A stretch of DNA of 64,000 nucleotides from Phascolomyces articulosus (Eukaryota > Mucoromycota > Mucoromycetes > Mucorales > Lichtheimiaceae), in contig JAIXMP010000011.1 of assembly GCA_025677815.1 (NCBI GenBank), positions 620,001-684,000 of the forward strand. The letters run 5' to 3'. A program made the translations under genes and the position numbers. How positions within the stretch are numbered: the first letter of the stretch is position 1; the number at the start of each line of letters is the position of its first letter. Below are positions 1-64,000 of this stretch, piece by piece. The notes under the pieces are model-generated. The model was not told the origin of the DNA. It saw only the letters and a list, made by a program, of their open reading frames with translations, and made no database searches.

Positions 1-1745
1 TGATCTCTTTCTTTTTGAAAATAAAAAGTTGTTGATTTGTATCACCATAAAGAATCTCGCGCGAAAGCATTTTAACATTTTTTAACCTTGGAACCGATAG
101 ACTGAAAAAGACAAGGTCGATTACCATATTAGGGATACTCGATTAAAGGTCGTGCCTTCTATTCCACCGATTGATTTGCTGGCTGGCCTATTGTTCCATT
201 TATCATTAACAATAAATAATTAGTCAATAAGCTTCTTGCGCGCGCAAAATCACATTTTTATTTCTTAATTGATTGCAACTCCATTATTTGTAAGAGAATA
301 TAACCGAATATGAAAATTTATCTATCCTATGTGTTTATCTGATATAGAAAAATTCGTATAAAAATTTTTATCGGAAAATTCTATCCGTTTATTTTTTTCT
401 TTTATTTAAAATGAAATAAATAAAATTAATGAATCAAAAGGGGTGAGAATTAAGGAGGCGTAACGAGGTGATCAACTAAGGCTTTTTGTTGTTGTATATA
501 TAGAGAGAGAGAGAGAGTTGATAGTAAAACAAGTAAATCAGTTAAGTGTGTTGTGGAGGTGAGAATATTATGACGAATAATATCTAAGGAGACAATTGCT
601 TGCGAAGATTATTACTATGAAACTGATTAGCCACGCCCCCTCCTGAAAATAGACCACGTTTTTTCCATAACAAAAAAAACTTTTTGACCCTGTTGTCCTT
701 GCGCGCGAAACTTATGTCTTTGATGGTTACACATGCATGCATTCAATTTCATAATAGAAAGTCCTATGATCGTTGAAAAGGGCCAAATGTGATCATTCTC
801 ACTTATAGTGTTTGTTAGTGAGAAAGTTATCATAGCTTAAAAAAATAACTATAAATCTTAAAAGTCTAATAAGCTTTTTGTCTTTTAGATATACAATCAA
901 CATCATCTTCCTTATCCTTATCAATTCAAATCTCGTTTTTATTGTTGATTTGTAAAAATATAATAATAGTCATGATAATAATAAATTATTTTTAAGTTTC
1001 ATACCTTTATCAGGTTGGCAATTAATACAATGAAATTGGTTATAATTAGAGTGTAAAATAGTTGATAGGGCACCCCACTCAATGAGTGGGTTTAATTCAT
1101 TGAGGTGGTGGTGGGGGAGTTTAAGATTGAACAATGAAAATGGGAAATAACGACTTTTGATCTTATTGGTATATCATCCATGAATTAAAAAAAAATACAC
1201 ACGGGTTCACGTATACATTTGTTGTTATTTATGCGTAGCATGGTGATAGACGTACACAAACATTCATTATACAAACGTACGCACGTACGCCTATCATTGA
1301 TATTTGAGTAACGATCAACCTTCGGATGTATCCATTGTGAGGGAAATGAAAGGAATGAAATGGATGACAGATATTCGGGTTCGCGCGCTTAAGCACAAGT
1401 CAAATCATTTAAAACAAGCTTATTACGTTATTTATTCTTCGGTAGTGGTGGAGTATTCGTCATCATTTCATGTTGATTGAAATCGCCAAGCGGGATGATC
1501 GGTGTCAATGAATTGCTTGAAAGCTGCAGTGTAACAATAGTGCAACACATAAGGAAATCATTTTCCCCCCTTCTATCCGAAAAAGAAATGTTCTCCTTTC
1601 AATATTTTATATATAAAGGACTACCCTCAATTGCATCAAACTTCTTTTTTTTCTTTTCCTTTCCTTACTTGTTTGTAAATTCATTCTTTTTTTGTCTTTT
1701 GTCTTTTTTTTTCTTTAATACCATCCATCATCGATATATACCACC
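1..1745. other. Intergenic, no gene seen
   Basis: I see no convincing coding exon here. The DNA is AT-rich with short homopolymer runs, a (GA)n run near 503-516, and a pyrimidine-rich stretch from about 1640 to 1735 directly before the ATG of the PH-domain gene. That stretch probably belongs to its promoter or 5' leader. The open frames present are short and lack domain-like sequence. Confidence 0.6.
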
Positions 1746-2678
1746 ATGTCAACGACGACGAGTTCATTACCAAATAATTATTCCAGTACATCACTCTCAC
1801 ACGATTATCAGGGCTGGCTTCTGATAAGCAAATTACGAAAACACCTTGTTTGGCGTGCATCACATAATCGATATTTTTGTACGTTGGATGGTCAACAATT
1901 ACGACTTTATAATGATGAGGTAAACTATTATTTCTATTCTATATTCCAAAGAATATTCTTCTTAGAGACACACAAAAATATACTGACTTACTCTTATTAT
2001 CAATAGAACGATATTCAACCTAAGCTTATTCTCAGTCTTCAGCATTACACAGTCGTACCAACAGCACCATCACAACGTGGCATTGTATTTAATCGAACAC
2101 CCTCTCACAAGACCTTTCAATTGGTAGCACGCGACGAATTACATCGGCCGGACCTGATCCTCGTTGCAGAATCCAAAGAAACTCTTGAAGAATGGGTAGA
2201 CCATATGACCAATAATAACAATATCAAGAATAACGATGATGTCCTTGAGAAATGGCTTGAACGATTTGATGTGAACAACAAGTCGTCTAGTGCCGAATCT
2301 TTACCTCCTTCTCCTTCGTTTTCCTATAACTCTTCTTCATCGTCCCTTCATAAATCACCATTGTCTCCTATTTCACCGATCACTATGCATTCACCTACTT
2401 TAGCAACAGCTGAATATTATAACAACACCAATACTCAATGTTGGTCCAATACAGTGTCATCAAGACAATATAATATTCCAAGATCTGCTTCTCCACAACC
2501 TCCTTTCCCGGAAAAATCCATTTCTACATTGATTCAATCCATTGTGGCCCGAAGGAAATCATCACCTGCTCTTTCAAGTCATCGACGAAGATCATCGATT
2601 TCTCCTTCAAGTCCTTTGACTTCACCTACAATGACTTTACAACCTATCCTAGATGTTCCTACTCCAAACCAAAGTTAA
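1746..2678 (+). CDS. PH-domain protein with Ser/Pro-rich tail
   Basis: The model has two exons, 1746-1919 and 2007-2678, joined by an 87-nt GT-AG intron (TCAATAG acceptor) that keeps frame, giving 281 residues. The first part reads as a pleckstrin-homology domain, about residues 20-120. It starts with a YQGWLL strand, continues with NRYFCTLDGQQLRLYND, then a core containing KTFQLVARDE, and closes with the typical helix ESKETLEEWVDHM. The remaining ~160 residues are low complexity, rich in Ser, Pro and Thr, with basic RRRSS/RRKSS patches that could be phosphorylation sites. PH domains bind phosphoinositides or proteins at membranes. No catalytic domain is visible, so this is probably an adaptor or membrane-recruited regulator. 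The ATG at 1746 follows CCACC, a good context. The specific family is not recognised. Confidence 0.85.
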
Positions 2679-2889
2679 AAAAATAACATGGTTGATCCAT
2701 AGTTCGTTTTTATCTTTGCTTTTATTATTATTATTAATTATTATTTCGTTCTTGCTTTTGTTCCTTTCTTTTTTTCTTAACATTCTCAAATGATAGACAA
2801 ACTTCATACCACTTATTACACCTTATTATTATGTAAAAAGCATCACAACCTCTTTAATACTTTATCCTCTTTGTTTTCCCTTGATTTCT

Positions 2890-2924
<35 letters not shown>

Positions 2925-3321
2925 GATGATACAATTTGTTGTTCTTTTATAACCGGATTTATATATGGTTCCATTAATATATATAATACAATTAAGTAGA
3001 ACAATTAAGAGAAAAAGTAGAGCATGCTCTATATACACTCTATTGTTGTTCAAACATTACTTGATACCCCGAACACACACACACACACACTAACAATAAA
3101 AATAATAAATAATAAATAGCTTTTTGATAAAGTAAAATTTGCAAAATGTCCTTTTTTTAATGAGATGCTAACAAAGCAAAGAAGAGAAAGAAAAAAAAAG
3201 AAAAGTCGAGAAGAAGTTGGAGAGGGAGAAGTTACTTTTTTTAATTTCTTTTAATTATTATAAAAGAATTCCCATTTTTTTTATTACAAAAAAAAAAAAA
3301 GAGAAATAGAAAAGAACCAGC
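2679..3321. other. Convergent intergenic spacer with microsatellites
   Basis: This is the 3' flank shared by the PH-domain gene (+) and eIF5A (-). It contains (AC)n runs at about 2899-2924 and 3072-3090, ATT-rich stretches near 2720 and poly-A/T runs near 3280-3300. No coding exon is supported. Confidence 0.6.
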
Positions 3322-4180
3322 TTATTTGGAGTTAGGAGCTTCCTTGTCTATATAAAGTGAAACAAAAAAGTGTGCGTGTGTGCGCGTAAGTATTTCATAT
3401 ATTTTTAAAAGAGATGCGCGCCGCCATTGTTTTTTTTAAAAAAAAATAGAAAAAAGAAAAGAAAAAAACTTACAGGACAAAGCGTGTTCTTCACCCATAG
3501 CAGCAACAACGGAAACCAACAAGTCCTTGCCTTCTTCAAAGTCGGCTTCCATTTGTTGACCGATTTCATTGTCGGGGAGCTTGACATCTTCCTTGGTGCT
3601 ACCATCTTCAAGCATCAAAGAAAGGAAACCGTCATCAATGTTGATGAGGGAGAATTCACGACGGACGACGTTGGGAACATCCATGTTGTGAGTAGAGGGC
3701 GACAAATCTTCCAACTTCCTATTTGGTTTTATTTATTGAAAAAAGAAATATAGATCAATATATATACCATTCACTCTCCTATCACCTTCTTCCTATATAT
3801 ATATATATATATATATAATATATCTATGCATTCTTCTCTCGTATATATAAATCATATAGATTAAATTACAGAGAGATAGACCATGAACCTTTCTTTTTCA
3901 TTGTTCCCTTTTGCATAGTCCCCAACAAAAAAAACATCACACTCGTTTCACAAAAAAAAAAGAAAGATACTTACTTGCCGGTGAAAATGTCAATAGCGAC
4001 CAAATGGACCTTGGCGTGACCGTGCTTACCAGTCTTGGAGGTCGACATTTCGACGATCTTACAGGGACGACCCTTGATGACAACGTGACCGTTCTTGCGG
4101 AGAGCAGAACATTGCATGGGGTAGGTCAAGGAGGCACCAGCATCAGTGCTTTCAAAGGTTTCGTGGTGCTCGTCAGACAT
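3322..4180 (-). CDS. eIF5A: Translation factor eIF5A (hypusine-containing)
   Basis: There are three exons on the minus strand: 4180-3975, 3718-3474 and 3347-3322, giving 158 residues, the usual eIF5A length. The hypusination loop [12 protein letters not shown] is intact, and the lysine that deoxyhypusine synthase and hydroxylase would modify is Lys52. The C-terminal OB-fold region contains [15 protein letters not shown] and GEEHALSYKEAP. eIF5A binds the ribosome E site and relieves stalling at polyproline and other difficult peptides. The last exon encodes only eight full codons (KEAPNSK and stop), which is why the coding frame seems to stop early without splicing. A further 5'-UTR intron is likely: a GTAAAT donor near 4348 and an AATATAG acceptor lie just before the ATG. 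Confidence 0.95.
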
Positions 4181-5917
4181 TTTCTATATTGTTTTTTTTC
4201 CATGTATTAATAATTTTGAAAAATATAAAAAAACATATATATTTTTTGGGTTTCATAAAGTATATTATTTATTTTTCAAATAACTTTATATAAATAGAAA
4301 GAACTTCATCTTGAAGAATAAAGAATAAAAAATGATGCAAGCATTTACCTTGTTTTTTTAAAAGAGTTATGAAAAGGGAAGTGAAAAAAAGTTCAGAAAG
4401 CTGACTGCATCTTAAAGCAAACGTAAAATTTTGACCAAGCCACATCATGACGAAGAAAAAAATAGCTGCTTTCTCTTTTTTTTCTTTCTTTCTGTCTCTC
4501 TCTCTCTCCCAGTGTGTGTATGTGCTGTGTGTCGGATCTCTTAATTGTGTTGTAATACGTTTCTCTCGCTCTCGCTCTTTCTCAAAAAAAAACCCTTTCT
4601 TTAAAACCGAATGCCTTGGGGCTTGGCTACACGACATCTTATTTTACAACTCCACCCCCTTCTCTTTTTCTATATATTTGTTAATCCTTCCTTCTACTTC
4701 TTGATCCTTTTTATTAAAGAAGAATAAAGGTTGATTTCTATAAAAATATAAAGTACTATTATTTGATATTCACACGATAAATGTATAAAATTTATATATG
4801 TAATGATCTACAACATGCTTGCCTGATCTTTACCTGTTTGGGAGATCAAAACATAACATCATCGAATTATGTTAGCTCAAGGGCTTTTATTATTTTTCAT
4901 ATATTGTCAGGGGAGATGGGGGAATCGGATCGGATTGTTGCAGTTTGCTTGGTTTAGAAATATAAAATCCCGGGATTATAATATCTTTGTACTTATATAA
5001 TTTTCTTCCTATGTTTTATTTTACACATCTTTTTAACACTCTGACAAAACCTTAAAAATGGATATTTTTTCACATGTGATCGAAAGTATATGGACACATC
5101 AAGATATATGTCAAGAAAATTTCGTTTCGATAAGGATAATGTCAATTACGTAGTCCTTATGTATATTATGTATAAAAAAAATGGATAACCATTAAAATGG
5201 ATAGATCCAGAAATGGAATATTTTATTCAGTAATGTGATGATGTAATTTTGCGCTTTGAATCAATTCGTTTGTTTATTTGTTGGATGTAAAATTAGAGAA
5301 AATCATAATAAAATGGTATAAATCACCTATTCAGCTTTGTATAGATGATTCAAAATAGGGAGCATATCATTTTCACTCCATCCATGATATATAATTATAT
5401 TGGTGCCCATCAATTTTTCATCCAAAACTCAATGCTTATTATTTTATATAAGTAATTTGTTAAATTGATAAAAGTTATCTCTAAGCCTGTGACCATCGAC
5501 TTCATCTCAATACAATCAGCACAGCAAATTGATGTTTTTGAAGCAGTATCTGTCGTAATAAGGATACAAGTGGATATTTTGTGCAGATCTGACAATGCCA
5601 GTTTAGACTTAAAGGAATATAGGAAAAATAGTCTTTTGCATATATTACTATGGCACTCACTCTACTTCATTCCTTTTACCATGTTATCACTATATATTAT
5701 TGAAAGGGAAAAAAGCGTTGTCCCATAGATACATTCTTCTTTTATTTTGTATAAGTATAAGTATATGTATGTGTGCGTAGATGATTTAATATACAATTCT
5801 TTGAATGATTTTGAAAGTGGACATCACAATCAATTCGATTCGACCTAAGTAAAGCTACCATCTTATTACACTCGAATTATCAAAACAAGCATCAGTTCTT
5901 TGAAATTTCCTTAAATA
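4181..5917. other. eIF5A leader/promoter and intergenic DNA
   Basis: From 4181 to about 4640 this is probably the 5' leader of eIF5A, including a putative UTR intron and a long CT-rich (plus strand) or GA-rich (minus strand) tract at 4460-4600 that would serve as promoter. The rest, to 5917, is AT-rich. Open frames of 60-90 codons occur near 5410-5728 on both strands but overlap each other and lack domain-like features, so no gene is called. Confidence 0.5.
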
Positions 5918-6181
5918 ATGACCTCTACCGAGGCTTGTGTCCTTTCTTACATACATCATGCTACTTCTCTTTCTGATATCACATCATTACAAAAAATCTT
6001 TTACTCACACGAGCATCTTGAATATGGTCTAGAATACATTTGTATGGCTATTGATCAACTGTAAGTGGACAATGAATGTCAAAGTCATCATTTCTATAAA
6101 TTATTTCACATCTATTGGATGAAGGGAGATCAGATCTAATGTATCTCTAGAGTTATATTATTACATGATTCTACACGATAA
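5918..6181 (+). CDS. Possible small two-exon protein (57 aa)
   Basis: A short model is supported only by local signals. An ATG at 5918 opens 47 codons that end at a consensus GTAAGT donor (6061). A 90-nt intron ends in CTCTAG at 6150, and ten more codons run to TAA at 6179-6181. The predicted protein is mixed helical, with HATSLSDITSLQKIFYSHEH and an end in VILLHDSTR. I do not recognise it. The consensus splice sites, the frame continuity across the intron and the codon-like composition favour a real gene or the remnant of one. Chance is possible at this length. Confidence 0.35.
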
Positions 6182-6645
6182 GACAAAAAATATTTTGCTG
6201 CTATTATCATTATTGAATTGACTGAAAGTATAAGGGTATAAAAACATGATTATATAAGTAAATTGTATGAAAGTAATATCAACTTGATCTATTTCTATTT
6301 TTGACAAATCATCATCATATCTTTTTTGTATGTATATACATACACTCTATACCCCTCGTTTATACAAGAAAATCAATAATGGAAAAGATTATCCTCCCTT
6401 CCCTCTCCCATTTCGCCATTAGGATGGGTGGAACAACAATAATCTCCTTCAAATACACACAGTAAAATTGGAACGAACGGTATTGAATAACGATAACAAA
6501 TCGCTGACTTTTTGCCTCACAATAAAAAGACACAACAATGATACTTCAGATTTATAATAATGAAGGCCAGCAAAGAATTTATGCTGTATTCATGATAATG
6601 AAACTTTGAAGAAAAAAGCGTAATCATGGTGCACTATGTATGAGA
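6182..6645. other. Intergenic, nothing recognised
   Basis: AT-rich DNA between the small two-exon model and the possible membrane-protein exon. I see no exon, RNA gene or clear repeat in it. Confidence 0.5.
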
Positions 6646-6936
6646 TTATGATTCAGGCAAGTCCTTTTTTATCAAATCCAATGCTAAATAATGACTAAAA
6701 AAACTGTTATTATTACATTTGTTGGTTACTGCCGTTGGTAGTATAGACTTTGTGCCTATTACAACAGCTTCTAGGCGCCACCAAATACAAACAACTTTGT
6801 TTCGAAAAAAGTTGAATTTCACAGACTTCATTAATTTTCTTCTCTTAAATCTATTTTGAATTCGATCCTTTAGTATTAAAGTACACGCAACAAGACCAAA
6901 TATCAGGCAAATAACACCCAAAATGCGAAAACGTCA
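6646..6936 (-). pseudogene. Possible terminal exon of a membrane protein
   Basis: After a TGA on the minus strand, a frame of about 95 codons encodes a hydrophobic segment (ILGVICLIFGLVACTLIL) followed at once by a strongly basic stretch (KDRIQNRFKRRK) and a polar tail ending at TGA/TAA. This is the arrangement of a last transmembrane helix plus cytoplasmic tail. It lies on the same strand as, and about 1.9 kb downstream of, the membrane-helix fragment at 8853-9098. The two may be parts of one ancestral gene, now separated by repeat arrays. No start codon or clear acceptor closes the model, so I call it a remnant. A real but unresolved exon is the alternative. Confidence 0.3.
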
Positions 6937-7410
6937 TATTTTTTCTTGGAAGAGTAAGAGTATCAAGAGCTCCGTCACCACTTGTAAAATAGTACAATAA
7001 AGGGATAAATTACGTTTTCTCACAAAATGTTCCAGTATTTACAATGATAGTTCGAGATAACTGTAAATTTATAGTAGTTACGTAGGTATAATATAGACAT
7101 TTTAAGTCATGATGTTTATTCCATGACAGTACAAGTTGTATCCTGGACAGAAAAAGATGAGAAGAAACAGAAGCACCACATTAACAGGAGCCTTCAATAG
7201 ATTCAACATTTATTTTACATACGTAACAATTTCAGATACAATTCACCATCCATTTTTTTATACATTAATCAACTCAATAAAAAGGTAGAAAAATATATTC
7301 ATTTGCGAGAAGAAGAAAGATTAAAAGGTTTATTGTTATTATTAGTTTGTTATAGTTCGTCATATAAATAGTAAGAGCATAACACCAAGCAATCTATGAA
7401 TTTTTTGTAA
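6937..7410. other. Intergenic, nothing recognised
   Basis: AT-rich DNA between the possible membrane-protein exon and the tandem array that starts at 7411. I see no exon or clear repeat in it. Confidence 0.5.
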
Positions 7411-8037
7411 TATGATTCAGAGGAAACATTTTGTTTCTATAATAGATAAAACGAATTCAAATTAGATAAACCATACAGCTATTACTACTGCTTTACGTTA
7501 TATTATGGAAAAATTAATCTTACCTTGATCATTTTCTTTTGATTGTTTGTATTTGAATATATTTGCATAAGACTCAGAGGGAAACATAGTTCCTATCCGT
7601 ATGAAGCGTAATACAAATTAGCTTATCATTTCATAGATACAACCATATAATACATCCATTAATTCAAAAACCTTGATCCTAGTTACCTTGTTCTTTTTTT
7701 TTTTGCAAGTTTTTGTTTTTGTATATGTATAATAAAAGACTCAGAGGGAAACAAAATTCCTATAGATATAAATGATATACAAGTTAGCATACTATTTCAT
7801 ACACCTATAATCCACCCGTTATTTCAGCAATTTTAAACTTATTTACCTTGTTCATTTTTTTTTGTATATAAAAGACTCAGAGGGAATCAAAGCTCCTATT
7901 CATATAAAATGATATACAAGTTAATATACTATTATTACATGCAATTATAATCCATCCGTTATTTCTGAAACATCCATATTATTTACCTTGTTCTTTTATA
8001 TTTTTGATTGTTTGTTTTTGTTTTTGTATAATAAAGT
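7411..8037 (-). repeat. Tandem array with exon/intron-like units
   Basis: Four to five diverged copies of a ~136-167 bp unit occur here. The conserved block, read on plus, is GACTCAGAGGGAAACA followed by TCCTAT. It recurs at about 7414 (as GATTCAGAGG), 7571, 7738 and 7874. A second block, TTACCTTG, recurs near 7521, 7683, 7843 and 7983. On the minus strand each unit reads as an acceptor (TATAG then GA), a 60-75 nt exon-like stretch coding-like around FPSES, a donor (CAAG then GTAA) and an ~85-95 nt AT-rich intron. One copy (about 7526-7594) is an open 69-nt symmetric exon; other copies have indels or stops. It looks like tandem duplication of an exon-intron pair followed by decay. Confidence 0.7.
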
Positions 8038-8604
8038 GGAATGTACCAATACATACATGGATCTACACAAATGAAACAGGTCGATCTGTATCTTTAAAAG
8101 TCGATGTTGATCCTCGTTACCCATAGTATTCGAATTTTTCGGGTCGATCTCTCTTCATCGGCTCCTAACCATACACACCGGCCCGAGTCATTTGTATAGA
8201 CACACATATATACTGTTCGTCCAAAATATTTTTTTGTTTTGTTTCATTCGCTCATAATCTAATATATAGTATATGTGAAATGATATTAGTAACTCTTGAT
8301 ATATATGTTGTAGTCCTGATAAATAAATATAACAAATTAAATGTAATATAAAAAACTTACTGGATCAAATGTTTTTTTTTTCACTTCATTGCTTGATGCT
8401 ATGCTCAAATTTGTTTTTGTATGTATGTGTATATTTTGCTTCCCTCTTTTTTTTTTTTTTGTTATACCAGTACTTTTTTTTTTCTTGTGTTGATTGATCC
8501 ACAGCCACCACGACCACGACCACCACAACCACAACCACAACCATTACTACTGTTTTCCTTTGTTTTCTTTCCTTTCTCCCACGAAAGAGGTTGTTTACTC
8601 GACT
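8038..8604. other. Spacer with simple repeats
   Basis: This lies between the tandem array and the inverted repeat. It contains poly-T runs (8368-8380, 8450-8482) and a CCA/CAA-rich stretch at about 8501-8545. On the minus strand that stretch would translate as a run of valines and is best explained as a simple repeat. No gene is called. Confidence 0.5.
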
Positions 8605-8980
8605 AGCCTGCTGGGCCAGACAGACAACTTTGGCTTCAGGAGAACAACTCTCCAGAAATAAAGGCAAGGGAAAAGCCTGGAAGCGGGCTCGACATGATCT
8701 GCCCCATACTACAGTCAAAGGAACCGGGACAGACAGAATATAGATTGCACACCTCCAGCCTTCGGATTCCAGCGTGAGGGGCACCAGTGATCCTTGTAGC
8801 ATAAGCAGCCGACGCAGGACAAGATGCAAAATGAAGTACACTCGTGGCCACTTCACAAGAATACGTTTTTTCTTTCTCCACCAAGTAATACATATGACCA
8901 GATGATAATAGGAATCAACGTCAAAGAACAAGAAACCAATTGGTATGTATATGAAATACCAAAAAGATATTGAACGAATT
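8605..8980 (-). repeat. Left arm of long inverted repeat
   Basis: Read on the minus strand, this arm aligns with 9227-9600 read on the plus strand over about 370 nt, with few indels. The arms share blocks such as ACGTATTC, CATATACATACCA, CTACAAG and CCTTTATT. The best part (8780-8896 against 9307-9424) has no transversions by hand count. The substitutions are almost all left-T/right-C or left-G/right-A. In a minus-strand RNA these leave G-U pairs rather than mismatches. Near its inner end the arm encodes part of a membrane-protein fragment on the minus strand. I interpret it as one side of a long RNA hairpin; see findings. Confidence 0.85.
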
Positions 8981-9098
8981 GACCGTATATCAAGGCAGGT
9001 CCATCGTCATATCTAAAATAACAATTCCATTTTCCCAGTTGGAAAAATGGAATTGTTATCACCATTAAGACAATAAAATATATAACAGTTAGCAATGT
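8853..9098 (-). pseudogene. Multi-pass membrane protein fragment
   Basis: A minus-strand frame of about 80 codons after a possible GTGAG acceptor is strongly hydrophobic. One helix is VIYFIVLMVITIPFF, a short polar loop contains NCYFRYDDG, and a longer hydrophobic run includes FVQYLFGISYTYQLVS and LIPIIIWSYVLL. It ends at a TGA inside the inverted repeat. The aligned right arm carries a corresponding but stop-interrupted peptide on plus (it retains YLF.ISYTYQ). The fragment resembles two helices of a receptor- or transporter-like protein, but I cannot name the family. No complete gene surrounds it, so it is a relic or an exon captured in the hairpin locus. Confidence 0.45.
9018..9059. repeat. 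Perfect 16-bp stem hairpin in the loop region
   Basis: ATAACAATTCCATTTT at 9018-9033 and its exact reverse complement at 9044-9059 are separated by 10 nt. It sits between the two arms of the long inverted repeat but off its centre (about 9102). It also lies within the membrane-protein fragment, so it could be a structural element or chance within coding-like DNA. Sixteen perfect base pairs with a short loop are unlikely by chance. Confidence 0.85.
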
Positions 9099-9226
9099 CA
9101 CTCACAAATGAAATAATTATCCATTCACCCATCTATTCTTTTCTATTACATTTTACTTGTCAAAAAAAAAGAACACAATAGACTTACCGAACATATATAA
9201 TCCACATCCACTTGTTTCCGTCGTCA

Positions 9227-9600
9227 AAATCCATCAATACCTTTTTGATATCTCATATACATACCAAAAGGCTCTCATTCCTTGACGCGACCCTATTACC
9301 ACCCAGCATATGCATTACCTAATGAAGAAAGAAAAAAACGTATTCCTGTGAAATGACCACAAATGCACCCCATTTCACACCCCATCCCACGCCAACTACT
9401 TACACTACAAGAACCACCGGCGCCACACCCCACGCCAGAACCCAAAAGCCAAAGATGTACAGCTTATATCCTGCCTGCCCCAAATCCCTTTGACCATAGC
9501 ATGGAACAAACCATGCCAAACCCAACTCCCAGACTCCTCCCTTACCTTTATTCCTGAAGAGCTGCTCCCCATCCACCATAGCTGCCTACTTGACCCAGGA
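9227..9600 (+). repeat. Right arm of long inverted repeat
   Basis: This is the partner of 8605-8980 in opposite orientation. The ~246-nt spacer between the arms holds a 16-bp hairpin. On the minus strand it also holds a consensus GTAAGT donor at about 9186, just inside the arm, with possible acceptors near 9102-9150; splicing there would shorten the loop. The plus-strand reading has stops relative to the left arm's membrane peptide, so this copy is not coding in that frame. An apparent minus-strand open stretch here is simply the antisense of the duplicated region. Confidence 0.85.
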
Positions 9601-9601
9601 T

Positions 9602-10075
9602 TGGTGGCTCTTCTAGCCACCCCTATAGATAAAATACAAATAATACGATCAGCACAATGTTTTATACAATGTATAATAAATAGGTTATAAATATATATAT
9701 AAAAAAAGAAACTTACCACATGGCCCGCAGGTCATGAACTGCGCCGTCATGAATGACGGCGGATCTGTGGCTCTTTTAGCCACACTATGAATAGAATATA
9801 AATGATTGAATCAGCATGATAGTTATGAAAAATAAATTCATGGTAGATATAAAAAAAAACTTACATTATGGCGCAAGGGCCATTACCTACGCCGTATAAA
9901 GAACGACGGAGCAAAACTCAAACAAAACTCGCCAAGTAACGAACCTATAGATAGATATTTACAAATGGATAAAGAGTTATTAATAACAATATCATGAAAG
10001 AATGTATCCAATTTATAAGTGTTAGTTAACATACTTCTATTGGCACAATGGCCATGTCTATAGGTCAAAATCTAA
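9602..10075 (-). repeat. Tandem repeats with GC-rich mini-hairpins
   Basis: About three diverged units of ~150-168 bp begin directly beside the right arm. Each has a GC-rich block carrying a perfect short palindrome, then an AT-rich stretch of ~90 nt, then ACTTAC or similar. The palindromes include GGTGGCT/AGCCACC (9603-9621), CGCCGTCAT/ATGACGGCG (9742-9761, 2-nt loop), TGTGGCT/AGCCACA (9766-9784) and ATGGC/GCCAT near 9867. On the minus strand the AT-rich parts look like introns (GTAAGT near 9717 and 9863; ATAG ends near 9627, 9790 and 9950), so the hairpin blocks would be exons. No long frame runs through them. Confidence 0.7.
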
Positions 10076-10555
10076 AAACTAACAAAAAAAAAACAAAACA
10101 AAACCAAAGACAAAAACAAAAACAAAAAAAAAAAAATCTACAAGAAATGATGAGTAAACTTGCTGGGAATAATAAATGAAAGCGAAAGAAATAATCGTTT
10201 GTCAATTGTTACTTACCTATAATGGGTATCTAACAAAACTGCGGGTATAAAAAGAGGTATAAGAAGAAGGGTATCAAAATAAATAAGAAAAATAAATAAG
10301 GAGGTTCCTATTATTATTATAAAGAGTATGTTAGTTTTCATGCATTGCAACTAAACGATGAATGAATGACCTAAAAGATAAAACTACTTACCAATAAAAT
10401 ATATAAAGAAAAAGTTTTGTTTTTTGTTTTTTTTTTTTTTTTTGTTAGTTTTTTGAATTTTGATATGTTTTTGGGTGTGGTGTTTTGGTTTTTTAAAGTT
10501 TTTTGGTTGTAATGAAAGGAAAAGAAAGAAAACCGAAACAGAAAAAGAAAAACCC
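10076..10555. other. Low-complexity A/T tracts with splice-like motifs
   Basis: There are long A-rich (10081-10138) and T-rich (10420-10443) tracts. On the minus strand, candidate donors GTAAGT occur near 10214 and 10392 and acceptor-like ATAG ends near 10300 and 10556. This suggests that the minus-strand transcript from the 10.9-kb start may be spliced through here. No domain can be recognised and the exon structure is unresolved. Confidence 0.35.
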
Positions 10556-10650
10556 TATTCATTAATAATAAAAAATGTCAATGAATAATTATCAAAGGTG
10601 TTCTTGAGACTTAATTTTGGAAATGAAAGAAGAAAAAAGAGTGCATACAG

Positions 10651-10894
10651 CTACCAATTGCTGTGAACAACGTCAACAACGTCCATGTCCCAAGGGGGAG
10701 CAAGAACTGACAAACGGACAAAACGAGCTTGAAGAACAATTTGTCCTTCCAAGTCGAATTTGTTGTTGTTGGCGGTAGTAAAGGTAGCGGTCATAGGTGT
10801 TAGAATGGTAGGATTCGTAGTTGTAATGTTGTTGCGGTTGCGGTTGCGGTGGTGTGTATGAGGGGGGAGGAGAAGGAGGAGGAGTGTCATTCAT
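10651..10894 (-). other. Candidate first exon of minus-strand transcript
   Basis: Two overlapping frames begin at adjacent ATGs, 10894 (GCCGCCATGA, an excellent context) and 10890. The 10894 frame gives a Pro/Gln/Tyr-rich peptide of 73 codons. The 10890 frame gives 79 codons and, through a possible GTAGCT donor near 10650 and an AATAG acceptor near 10556, would continue in frame into a hydrophobic stretch (VFLFLFRFSFFSF). I cannot decide between them. It may be the start of the transcript that runs through the repeat arrays and hairpin at 10.9-6.6 kb. The product is not recognised. Confidence 0.35.
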
Positions 10895-12630
10895 GGCGGC
10901 AACTTTTTTTTACACTTGTTGCCGTAGCAACCACATCGTAATCAAAGTACTTGCTATTTTTGATTTTGTTATAAACAAAATACATTAATGGGTACAAAAT
11001 GAACCAGAGAAAAAACTGTTTCATTTGGCTGTAACATAAAAGCAACAAAAGTTACAATGGCAATATATGTTGGTAGATGCAGATCAAGGGTTTCGAACGC
11101 TGAAATTATGGAAAAAAAAAAAATAACGTGATGCCGCAGTAAAAAAAAAAATATTGATTTAATTTATTACCCAGAGAACTGGAAATTTTCTCACTACAGA
11201 CATTTACACACATACACACACTAATATCCATACATAGACCATAAAAATAAATGTAGTTGCCTTATTATTGTATCCATACTTCTATAATAATTACCTTCTA
11301 TAGGTACAACTGTTTCCAAAACAACTGTTCCTGAATTCCTAGCTGCATGAAATCATTATCTTTTACGCTTTGTCTGTCAGCTTTGAACACCAGCTGTCGC
11401 CACAATGTTTCAGAGCTGCATTGTATGCGGTGTTTGTGGCATTAAGACTTTTTTTTCCAGGGGGCACTTTTTTTCTCAATTTTTTTTGGAAAACATCGTG
11501 ACAACCAACTAACCAGAATAAAAAAAAATATTTTGTTACAATTCAATAAAATAAATTAAGCCTTAATTATTTATTAGATACTTTATATATATATTTTTTT
11601 TGATAATCTCTAGCTAGATAGCAGATGATTGAGTTTTACCTGAAACGATGACCGTAATAATAATAAATACTTTTCTTGTATGAAAACCTTTTCCTTTTTG
11701 ATAGCAATACCTTATGATTTATAAAAAAATTACTTCTAATTCTTCCATACCTACATAGTGGAGAGAAACAAAAGAAGCTACTTTTGAATGCCTTTTTACC
11801 AGGATGTTTTTTACTTGAACAGTCAATAGCAATTTTACGTATTAGTTAATAATGAAAAAATATATTATTTCAGACACTTATATATAATCTGTTCCTCTCA
11901 AACTAAATAGTATTTCCAATAATATCTATGTAAAAGTGTAAAAATCAACCGTTTTTACTAATCTCAGGTGCCTTTGTTTGAATTTCAACTTTTTTAATAC
12001 GGACAGGTATTGTAATTACACTTTTATTTTTTTTTCAAATCTTACAACGCACACCTCATTCTCATTTACAGCACTTTGTAATTAATATAATTTCTTTGTT
12101 ATAGATGTATGCAAAATAATGATAATAATCTAACATACTTAAATGTATATATTAGAAAAATATACTATTTGCCTGGTCTGTAGCTTTCATTACTACTACA
12201 AAATTAAGCAGAATATAGTGAAAACAGAAACTTGATAATGAAGTATCATTGCGCCCAATTTTCATGCAGATCATCGATGATGTTACATTTGTCTATTATG
12301 AGTCTATCAGACGTAACAGGTGACATCCAAAACATTAAGACCATTGTACCACCGGGGAAATACTCCAAATATGGTATAAGCTTATCAACGCATAAAAAAA
12401 AATATTATTGCTCTGTACGTATATAATATAACTTTTGATTATAAATCCAATGTATTAATAATCACTACACAACAAAACAGTCTCTGTATTTTTTTATGTC
12501 TCACAGCTATTACTATCATTGTCATCATGAAATTAGTATAAATAATCGATAATAGTCAACCATATTTTTTTTTGCCAATTTTCTATACTCCTTTACAGTA
12601 ACAACAGTAACAAAAACGATAAAGACAAAA
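10895..12630. other. Intergenic between divergent transcripts
   Basis: AT-rich DNA lies between the minus-strand candidate exon and the plus-strand old yellow enzyme gene, which would be divergently transcribed. A 64-codon open frame at 12232-12426 has no domain and no splice support. I see no RNA gene. Confidence 0.5.
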
Positions 12631-14003
<1,373 letters not shown>

Positions 14004-14793
14004 AAGTTAACAACAGAATAATTAGTGTCCTTTTGCTGTTGTCTAATTTATATGTTATTTATTAATGTAGCTTCATTGTACTTCTCAATTTTTTTTCTCT
14101 GTATACGTAACCGATATTAATACCAGTATTATTCAAAGTCGAGCACCAAATAGCGATAATGCCTACTTTATTATTCCATCACTTTAATGACATCCCTATA
14201 AATAAATTCAACCTAAGTCAAATTTAATTATGCACTATTAGTAGCACCCACATTAGAAACATCTTATTCTTATGTAACTATTTATATATCAAATATCTTT
14301 TTATATAAAATGATAGTGCTGAAAGGACATTTTCTTAGTCAATATGTATAATATATAATGGCTGAAGAAATATGAAAATATTATATCTGGTTATAATGTT
14401 TTATAAAATCATTCCAATGGCTATAACATGGCAGGTTTTATAATAATGATACGTAGGGGCCAACGTAAAGAACATAACTAGAAGCATATCATTCAGGCAC
14501 ATATTGTTACACTTACGCACGTCCCCGCATGAAAGTTATTAGTAGAGGTGTACCCGAGATTTAATATAGGTGCGTAAGAAAAATTGAACATGAAAAAGGG
14601 AAAAAAAATTGAAGACATCGTGCATGTTGTAATATTCTACATCTCTAAATAATAACACATATGAAGATTTATCAAATGAATGCTTTATTGACAACACTTC
14701 GTAACGATCGTACATTATCTATACTACGTAGAAAATTATTTAATGATACTGACAGTTCAGATAATGATTAACATATTATTATCGGTATTTATT
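14004..14793. other. Convergent intergenic spacer
   Basis: This is the shared 3' flank of the OYE gene (+) and the methyltransferase (-). A 36-codon open frame at 14661-14771 (+), containing TTLRNDRTLSILRRKLFND, looks peptide-like but has no further support. Otherwise the DNA is AT-rich without recognisable elements. Confidence 0.5.
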
Positions 14794-16157
14794 TTATTGT
14801 GGTTTTTGACCGTAAAAACGGAATGAAAGTAACGATGTGTTATATTCATCATACTCTGCCAAAACATCTTTTAGGAACTTTTCATAATCTTCTGGGGTTT
14901 CAATTTCTGGAAGATATTTCATTGCTACTGCTTGAATCGCCTCTCGTCTGTACAACCGTAAAAAGTCGTCTTGGCTACATTATTTTATATAATATGATTA
15001 ATAACAAAAGGGCCATTGTTTATGAACAAATGCATTGCAGAATTCATAATAAACAAATAAATCACTTACAACAAACTACTAATGGTGTTATCCCCCATAT
15101 CACTTTTACCAAAAGGTAATAACATGGGAATCGCCTTGATATTTACAAATCCAGCATTCAGCATATAAAGTTCAAGTTCACGAGGTGCTGAGCTTCGAAT
15201 ACCTCTTTTGGCTGCACCTGAAGATACTACATACATATATGAAATAGGGTGATTAATAAATAAATGTTATTTTCTTTGTTTATAAACGACAATAATGACT
15301 GGTCCATTATTAAATAACAACGATAGTTACGCAAATTACGAAGACGAGCTCCCTTTGGACTCAAATTGATAACATCAGTGGTTTCCATGAATTCAACCCA
15401 GCCTCCAGGTTTAAGGATGCGCATGAAACTATTGACGACCGGCTGCCAACTATCTTGGGGTATAGCAGCAACTAATAAGCGTTGATGAATGAAATCAAAA
15501 TGATTATCGGGAAAAGGTAATGGTTCAAGCACGTTGGCAACGTCAAAGCTGCAATTACTTGGTTTTATTTCATCATGAACCGAATAGATGGTAGAGACAT
15601 CAGTCCCAAGGAATATTGAGTTTGGATATTGTTTGCACATATCTAATATCCAACAACCAGTACCTTATATATATATATAATATAATTGTTTAAAAAATAA
15701 TAATGAATAAACTTGTATACATAATAATACCTCTCTCTTTTATTCTTCAACAATAGTATATGGTTTTATAGAACTTACCACATCCAGAATCAAGAACCTT
15801 GATACCCTTTTCAAGTTCATCATGAATAGGTGCTTTATATAAACTTTTCCATACAAGTTTCAAAGCTTCATGTTGACTATTGAGACGAACAAATTCTGTA
15901 AAAATAAAATATACTTTATCAACAGTTGTTCTTTGTTATGGCACAGCTTCCTTTTCTCTCCGCTTTAATAGCACTGCACAAAAAAAAAAAACGATCTAAA
16001 TATGTAAAAATTTACCGCTTTCATCGTTCTTCAACAAATATTTAACATTTTTTTGTTGACTATTATTATCGGATGGATCCTTTTTATCTGCATTGCTATT
16101 TAGTTGTTGGCTTATGCTGTTATCAACATCATTAAAGCTTTTGCTTTGCGAAGTCAT
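14794..16157 (-). CDS. SAM-dependent methyltransferase (class I)
   Basis: Five exons on minus (16157-16016, 15895-15779, 15663-15331, 15217-15070, 14974-14794) join in frame to 306 residues. After an Asn/Asp/Ser-rich N-terminus of ~45 residues comes a Rossmann methyltransferase core. It has motif I KVLDSGCGTGCWILDM, an acidic strand end FLGTDVS, LPFPDNHFDFIHQR (motif II region) and RILKPGGWVEFME (motif III). The VLDxGCGTG and PGGxxEFxE signatures are common in fungal small-molecule and LaeA-like methyltransferases, but the substrate cannot be told from sequence. It shares orientation with ADE12 upstream, with about 650 bp between them, so it has its own promoter. The splice junctions all restore conserved motifs, notably GCG|GTG in motif I. 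Confidence 0.92.
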
Positions 16158-16807
16158 CGTAGTTTTTATTTCTGGTGTGATGACAATGAAAAAGAAAATG
16201 AAAAGAAAGTAGCTAACAATTAAGATTTAAGGAGAAAATAATCTAATAAATAATTTTTTTTTAAAAAAAACAAGCACGGGACCAACGCAAGAACATCGTC
16301 GATTACGATTAGTGACTCAAAATGGTTACCGCGGTAAACTTTTGTCACCATGATAATATATAATAGTATATTTTTGACTGACATCACTTGCATTAATATT
16401 AGCTGACGCCAAGAAACGGAAGCACACCATACAGAGTGTTTCTCAACTAGAAAAATATTCAAGAATAGATTTTGCTTCAAGATGAAAATATGAGAAAAGG
16501 ATCATCGAAAAGAATAACGAGAAAGAAGTTGTTACAGCCCATTCAAAATAGAGAAAGCCAATGCATTGATCCGATCATCTGGAGAATGTGATCAAGATAA
16601 TCCATGTTTTAACTATATACATACTAGTGGATTATCTTTTGTATAAAATGATGTATTCAAAGTGTCATGAATGTGCTGTCAAAAGAAAAGCAGTGCAATA
16701 AATTGAATTTGAAAAACTGAATGAAAAAACTATTTTTATTTGAATTTCTTTGTACACAAATGATAACATTTCTCTAAAATATACGACTGTTGGTATATCT
16801 CCTTTTT
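16158..16807. other. Intergenic, promoter of methyltransferase gene
   Basis: AT-rich DNA lies between ADE12's 3' end and the methyltransferase start, both on minus. A T/A run (16254-16269) switches from T to A at its centre; this pattern recurs elsewhere in the window. No gene is seen. Confidence 0.5.
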
Positions 16808-18516
<1,709 letters not shown>

Positions 18517-19268
18517 TATGAGTATGAAAATGTGCTAGGTAGCGGTACGTATATGAAAGTGGAGAAACCATTTTTTTCCATCCTCTCTGCCTGGCGACCA
18601 TTCAAATAAACCCGGTCAAAAAAAATTGAAAAAATTGGACGAATCAAAAGCTTCGATCTGGACAGGGGAACTTCGGGTGCAGGTTGTATGTATGCTGTGT
18701 CTCTTTCTCTCTCATCTTTACTCATTTTTTTAACCTTTCCTTCGCTAAATGTTTAGAACTTATACCTTTGGTATTCCGATAACTCAGTTTCTGTATATTT
18801 TTTTTTATCCTTTTAGAAACAAGGGTAGAGGAGAAAAGGAAAGGATGGCCATCATCATTACCCTTCCCCTTCCACTTTGTAAACAATCAAGGGTATCACT
18901 TAATTGTATATATCTACTTTTGAATGAAGCGACTGGATAAGTAGCATAAATATAGATGAGGGATGACTCATATCAATCAAAATATTTAAGATCTGCAGCA
19001 TATTTGGATACTATAAATTTTTTTATCTTTTATTTTATTGGATGGAAAAAAGTGCAAGTGATGTGTGATTGTTCTCGTTCTCATTGAGTGAAAAATATAT
19101 AAAATGGATGAACTAGTTGTTGCTGTTGTGATGGAGAATGAATGATGAAATGTAATAGTAATAGTATGTAAAAGAAGAAGGAAAACTATGTAATGATAAT
19201 AATAATAATAATAATGTATATATAACTTTGAAGGGTAGTAGTAGTAATAATAATAGTAATTTTGTTTT
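18517..19268. other. Intergenic, ADE12 promoter side
   Basis: This lies between the ADE12 start and the histidine kinase 3' end. It contains AAT/ATT triplet runs near 19198-19215 and 19240-19258. No TATA-like element or gene is called. Confidence 0.5.
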
Positions 19269-22200
19269 TTAATGCTTTGGTAATAGATGCTTACGAATGA
19301 CATCGCTTAATGTTGCAAAATTCACAGGTTTTGAAATATAAGTTGAAAATCCACTTTCGAGGCATTTTTGTGCAACATCACTCATAACATTGGCTGACAA
19401 CGCTACAATAGGTACCGGCGTTTGTTCAGTATGTTCCTTTTCCCATTCTCGTATTTCTCGAGTGGCTTCATACCCATCTATATAAATACCTTGGTGAGTT
19501 CATTTATACCCTGTATATCCATATGATATACTTCATATATATATGACTTTACCTTTGACAGGCATAAATAGATCACAAAGAATGAGCGAAAAATATCCTG
19601 GAGGTTGACTGTGGAATAACTTTACACATTCATCACCATCACTTGCTACTTCTACATTTAACCCGACTCGTTCCAAATAACGCGTCAATACTTTTTGATT
19701 TACAAGATTATCTGTACAAAAAAAAAAAAAAAAACAAATGAAAACATGTCAATATACCCAGTCATCATGAAAGTAATACAGTTAAATATTAATTTACCTT
19801 CAACCAACATGACACGAAAACCTTTACCACCCACATCTGCTTCCATTCGACGAAATACTTCTTTTTGAGTTGCAACACGTTGTCGAGATGATTCTGGAGC
19901 GCCTGCCGCTGCAGCAGCAGCAGCTTTCATATTTGGTGCACCATTAGGTTGTGATGGATCCTGCTCACCACCACCTGTATTGGTTGACAGATGGTCGTCT
20001 TGTTGATGATGTAATCCAAAATACCAATTCAATTTACTTCGCTTAATAGGTTTGAAAACAAAACTACAATTGGAAGGCAATAATTCAGATTCTCGACCCT
20101 TGGCACTTTCCATGATCAAGGAACGTTGCATAGGTGTGGTAATCACCAAAACATTGGCATCTTGATGCTGAAGTGCACCCGTCACGACACGGGTAATATC
20201 TAATACTTGTTGATCCAGTGCCAAGTTGATCACAATATAATCATACGCAGCCGCTTGAGGATACGCTAATAATTGAACAGCCTCGATATGATTGGTTGCC
20301 ACACTTAATTCATAGTCTTGATGTTGTGAAATACCACTGAGAATCGCGCGTAAATGTTTGACAATGGTATTTCGTGCGTGATGCCAATCGGATACAGCAA
20401 GAATGCGTAGCGGAGATCCTCGGCTGGGTGTACGCGGTGGTAAAATGACACCTGCATTAGGAGATAATAATCCAAGATGAGGTGCTATAGTAAGAGAGGA
20501 AGGAGGTTTTAGACTACTACTCGATTTTTCACCCGAAGCTGCTGCTGCTGTCGTAGCTAATGCTGCTGTCTTGTTTTTGGTTGTAGCAGTTGTTGCACTT
20601 AAGGATTGACGAATACCATTACGAGCAGGTGGAGGCATTAATCGCATCGAAGCTGCCTTGTTTAATAAAGCATCTTGTAACAATTCCATCGAGCTAGGTA
20701 AATCCGCTGCTTGAGAATGTTTTTTGGAATGGGCAAGAGGAGAGGGAACAAAGACAGAGGATGCAGACGAAGAAGATGAAGAGGATGCCAAGTTACTTGC
20801 AGGTGAGGGTTGGACAGGCGAGGCAGCTTGAGATACGCTACAAACGCTTGTTCGGAAGAATGGATTACTGTTGGTTTCATTTTGGGGTGTTTGTGGTCTA
20901 GGTCGTGTTTGTGGAGGAGGAATAGAAAATTTGACAGTAAAGTAAAATGTGGATCCTTCTCCTTTTTTACTCTTGCATTGCATGGTACCTCCATGTAATT
21001 CAATCAGTTGTCGAGAAATAACAAGTCCAAGACCACTTCCACCATGTTTTCGTGTACTCTATTAGCATCACGATGCACTTCAAAGTTAGTACATATAAAA
21101 AATTATCATCGATCCAAGAGAGTATATATAGATATATTACCGAACTATCCACTTGCGAAAATGGTTTAAACATGACAGCTTCACCATCCGCATCGAAGCC
21201 AGATCCAGTGTCAACCACTTCGAATAACAAAGTCAATTCATTACTTTCTGCACTAATCTCTTGGACAGTACATTGGGTAAAGATTTCTCCTTCGGTTGTG
21301 AACTTGATAGCATTCTAATATATCATCCATTCAATCAATATACAAATATACAAAAAATATGAAGCATAACGTTTCAATATATCATTCATTGTTTCATTTG
21401 TTTTTCTCCCCCAAATAAAATATAACTTACTCCAATCAAATTCAACAAGACTTGGCGTAATCGAACACGATCACCCACTACCACATCGGGAACATCTTCA
21501 TCCACCCAAAAGCTAAGTTCCAAACCCTTTTGAATGGCCAAGGTAGACAAGAGTTCATTGGCATCTTCAATCATGGTGACCAAACTAAAAGGTTCCCATT
21601 CCAATTTCATCATACCAGCTTCCACTTTACTTAGATCCAAAATATCATTAATGACCACCAATAAAGATTCTGCCGATTGTTGAATGGTATGAGCATAGTC
21701 CAATTGTTCCGGTGTGAGTTCCGTATCGAGTAAAAAGTTGAGCATACCAGTGATACCGATCAGGGGAGTACGGATTTCTATCCAAATTTGTCAAAAATAT
21801 ACATCAATAAACAAAACAGATACATCTTTTGTTATTGTTATGCAAACGTAAACAAATCTTGTATTTACCATGAGACATATTGGACAAAAATCGAGTTTTG
21901 CTTTCCATGGATTTTTGTGCAGCATCATGCGCTTCTTTCAGTTTATGTTCCAATAATTTATGATCATTGATATCCGTACTATATTAAATAATAGTATAGA
22001 TATGGATAGATTATTATTATTATTATTATTATTACTTTATAGATGGATAATGTTGTATAAGAAAAATAATTTGTCAAGTATTTTTAAAACTTACCAAGTA
22101 CCAAACCAACGTACATCCCCCGTATCTAATTCATCGACAGAGATGGACTTTACCAAAAACCAGCGATATTCTCCTTCATGACCGGATAAGCGGATTTCAC

Positions 22201-25200
22201 TCTGCCATATGACACCAGCTGTTTTACGGGGCAATAGATCCGGTAATTGCAACTTGTGGCGATCATCTGGATGAACTTGTGACATGAAACCAAACCCTTT
22301 AGTCCGATCAAATTCCAATCCGGAATAACTCTCCCATTTCTCGTTGGCATATGTCACACCGGTACCAGGACTAAATGTAAATACAATTTGTGGAATTGCC
22401 TCCGCAAGTAACCGATATTTTCGTTCATTGCTTTCAATTTCCATCTGTCGTATCGTACTTTCTTTTGCAATATGTTGATCATGAACATCCGTACTATACA
22501 CGTACATCACAAACAAAAATACACAATCTCCGTTTTCGTCAACATTTTCTGGTCTCTTTCTTGTTTTTACTTCTTGCATCCAACTTTCTTTCCTCTCTTT
22601 TCTTTGTAAAACCATCCCTTCAAAACTTACCATGTTCCTAAATAAAGAAGAATGTAAATAAATAAATATAAGAACATGATGAAACAGTGCCAAATAATGA
22701 AATTATAAAAAAAACAAACAAACAGAATATAGATAGAAAATAAAGATAAAGATGAGAGAGGATATTTACCAAACCAATGAATAATTCTTCCTTTCAAATC
22801 ACGTAATGGGACAATACGCCATAAGAAAAAACGATAAACACCATCGAAACGTCGTAATCGATATTCACCTGCAAACCCATTCCCCTGTTCAAATGCATTT
22901 TCCCAAGCTTTATGGCATACTGTCTGATCATCCGGATGCATATGTGATAACCAGCCTGGTCCCAAATGTTCACTCAATGAACGTCCAGTATATTGCAATA
23001 TCCGGTTATTCACCCACGTCACTTGTCCCGTCGTTGTCGAACATGTACTATTTTTATACATTTAGAAATATTGACAAACCAACCCACCAATAAAATTTGA
23101 GTTTCCTGTGCACACATAGTAGATTACACAATGACATATTTTTACACACGCACACACATACAGATGACATCATAGCCAATATAGAAGATTCAGAAAGAAA
23201 GAAAAGAAAATTACTAACAAGACATGAATAGGAATACCATCGATCACCAACCGTAATAAACTTGATTTTGGCGCCACAAACAAATGTTCAATTCCATCCT
23301 TCATTGAGCCACTATCATTACTCTTATCGATGGATCGACCAGGACTTGATGCACTATTTCCAGATCCATAAGCTCGCCATCGAACTCTTGTTCGTGACCT
23401 TGGTCGCAATCTTCTCGTGACTGTCCGTTTTCTCGATCGTTGCTCTTGTTGTTGTTCTTTTTGTGAGTGAACCATATCCTCTTGATCATTCATCAAATTT
23501 ATTTCTTCATCATTTATCATTAAAGTGGAGGAGGAGGACGTTGTGGCCGTTGTCGGTGGTGGTGTTGTTGTTGAAGGTTCCATATGATCCTGATGTTTAT
23601 GATGGTTGGGAGATCCCCATGTATCCAAAATAGCCATGGAAGAAGGTGACAAGGCCCTTTCAGATGATATGGACGACGACCTTGAAAGCACTTGACCTTC
23701 ATTGACTCCTTCCTCTGATATTCGTCGCGGTGGTTCTTGTTGCAATTCCAATGAATTTGTTGTAGGTTGTACAGAAAAAGCCGATCTGTACGACGACATC
23801 GAAGAAGCTGACCAAAGTCGAGGATCATCTTCAGGTTTTTGTTCCGTCACTGTTTCAAGTGAATTCTTCGTAAAATTCGACATACTTCCAAGGAACGTTG
23901 GATTGACTGCGGTTCCTCCATGTTGATAAGAAGGTGAGGTTGCATTGGGTGTAGTTGCTGAAGATGAATAATCCACCATCTCTTGCTGTTGCTGCCCATT
24001 CACTCGTAAAATATCATCACCTGATTTTTTTCTCGAACGTTGTTGTTTCATGGATGGCCTCCGTCGTGCAGAGCTACGACGTATCAAATTATGATGACGA
24101 CTATGTTCTAAAGCATTCGAACAACTGCTGGCAATAAAAGGAGCAAGGGCATTTAAACTCGAGACCAAATTGGATGGATACGGTACAACAGGTGACAAGA
24201 AAGATAAAATAGCGATGGGCGCGGGTGGATTTTTTGTCATGGCATGTTGTGGTTGCTGAGAAGGATCCATGGTAGAAGGTGTTGTGGTGGTGGTCGTAGC
24301 ACTACTTGAATTAAATTCATCGTGTGTTGTTGTTGATGATGATGTTGGACTATGAACAAGTGGGATATGAATAACGGAATGAACATTGGATGCAGGTGGT
24401 GGAAAGGGTATATTGGAACTTTGATAGGATTCCGGTGATGCCGGATTAAATGCTTCATCATCAATCCCAGGAGTGGATTGAAAAAAAGGATTCACATCTG
24501 GATCCATCATAGCAGGTGAAGGTGCAGGCGATTGTGACCAAGGAGAAGGTTGTTGTTGTTCATACTCATCATAATCATACAATACATTGGCAGTGCCCGA
24601 TTCATGAAATTCTGTAGTGCAACTACTGGAGGTCATCATACTATGATGATTATCATGTTCAATGCGTGGCGAATCTGCTAATATTTCGGTGGAACGAAAA
24701 TCTACCCCATCAGCTCCTGTTGTTGTTGCTGTCGTCGCATTACCTGTCATCATTGTCCCATCTTGAATGAGTCGTGGACTGGTGGCTGCAAGCGCTGAAT
24801 GACATGTCACGCGTCGCGTGGTTGTACATTTTTCTGAATGTTCTAGTAAAGCGCGTTTAAACATATCTCGACTATCGTCATGATGATGATGTTGAAAATG
24901 TAATGGTGGTCGTTGAGAAGAACGAGGCCGATATTCGCGTGATAAAATAATGGTGGTATTTCGACGAATAATTCGATGGGCACTTGGATTATTGATTAAT
25001 GGTTCGGATTCATAATCTAATGATTGTAATCGATCAAAACATTTATGACGTGCATCATGATGATGGAATGAATCATCATGTAAATCGTCATTATTATGAC
25101 TATGAGTATGTATAAAATAATCTCGTTCGTTTGAATAAGAGGAGGGTTGTTCTTGTTGAGACGATAGGTCTTGTTGTGGTTGAATTGAAGGTGGAGTAGT

Positions 25201-25674
25201 CCGAATCACACCAGCTTTTGACCAAGCTGCTTTTAAACCCCATGCACCAGTCCATGCATCACTCATGTCTTGTGGCACGGACAAACATACACGAATTGCA
25301 TGAAATGAAGAACCCGTAAGGATATCAATCAGTGTAGACCACCATGCATGAATGTCAAGCTCCGTTGCTAGTTGTAAAGAGGTCCGATACAGGTTGGGTG
25401 GTACAAATGTCAATTGTTGAGGTAAAGATGGTATACTATTATTATTGTTACTATTATTATCCATCACTGACGATCCTATAACGTGCTGATCCTTTTGTTG
25501 TTGTTGTTGCTGTTGTTGTTGAAGACGCTTTTGTAATTGTTGTTGTCCAGAATAAAGTTGAGCATGGTATTGAGTTGTTGCAGGTGAACATATACTGCGT
25601 GGCGAACCACATGATGGTGAATCCATATCACTGTTATTGAGTAACGGTAACGAAGACGGGTGTTCCGACGACAT
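19269..25674 (-). CDS. Hybrid histidine kinase, PAS-PAS-HisKA-HATPase-REC
   Basis: Ten exons on minus (25674-23219, 23047-22770, 22631-22637, 22493-22095, 21978-21869, 21777-21431, 21314-21141, 21058-19798, 19711-19553, 19477-19269) total 5400 nt, or 1799 residues. The first ~815 residues are largely disordered (poly-Gln, Ser/Thr, His) around a conserved-looking island, [18 protein letters not shown]. Two PAS/PAC units follow (about 819-915 and 925-1050), each ending WFGTCTD. The H-box FLSNMSHEIRTP puts the phospho-accepting His at 1083. The ATPase domain has NAIKFT (Asn1200), DTGSGFD and [11 protein letters not shown] degenerate receiver (about 1473-1605) precedes a true C-terminal receiver with phospho-acceptor Asp1724 ([11 protein letters not shown]) and SKPV. 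It should autophosphorylate and feed a phosphorelay through an HPt protein. The stimulus is unknown. Confidence 0.95.
22631..22637 (-). other. 7-nt microexon of the histidine kinase
   Basis: GAACATG on the minus strand is flanked by a TTTAG acceptor and a GTAAGT donor. Together with the neighbouring exons it restores the PAC-domain ending WFGTCTDVHDQ. The second PAS unit has the equivalent WFGTCTDIND across an ordinary junction, which independently predicts the residues that this microexon must supply. Without it the frame breaks. Confidence 0.9.
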
Positions 25675-27460
25675 TTCTTTTTTGTGTAAATGTTGTGAAT
25701 ATACGATTTATTAATGTTCTACAAGTTCATGTGCTAAAGCAGTAATCGTGTATTCGTTGTTTTTTTGTCAATTTTGTAATGGGGTTGCCGTAAAAGCTGA
25801 GAATGAACAAAAAAGATTGGTTTGATCCGTTTCTCAATGGACACGAATTTCTTCTCACTATGATTTTTTACGATTCAAAAATAAAAAGGGGAGTGACAAG
25901 AAGAGTATGCTGAATAATAATAATAATAATAAGGCGCGTGTTGAAGTAATTTCTTTTTTTTTTGAATGAATGAGTGAGTGTGAAAAAGAAATATAGGTTT
26001 GATTCCCCGGAATTGAAAGATGTTATTATTATAATTGTAATAATAATAATAATGAAAGAAAAGAAAAAAAAAGAGATCTGGCTTTCTCTCTCTCGCACTC
26101 TCTCACACTCATTCACTCAACCCAACACTTCTCTTCTGACTTACCCACAAAGGATTTCTGTTTGAATATGACGTAGGTTGTACTACAAGATAATAATTAC
26201 ACAGAGTTTTCTGAAATACATCATAAACAATTATATTTTAACCACCAGCCAACTCCTATTTTAGTATCCTTCTCCTTCGACTTCTCTCTCTCTCACTTGG
26301 CCCACCCCCAAAAAAAATAATCAAATAAAACGCCAATTATTATTAAAGAAATTATATATCACTTGTAATGTTTCACATATTTTTATCGTCATTTTGTAAT
26401 AAAAAGGTTCGAGAATGAATTTATCAAATTGTTTAATAGTCAACTAACTATTCCTTAAAATTTATACATATATCATTTCCTCACTGATATACTTTTGGCC
26501 TTATTCACCTGGATGATTCGCTAACCAACCTCCCTCTCCTTTCTCCTTCGTCAACCCTCCGTCTTTCTGCACAACAATAACAATAACATTTTCTTTGAAA
26601 ACTGTCTAAATAATATGACTTTCATTTCCAATTAAAGAATCACACTTTGGAGATTTCAAAACGAAAGAATATATATAAGAAACCACAATGTCCATTTCAA
26701 AAACGTAATTTCAAATATGTAAATATGCGGGCCACCCCAGGTTTGTTCCTAGGTGACCCTGAAAAGTGTCAACATTTATTATTCTATTTAGTAGGATATA
26801 AATGGTGATGCATACCTCTAGACCATTTATTCTTTTATGACAAGTATCGACATCACGGTTTTTTTATTGTTGGTTTTGTGTAGAAAACATTTCACTTAGT
26901 TTGATATCATACTATATTGTAGTAATGGCTATTTTTGATTAATACCAATGTATTTTCAACCTTATTTATATAAGTAACAAATATAGACCAAAATTCCGAG
27001 TAATTGGTTCATAAAGAGCAACTTCTCGAGAACGTGGGTTATTCGCTGAAAATCAGTTAACATCTCATAATATATTTTTGATAGACAACATACTTTTGAA
27101 AACTTTTTTTTTTCAACAAGACAACAGGTATATATTATATTTACTGCCTACCACTTCTATACAATAGCAAGTATATAGATATCTATAATAATAAGCATGC
27201 CCACATCTTGCATAAATCACATCATACCATCTTCTTTTCATCAACCCCTCAAATTTCCCTTCAATACCATGTACTTCTTATCTCTCAAAAAACTAAACTT
27301 TATCGAACGAACCTTCTGCCATGACTTTTTTATTTCTAAATCCCATTGATGATGTTTTTCGTTCCGTATAGAATATTATGTGTAATATTAAAGGAGTGCA
27401 GTTGAAAAAGAAGGATATTGATAGGGATAAATACTTTTTTATCTAGTTGCAACATTATCC

Positions 27461-27494
<34 letters not shown>

Positions 27495-27672
27495 GTCAAT
27501 AATATTCAGATTCATATTGTGTTCTTGCCATTCGAATAGTATATACTACACTATGACGGTTTTATCATTCTATCTAAAGATGAAAAAAGAGTTGATCATT
27601 GCTGTATAAAAAATATTCAATTACGAAGATCATCATCATTTTTACACGCTGCTGCCCCTTTTTTCTATAATG

Positions 27673-27710
<38 letters not shown>

Positions 27711-28568
27711 AATATATCTAGTAATGACTGTCGCCATCCCGATGATGATTATATATTATGTTTATAGTTTATGACATGTTTACCACTTAGTAAATGATGA
27801 TTGTCAAGAATAAGATTTTCTATTTATCAGTGTATTAAGGCATATCCTACTTGTACATAAAGAACATACTGTAATTCTTTGATTTATTATTTGATGGAGC
27901 AAATAGAATAAATATAGAGTCATGACAATGATGTTTAAAAATAGCAGTGTCATTTTTGTTTTCAGGAGATAAAATCTTATTGTGCACGTTCGAGAAACAC
28001 TTGGATTTTTACCCGCCGAGTTTTCAAGGAGGATAAGCATAGCAGGGAGCAAAAAGGTTAACTGACTGTCGACAGTATATACTCGTAATAATGCATCCAA
28101 TATACCGGCTTTCTTCCTGTTGTAGTACTATATCACGGTTATCTGCTGCGATAAATGATATTTAATATGATGATGATGATTACTTACCCATATTCTTCTT
28201 CTTTTGCAAATAATAAATAAACAAAAAAAAAAGAATCCAAAAGATGATTCTAGACAAAATAAATAAAACCTAAACGTAGCTTGTTGTTATTGTTTGTTTT
28301 TTAAGAAAAAAAATAGATAAAAAAGGGTATCCCGTTATAAAAAATATGTACAATGACGAAAGTGAAATAAACTCTCCTTTTTATACAAAAAAAAGCGTGC
28401 GTGTGATGTGTGTGGAGGGGAAGGGGAGGGAAAGGAGTGTTTTGAATGTGGGTTTTTTGGAGTATTTATATATATATAAAGAAAATGACGTGTGTTTGTA
28501 TGCATAAAAGATAAGTATAAAACCTAAAATTAAGGAACACTCAATTCTCGAACGCCTCATTATTTACT
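25675..28568. other. Intergenic, histidine kinase promoter side
   Basis: AT-rich DNA with a pyrimidine/purine-rich leader near 26060-26120, simple repeats (ATT near 27465-27494; AT near 27676-27706) and no supportable coding exon on either strand. The part next to 25674 should hold the histidine kinase promoter, and the part near 28300-28568 should hold the 3' end of the Sin1 transcript. Confidence 0.5.
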
Positions 28569-31500
28569 TCAAGAGGCTTTACAGACTTGCATTAAAAAGT
28601 TGATCCTTGCACAAATCTCCTCTAAAATCATCATAAAGTTGTTAAATTACAATTCTCTCTGTTTCTCTCTCTCCTTTTATTGTTCATAAATCACCCCATT
28701 ATTCATTTTTTTTCATCAAACTTACGTGCTTCTTTACTATTCATTGCTTCAAAATCATAGGCTTTATGACTTTGATCTTTCACCACTGTAATTTTAAAAT
28801 TGACAGGTGCTTTTTTACTCTGTTTACATAATACCACCGTACTCACATGGAAGGAGGCCTAAAAATAATAGCAATATATAAATTTCATTTCTATTCTATC
28901 GAAATAATCAATTCAAAAAAAAAAATCTTACCGTTTTCACAGAATCAAACATGCTTTTATGTTCTGGTGGCATAATTTGAATATAATCCCCATCAATGGC
29001 AAGCACACTTTCTCTTCGACCAACAAACATTGGCATTTTACGATTGACAAAATATCTTTTATATTGTGAAAGAATGCCATTGTTACCACCTGTAGACGAG
29101 CTTGCATTATACATGTTTGGATAATACAATGGTTCTTCTTTCTTCTTTCTATTCGGGGAACGCCAAATATGTGTTGCTATATTGAAATAAAAAAAAAGAA
29201 AACGTCATGAATATTTCTTTCTCCCCTTTTTCATATCACGTTCATTCAAGATAGATCACTTACAACTAGAAACGGTAAGACCTGCTCCTTTCTTCATCAA
29301 ACATAATTCAGTGACCCCTCCCATACTATCCACCGTGGTATCATTGGGTACAATCACATTGGTATCGGCAATGGTCAACATATGCTCATCTGGATCTAAT
29401 TTCCGTTTACGTGATAATAATTCAAGGACATCGCCAATAAACATTTCTGCATACACAGGAATCGTTGTGGTGGCTGACACTTCTTCGTTGGTCATTAAAC
29501 GAATACGGAAATATTTTACAGGTGTCATTGGCATGGTTGATTTTGTCAACATGGCTTTGGAGGATGGAATAGGAACTGCTACTACAGATGAATCTGCTTC
29601 TTGATGTGATGTAAAGGGTGGTGCTACTGTGATTGGATCCAATGGTCCTATATCTACAGCTGTGCTGGATGTATTGGCTGTCGATGATCCAGCCACAGAA
29701 GGAGCAGGTGGTATCGTTAATTGCGTATCGGGTTGATTTGATTTGTTCGATTTACTAAGGTCAGGTCCAGTTCTACCCAATTTGGCACGTATCATTTCGT
29801 TTTGTTTGACTATATTATTTTATAATATATGAGTTTTCCAATTTCTTTTTTTTTGGGGGGGGTGGTTTTATCTCTTTTTTTTTTTTTTACCTTGACCAGG
29901 TGCTGTCCGACATAAAGCAAATTGTGCAAATGCAACCATACTAATCTGTCGCGTTCGGTCCATTGCTAAAAAAAAACAAACACCCAAATGTATATTAGTA
30001 TAATTACCTATTTTCTTTCTTTCTATAAATAAATAAAATACTATACCTGGAATACCATCTTCAATTTCACCATCATCCTCTGCAAGACGTAATTCCCACT
30101 GAGCAATGTCATACATTTCTTCTTGTAATGAAGGTTTTCGTTTCTTTTCAACATAATCATACAAAATATAACCCAACACATCATCCACAATGGCATCGGG
30201 TCGTACTACCAAACTAATAGGTTCATAAGGATGTATGGAATGAGGTAAATATACACACAAGGTGATGGGTTTTGTTTCACCTCGCCCTGACACAAATGAG
30301 AATTCATTGAATGGATTATCTGCTGCTGATGCGCGCTCTGCAATCATGGCGGTGAGGTTAGATTTAGGAGGTCGCCGTACCGTTTGTTGTTGAGATACAC
30401 TTGTAGATGCTACCTGATGTTGTGGCTGTTGTGGTGGTAATTGAGGGGGTGGTGTCACTTGTTGTGGAGATGGTGATTGTTGCTGTTGTACTTGTTGCCT
30501 TGGATATCGTCTTCTTCGATGAGCCGTTGGAAGATTAGGTGCAAGTTTTAAGGGAGGCATGATTGGATTATTATTATTATTTGTCGTTGACGATGACGAC
30601 GAAGTAGTTGAGGATACACCTGATACTGCTGGTATCGTTATTCCTGGGATACCAGTAACAGCAGGAACAGTAGGTTTGGGAGGCTCTTCGATCTTGTTAT
30701 AAAGAGGGGGTATCTGAATCTTTGTATATTCCAAGGGTGAATATTGTTGTTCTTCCTCTTCTTGTGATGCTTCCCGTTGTTTTTGTAATTCTGTAGGCAC
30801 TAAGGGCTGTCTTTGTCGTTGCTCTATGGATTTGGCATTGGATTCTTTTTCAGAAGCGGATTCTACTGTTAAAGGAAACGAGGCTTGATCATTATCCACG
30901 TCCAAAGAAGAACGGGGTGAAGGATCAATGGGTGATTCAATGGATGGATGAAGTGATGTCATGGTAGCATTCTCACTTCCTGTCGTGCCGTGAAATGAAA
31001 ATGTGGTACTGGACGTTGTTCGTGTATGCGATCGAATGACAGTTTCTTTATGAAGAGAAGTTGCTGTGGTTGCACTGGCTCCTGTATCATCTGCAAATCT
31101 CGGCCGAAGTGATTTGGATGCTTCTGTCACGCATAATGTAGGTGCTGATTGTTTTCGCATAGGCGTAGGTGGTAATGGTTTATTGGTCCTATTATAATAA
31201 AAAAAAGGACAACACATATATTTATAAATTTAAATCATTTATAATACTTACGCGCGTTGTGTTTTCGTGCATTTTTTTTTTGGTTTTCATCCCTTTTCCC
31301 CCTATAATATAATATTTACTATTGTTAAACTTACCCGAGATCACCATCTGTTTCCTCATTCCCACTTTCAGGTGTAGTTGCTGGCTTAGGTATCATGGGT
31401 GAATTCAATGGATGGACATTCTCCTTTTTACGTAAACGATAATGGCTTCGTTTGGTACGTGGACTACTAACAAGATTCGTCCCACCTCCTCCATTCGTGT

Positions 31501-31702
31501 TACTACCTTTGGTGAAAAAGTTATCATATGTTGGAGAATAACAATATTGCATTTCTGGATATGTGGGGGCAGCTAATCGAATATAGTCATCCGACATGAC
31601 GGTTGGACGAAACGATACAATACGTTCGCCTCGTTCGTCAGTTCTTAATAACTTTATTCGCATCTCATGTATTAAAAAATTCGCATCGGTTATTAACGAC
31701 AT
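28569..31702 (-). CDS. SIN1: TORC2 subunit Sin1/Avo1
   Basis: Seven exons on minus (31702-31335, 31188-30047, 29965-29891, 29809-29264, 29176-28932, 28858-28726, 28621-28569) give 853 residues. Sin1 is the TORC2 subunit that binds substrates (AGC kinases) and membranes. The N-terminus MSLITDANFLIHEMRIKLLR matches the family start. A long linker (poly-Gln/Pro/Ser) follows, then the CRIM domain at about 395-528 (NPFNEFSFVSGRGE, PITLCVYLPHS, WELRLAEDDGE, DRTRQISMVAFAQFALCR). A Ras-binding-like domain (about 600-690, with YFRIRL and PVYAEMFIGDVLELL) leads to a C-terminal PH domain (about 735-850). The last intron matters: reading through it would stop at DEKK, while splicing restores the helix EAQEICARINFLMQ expected at the end of a PH domain. 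Confidence 0.94.
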
Positions 31703-34700
31703 TTTATCATGGGATATATTAGAGAGTTTATTGTTGTTGTGGTTGTTAAAGTTGTCGTATGTTTTTATAACAAATGGAGGAGAATAGAAGGAAACGGAAT
31801 ATATATGTTAGATATATATATTTTTATATATTTATATATGTACAAGTAAAAAGAAAGAAGGTTGAATTGTATATCAAGTGCCTGAGACCTTTTTTCCTTT
31901 ACCTGTGTGTGACTTTTCTCCCCTTTTCTCTATTTGGTTACAAAGTTCTACTAAGCTACATAATAATATACTCAGTTTGCATATAGCTTTTTTTCATGTG
32001 TTATTGAAGTAAAAATTCCCATGCTTTTTTTTCACCCTTTTGTTATTCTACTATATAATATATAGTGTCAATGGACGAAACGGGATGACCCTGGCTGATA
32101 ATAAGAATATTAATAATAATAGGATTACGAAATTGAACGATGAGATGACACCTATAAAAGCTGGAGCTCTTCAATGAGATCCTGACTTTTTACTGTGCTT
32201 GTGTTACCACGCAAATCAAAAATCCTCATTATGATATGTCGCTCATATCTCGTGTTTCCATAGAAACACTTGGAAGGCAACAAGTTGATTCAATAGGACA
32301 ACAATAAAATAAGTATCAATAAGTCCAAAAAGTATTCTTGGGAAAAGATCATCGTAACTATAGGTAATCATTGCTCTCTATTATTATAGTTTAAAATTTA
32401 TTTTATTATTGTGGAAGATTAGTTGACCTGCACCTGTAGGTATTTGGTCACTTTCTTTCGGTTCGATAGGTATATGGGGTTAAAATTAATTACATGGTGA
32501 TTAAGAGGCAAAACTGAAAAAACATCTAATAGAGGAAAAAGTAATGCGTGATTACGATATACAAAGTATTGATAATGGAGATATAATAATAGAGTATAGC
32601 GTATATATTGTGGAGAAAAGGAAAAAGTGGGAAGAGATGGTAAGAAAGAAAATAACACACGTAAGTATGTTATTGATCGTATGTAGCTGTCTGGTGTAGT
32701 TCTTCTCTATTATTATAGATGTGTCGTATTCATAGTAGTTTTTTGAAAATCAATAGTAAACGGATCTTGCTCTGCTTATTAAACACTTTTGGTCCTATTT
32801 CAATATGTAAAACATATTCCATAACAAAGCAGATACATCTTTTTTCTTGGAAGTTTACATTTGTATAATACATCAGCTTAATCCTTTATTATTATACAAA
32901 AATTTCGTCCTAATATGTTGCACTTAGTAAACGAATAATTAATTATAATAATTATTTTTCTAAATTATCGCCATTGATGCATTAAAAAATTGACACAATA
33001 ACATTATATCGAAAGCTTGATAAATAGAAGCACGAAAAAAAAACCCTTGTCCTTGATTCCTGCTAGCTCTTGGAGCTGAAGGAGAGCCATTCAAAAAAAA
33101 AGCAGCAATTGTGATAAAAAGGTAATAGGTCATCTGTCGTAATACTTGACAGATTTTCTTTAATTACTTTTTTTATTATTATTCTGGAAATATAATAAGA
33201 ATAGAATAACATTATGTAATGCTATTTAGAGAATGAATCTGAAAATCCATTCCGGTAAAAAAATTAAATAACTATTTGCTGCTATACCTGTTTGGCTTTG
33301 TTTCGGAATTGTCAATAATTTATGTAAGTAATTTCCAATATAATTGTAGTAGTATATAATACATGTCAAATAAAAATCTGTCTTCTTTTACCCATTGTTT
33401 CAAAAGTATATATTTAGTACAGGAAGGTCGATTTCAATTTATCTGTTATATTCTTTTTACTATGTTATTTTTGTTACATATTCTTATGGTTATTTTTACT
33501 AGTAATAAATAGATATAGTGATTGGTTATCACAATATATTCATCTGTTTTTTTCGGATCTACGCGAATAAATGGGCAATAAATATATGTTTCTTTCTTAT
33601 TCCAAGTCCACTTATTATTAATTAAAGAAGTAGAATATTATTGACATGTGAATTATTGTACCTCAATAATAATAACAAAGTTGTCTGTCATTCGATACAT
33701 CTTGTATAAAACACATTTTTATTACCGTGAAAAATTATAATATATTCGCATCACCTCATCGTAATAAACAGCACCACCCCATTACCATCTCGTTGCTGTG
33801 CAAATATAGCATGCATACGATAATTCTAGACTTGTATTTTTTTCGGACTCTCTAGATGCTAGTTTCTTGTGAAATTTTAAACATGGCATGATTCCTTGGT
33901 TCATTCTTTCACGCTAAAAATACCATAAGGATATAATAAACATGTTATTATATATTATAACTAACTACACAAACCCTAATATATATTTACCAACGCCGCA
34001 GTCGCAATATACTATCTACTATGAGTATACCGCAGTTATTATATTACTGCTTTTGAATTATTATTCATCCTTGCATATAATTTGCTGTAGTAGTAATAAT
34101 AGTTGTTTAGCTCAAGTGAAAGACAGATATCCATATCAATACCACTATCTATAAAGAAGAAGGGTATTTCTTCTAGATTTTGAAAGCCGTTTTTTTTTAA
34201 AAAAAAAAACCCCCCGGAGTGTGGGCCGCAAGGAAAAAAGAGAGAGGAGCATGTTGTGTCTGGTGATTCGTTATGACCAAGAGCCAATGACTTGCAAGTT
34301 TTTTTTTGAACTAACGGATAATAGGTGCCTGTGCCGTGTCGTATTACTATCGAACGTAATGTTACTCAGTTTTTTTTTTTCACGCAAAGAGTACATTAAA
34401 GTCTAAAGATGACCCGTTTATAGCTTGTAAGAGAAAAGACTAAGAGATATAGACACGCGTTGTTGTTTTTTTAGTCACCAACAAAAATAGAGAGAGGCGG
34501 CGAGTGTCGTTTTTGGTCAACCCATTCAACGGCCATTCTAACAAACTTGACATAATTTTTGTTTATTATCAAGTAGCGATTGGAATGGATTAGAATAATG
34601 ATAAAAAAAAAGGAAAATGATAGATTTGATGCTGAGCCGATATGGCTATTTTTTTTTTTTTTTGCTCATCACTAACCTCTTTCTATCTCTGTGTGTGGTG

Positions 34701-36548
34701 TTTCTTGTCTGTCTCTTCTTCCTCCGATCGCTTCCTCTATAATTAAGCTCAGAGTTTTTCTTGTTACGTACTACTGAATCATCGATCCTTTTTTTTATAA
34801 ATGACGTCGTTGGTCACTTGTGTTGAACTAAATACGGAAATCCATGGTTGCTTTTATAAATGTTTTTTTTTCTTGATTCTTCTTCACCACTGTTCAATGT
34901 ATGACCATGTCTTTTTATAACTATTCACAAGAATGCAATGAAAAAAAAAACCCAACAACAACAACAACGTAGTATGAAATAAATCTCTCTTATATAGTAG
35001 GTTATGATTATAAATCATGATAATAATAACAACAACAACTTTGTTTTCCGTGCAAGGATAAGCAATTGTCGCCGCTTTATCCTATCATCATCACTCACTC
35101 ATTTAAGAACGAATGAATGAAGCGGAATCACATATATCACATTGCTCATTGGAATAGTACAGTATTATAATATAATATATTTTTCCACTTTCTCTTTATA
35201 TACATATCTACAATACTAGAACTTAAAAAAAACGCGAACCCCAAAAAAAAACTAAAAGTTGCATTCATTTTTTCATCATCACCATCAACTAAAAAAACTG
35301 CGCCTCGTGTTTCAACAGTATTAAAGAACAATACAAAAGCCAATAGCACTCATTCATCAATAGAAAGAAAAGTGAAACCATGTATTATTATAATAAGATC
35401 TTTCATTTTATTATGACCTCACCTACTAATCTTTCTCTTGAGGTTGATCGCTTATCGAAGTCAATATATCAATATATTAAGAGAACGAGTGTTGTGACAT
35501 ATATAGAAAAAATACGCAATTATATTATCAATAAAAAAAAACCAGGGCACCTGTTCTCTATGTGTACGTATCACTGTTTCATTACATACTCTCTAATAAT
35601 AATTTATAATAATAATAAATAAATAAATAAATGAGATCATCATTTGCACCATTTTGGCATCTATTCTTCCGCAAAATAACACTCTATCCGCGTGTGTATT
35701 TAATGTATTTGTTAGTATAATAATTTTGATATCTTTCTATTTCCTTGTTTAGATGAATAAGCTCGTTCTTCTTTCCACTTGAATCACCTCTTAAAAAAGT
35801 TTTTTTTATACATATCAAAGATACTACAAAGACATATGTATGAGTTCCTATTTATATAGCCATATATTACTATGTGGATTCCGTTAATTCTATAGTTATA
35901 CAAAATCATATCCGACAGATGATACTTATCGCACACGTACACGTATAGAATGCCAAGGCGGATTAATAACAACGCCACCAACACAACAACATGGGGGTAG
36001 ACGTCGTGTATGTGTGTGTGTGTGATGAACTTTTTTTTTCACTCTACGACGACACAACAGGCTTTGTTTCTCCGCTTAAGAAAGAAAGAACAACCTTCTC
36101 TTGCTTTCTTCACACTTCCCACTCTTGCAAACCTTAGTAACCCATTCGATATATTTGGCTGTTGATTGCCATAAAAAGCTTTACGCGGGGTAAAAGGAGG
36201 GGGTCAAAATAAAAGGTTTAAGAAAAAATATAAGGTTTATATATATAAAAATAATAGTGGGATAAAATATAAGCATAATATAAAAAAAATACGAAGCAAC
36301 ATGGCGAAGGGGGAGAGAGAAAAAAAGGCGTGGCATGCATATAAATATATAAGGTATACAAAAGAATCACGGTAAAAAAAAAAAAAAAGAAGAAAATGAG
36401 AAAGTATAGCATATATAATAAGGTGTTGTTGTTTGATATGTTAAATAAAGTCTAAAATGGAATGAATAAGATGTTGGTTGGTGATGGAATAAATAACAAT
36501 AATAACGACGACGATCATGGTGAATGGGTTAGATAAAGAGTTTACTCT
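31703..36548. other. Large gene-poor interval
   Basis: About 4.8 kb of AT-rich DNA without a supportable gene. It holds the divergent-side promoter of Sin1 near 31703-31800, a 7-bp perfect hairpin GTGTTTC/GAAACAC near 32256-32273, a T-to-A switch run with a following C run at about 34188-34217, and poly-T stretches. A minus-strand frame at 35146-35349 has hydrophobic segments but no ATG. RNA genes may be hidden here, but I cannot identify any. Confidence 0.5.
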
Positions 36549-36942
36549 TTATTTTCTAGTCGAGCTGTTGGTCGTGGTGTTGTTCTTATTGTTATTGTCT
36601 TCAGATTCGTCGTCATCTTGTTCCCAAGATTGATATTGTGTTGAGCCGTCATTGGGATTGTCAGGTAAATTCTCATTCTTCCATCCACAAATATTACATT
36701 CGTAACGAACGCGCATGTTGGTGGATTTTCCAATCTTTTGATTAAAGATTACAAATTGAGTCTCTGAACGTGTGAGTTGAACTGTTGGACGAGCGCATCG
36801 TGGACAAGGATGATATTGTTGTTCTAAAGGGATTTTTTTATCATGTCCTCCAACTATTATGTTATATTACAAAATTAGTTTTGTTATGACTGAGGTAAGG
36901 ATGGATGGATATAAAAAAAATTATACCTATTGTGAATGGCAT
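36549..36942 (-). CDS. Small zinc-ribbon protein
   Basis: Two exons, 36942-36927 (16 nt) and 36853-36549, separated by a 73-nt intron, give 106 residues. The first exon codes only MPFTI plus one base. Two CxxC knuckles (Cys22/Cys25 in HPCPRCARP and Cys58/Cys61 in YECNICGW) fit a zinc ribbon. Between them lies a conserved-looking strand region, VQLTRSETQFVIFNQKIG. The tail is acidic, then Asn/Thr-rich and low complexity. Small zinc ribbons of this shape occur in uncharacterised fungal proteins and in RNA polymerase or ribosome-associated factors. I do not recognise a specific function. Confidence 0.82.
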
Positions 36943-37749
36943 GATGATGATGGATGGTTGAATTCGGATGCTGTAATGTGATAAGTATGTCGAGTATTTC
37001 GGGGGAGAGAAGTCGAATAGGTGAGAGGGAGGAAAGTATGTGATTGTTGTGTATGTGTAAAAAGGACTGTGATACCTTGAAAAAGGGGTTGAGGTTAGGA
37101 AAAGAAAGGAAAGGGAAAAGGGAAAGAGAGTTTTTTTGGATTCAATCGAGATGCTGTGGCGGGTTATTGTTTGCCTGTCTGATAAATAAAATCCGAACGA
37201 TTGGATCATTCTTATACACGCTTTCACTTGTACATTTGTCTGTCTGTAGCAGAAAAAAAAGTGACATTTTGACATGCCACAACTCTCTAATAGAGCCAGT
37301 GGTATTTAGTATAATACATTTAAGTTAAATAACCAACAACAACATACTCTCACACAAACAAGCATACACGTGAAACGTGGCATCGCCTGTCCTTTATTAG
37401 AATAAAAAAGATGCTTTAAAATAAACAAGTAAAAAAAACGTGGCATTTGTATTCCGCTAAATATTATCTCTTTACAGTCCGTTCCATCGGTCCCTTCTTT
37501 CTTTTCCTTTCCTTAAACTCATATCATCAAGAATCCCGCTAAATGTTTATTTTAGTTTATAATAATTGATTTATATATATCTTATTATATACTTGTTGGG
37601 GGGAGGGAGTATTCTTTAAATCAAATGTCATTTTTATTATTATCGAATGAAAAACACACACAATCATGTCAACTTGATTTTATATATACTAATACAAATT
37701 ATTATTATTATCCTTATTAAATGGCTAATAATAAAGGCTCTTCTGTCTA
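36943..37749. other. Intergenic between same-strand genes
   Basis: This holds the promoter and leader of the zinc-ribbon gene, with purine-rich DNA at 37080-37130 (plus strand), and the 3' flank of the TANGO2-like gene. A 94-codon plus-strand frame here is unsupported. Confidence 0.5.
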
Positions 37750-39034
37750 CTATCTCCGAGAAGGGTCATCAATATTGAATCGGAACACTCGACCTTTTTC
37801 ATCCAGCGGTATATATTTCTCAAGAACCTCATCCTCCTCCTTTGCAGTATGGTTTTGTGGACGTTTTTGAAAGCGATCTCGTTCGATAAAGGTTGTATTA
37901 CCATCATGATCCACAAGAATCACTGTACTTGTACGTGTTGCATAAGCACCATGAAGATATTCAAATTTAGGAACAAAGATCCAATGCTTGACTTCTTCCA
38001 ATATCTGGGATACATCTTGATCGGATGATGGAGGCGGGTCGGCTGTGACACTTTTTTATTGGTGCATCAAATTACGTCAATCATTTTTTATAAGGTTTTT
38101 TTTTTAATCCCCAGCCCAACTAATTTACCATGGTTGATGGAATGTTGATGGTTCTTTTTCTATCATTACCTTAATAAACCAAACAATTGGTCGATCAAAG
38201 CTTCTTCATCATTCAAGTTACGTTGAATGATCTCGTCAAATGCTTTTTTTCCTTGCTTCACCTTTTCCCACGGATTCCCTAATACTGAGTTGGAAAGACC
38301 TATTATATATATTTATATATAATAATTAAAAAAGATAATCCCGCATCATTATTATTACTATTATAAAATGGAATGAACAAAGTTCTTTTTTGTTTGGTGC
38401 ATCCTTGTTATTGTTTTTATTAACAACAATCTGTTTCTTCATCTTCCCATTCCGCGTAAACCACACACTTCCATTCCTTTTTTATTATTTTGCGTTTAAA
38501 CTCACTAAAAAAACTTTACCCCGCAAAAAAAAAAAAAAAACCAACTAATTCGGGTCTTTATATCCAAATATGTCATCATTATACTTTACCATAGATAACA
38601 CCAGGTGATAAATCCGTAATATCACTATTTTCGCGGTTGCTGAAATATGCCATTTCATGCGATTGTCGTTCCTTGGTTAAATCTAAACATATCAAATTGA
38701 ATCCACCATAAGCTTTGGCATTGGCTTTGATATTTTCCATATAATCATGAGCAGATCCATTTTCATGAAATAGATAGTCGCGTGTTAATGCGCCTCGAGA
38801 TTTTCCTCCAAGAAATTTTTGTTCTCGATAATTGGTTAAGGCTGAAAACCTTCCTGAACGTGTAATGCCAAGCCAGGTCCCATTATGCAAAGGTGTTGCT
38901 TGGGCTTCTAAATCGGTACCAGCTAAAATGTCTTCATGGGGAGTTGGCCAGAAATGAGCATGAGCTGTAGGTCGATCGAGAAATTCATCTCGATTGGCAG
39001 CGAAAATACTTTATTTTTTTCACAATGTAATAAA

Positions 39035-39069
<35 letters not shown>

Positions 39070-39190
39070 GTCAATAAGAAGCATTGCCTTTTTTTTTTTT
39101 GTTTTTCTCGACTCATTTTTATAAAAAAAAATATGTAACTTACAATCGATAACGAGGGTGATTGTCTACAGTCCAAAATAGAATACACAT
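37750..39190 (-). CDS. TANGO2: TANGO2/NRDE-family protein
   Basis: Four exons on minus (39190-39144, 39008-38590, 38299-38170, 38050-37750) give 298 residues. The family signature is clear: an N-terminal Met-Cys start (MCILFW), the NRDE motif at residues 21-24 (AANRDEFLDRP), HFWPTP, ILAGTDLEAQ, GTWLGITRSGRFSALTNYRE, GGFNLICLDL and PGVIYGLSNSVLGNPW. The C-terminal half contains YATRTSTVILVDHDGNTTFIERDRF. TANGO2 proteins act in Golgi organisation and in mitochondrial, lipid or heme handling; the biochemical reaction is not settled. The N-terminal Cys resembles that of Ntn hydrolases after Met removal. The first intron contains (AAT)n followed by (ATT)n, which can fold on itself. Confidence 0.93.
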
Positions 39191-40429
39191 TAGTTTTTTA
39201 TTTTTGAAATGAATGAATAGAGTGCTTATCAAAAAGAAAAAGGAAAACAAAAGCGTGGAAAAAATGAAAATAAAATATGCTGACCAAGGTATTTTCAAGC
39301 TGATATTCTTTTTTGTCGAGTTTTTGTTTTGGATTAATAAGAATAAGAAAAATATATTATTCTCTGTGGTTAGCTACTACAATCTCCTCATGATTGAAAA
39401 AGCATGGAACCATGGCGTGATAAACAATAATTTAAATTAGTAGTCTTTGCATATGAAAAACCAAAGTTAGGTACCATTTATTATGGATTGGAGTCCATGT
39501 ATAAATAGAAATTATATGGTGCAGCCATCTTATAAACGTCAGTTTTTTACTACCTTGACTTTCGTCTCTTTTAATATTTTATTTTATACGTAATTGAAGA
39601 ATTCTATGATGACCCAAAGTGGATCGGTGTTGTCAGATGTAACAGAATAATATGCTGCATTTTGAAACATATCTTCTTTGGCTCAGGTCAAGGCTTAACA
39701 TTAGAAAAAAAAATAAGTCTGAGTACGGTTTATATAAGCTATATCTACTAAATTATTATAAAAGAGTAATATCTTTATGGTATATAAATATTTATTTTCT
39801 TAATGTTTACCGGAAAACCACATACATATATATACTTCTATATTCGGAATCTATTCTTCCTCCGGACCAAGTATATCGAAGAAGCTCGATATTTCATTCA
39901 TCCTTTTCAGAGATATTTTAAATTTAGGAATTGGAACAGTATGAGGTTTTGACCGTTTTAACTTGCCTACACCATGTTCAAGATGGGTATATTATTACAC
40001 AAAAAGTACAAAGTGTTAACAATAATACAAGTATGCCTTACTCTGTACACTCAAATATAGCCTGTGTATTGTACTATAAAGTAGTATGTTATAAAATTGT
40101 CTCATAATAAGGGATTATATGTTGTAATATTTAATAAAGAATAATATGAAATGATGAGTCTCGTCTTATTTTAAACTCTTTCAATCTATAATAATACGTG
40201 CTATCTACTCTGTTGCATCTACTAGAGTTTATGAAACAATTTAAGATCAGAATTTCATTACAACCCATCATTATATGTTGATAATAAGAAGGAAAATCGA
40301 ATGCCCACTGTCTATAATGTATAATTTTATATCGTGTTCTAGAATGAAAAGAGTACATTTTAAAATATTAGACGCAATAGCATAATTGCTCGATTACATT
40401 TGGGACAATCTATTTAAATACACCACCCA
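39191..40429. other. Intergenic, nothing recognised
   Basis: AT-rich DNA upstream of the TANGO2-like gene. Short hydrophobic frames are present but none has an initiator context, splice support or a recognisable domain. Confidence 0.5.
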
Positions 40430-43400
40430 CTGCTGACCTTGAATCCTATTTTTAGGGAACTTGGGAGTTTGGGAGATTTGGGAAACTCAACATGCATGTA
40501 ATGATTGTAAGTACTTTTTTTTTGGTAAAAGAAAAGAGGATGGTAATTTGCGGATATGTTTTTGAAAAGAGAAATAAAAGTAATTTTGCCACAAACAAGG
40601 TATTCAACGAACATGTATAAGTAGACAGAATTTTTAGAATATAATGTATAGTTTTCATCAATATGTTGACGTTCAGAACATCCTCTTTTTTTACTTTTGG
40701 CTACTTAACTCTCATTTATACTTCTTTACATCATAAATCCATTCTATTTTTCTTCTGATACATCGGTATTATAATATATAACATTAAAATCAAGGATATA
40801 ATAATACTACTCGTTGCACAAAATCATATACGTTGAAGCTTCATCATTCTACAATAAAGCTAAATGCTTAACCCCATGCAGGGTTTTGTCAACTTTTTAA
40901 AAAAATGAAAAGTTCCGACATTGATAAATAGCCCTAGAATATCATTACATTGAGACTCCTTTACAAGCTTCCCGTGAAAGTTCATTATCGTATGTATTTT
41001 GTTATGTACTTAGCTTTCAATCGACCTATCTTAATTATTAGAAATTTATATGTTTACCTATTAGTAGCCACTTTTCTCAGTTCACTCGGATGAATGTCAT
41101 GTATTTGTAATTATTCCTTTTATTCTAGCAGTCCATCAAATTGTCCATTCCATTGATTATAAGTAGTCTTAGACATCATGCTTTGACAGTAAATATGTCG
41201 TCGCAGTATCAATAATCAAACCTACAATATAATGGCAATGTAATAACAGTAGTTCAAGGACCTGCTGGATTAAAAGAAATACGGTTAAAATTTGTGTTTT
41301 ATTAATTTCTCCTATGATCCAGTGTCTATTGGGCCATATCGATCGAGACGGCTAAAAAAAAGAATATTAAAAACCCTGTTGGATTATCGTGGTTGATACG
41401 GATACCAAATCCGTTTGTATGAACTATGGAATTTGTGCTTGCGTTGTTATACTACAATAGTACCGTTCTAATATAACCATGAATGTGTTATATTTTTTTA
41501 GTTATGCTCCTCTCTATTAAGTTCGATTATTTCATTTGTAAAAGTTTAGTTACTACTTAATTAAACAATCTTATTTTGAAACTATACCAAGTTGTAATAT
41601 AAACTTTTAGTACTGTCCTATCAAAAGAAAAAAAAATGTTTTTTTTTGTACATTTCAGATCACAAACTCTATAATGCTATATTATTTTTTGACATGGCAC
41701 TCAAAAATCAATCTATTATCTTTAATTGTAGACTTGTTCTCAAAAGTAATCCTCTACGGATACCCCACTTTCTATTAAAGCATGTTTTTTTGTGGTGCAA
41801 TATAACAATTTCACTCTATAAATAAAGTGTGGTGTCCATCATAATTCCTTGAAATTTATGTCAATTTAAATATAAAATTCTATTATAGACAGCAACCCAT
41901 CATAAGATGGCGCTTATAATGAGGAAAGTATAATCAAATACCTTTACACATAATGTATATCTTGCACTGTTATTTATAATCAAAAGAAAAAGCATATATA
42001 TATGTTAATATATATTCAAGAAGTGTGTATAAAAAAAGCAATTTATCGCATAATGACTATTAACAGTAACAAGGGAGTAAAAAAAAAAGAATGATGCTAA
42101 ATATATAGTTTGCCATGTTACTAAATATGGAGCTTCTATTATATATTAATTCTACAATAACGCATCGCCCACCGTTCTATAGCGAATTATTAGGAAATGA
42201 AAGATCCTTTTCACAGCCATTCATTCATCTTTGAAAACCTGAGGAGTAAGAAAATATTCTATCAATTCTTGAGAAAAGCCATGTTTTTAGGTACGAAGGC
42301 TAACCTTGAAAAATTCCTGCGAGTAAAAAAACAGGAAATAGCAGAGTGGAATAAAACCATGATAGTTCTTCTGTGATGGAAATTACTTTTTTTTAAAACA
42401 AAAATAAAAAGAAGGATGGTTGTTTGAGAAAGGAGAAGATTATTAATAATCTGATGAGGAGAAATAAAACGTCCTTCCACGATCCATACTTATTATATTA
42501 TTTTCAGAAGGAAAATAAAAGAAGAATGTTCACACTATACAAGTAATTCATAACTCCCTACGTATCGTGTATAAATATAAACATTCATAATTTTTCGGGT
42601 ATAATATAGTTGATATTTCTATGTCCATAGCTTCTCTTTTCATGATGCATATTATTATTTTTTACATTTGGTCAATTTCCTCTTATTCCCCTCATGTAGC
42701 TATCTGCGGATTATAAGAACAACATCCATCCTTTACCTTTGTTGGCAAAATATAATTAGGTATCTCTGCCAAGATCAGAATATAACGTCTTTTTGTTTGT
42801 TGGAGACCCTGTTGAGCGACACGTTAAATAGGATGGTATTTCTTGAGCCACAGTCATATGAGGTGCTACCAAGGTCAATATTAAAAGACATCCTGTAACT
42901 AAAAACCCGGAAATGGGAGACCATAAGAAATGATTGTTCTCAGGTGGAAAATACTTTTTTTTTAAAAAAAAAAATAAACAAGTGGATGCATGATAGTTTT
43001 AAGAGGAAGAAAGAAACTGATAATCTTAAGAAAAATAGCATAGCTTTTGAGAGCGATATTTATATTCTTTTGAAATGGGAAATGAAATGAAGTATTATAT
43101 GAGTTAGCCACAATGAATTCAACCCTTCATCACGTACTTATAAACATGCATAACTTTTAGAATATATATACATATATTAATTCACATTGAATTGTAGACG
43201 TCCATTACTTCCTCTCTTTTTAAACTTCCGTACGTAATGCATATTTTTTTTATACTTGCCATATTTCCTCTCAGTTGCATACCTTTTATTATATAATAGT
43301 GTTTTCTATAATCTAGTACATTGATAGTATAATAACATAAAATAAATGGACTAAGCTACTCATTACTAAACATCTTATGTAGCTGTAAAGAACAATAGTA

Positions 43401-43930
43401 ACAGTGTCACTATTATAAGCAAAAAGCACAAGAATTGTTTATCAAGTTCTTTAGCATTGAATATTCAATGAAGTATCCGACAAAAATAATAAACGCCCAA
43501 AGCTCCATGCAAAAGTATCTCAACTCCTAAAAAAATGAGAAAGTCAACAATATCAACTGTTTTCTTGTTAATTAATAAGCACTGATAACAACATAACATC
43601 AATGCATCTTTCAATACCAATCCCTTAGAAGGATTCGGTGAAAACTCATTACAGTATTTTATACATTATGTCCTTTTTACACGATGTTAATGAAATATTC
43701 TGTCCTTTGCTTTTAATTTAGCTTACAGAAACAATATTATTATTATTATTATATACTAGATATTATATGTTTACTCTATCTACTAGTGATAGCGATCTTT
43801 TCTGAATTCAGCTGGTTGTATAAATGGATAAATACCTCTTTATTCCATTGTTAATATCATTGATTCACCACTGTAGTCCCAGGTCTAAATTAATGATTGT
43901 ATATGATAAAATAGTAAAGACGTGTTATCA
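40430..43930. repeat. Ancient degenerate direct duplications
   Basis: Segments at about 40430-41210 and 42895-43920 share an ordered series of similar blocks about 2.6-2.7 kb apart. One block is a CAACT..TAAAAAAATGA stretch (40889 and 43521). Another is TATATGTTTAC..TAGTAG/TACTAG followed by TTTCTGAATTCAG-like DNA (41047 and 43766). A third partial copy lies at about 42280-42690. It shares the pattern GATNGTTCT, a ~10-nt gap, then ACTTTTTTTT and a downstream DNA block ending TTCCTC. The copies have many substitutions and indels. Short minus-strand frames in two copies are weakly alike. The ancestral element is unknown: an old transposon or a decayed gene pair. Confidence 0.5.
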
Positions 43931-43940
43931 ATAAAAACTA

Positions 43941-43978
<38 letters not shown>

Positions 43979-45929
43979 GCACTTCTACTAGTAGTAGCAA
44001 TATGAGAACTTATTGCAACGAAAAAATATTCCATGAATAAACTGTACCTCCATACCACCGCATATGCTACAAGAGCTCTTGCATGGTATTACATGCATAA
44101 AGATAAATCACCCATTATTGATGATACCATGTAGTGAAAATTATGTGTGCAATAACAAAAAGATCTTTTTAATAATAAAAGTATTATATATAAACTATTA
44201 CTACGTAAGACCAAATAAAGAATAATCTCTGGATCGTCTTAATATTATAAATCTCGTTTCCCATAAAGCCCATTAGAAAAACATGCGTCAATTTGAGACA
44301 TGAATAGTAAACTCTCTTCATTTATATACTATTTGTAGCATCAAAGAACAACGTATAGCTAATATTTGTTGATTTATAAAATATGAATGGCTTTTCATCA
44401 ATTTATTGCTTCTTAGATATTAAAGAGAAACCTGTCAAAGATTTCTATGGTATTGGAAGGAGGGAGGGTGAATAATAGAATCATTTTATGTAACAAAATA
44501 ACACTTATAACTATACCACTAACTACTTGTCGTTGAGAGTTTTGAAAAGAAAAACCTGCGTATGCTGGTGCTATTGTATTTAGGCATCCACCTGTCGCAT
44601 ATATAGTATCCCCCACTCGAGGGTTTTTCTGTCTCTTTTTCTTTTTGTTATATAAAACTGCTCTTATTAATGGGAGGTTCTTCCTCTGGTCTTTCCGTTT
44701 CTACAAAAGCTAATTTTAAGGGAATCATTTTATCAATAATAAATCAGGCACTACTTAAAAATAGATAATGATTGTCCATATTTTCATTACTGTTATATAT
44801 AAAGACTATTATTTTATCTGGCTAATATTAAGAATCAATAAAATGGTGTTTACTACGGTAATATCAACTTTTAAAATCACTTTATATGTTTTAATTGCAA
44901 AAATGTGAATTACCGCTGCTATAATAATAATAGTTCCCCTATTCTATTTATATATACATCATTGGAGACAATATCAAGAATCAGAGAGAATATACAACAA
45001 AAAGCGGCGAAAGAGTTTACTATTATCTAATTCTTATAGTAGATACGTAAAGAGGGGTAAGATGGCACAAACTATCGATAAAAACGCCATTTCAAAAAAA
45101 ACACTACTACGACGACGTATATATGAACTATTTTTATGTTCTGGGGTGAATATCTGGATACAATGATAATAAAAATATAGAAATGGCTAATGAGTATAGA
45201 GTTATTTATAATATATATATTATATGTTCTTATTCTTGCAACAAAAACTGACTCAAAAAATGAACAAGATATCATTCCCCTTCTTCTTTTTGTCGTCGTT
45301 GTCAACTAATAAGATATCACTATTACTCCTGGTAGCAATATATACTTGGTTATGTCTTTACTTTTCTTTCCATATATTAAGACCCACACTCACTTCTAAT
45401 GAATACTATTATGGCAAAAAAAAAGTACCAAAATTATTTGATTGCCAAATTTGGCATTTATTTGAACCCCAGTCACGCTGGTGCATCAAGCAAATTTGCA
45501 AATTTGATCGCTTTGGTTCCTGCTATAACTCTTGCTTTTCATCTTTCTCTTCGTCGTCTCTCTCTCTCTCTTTCTCCTTTCGCCTATTTTTTTTTTCATA
45601 CTCCTTTGCGACAAGGTTATTTTTTTTCTACATCCTCCATTGTATTTCCCTTCAAGCATTGCTTTTTTTTTATTCATTGAAATTATAAAACGTCCAAAAG
45701 TAGCTTATCGCTTTATTCCACTTTTGCGCGTTACCGAAGCAACCATCGACAATCGGTTTCCGTAGTTTCGCCACTCGACACAATCTATTTTTTTTATTCG
45801 ATTGTCAACAAAGACACATAGTCTTCTACTGAACACAAAAATAACAACAACAACAACAACAAGCCACTTTTTATTGAACAAAACTAAATACATACACTTC
45901 AACCGTTCTTTATTACCTTTTATCACACT
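43931..45929. other. Intergenic, Itc1 promoter side
   Basis: This contains an (AAT)n microsatellite at 43941-43978 and, close to the Itc1 start, CT-rich DNA (45560-45600) and a CAA run (45847-45861) that probably belong to its promoter and leader. A minus-strand frame at 44413-44640 contains the peptide-like stretch DTIYATGGCLNTIAPAYAG but cannot be extended into a gene. Confidence 0.5.
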
Positions 45930-48900
45930 ATGCCATTGTTAAAACGTAAAGCATTTCCGCTACTCGACCCCCCTACTTTTGATCCACAAGTCAAAGATCG
46001 CCAAGTCTGGGTTTCACCCATCACGTCCGAGATCTTTACAGACTATGAGTATCCTTTTTAATGAACCATTAGCGCAAGCGATCGCTTTTATCCGATTGCG
46101 CTAATCTATATATACGCGTCAACGTATATTAGGACGCGTTGTTTATATATATTTTTTTAAAAAATAATAATAATGACCAAACATAATTCATTTAGATCCT
46201 AGAAAGCATCATGGAGCTGTGCCTCTCCTCTTGTTGTATATTTTTTTAAAAAAAAATATCATATTCCTTAACTACCTGTTATTACTACTTACTCTGAAAA
46301 TAGAACCTACGTGAAACGATATTCTTTGTATAGACAACGTCTATGGCAATGTGAAGTGACAGGTCGTAGTGGACTTACTTTTAGAGAAGCTTTGGAAAGT
46401 GAACGTACAGAAACGGATCGTGTCAAAGAGAAATTACCCGATGAGTTACAAAAACGCGTACTTCAAAGAGCTCAGTTTCGTAAGTGTCGACCCATTTCAC
46501 TTATATACATTCATGACAGGTCCCCATGTACCTATCCAATTTTTTTTATTCTAATTTTCTTTTTCCTATCCCATCATAATACAAATCCAATGACACCTTT
46601 AGAAACTGGTCGTCTTGATGGTGTCGTAGATGATGTTCATGATTATTATATTGATCGATTTGATTCAGGAGATATTGTGACATGTCGATGGACGGATGGT
46701 GTCAAGTAAAGACTAACTTTCTTTTATATTTTGATCCAGTGATATAAGATCTTGATAGACTGATAATGCTTCATCGTTAGGTATAATGCACGTGTTTTGC
46801 GAGTTGTTTCTGATAACGTTCAACTCAATCATAATGGACCTAAAGCAAATGGAAAAGTGACAAATGGCGTTTCAACACAACATGCAATAACAAACGGACA
46901 AATTTCTGATCCTCGTTTTCTTGTCGAGTTATTGGATGATGATAATACTGGTTTGGATGATACGCAAACAATAGTGGAGAAGGAAACTTTAAAGTATGGT
47001 ATTTTTCTTTCTTTCTCATTATCTTTGAGAGTGGGTATTATTGACTTATCAAGTGATTCCTTTCTATCTAATATCATATAGACGTGATCGCTTGGATTTT
47101 TCAAAGAATTTGCTCAAGAAATTTCTCAGAGAAAATTTAAAAAAGGAATCTTATAATGGCGCACCATGGGTTGTCAAGGTAAAGTTCATATTTGAATATA
47201 TATATGCATGATCTTTATATACACCATTTCTTTTTAATAGTAGATAGACTTATCTAATATGAACCACTTTATTATTTTCCTTAAAAAGGCATCTATTGCA
47301 GAAAAATTCGGTATTGAAACAAAGTTACCCAAACATCTTCAAGAAATCAAAGATAAAGTAGATGCCAAATCACGTAGACGACGACTTCGCGATGCGCCTC
47401 CACTTGGTGTTTCTGCTGATAGCAGTGACAATCCATTTGCCAAAGACAAACTCAAATTAAAAGGTACTTCACAACAACAGCAACAAAAAGATAAACAATC
47501 TTCACAAGTACATCACAGCAAATTAGATCCCAAAAAAGTAGCCATTGAAGATGCAAGAAGGATGGAAGCTGCTATCAAGTACCCTATTGAAGATTTGGAT
47601 ATACCCGCTTATCGTCGTCAACCTTCAGGAGAAGGGCCTATTATCGATATGAAACCAGATGCTAATAATAACAACAAAAAGGGATCCACGATTCCAAATC
47701 CAACAGGAGGCATGCCTCTATGCCCTACACCATCACAACAACAATCCGTTCCATCCGATACATTAGGTTCCCTTTTAATGGTGTGGACTTTCCTAAGTGT
47801 GTTTGCAAAATCGTTGGGCTTGTATCCATTCCCATTGGATGACTTTGAAAGTGCATTACGCCATACCAGTAATGATTTCAAATCCGATATTCTAATCGAA
47901 AGTAATGTATGTCTTTTAAATGCCATCATCAAAGAACGTCAAAAATCAAAGAGTTCCTCTGCAGCTGCCTCTGCTTCCATGACATTATCAGTCAATTCAA
48001 ATACACATTTATCAGCCCCTTCTTCATTACGTGGAACCCCTGCTCCTTCCCCGAGTCGACAAGCATCTGTTGTGGTGAGTGAAGATGACACAGAAGAAAC
48101 AGAAGTGATTACATCGGAAGGTGATCAACAGGTCTTTGGTGCTGTATGGACGAATCCTCATATTTATGAAATTGGACGAGCATGGGATGCTAAATTGATT
48201 CCGCTTGGAAATGATCGTGAAGGATGGGAAGATATTCTTATTGGGTGTATTCATGATGTAAGTTTCTTCATGGAAAGGAAGAATATGGATGTGGAAACAC
48301 CAATTTTTGTCTATTACAATGCTTACGGGTGTATTTGTTTCATTATTAGATCACACCACCAGCAAAAGCTAGTCAAATTGATAGTATTTTTAATTCTCTT
48401 GTGCCTGATGAAGATAGTACATTGGAAGAACGTGAAGAAGCTTATTTACGATTAAGTTTAAAGGAAAAAGTCTTTATGCTTGAAATGCTTGTTGGTATCG
48501 TGAATCAATGTGCCTTTATCAAGTAAGTTTTCTATAGATGATTGTTCTTTCATTAGAAAGACCGCGTTATTTACTTGTCACGATCCAATCATAGGGAATT
48601 CATGGAAGAATGTCAAGATCAAATGACTGAATTACGAAAGCAAAAGATTGATTTGAGTCGTGAACGAAAGAGAATGTAAGTCGCTTGGATGGGGAGGAAA
48701 ATGGATAGTGGTGGAAGGATTTATACTTGATACAAAAAAAAGTATCATTTAAACAAACAAGTATTAATGATCTTCCTCAATCCATTATTCTAGTCATGCA
48801 GAACGACAAGAATTAGAACGACGTATTGAAGAAAGTGAAAGGGAAAATGAGTCTGATTCAGAATTATCTGAATCTGGAGGTGAAACGGGTGATGAAGAAA

Positions 48901-50160
48901 ACATGTTAGTATATATATATATATTAGATTTAGTTTTTATTATTGTAATATATGATACTAGAGATACTGACAGATATAAATATATATAATCAAATCTAAT
49001 AGCGATCGAACACCCCCACAACAAGATTCATCCTCCTCAGCTACATCATCACGATCTGAATCTCGACAAGCTTTATTGAAACGTAAACAAATGGAACGAG
49101 AAGAACGGGAAGCAAAGAGAATCAAATTATATCATCAACAACGAGAAGAAGCACGAGCACGAAGTCAAATATTAAAAGCACGTAGTATGGCACGTAGAAA
49201 GTTGGATGAAGAAGAACGCCAGTTACACAAAAAGGTAAAACAAAAAGTCAATATCTTTGTGATGGTGGTGCCATATTCGAAAGTAATTTTTTTTTATTCA
49301 TACTGATATTTTTTCTATGGTTTAGGAAGAACAAATGGAACACAACATGCGTCGATACAATACATTACGGATAAGACCATTAGGTCGTGACAAATTCTAT
49401 AACCGATATTTATACTTGGATAATATTGGTGGTGGAGCAACTCATGGTGCTGGAAGATTATTTGTTCAAAGTCCTAGTGATGTTGATTTCACTCTTTTAC
49501 GTGAACGAAATGACGCTACCACATATACTGGATCATCATCTTCGTACGCTTCAAATAATTCAACTACAACAACCATCACTCCTCCGTGCGGGCACGGTGG
49601 AGGTGTCTCCTTTGTATCTGCATTGATGCAAGCACAAGGTTTTAACAAAGAAGCAGAATTTATGGAGAAACGGATACAAAGTATGCAAGATATGGAAAGT
49701 AATCGGGCAGCAACGACATTACAACCAGAAGAATGGTGGAGATGTTATGATAACCCAGAAGATGTAAGATTTGGTTTAAAGCGGAAAAAAAAGGAAAGAA
49801 ATATTAGGTATACTGATTCACAATCGTGATGTATGATTATAGATCGATAATCTTTTAGCATGGTTGAATCCAAAGGGTGAACGAGAACATAAATTGAAAA
49901 AAGAACTTCATAAGCAGCAACATAATTTGATGTTAGGCATGAAAAAGAGAATCACTGTACGTGTCACTTTCTATTGTAACATGTGGATAGATTGACTTTT
50001 TTTTATATATATCTATAAATATATTTTTAACTTATATCATAATATTTAGGAACATAATAATGCATCAAAACAAGAAGCAACACGTCGAACGACTCGTAAA
50101 AGTACCACCAATGGACCTGTTGGCTCATGGCAAGCTTATGTCAACAAATTTGCAAAATAA
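45930..50160 (+). CDS. ITC1: ISWI-complex subunit, Itc1/BAZ-like (WAC-DDT-WHIM)
   Basis: Thirteen exons join in frame to 978 residues: 45930-46048, 46304-46479, 46603-46705, 46781-46993, 47082-47178, 47289-48257, 48350-48522, 48595-48675, 48794-48904, 49003-49234, 49326-49763, 49843-49956, 50050-50160. The WAC domain (about 1-100) begins MPLLKRKAFPLLDPP and has EIFTDYETYVKRYSLYRQRLW and EVTGRSGLTFREALESE. A DDT domain lies at about 393-460 (LGSLLMVWTFLSVFAKSLGL). WHIM-like segments follow, with KEKVFMLEMLVGIVNQC, a basic coiled coil, then RPLGRDKFYNRYLYLDN and EEWWRCYDNPED. This is the Acf1/Itc1 architecture. Such subunits bind DNA at the nucleosome entry site and partner an ISWI ATPase for nucleosome spacing. 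There is no PHD finger or bromodomain, as in yeast Itc1. Confidence 0.94.
46068..46105. repeat. 10-bp hairpin in ITC1 intron 1
   Basis: ATTAGCGCAA (46068-46077) and its exact reverse complement (46096-46105) are separated by 18 nt that begin with the self-complementary GCGATCGC. The adjacent DNA has ATATACG/CGTATAT and two ACGCGT palindromes up to about 46140. The hosting intron (46049-46303, 255 nt) is about three times longer than the others in this gene. Confidence 0.8.
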
Positions 50161-50498
50161 TGAGGACCTATTCGTAGTTTAATAGTTATCGTTTGTAGTG
50201 AATGAATGGATATATAAATTAGAATATAATCCAATTTCAAATACATATATATACATACACCAAGAACCCCACACACATTTATATACATAATAATAATAAT
50301 AAAATAACACATTGAAATGAGATCTCTTTTCATCCGTTGGATATGTGCATAATGAAAATCTGTTTGTCTCTCCCAAAAAATATAATAAAATTAAAGTCCG
50401 CGCCAAGCTGGAAACATGTTTTTTATTTTGAACACACTGACATAGTATAACACGATCGTTGCTTTTCAAGTAGAAAGTTTTTTTTTGATCGATCCATA
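50161..50498. other. Intergenic between tandem genes
   Basis: About 340 nt of AT-rich DNA lie between the ITC1 stop and the TRM5 start, both on plus. This is the terminator of one and the promoter of the other. No gene is seen. Confidence 0.6.
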
Positions 50499-52975
50499 AT
50501 GTCACGAGCATTTATTCCTCCTGCACAACATGGCATGAAAATATTGAATCGCGATGCATTCAAAAAGACAGTATCAACACTTGCCATGCGGGTACAAGCA
50601 AAACGTGTCGGTAGTCTCATGAAGAAACTTCAAAGGTTTATTATTATTGTTATTACTATTGACATAACGTTATAAGAAAAAAAAACTTACTAAAAAACTA
50701 CTTGATTTCATTTAGCGAGTTATTAAATCAACCCCGTTTACGTAATGTTGTCAATGGAGACGATGATACAAAACTTATATTACTTAGAAACGATCTCACC
50801 GAAGAAGGTATACAAAGAAAAAAAAATACAAAGGTTATTTATACAATAGAAAGTTGTCAAAAAAAAAAAAACTGAATAGGACATAAATTTTTAGATATCC
50901 CAAAGTTACCCGAAGATATTAAATCAATTATAGAACAAGAAAATCTTGGATTCGAACAGTATTCCATGGATTTAGATTATTCTTATTGGACTGCTGGTAT
51001 ATATCATCATTCGTTGGGAAAAGAACAAGAAGAATGGGATAGTATGGGGATTGATGACTTTATTTTTTTTTTTTATGATAGATCAAATTCTACACGCAGT
51101 CATTCCTGCAGACGATACACCAGCATCTTATACACAAATTGGTCATATTGGTAACGAGGATAAAAAACAATTCATTCCCATTTTTTCCATGTTTATCTAT
51201 AGATACTGATTTATATATCCATTATTTTGTTTTAATGGAATAGCCCATATGAATTTAAAAGAAGAGTTTTATCCATGGAAACAAATTGTTGGTCAAGTGA
51301 TTTTGGATGTAAGTATTATCATTCTTCAAACCGATAGAATAAGAAAAAAAACATACTAATCCACTGTTCAATAGAAAAACAAAAACATTACCACTGTTGT
51401 AAATAAAACAAATAATATTGATACAACTTTCCGTTTCTTTCAAATGGAAGTGCTTGCAGGAGAAAATGATATGATTGCTCAAGTGGTAAGTTCAAAAAGG
51501 GAGAGAAAGAGAGAAGCCTTCCTTCCCCTACACCATCACCATCATTTTTTTTAATCTCATATCGAGATTTGACCTTGTAACACTTACACTCTATATATCG
51601 ATTTTGTTATTAGAAAGAAAGTGGATGTCGATTTAAGTTTGATTTCTCCAAAGTTTATTGGAATTCTCGGTTACATACAGAACATGATCGACTTATTCAA
51701 ATGTTTAAAAAAGATGAATATATCTGTAAGTGAAGGTCTTGACGATATGTTTTGGGGGAGAAGATAGATTGATGAATAGAATGAAAAAACAAAGCCCATC
51801 CAATATTATATATGACTCAAACATTTTTTTGCCATGTGGGTTTTATGTACATCCTTTATCAGGTGATGTATTTGCCGGTGTAGGACCGTTCGCATTACCT
51901 GCGGCTAAAAAGGGATCTATCGTCTATGCCAATGATTTAAATCCAAATTCTTATGAATGGCTTAATGAGAATGTGAAACTAAACAAGGTAAAAAAAAACT
52001 ATCCATTTGAGGATCATGTTATTCATATTATAAAAAAATCAATTTCTAAAAGAGTGACCATGCCACGAGGAAAAAGAAGTCTAATCCCCCCAATACCAAT
52101 TTATAAACATGACTGTATATATCTATATATATACATAAATATTATAAAATTATTGTATAGATTACCAAAGGGATTCACACGTACAATTTAGATGGACGGG
52201 AATTTATCCGAAAAGCCGTACAGGATCTTCAAGCAACTTCTAACGATTGGAAAACCTTTGATCATTTCGTCATGAATCTTCCTGCCACAGCCATCGAATT
52301 CCTTGGTAAGTTGAAAAGATGTTTTTTTTTCTTTTTTACAAGATTGAATTGATGGAATAAGTTACAAAGGATAATGAACAATTATAAATAGATACGTTTC
52401 ACGGATTGTATCATGATCAAAAAACTCAATATGATGCTTCTTCATCTGCGAAGCTTCCCATGATCCATTGTCATTGTTTCACCAGAAGTTCGGAGCCTGC
52501 GAATGATATTATTGAGGTAACAAAAAAAAACACTTTACTACACACAGAGCACACATTATACACACAAGCGACAATTAGCTATCATATCACAATTTTGAGC
52601 CATTTTTTTTGAGTTACCCGCATCACTTTGTTCTTTTTCATCATGGGAGCAAATTTGTCTTATTATTGTTATTTGTAATTTATTATCTTTCAGAGAGCAA
52701 GTCAAGTGATCGGTGCACCCATCGACCGTGCGACAAGTATCGCTCACAATGTCAGAAACGTTGCACCGAATAAGGAGATGTACTGTTTGAGTTTCCGGTT
52801 AACTCCGGAAGTGGCATTTGCAACAAGGTAAATCATCCGTTTGAATGGTGGATGGGAGATGAGGAATGATATGACGATTGAAAGTGTTCTAATGGAATCA
52901 TTAAGTAATGGTAAACGAAAACTTGAAGTAGATGAACAACAAACACAATCCAAGACAGCTAAAAAAGAAGAATAG
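50499..52975 (+). CDS. TRM5: tRNA (guanine37-N1)-methyltransferase Trm5
   Basis: Twelve exons join in frame to 428 residues: 50499-50635, 50716-50807, 50895-50996, 51082-51150, 51244-51308, 51375-51485, 51614-51725, 51863-51987, 52161-52305, 52392-52516, 52694-52827, 52906-52975. Trm5 makes m1G37 next to the anticodon and prevents +1 frameshifts. Diagnostic segments are the N-terminal [81 protein letters not shown], the SAM-binding [16 protein letters not shown] and [11 protein letters not shown], and the catalytic-region [21 protein letters not shown]. The C-terminus is a basic/acidic tail with KRKLE, possibly a nuclear signal. Exons are very short (65-145 nt). No obvious mitochondrial presequence is seen. 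Confidence 0.95.
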
Positions 52976-54479
52976 ACTCTATCATTCTTTATCTCTCGCT
53001 CTTCTCATCCTCCACTTCTTCCCCACACATACATACACACACACATACACATACACTAAAAAGTTATATATAAATATGGATTAAAACCCGTTTTTCTTTT
53101 ATAATATTATTACTACAACATATCCCAATCCAACTCTAACCCATTAGAAATGGTGTCAACTAATAAAGTGACGCTATCTCTCAGCAATCGTCATACTATT
53201 CATAGATATACATTGCTGTTTTTTTAACACATGAATTCAAACATAAAATAAATTTATCCATCATTATGGAAGACTTGTTCAATTCACACGGACTGATGAC
53301 TATTTTATGACTATCATTTACGATCTATGAGAGTCCATCGATGTATATGGTAAAAAAATAATTATCGATGATGGACCCTATTTCATGATGAAAATGAAGT
53401 GATCTTTTTTTAATTTTTTAATTTTATTATTTTACATATACAGAATTTCCAAATCGTGATAACTATTTCCATAGAATATATTCAATAAAAAATCATCGTG
53501 TTTGTTTTATAATCTTTATATTTAAAAGATAATGCAGGTTTGCTACGCGAAAGCATCATATCGAATGCAAATCCGAAGAACCTGTTTATGAAATAAACTT
53601 GGAATAACAGATTTTCTAATTCTGTACTATTTTATTGTAGATGGTGATCAATACAGACATTTTTCTTTTCTTCCTTCTCAACCTCCCCCCAATTAAAAAC
53701 ATTATTATCATTGGTTCCTCTTTTACAAAAGTATTCGTGCCTGACTCGGTTCATATTATTTCAGGTACTTATTAGCAATTATGGGTGACCTGACAAAAAA
53801 GAATGGATGATCATTATAATGTACAAACGTGCACGGTCATCATATTTACTTCACTAGGTCGTGGTGGCATTAACTTAATATTCTTGTTTTTACTTGTTAG
53901 CGGATACCAACTTTATGAACAACATCCATATCCCACGCTATAAACAGTTAAAAAAAAGGTCCGGGGCCCGCCCGTTTTCCGGATTTCTTTTATCAAACAA
54001 GTTGTATCATTTCAGGCTGTTGCTTCATAGTATGCTATTTAGTATCTTGTTCATTATTCATGAAAAACCATCATACGTTCATTTTATACATGATGATTTG
54101 CTTCTTTATCGTCTTGTCTTAGCATCTCTCTGTCTCATTCTTCTTCTTTCAAGTAAATTATATTAGAGTTATCCGGAAGTAAAAAGGGACCATTAAACAT
54201 CCCGGAAGAAGATAAAGTCGTTCAAACTTCTTTTTACACAAAATCTTAATTTTTTTTGACTTTTGTCACAAAAATATCTGTGCATTCGAACTTCATTGTA
54301 TGACAACCCACTTTTTTTTTTTTTTTTTTGCTTCCCAATGGTTATTTTTTAAACCAATGACAACCTTTTTTTAATCTGATCATTTTTTTTACATAGAGAA
54401 ACGTATCCGGGTATCGCCGAACGCTTTTTTTTTTGCTTGTCAAAAAGAAGCGAACAAGTTTATTATTGAAAAAAATTGA
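52976..54479. other. Convergent intergenic spacer
   Basis: This separates TRM5 (+) from the TPMT-like gene (-). It contains (AC)n near 53033-53056 and T-rich runs near 54310-54330. A plus-strand frame at 53894-54166 has a hydrophobic C-terminal half but no gene-like features. A GC-rich patch GTCCGGGGCCCGCCCG near 53959-53974 stands out from the AT-rich background. Confidence 0.5.
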
Positions 54480-55559
54480 TTATTCTTGTTTACGTTTCCA
54501 AACACTCATTTTTTCTTCACCTAAACGACTTGTATGACCATTGGCATCTTCTAAATACACATTATCGAAATGATCACTTAAAAGTTCATAATACCTAAAT
54601 ATATAAATGAGTGAGAGAACAAATCAAGTATTATTAAAAATAAATAAAAAACGCGGCACTTTTTTTTCATGGGTACCATCCCATCTTCATCGTATCATTG
54701 AAGAAAAAAAAACGTGTTTTTGTGTTCTTTTGGGGGAGATGAAAGAAGAATGCCACACGCACTCTCACATACACATACACACCAAAGCATAATACTTACA
54801 CTTCAACAGAAAGAGTAAAAGGTGGTTGTTGTGGTTTTTCCTTGAGTGGAAACATTAAAGCAATAAGAGTGCCACCTGGTTTAATGATTTCGGCCATACG
54901 TTTCCCCCAATCCGGTCTCATATGAGGTGGCATGGCACATAAAAACCTGTTGATCATATTATCATTATCAGTATCAGACTTTTTGATTCTCTAATATTAT
55001 TTATAATGTGGCACCTCTTCTTCATCTTCCTTCAATGTAGATACTTTACGTGTAATCATAAACTAAATCATAACCACCTTCAGGAAACTTGAACTTGTAA
55101 AAATCGTCACAAATAAAATCATATTTACTATTGTTGCCAAGTTTCTGTGTGTGTGTGTGTGTGTTTTTCGTCAGTTGTTATGGTTACATCTAAGTGAGTT
55201 GCCATGGTTACAAACTATACCTCATTGCATAATCGAATACAAGTGGGACTCATGTCAAGACCTGTGATGTGACGCTCGTCTGTGGCCAAGTTCACCACAT
55301 CATAACCCCTTTAAGGCGGCGCATATTCTTTTTCGGTTAGTAGCTTATCCATCTCATTTGTCTTTTGGGGGAGGGACTTTCTTAAAGGCATAAAAAAAAG
55401 GATACAATGTACTTACGAGCCACATCCTGGAACAAGACCTTGTCCTTGTGTAGGTAACAAATAACTATGGTCTTTAAGTAATTCTAATAAAGCAGGACTA
55501 GATTCTCCTGCATCCCAAGGTGTGTCTTCATTATCCCAACGATTACACCAATCTGTCAT
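54480..55559 (-). CDS. TPMT-like thiol methyltransferase
   Basis: Five exons on minus (55559-55417, 55308-55221, 55144-55050, 54946-54800, 54594-54480) give 195 residues. The protein matches the small thiopurine/thiol methyltransferase-like family. It starts WCNRWDNEDTPWDAGESSPAL, has SAM motif I GLVPGCGSGYDVVNLA, an acidic strand end TGLDMSPTCI, FICDDFYKF, the family hallmark YDLVYDYTFLCAMPP, and IIKPGGTLIALMFP. Members methylate sulfur or halide nucleophiles (hydrogen sulfide, thiocyanate, thiols) using SAM. The substrate here is inferred from family only. I prefer the ATG at 55559 because upstream in-frame residues are low-complexity Ser/Phe. One intron carries a (CA)n run just before its acceptor. 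Confidence 0.92.
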
Positions 55560-56524
55560 TTTGTAACAAGATCTCCAAAAACGAAAAAAAAACGAGAAGG
55601 AAAAAAGTGATAACGTGTCATACGCAACTTTTTCTCTCAAGTAAAAACCAAGCTGCGGGGATTTTTTTTTCTCTATGATTATGCTCTTTTATGTGAGAAA
55701 GAGAGAAAAAAGATCCAAGTTCCATTTTGGGGGGTGGGAGAGAGAGAGAGAAAGAGAGAGAAACTTTTTACAATAAGAAAAAAGGAATTTCACCCGGTCA
55801 GATATGCTTACGCGGTTCCGGGCGTGCTTAATTTCATAACAGAGCAATTGTGCACGAGGTAATCCTCACCTGTTGTCATACGGCATCGGATCGGCAACGA
55901 TTCCATTTTTAAGACGGCCGCCTTTTCTTCTTATTATTTTATGGATGATGGTCATTCTTCTTGTTCAAATGAAGAGTATCTAGTTTATTTATATAAAAGA
56001 AAAAAAAAGGGGGGGCGGAAGGTAAAGAACAAGAAAGGGATGTTCATTTTTGGACTTGTCATCAAACCAAATCAATCCAAAGATCCCTTCGAATACTTCT
56101 CCTTGAACAAGTTTCTTTTCCATGTAATTCCTTATGATGAATGATAGGATGATAAAAAAAAATGAGATATAAAAGAGGATGATGATGATGTATGTATGTA
56201 TGTGGCGCAAGGGGAGAGGATATAAAAAAGTGGGTTCAAAAAATAACAATAGGAAGAATGCGCTTTGATCCCGGAAGAGCAACCGGTCACGACTGAACGA
56301 AGCATTTTCATTACACACACTCCACTGCTGCATATATTAAGGACCCGCTTTTTTATTTATTTATTTTTTTTTTTGTTCCTTCTTTCTCTTTTTTTTTTTT
56401 TTTACTCTTTCTTCACTTTTTTTTTATTTCACTTTTCACTTTTCTTTCCTTTCAACTTCTTTATTGAACAAAATTATCCTTCTTCCTTCAATCACTCTTA
56501 TAAACTCAAACGACAACAACAACA
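55560..56524. other. Divergent promoter region with CT tract
   Basis: This is a bidirectional promoter between the TPMT-like gene (-) and the Zn2Cys6 gene (+). It includes a (GA)n run at 55739-55763 and, upstream of the Zn2Cys6 ATG, a long pyrimidine tract (about 56347-56460) followed by AAACGACAACAACAACA just before the ATG. Such CT tracts near fungal start sites usually mark the transcription start. Frames read from these tracts are not genes. Confidence 0.55.
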
Positions 56525-57313
56525 ATGACTACCGTACCAGTAGACAAGACTCGACGTAAACGACTCAAGGTTGTATCAGCATGTGGCGAATGTAGACGGA
56601 AAAAGACCAAATGCAATGGGGAGAAACCGTGCACAGGATGCATTCGCGCGAAAGTGGAATGCAAATACGTGACTTCGAACAAATCCCGAACGTTTGTTCG
56701 TCAACCAACAATGATGATGTCTTCTTCTACTACTACAACTACTTCTTCTACTTCTTCTTCTGCTACATCATCTTCATCTAATAATCATCAAAAATCAATG
56801 CAACAACAACAATCCATGAATCCACATCAACAACCGGCTCAAGGTCAACAGCAAGGACAAGGTGTATCGGTCGAGGCCATTGAAGAAAGACTGGGGGTCA
56901 TTGAAGATATTCTGAAAGCGTTGTTAAAAGCGCAGCCATCAACGTTGCAGTTACCCGTTTTCGGATCCTCCGGCACGTATCACCCGCTACATGCTCCTCA
57001 TTCCCAAAATTGGTATCCTACATCGAGTTCTCCTCCCATTACCCCCACTCCACGACGGCCAACATCGGCTTTTCATTTGCCACCACTGCGTCAATCTTCA
57101 TCTACTACTTCAACGTCATCTTCTTCGAGCTGTACTTCGATTCGAAATTTATTGAATGATGATGACACATTACCTACTCCACCTTTGACTGCCACGTTTC
57201 AAAAGAATCAACAACAGCAACATCATTATTATCAACAACAATATTATCACCATCACCATCCACCACCTACTCATCCTTCGACAAATGTCTATTATACAGA
57301 TGAGTTCCGATAA
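56525..57313 (+). CDS. Short Zn2Cys6 transcription factor
   Basis: A single uninterrupted exon encodes 262 residues. The binuclear zinc cluster is complete at the N-terminus: Cys20, 23, 30, 36, 39 and 46 (spacing C-x2-C-x6-C-x5-C-x2-C-x6-C) with the basic RRKKTK between the second and third Cys. A basic run (TRRKRLK) precedes it. A predicted short coiled coil follows at about 115-142 (VEAIEERLGVIEDILKALLK), the usual place for a dimerisation helix. The rest is Ser/Thr, Gln and His-rich low complexity with a few hydrophobic/proline motifs. There is no fungal-specific middle homology domain, so the factor is small. The target genes are unknown. Confidence 0.92.
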   Translation: MTTVPVDKTRRKRLKVVSACGECRRKKTKCNGEKPCTGCIRAKVECKYVTSNKSRTFVRQPTMMMSSSTTTTTSSTSSSATSSSSNNHQKSMQQQQSMNPHQQPAQGQQQGQGVSVEAIEERLGVIEDILKALLKAQPSTLQLPVFGSSGTYHPLHAPHSQNWYPTSSSPPITPTPRRPTSAFHLPPLRQSSSTTSTSSSSSCTSIRNLLNDDDTLPTPPLTATFQKNQQQQHHYYQQQYYHHHHPPPTHPSTNVYYTDEFR

Positions 57314-60300
57314 ACAAAAATTCAGTATTACTTCTTATTATTAACTATATTAGTTGTATTCAATTATTATTATTATTATATATCTGTCATTAAGTATATA
57401 TATATATATTTATAAATCTATCTGCTGGTTCATATAGTTTATATATATATTATTATTATTATTATTGATGATGATGACAGATACTATATGCATTCATTGT
57501 AACATCCCCCTCTTTTTTTTGGTTATCAAAAAGAATTGTGCTTGTCTCAAAAACATTTTGTTTCAATATCCTAAATCACTCACACTTTCTAATATTCTAT
57601 ACCCTTTTATTTTATCCTATATCAAGTACTTTTTAAATATACTACTATTATTCAAATATATAACAATTTTTGTCTCCTTATCCATTGAATTGTAAACGGA
57701 TGACTTAATAATTTTTTTTTGGGGGGGTTGGGAGGGAGGGGAAGAAGTGGAATGAGTTGGTGCAGGTTAAAATGGTAAACTCTCGGTTTATTTTTACTAC
57801 TAATCAGGGCTTTTTCTCTGTGCAACAATGAATTAACCGTAAATGTCCCTGTAAATCATGGATTTCTCTCTCTCCAGGTTTTATTGTCGTCTTATTTCCG
57901 TTTAAAGTAAAAGAACGACCTCCTCTCTTTCCTTCTTTTTCGCTTAGCTCCTTCACTTCTTTTTTTGTCATCATCTCCTAAATAATTATTATGGCCTGTT
58001 CTTATCATTCATCCATCCTATAAGTTCTCATTCACTTGATCTCATCATTATATATTGAATGAAGAGGGGGGGAGGAGTGGAGCCACAATTAAATAATCCT
58101 CCTTTTTTCTTTTTTATTCTCCCACACACACAGTCTCTCTCTCCTTATATTATTATTATTTTTTCTCATGACAAAACAGCACAGCAATATTTTTCGGATG
58201 TGTTTTACTCAACAGGTGATTTTCAGTATCATCTTTTGAAATGAAAAAAGTTGGCGCACTTTTTATAAATAAGAACGCGTGATGATGATATGTCCGTGCA
58301 GATCATTATCACTTGCATTTTTCTTTAATGCACATAATATGTCCGTGTGCAACCAATCCCTGTTGTTGTTAATTCACTTTATCACAATTTATTGATTAAA
58401 TGGATAGATTTGCATGTATGTATTCATCCTTTTTTTTATAAGCAGAGTAAATGAATGGTATATTTTAAAAATATAACTATTTTATTGTCAAAACAAACAA
58501 ACAACGGTAATGTGTAAAGGAGTACAAGAAACGTGTTCACATTACTGTTCCATGTTATACTTGACCTTTAATCTGTTGCATACAACTTTTTCAAAACATT
58601 TTGGGGAGGGACAAAAAGAAGACAGAAGAATGGAAATTTTTTTTCAAGACAAAACTTTATATATAAAATGATATTTCATTTAGTTGCATATAACATCTAA
58701 CTACAACATTTCAATTGTAACTAAAATGTTTATCTGGTCAACGTTGAACAAATTGGCGTGAATTGTAAAAAAAAAAAAATGGATCGCCGATTATTCGTCA
58801 TTGGCAAGAAATCATAATCTTTCCGAAAACCCATCCAACAAAAAGACGACGGAAAGAAAAAGGATCGACGGTTTAACAATCATCGATAATAGAATTCTGG
58901 ACACAAAAAAAAGAATGGTTACATTTTCATCTCTATTGTCCAAAGTAGATATGAAACATGAGATCTGCCGATGGCAACACAAAAGCATGGATCAAATATG
59001 GATAAAACACGATGCTTTTGGTTGCTTTAAAAAGTAGTAGAAAAATGCTGAGCTGCTGTTGTATACTGATAAACTGTTGTGTTATGATGATGGTTACTAT
59101 TCTATACAACCATCCACGCATGGGTTGTTAGTATGTGCTGGATCATAATAATATAGGATCACACATTCCTATTCTATATACAGCAAAAGGGGGAAAAGAT
59201 CATTGTATCATAGGAGGTTCCTTGTGTATAAAAGTCTTTTCTATAATTCTAGAATTGAATAAATGAGTCCATATATCAATGAATTCACGGGTATTTCAAT
59301 AAAAAAAAAATACATTCTACAGGAGTGTAGAAACGGATGGATCGGTAACCCCTTGTATGCTATTGCGTTGATGTGGTCATAGGCAATATAATAATGTATA
59401 ACAAAACCGAAAAAAAAAATTCAAAGGATTCGTCTTCCTCCAAATGTTGAAACTGGGTGTTACTCTCATAAATATTCCCAGTTTATGTTTTTGTTGATTG
59501 ATTCGTTTTTCTAAGAACAAGGGGCTTTTATCCAACCATATATCACGAACAGGAGACTCGTGTAGATTTTCTTTTTTGGTTGTAATCTGATGTAATATGA
59601 ATGCAGAGCTGTTTGATGAAGGCAACTTCTTTTGATGATTGATATTTCCTGGATAAGTATATTAATGAATAATCTAAAGAGAATTGGGCATTGTACACGC
59701 GTTGTTGACAGTGCATGATAATAATATGATAATATAAAAATGCTATATGTTACCGAAACTACTTTGATATCTTACTGATAAACACCAGTATAATGGTAAT
59801 GATTCACCTATTCACAGTAATGGTATTACAGTAGGAGCAGTATTGAAAGGTGGTCGTTAAACACCACTTTTACATGAGATTTCTTTTTACAAATAAAAAA
59901 CTGGTTGGCAAGTTCTTTGGAGAAGAAAAAAACACCTTCATGGATTGATTGTATGGAAACACATGTGTTTAAAAACTACCACGTACACAAGTGCCAGCAT
60001 AGGAATCCAGATAAAACAGGGTTTGGATTCTGGTAATAGGAATAATCTGTTTAATATTGAAACATTTGGCATTATACAATTTAGGAAGGGTACCAATAAG
60101 TTGGGAAACACAATGTATTATGCAGTTCAGTATTATTATGTTTCCGAAAATTCACGATGGTTTTAGTAAGCTTAAAAATAGATTTTCACCAAATGCATAA
60201 GAGTGCATACGTTTGTTTGTTCCATCCTTGTTCTGTTGATCTTGTTTGCCGTAGGAACAAGAAACGCTTTCACATGACATATGACATATTATACTTGGTC

Positions 60301-60662
60301 TGTAGCAAATCCATTTTGTATCTTCTATGAATTCTATAACAACAAAGGAATAGGAGATTCTTGATGCCATTATTATTATTTGTTTTTTCATCGTCAATAC
60401 AGATTCACCACTGAACGGCGCGGGATTATGCGAACAAATAGCGCCGTTGTTGGTGTTGAGTATAGTGCGCCGCAATAATAATATGTACACCATTATGTAT
60501 CTGCATCAATATGCAATATATAAAATTTAGTCTCCATCACATGTTGTTATTGTATACAATATTGGTTCACGTTTACATATCTGTTATTGCTAACATTCAA
60601 CACGAAGTATAATCTTTCGAAAACGACATTATTTATCAAAATAGAATGGAAAAGAACAGTGG

Positions 60663-60695
<33 letters not shown>

Positions 60696-61287
60696 ATGTG
60701 TGTATCAATATCCATCGTATGTAGCAAGTAAAAAGATTTGGGGTAAAAGTATCACTCAAACCAAATAAACAACCATCACAGACAACACCCAGTATTGAGC
60801 TACTGTAACGCTCAAAATGCAAAAGAAAAACAAACTTTTTTTGTTTGCGTTTCCTTTTTGGGTTCCTTTGCATTTCCGAAAGAGAGAGATAGAAAGAATA
60901 TGCGACGACGACGACCGACATCATAGACTCCGAAGAAAACGCGCGTACAGTTCGAATAACCAACGTAAAAAAAAAAAGAACAAGTAATACTTATATTTTT
61001 GAGAGGCGATGCATGTTGTTGTACACGCGTTTTTCTTAAAGAACATGATAAATGCTTCTATTATTATCATTTATCAAAGGAAATCATGTTATAAATATAT
61101 CAGCTATGCTACCTTCATGCACAATGCTATATTACTGACGATGGACCGCGCCAAAAAACAGAAAAGGGAAAAAAAATACACTCTCCAAGCTCCGCTAAAA
61201 TAATAATAATAAAATGTTGGCATCGTTCATTCCGTTTTTACTTCTTTTTTGCTTTTCTTTCACACATTCAACTAAAAAAAAAAAAGA
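57314..61287. other. Gene-poor interval upstream of oxidoreductase
   Basis: About 4 kb without a supportable gene. It includes ATT repeats (57368-57380, 57450-57464), a G-rich run at 57721-57741, CT-rich stretches near 57870-57960, and an alternating AT then GT microsatellite at 60662-60705. Frames of 60-140 codons exist but contain simple-repeat translations or no domains. Near 60412-60475 a GC-rich patch has GGCGCG, GCGCCG and GCGCCGC blocks, which could be a transposon end. Confidence 0.45.
57721..57741 (+). other. Potential G-quadruplex motif
   Basis: Four runs of at least three G with loops of 1-2 nt (G7 TT G3 A G3 A G4) follow a T10 run, about 0.4 kb downstream of the Zn2Cys6 stop codon. 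Such short loops favour a stable quadruplex. It is exceptional in this AT-rich window. Confidence 0.8.
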
Positions 61288-62835
61288 ATGGTTTCAGCAG
61301 CTCTTATTACTAATACGCCTCCATCGAATGCCCCATTCAAATATGGTTTGGAAGTAAGAAAATTCCATCCTCCCAAGCCATTGGAAAACCAAAGTGTCAT
61401 TAAGATTCAAGGAGCAGCTTTCAATCATCGGTAAACAACAGTTATTATTTTAGTTTATTCTCATTGGCAATACACGGAGAATTTTTATAAAGAAAACTTA
61501 TATGTAAAAATGGTCTATAGTGATATTTGGATTTTGAAGGATCTTTACCCAGGTGTTATCGTCAATTCAGTTATTGGTTCTGACTGTGTTGGTGTTGTTC
61601 AAAAGAAGGGCACTGCCTCCGTCAACGAAGGGGAGCGGGTACTCATTTGCCCAAGTGTCAATTGGGATTCTGATCCCCGCGGTCCCGAAGGCGCTTTCCG
61701 TATTTTAGGTTTACTTCCATCGCCAGGTTAGCAAACAAAAGATAAATAAATGGGATAAGATAAATATGTCAAAAACAACAACAACAACAAAGCCAATGTT
61801 TATATATCGCTGTAGTATTAAAAATATAAAAATTTAGGTACTTTTGCTGAAACCATTAATATTGATAGTAAGGAAGTATTCCCTTGCCCAGGACATTTAA
61901 CAACAGCTCAAGCTGCCGGTCTCCCACTTGCTGGTTTAACTGCTTTCAGGTATATTTATATATATGTGAGGAAAGATGGATAAGGAAACCATGGATATAT
62001 TTACCCCATTAACATATATTTTACAACAATATAAAAAATAGAGCCACATTTACAAAATGCCAAGTTCAAAAAGGCAGTGTTGTATTAGTCACTGGTATTG
62101 GAGGAGGTGTTGCTCTTTTTGCTCTTCAGTTTGCACTTGCTATCGGTGCTACCGTCTTTGTGACTTCATCCAATCCTGAAAAGATTGAAGCTGCCAAAAA
62201 ATTAGGTGCTGAAGGTGGTGTCAATTATAGAAATCGTAAGTGTACTATTTTTATTTGTAAATTTGCCAAAGAGGAAGGGGATGAAATACATCAAGTATCT
62301 TCCATGTTAGGGCACGCCATTTATACTGATTTTTATTCTTTATATACAAAAAAAAAAAGCCGACGCCATTGAAGATTTGAAGGCACAGTTAAATGGTCGA
62401 TTGATCAATGCCGTGGTGGATGGATCAGGTGGTGATTTATTTGCTAAATTGCCAGAAGTCATGGCTCAAGGTGGTATTATTGCACAATATGGTGATACTG
62501 CAAGTCCTCATGGTGTCACTTTTGATCGAAACTTGTGGGCTCGTAATTGTGAATTGAAGGGTACAGCCATGGGATCGCGTGCTGAATTTGGTCAAATGCT
62601 TGAATTTGTCGACAAATATAAGGTGAAACCTGTTGTTTCGCATAGCTTCAAGGGCTTAACACAAGAAAACCTTGAGAAATCTATTTCACTTTTACAGTAA
62701 GTTGCCATCACTCTTTTCTGTTATTATTATTATGCATTAGAATATGATATAAGATTATTATTTTCTGATGATTGATTTAAACTTTATTATTATAGAAATG
62801 GACAACAAATGGGCAAGGTGGTCATTGAAATTTAA
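61288..62835 (+). CDS. Zinc-type MDR oxidoreductase (quinone reductase-like)
   Basis: Six exons (61288-61430, 61521-61726, 61838-61949, 62042-62235, 62360-62696, 62796-62835) give 343 residues. It belongs to the medium-chain dehydrogenase/reductase superfamily. An N-terminal GroES-like domain has IKIQGAAFNHRDIWILKDLYPG, GSDCVGVV and GERVLICPSVNWD. A Rossmann NAD(P) domain contains LPLAGLTAFRATF, VLVTGIGGGVALFALQFA and VFVTSSNPEKIEAAKKLGA. The structural four-cysteine zinc lobe of true alcohol dehydrogenases is absent, placing it with quinone/enoyl reductase-like members such as YogA. The substrate is unknown. The intron before exon 5 ends in an A-rich rather than pyrimidine-rich acceptor (AAAAAG), but the frame (RNPDAIEDLKA) supports it. 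Confidence 0.94.
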
Positions 62836-63545
62836 AGAGGGAGAATAGTAGTCTTGTCGTGGATCTCATGGTTATCAATAAAAAAATATACTATTATCCA
62901 TAATATGACGATACAAGTGTGTTGTAGCTTTGTGTTTTGTTTACTATGTTTGATTGGTTACCCAAAAAAAAGATTGATTATTACATTGGGCATATTTTTT
63001 AAAGGAACGCCAAAGTCTTATACAGTTGATCAAGAACCCGTAATGTGATAATGTGAGTTTTTTTACCTCCCCCCCCAGCTTGATCTTTTTACTTGTTTCG
63101 TTTTTTTCTTTCTGAAGAGGGGTGTTGGGAAAGGGTGCCATCCATATGTGTTACTTTTTTAGCATTATATAATAAAGAGGGCGATATTCTTCGATCACTA
63201 TTATATAATAATTCAGTTACAAGTCGTTTGTCTTGATGTTTTTATTTTATTTGACGTGATACTACCCTAGATGCTTAAACGGAGGGAGTAGATGAAAAAT
63301 AGCTATGTTATATGAGCAAAGAAATCAGCCAAAAATTCCGTGGGTATTGAAAGGTGGATTCAAACCATTTATATATACTAAAAATTCTGCATGCTAATGC
63401 ATGTTGGTTAAAATCAAATATATGTATATATGATGGCTGGTAGCGAAAAGGAGTGCCATCTTCAACATATACACTCTTTCTTCTTTCTCATTACACTATC
63501 CTTATTTTTTTTTATTTTTTCATACTACTAGAGTAGCCATTAAAC
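62836..63545. other. Intergenic between tandem genes
   Basis: AT-rich 3' flank of the oxidoreductase and promoter of the small secreted protein. Poly-C (63068-63078) and pyrimidine-rich DNA (63475-63520) lie upstream of the next ATG. No gene is seen. Confidence 0.5.
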
Positions 63546-63836
63546 ATGGTTTGGTTCCACTCTACCGCTTCATGTTTTTTATTTACTGGTGCTCTTTCAC
63601 TAATGATCTTGATACCTACTAATGTGATGGCTCAAGAAAAAAGACCCATTTTGGAATACCAGACCACTGAAAAGACAAAATCCTGTTGCCTTGCAGAGAG
63701 CGTTGAACTTAGTAGTTATACTTATGAAGCTGGTGTAGAAAATACACTATGTAGTATAGATATTCGTGACATTACTTCCACAGATCAACAGGGTTTTAAA
63801 GACCATTTTCAACAGTGTTGCTCTGCGTCAGGATAA
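63546..63836 (+). CDS. Small secreted cysteine-containing protein
   Basis: An intronless frame of 96 residues with a clear signal peptide. The N-terminal ~29 residues have a hydrophobic core (CFLFTGALSLMILI) and a plausible cleavage site at VMA-Q or near it. The mature part is ~67 residues with five cysteines (47, 48, 69, 91, 92), two as CC pairs, giving an odd number. It has no repeats or membrane segments after the signal. The organisation resembles small secreted proteins of fungi, which include effectors, but no family is recognised. The pyrimidine-rich upstream DNA and the AAACATGG context support the start. Confidence 0.75.
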   Translation: MVWFHSTASCFLFTGALSLMILIPTNVMAQEKRPILEYQTTEKTKSCCLAESVELSSYTYEAGVENTLCSIDIRDITSTDQQGFKDHFQQCCSASG

Positions 63837-64000
63837 TTATATATTATAGAAACAGTATACAAAAGAAATTCACAAACATAGTATAGCAGTTTATATATGT
63901 GCTTTTGTTGTATCTTTTCTACTTCTTTATTACATTAAATTAAGCTCTGATTATGCACACAGTTCTCTTTTTTTTTACTTTTTACTTTCGTATTATATAC
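63837..64000. other. 3' flank at window edge
   Basis: AT-rich sequence following the secreted-protein stop. Nothing is recognised before the window ends. Confidence 0.6.

Follow-up and report, generated by a model that had tools for sequence, protein, structure and literature searches.

The locus at 8605-9600 of the window (the whole stretch of 64,000 nucleotides of DNA from Phascolomyces articulosus, Mucorales, Lichtheimiaceae, that was analysed) consists of two arms in opposite orientation, whose differences tend to leave G-U pairs in an RNA read from the minus strand. It raises the question of whether selection keeps a long hairpin RNA folded or whether both arms were altered by a strand-specific process (C-to-T or A-to-G changes of the minus strand). 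An earlier note on this DNA had proposed both possibilities, and its placing of the host in Mucoromycota is correct.

A gapped alignment of the arms (8605-8980 read on the minus strand, 9227-9600 on the plus strand) gave 366 columns, 264 of them identical and 102 different, with the aligned pairs spanning 8980/9227 to 8611/9598. Left-T/right-C (49) and left-G/right-A (40) differences made up 89 of the 102, and all of these keep a G-U pair in the minus-strand RNA. The remainder were three transitions of the opposite class (2 C/T, 1 A/G) and only ten transversions. The two classes of transitions are therefore strongly unbalanced (89 against 3, i.e. 89/92 wobble-keeping; binomial p ~5e-23). This confirms that the arms of about 370 nt described in the earlier note are real and shows that the wobble bias is stronger than was stated there. 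The hand count on which the note relied was exact: the 117 pairs between 8780-8896 and 9307-9424 contain 31 differences, 16 T/C and 15 G/A, and none of any other kind. The mismatches of the stem are mostly terminal, 11 of the 13 falling in the first and last of eight bins and two in between.

For the minus-strand RNA of 8605-9600, the folding energy is -611.7 kcal/mol, roughly double that of its 40 dinucleotide shuffles (-287.8 +/- 7.9); the plus-strand RNA reaches -292.6 kcal/mol (-178.6 +/- 7.4 in shuffles). In a scan of the window by 252 stretches of 1 kb (126 half-overlapping starts on both strands, with regression on composition), the minus strand of the hairpin was the strongest outlier (robust z -29.1), followed by its plus strand (-9.6). 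The third, 9601-10600 on the plus strand (z -3.5), also lies within the element, and no stretch outside the element fell below -3.0. Alignment, fold and scan agree on a long inverted repeat able to form an extended duplex from one transcript, as in hairpin RNA (hpRNA) loci. No match in the window was found in Rfam at the gathering cut-offs, and a tRNA search also found none.

The element belongs to a family. A search of the P. articulosus assembly (47.4 Mb, 110 contigs), in which all copy counts are lower bounds, detected at least 12 two-arm copies in three subfamilies: A (the window copy and L009-L014), B (L016 and L017) and C (L024-L026). In parts of the arms, subfamily C shares ~68-72% identity with A, and the hairpins of L016 and L017 are identical to each other. 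L015 is an incomplete hairpin with the left arm and part of the right one, L018-L020 and L022 have mainly the left arm left, and L021 has the right arm, for which a repeated arm search gave no second arm. In L023 and L027-L031, downstream parts are retained with little or no arm. Many copies lack one or both arms, so that any single copy is dispensable, which counts against the reading preferred below. The homology of L027, L029, L030 and L031 ends at or just short of the left-arm edge (8613, 8492, 8484 and 8471 in window coordinates, respectively), and that of L029 resumes at 11346, as though the hairpin and the upstream part had been deleted; hairpins may be prone to deletion. Further small matches of the downstream part (C67:1021230 and C1:1268791) lie outside the copy set analysed. 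Five family copies, one of them partial, are located on contig C18. The adenylosuccinate synthetase adjacent to the element has its best match (89%) in a Fennellomyces sequence among the 120 matches listed, in which entries are clusters at 90% identity.

The wobble bias was found in all 12 two-arm copies, with 23-90 pair-keeping transitions per copy against 0-5 opposite ones and 10-20 transversions. The keeping/opposite counts were 89/3 (window), 80/0 (L009), 90/2 (L010), 88/2 (L011), 88/1 (L012), 87/1 (L013) and 67/3 (L014) in subfamily A, 23/0 in both L016 and L017 in B, and 52/1 (L024), 47/2 (L025) and 47/5 (L026) in C. Because of shared ancestry, copies within one subfamily are not independent, and such arm-versus-arm figures are not meaningful for L015, L018-L020 and L022, in which arms are missing. 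When the window copy was compared with seven two-arm copies (a comparison that omits L015, L017, L019 and L021-L026), transitions exceeded transversions 3- to 17-fold in the arms, as against ratios of ~0.8-3.1 outside arms and loop and 1.3 to 12 in the loop. In the arms, comparisons inside the A clade left 0-1 window columns gapped and the comparison with L016 left 8; outside the arms, gaps were common. Similarly, the arm differences within subfamily C amounted to 17:2 and 20:6 transitions to transversions, versus 171:190 and 176:179 outside. Of its 35 variable pairs, 23 switch solely between Watson-Crick and G-U states and 12 include a broken state.

Across the aligned copies, 2792 of 2913 cells (95.8%) were paired in the minus-strand RNA, and sliding the partners by 1-3 columns reduced this proportion to 44-48%. 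Shuffling left 95.2% of the cells paired, a slight drop because most columns vary little. Two-sided changes occurred at 17 pairs; 300 shuffles gave 4.05 +/- 1.8 such pairs and never more than 9, and slid partners gave 3-7. Of the two-sided changes listed, 14 of 18 are in L016, where they may have been made by conversion, and four are in L014. When the same pairs were read as plus-strand RNA, only 74.8% of the cells were paired, but 28 pairs showed two-sided changes versus 17 on the minus strand. The number is higher because G-U intermediates are counted there as broken. The two-sided count is therefore not strand-specific evidence; the strand is indicated by the proportion of cells that pair and by the direction in which they change.

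To separate the changes by direction, they were polarised on a tree of eight copies and counted on nine branches among the six close A copies, with L014 and L016 as outgroups. The topology, which has a trifurcation, was set by hand following two FastTree trees that differ in the order of the window copy, L010/L011 and L012/L013. L017 was left out of the trees and pair counts, and the single-arm copies and subfamily C out of the event counts. Expected numbers were derived from the rates in the 1,315 columns of the flanks that have no gap in any of the six A copies. Pair-keeping transitions (53 seen, 66.2 expected) occurred at a ratio of 0.80 (p 0.056). Pair-breaking transitions (9 versus 39.3 expected, ratio 0.23) and pair-breaking transversions (14 versus 63.5, ratio 0.22) were suppressed far more, which indicates that the constraint is mostly on RNA pairing. 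As the flanks belong to the same unit, any mild constraint on them would mean that the suppression of breaking changes is understated by these ratios and the freedom of pair-keeping ones overstated. The marked departure among the pair-keeping changes was C>T (13 versus 27.2 expected), and so some constraint on the sequence itself is possible. On the L014 branch, counted separately, the one-sided changes comprised 23 pair-keeping transitions, three breaking transitions and five breaking transversions. The two arms drift equally (left 40, right 38 changes).

The simplest reading of these data is that pairing is under selection and the letters are nearly free. The polarised counts, the pairing and the flank-rate ratios thus support the proposal that selection keeps a long minus-strand hairpin folded, and selection on duplex pairing across copies is a further property of hpRNA loci found here. 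Copies with a single arm weakly fit a lost constraint. L021 (right arm) differs from the window by 24 transversions in 358 columns, compared with 11/363 for the intact L016 (p 0.02), and L022 (left arm) by 15 in 342 columns, compared with 4/370 for the intact L014 (p 0.009). No difference was found for L020 (18/371 versus 11/358 for L016; p 0.26), nor any excess for L018 against L016 (3 transversions in 375 columns).

The features of the element are listed in Table 1. The minus strand carries a chain of donor motifs (GTAAGT, GTAAAT) and AG acceptors that are largely conserved where the surrounding sequence has diverged. In the 11 two-arm copies aligned, the loop intron begins with GGTAAGT in nine (GGAAAGT in L012 and L013) and ends with AG in all. 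The homology of several distant copies ends near the AATAAA motif. A spliced, probably polyadenylated non-coding RNA is predicted from these motifs. Transcription of the hairpin strand as a single RNA would fit the largely conserved splice and polyadenylation-like signals on it; two annotated minus-strand models splice inside the arm. These models, which encode hypothetical proteins of 94 and 53 aa overlapping the left arm, leave the loop intron unused. One belongs to an L012-like copy, in which the donor is lost, and the other to L015; the annotated protein P0122 matches L015 on C18 exactly, in two pieces. These properties of the annotated models, the loss of the loop-intron donor in L012 and L013 and the lack of several other splice motifs in single copies count against the reading preferred below. 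The short upstream exon lacks its acceptor in L012 and L016 and the GT of its donor at 9716 in L014, L009 has GC at two donors, one repeat unit is without its AG in L010 and L011, and only the window copy has the exon-7 acceptor of the spliced models. The number of tandem downstream units varies among family members. By eye, the short predicted minus-strand exons in window 9601-9945 (9784-9717 and ~9945-9865) bear small stem-loops; in the upstream exons and at the start of the arm exon, such stem-loops are formed by GTGGCT...AGCCAC and GCCGTCAT..ATGACGGC.

Table 1 Features of the hairpin element on the minus strand of the window (positions are those of the window; exon and intron borders were read by eye)
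Feature	Position	Strand	Basis and conservation
Repeated transcription unit, approximate extent	7300..10540	-	Outer homology limits in distant copies
Polyadenylation-like signal AATAAA	7329..7334	-	In 7/8 aligned copies (absent in L014)
Tandem downstream exon-intron units	7526..7988	-	Period of ~140-160 nt, GGTAA-type donors, mostly ATAG acceptors
Predicted exon with 3' arm	8361..9012	-	Donor GTAAGT from 8360 (GC for GT in L009)
Hairpin 3' arm in minus-strand RNA	8605..8980	-	Paired 8611-8980; alignment, fold, pair counts
Predicted intron, most of the hairpin loop	9013..9187	-	GTAAGT...TTTTAG, 175 nt; splice motifs
Small hairpin in loop intron beside the 3' splice site	9018..9059	-	Self-complementary matches (query 414-455), fold; found in family copies
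Predicted exon with 5' arm	9188..9622	-	Acceptor ATAG, AG at 9623-9624 (ACAG in L016); 8 aligned copies
Hairpin 5' arm in minus-strand RNA	9227..9600	-	Paired 9227-9598; alignment, fold, pair counts
Predicted short upstream exon with small stem-loops	9717..9784	-	Donor and acceptor in most of 8 copies

Genes of the RNAi machinery are present in the genome: Piwi domains were found at four loci, Dicer_dimer at one and RdRP at no fewer than five. Some stretches matched to RdRP contain in-frame stops (C20:139-141k, C39:211-213k, C100:128-130k), which may reflect read-through introns or the decay of some copies in an RdRP family that has expanded. One RdRP-family gene (C18:480901-482900) lies ~7 kb from the hairpin copy L012 (C18:489659-490653). 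A single A_deamin (PF02137) locus, of the Tad1 (tRNA-type) or ADAR type, was found at C51:12686-13713.

We consider it probable that the family consists of spliced, apparently non-coding minus-strand hairpin RNA genes whose pairing is selected and whose duplex feeds Dicer and yields siRNAs, transcription and dicing being the parts deduced from sequence. The gene would be transcribed into a long hairpin RNA of ~366 pairs, whose loop would become short once the intron in it is spliced out. By the calculations above, selection acts on whether the arms pair and far less on which letters they carry: single transitions through G-U are tolerated at nearly the flank rate, and most pair-breaking changes are removed. 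As a substrate of the fungus's Dicer, the duplex would be a source of siRNAs, which is the most likely reason for its selection. With Argonaute, Dicer and RdRP encoded in the genome, dicing of the hairpin is the explanation that assumes least. The G-U drift, which lowers the identity of the arm DNA to 72%, should also, by analogy with plant transgenes for G:U hairpins, reduce arm-to-arm recombination and any self-silencing of the inverted repeat.

The equal drift of the two arms counts against this reading, as it is unlike a regulator with a fixed target; either the targets, which might be the family's own copies, co-evolve, or it is the duplex as such that matters. Searches for target genes at E<=10 returned family loci exclusively, both with the L016 hairpin including both arms (53 of 53 matches) and with the right-arm exon of the window (26 of 26); they score only the best candidates and skip very common words, and matches of 20-25 nt are outside their scope. 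That no non-family homologue appeared at E<=10 also counts against the preferred reading, and the suggestion of the earlier note that the locus was born by inverted duplication of a target gene is not supported. Homology to target genes, which characterises hpRNA loci, was thus not found at E<=10 in a search that does not extend to 20-25-nt targets, and we call the locus hpRNA-like and do not file it as a member of that class. Nor does it resemble a milRNA precursor, a short hairpin with one conserved small-RNA segment, as pairing and wobble extend along a stem of ~366 pairs.

The duplex might instead be selected for double-strandedness, whatever its sequence, and provide no targeting guides. 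It could then bind dsRNA-binding proteins, Dicer or RdRP as a platform or decoy, or be a retained structural RNA. We regard this as rather unlikely, although it accounts for a constraint that is mostly on pairing only, for the equal drift of the arms, for pairing along nearly the whole stem and for the outcome of the target searches. Long dsRNA is expected to be diced wherever Dicer meets it, and this genome encodes Argonaute, Dicer and RdRP. Moreover, targeting of the family by itself could equally let the sequence drift. A tentative suggestion, which we hold to be possible, is that of a natural G:U hairpin with nearly free letters that needs double-strandedness but no fixed sequence, acting as a dsRNA decoy, as a regulator of the RNAi machinery or as a self-targeting silencer that checks its own family.

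Gene conversion between the arms could maintain their likeness and produce the wobble bias as a by-product. The arms of L016 and L017 are identical over their central part, which suggests that arm-to-arm conversion probably happens. Conversion predicts identity, however, and not one-way G-U differences, and the arms of the seven A copies are only 71-77% identical yet ~96-97% paired. Since the bias is also found in copies without a conversion tract, conversion is very unlikely to be its cause.

The strand-specific mutational process, acting on both arms without selection, predicts the same arm-versus-arm signature, and the A_deamin-family locus could be cited in its favour. The polarised counts refute it, barring a serious error in the tree of the copies, and we give it next to no credence. 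On the minus strand, changes in the flank 7300-8600 are near-symmetric (G>A 35, C>T 36; A>G 37, T>C 37), as are those in 9605-10060 (G>A 11, C>T 10; A>G 13, T>C 25, with T sites outnumbering A sites). All four transitions occur in the arms, where G>A (23) and T>C (16) exceed C>T (13) and A>G (12). Of the G>A changes from paired states, 19 were on G-U pairs and four on G-C pairs (p 1.5e-4); of the T>C changes, nine were on U-G and five on U-A pairs (p 0.06), and two more were at positions already unpaired. Together, 28 of 37 were on G-U pairs versus 40% expected (p 1.5e-5). The suppression of pair-breaking changes in the arms also argues against such a process. Neither intron loss nor one-way A-to-G or C-to-T change, the marks of retrocopied or edited RNA, was found in the family; as the copies keep their introns, they were not copied back from an edited, spliced RNA.

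A protein-coding role of the arms, with the repeat arising by chance in a coding family, was rejected as scarcely believable. The two annotated hypothetical proteins overlap the left arm, and one frame is common to several A copies. The length of this frame, however, ranges from 182 aa (L009) through 142 (L011) and 138 (window) to 50 (L010) and 45 (L013), and the ORF lists of L012, L014 and L016, with at most three entries each, do not include it. No ORF is kept across the eight spliced models (with approximate exon borders), the annotated models differ from each other, and a protein search with the arm ORF at E<=1 found only two hypothetical proteins, both of P. articulosus, and no Pfam domain.

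Counterparts of the proposed hairpin RNA genes are found among engineered designs. In the intron-spliced hairpin RNA constructs of Smith from 2000, the loop is reportedly occupied by an intron; the Phascolomyces hairpin resembles them in the intron of its loop, here predicted from conserved sites. In plants, a hairpin transgene whose arms match perfectly undergoes self-silencing; converting C to T so that G-U pairs result avoids this and preserves RNAi (PMC9263138). The authors of that study suggested that the mismatches and G-U pairs of plant miRNA precursors may have evolved for the same reason. As in the G:U transgenes, the DNA arms of the Phascolomyces copies differ and G-U pairs keep the RNA duplex; the share of G-U pairs was 21.5% and 18.2% in two of the transgene designs of PMC9263138, compared with 89/366 (24%) here. 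Unlike our family, these transgenes were engineered with a designed target and, as presented there, with one-way C-to-T changes in one arm. The changes in Phascolomyces are natural, affect both arms in all four transition directions, and no target homologue was found at E<=10. The family thus looks like a natural, long version of G:U-modified, intron-spliced hairpin RNA designs.

Among natural systems, the hpRNA loci of Drosophila are likewise hairpin RNA loci in an RNAi-competent genome, where they give rise to endo-siRNAs (PMC10317233, PMC10292708). They silence identified meiotic-drive genes via siRNAs, whereas siRNAs and targets of the Phascolomyces family are putative. In fungi, hairpin small RNAs are known, and a re-assessment of mi/milRNA loci takes origin from one strand as the first criterion (PMC9757828). 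That paper of 2022 deals with miRNA-like loci, its main text does not include Mucor or Rhizopus, and it calls for exploration to show clearly whether long hairpin RNAs naturally work in this way. No such family appeared among the top-ranked literature matches on fungal or Mucorales hairpins and on long wobble hairpins, and the literature naming Phascolomyces concerns other subjects, as far as titles and the beginnings of abstracts tell.

The family provides a quantified case, from sequence only, of an early-diverging fungus in which a very long RNA duplex is under selection. It makes testable the idea that drift through G-U pairs may allow inverted-repeat genes to avoid recombination or silencing of themselves without losing their dsRNA.
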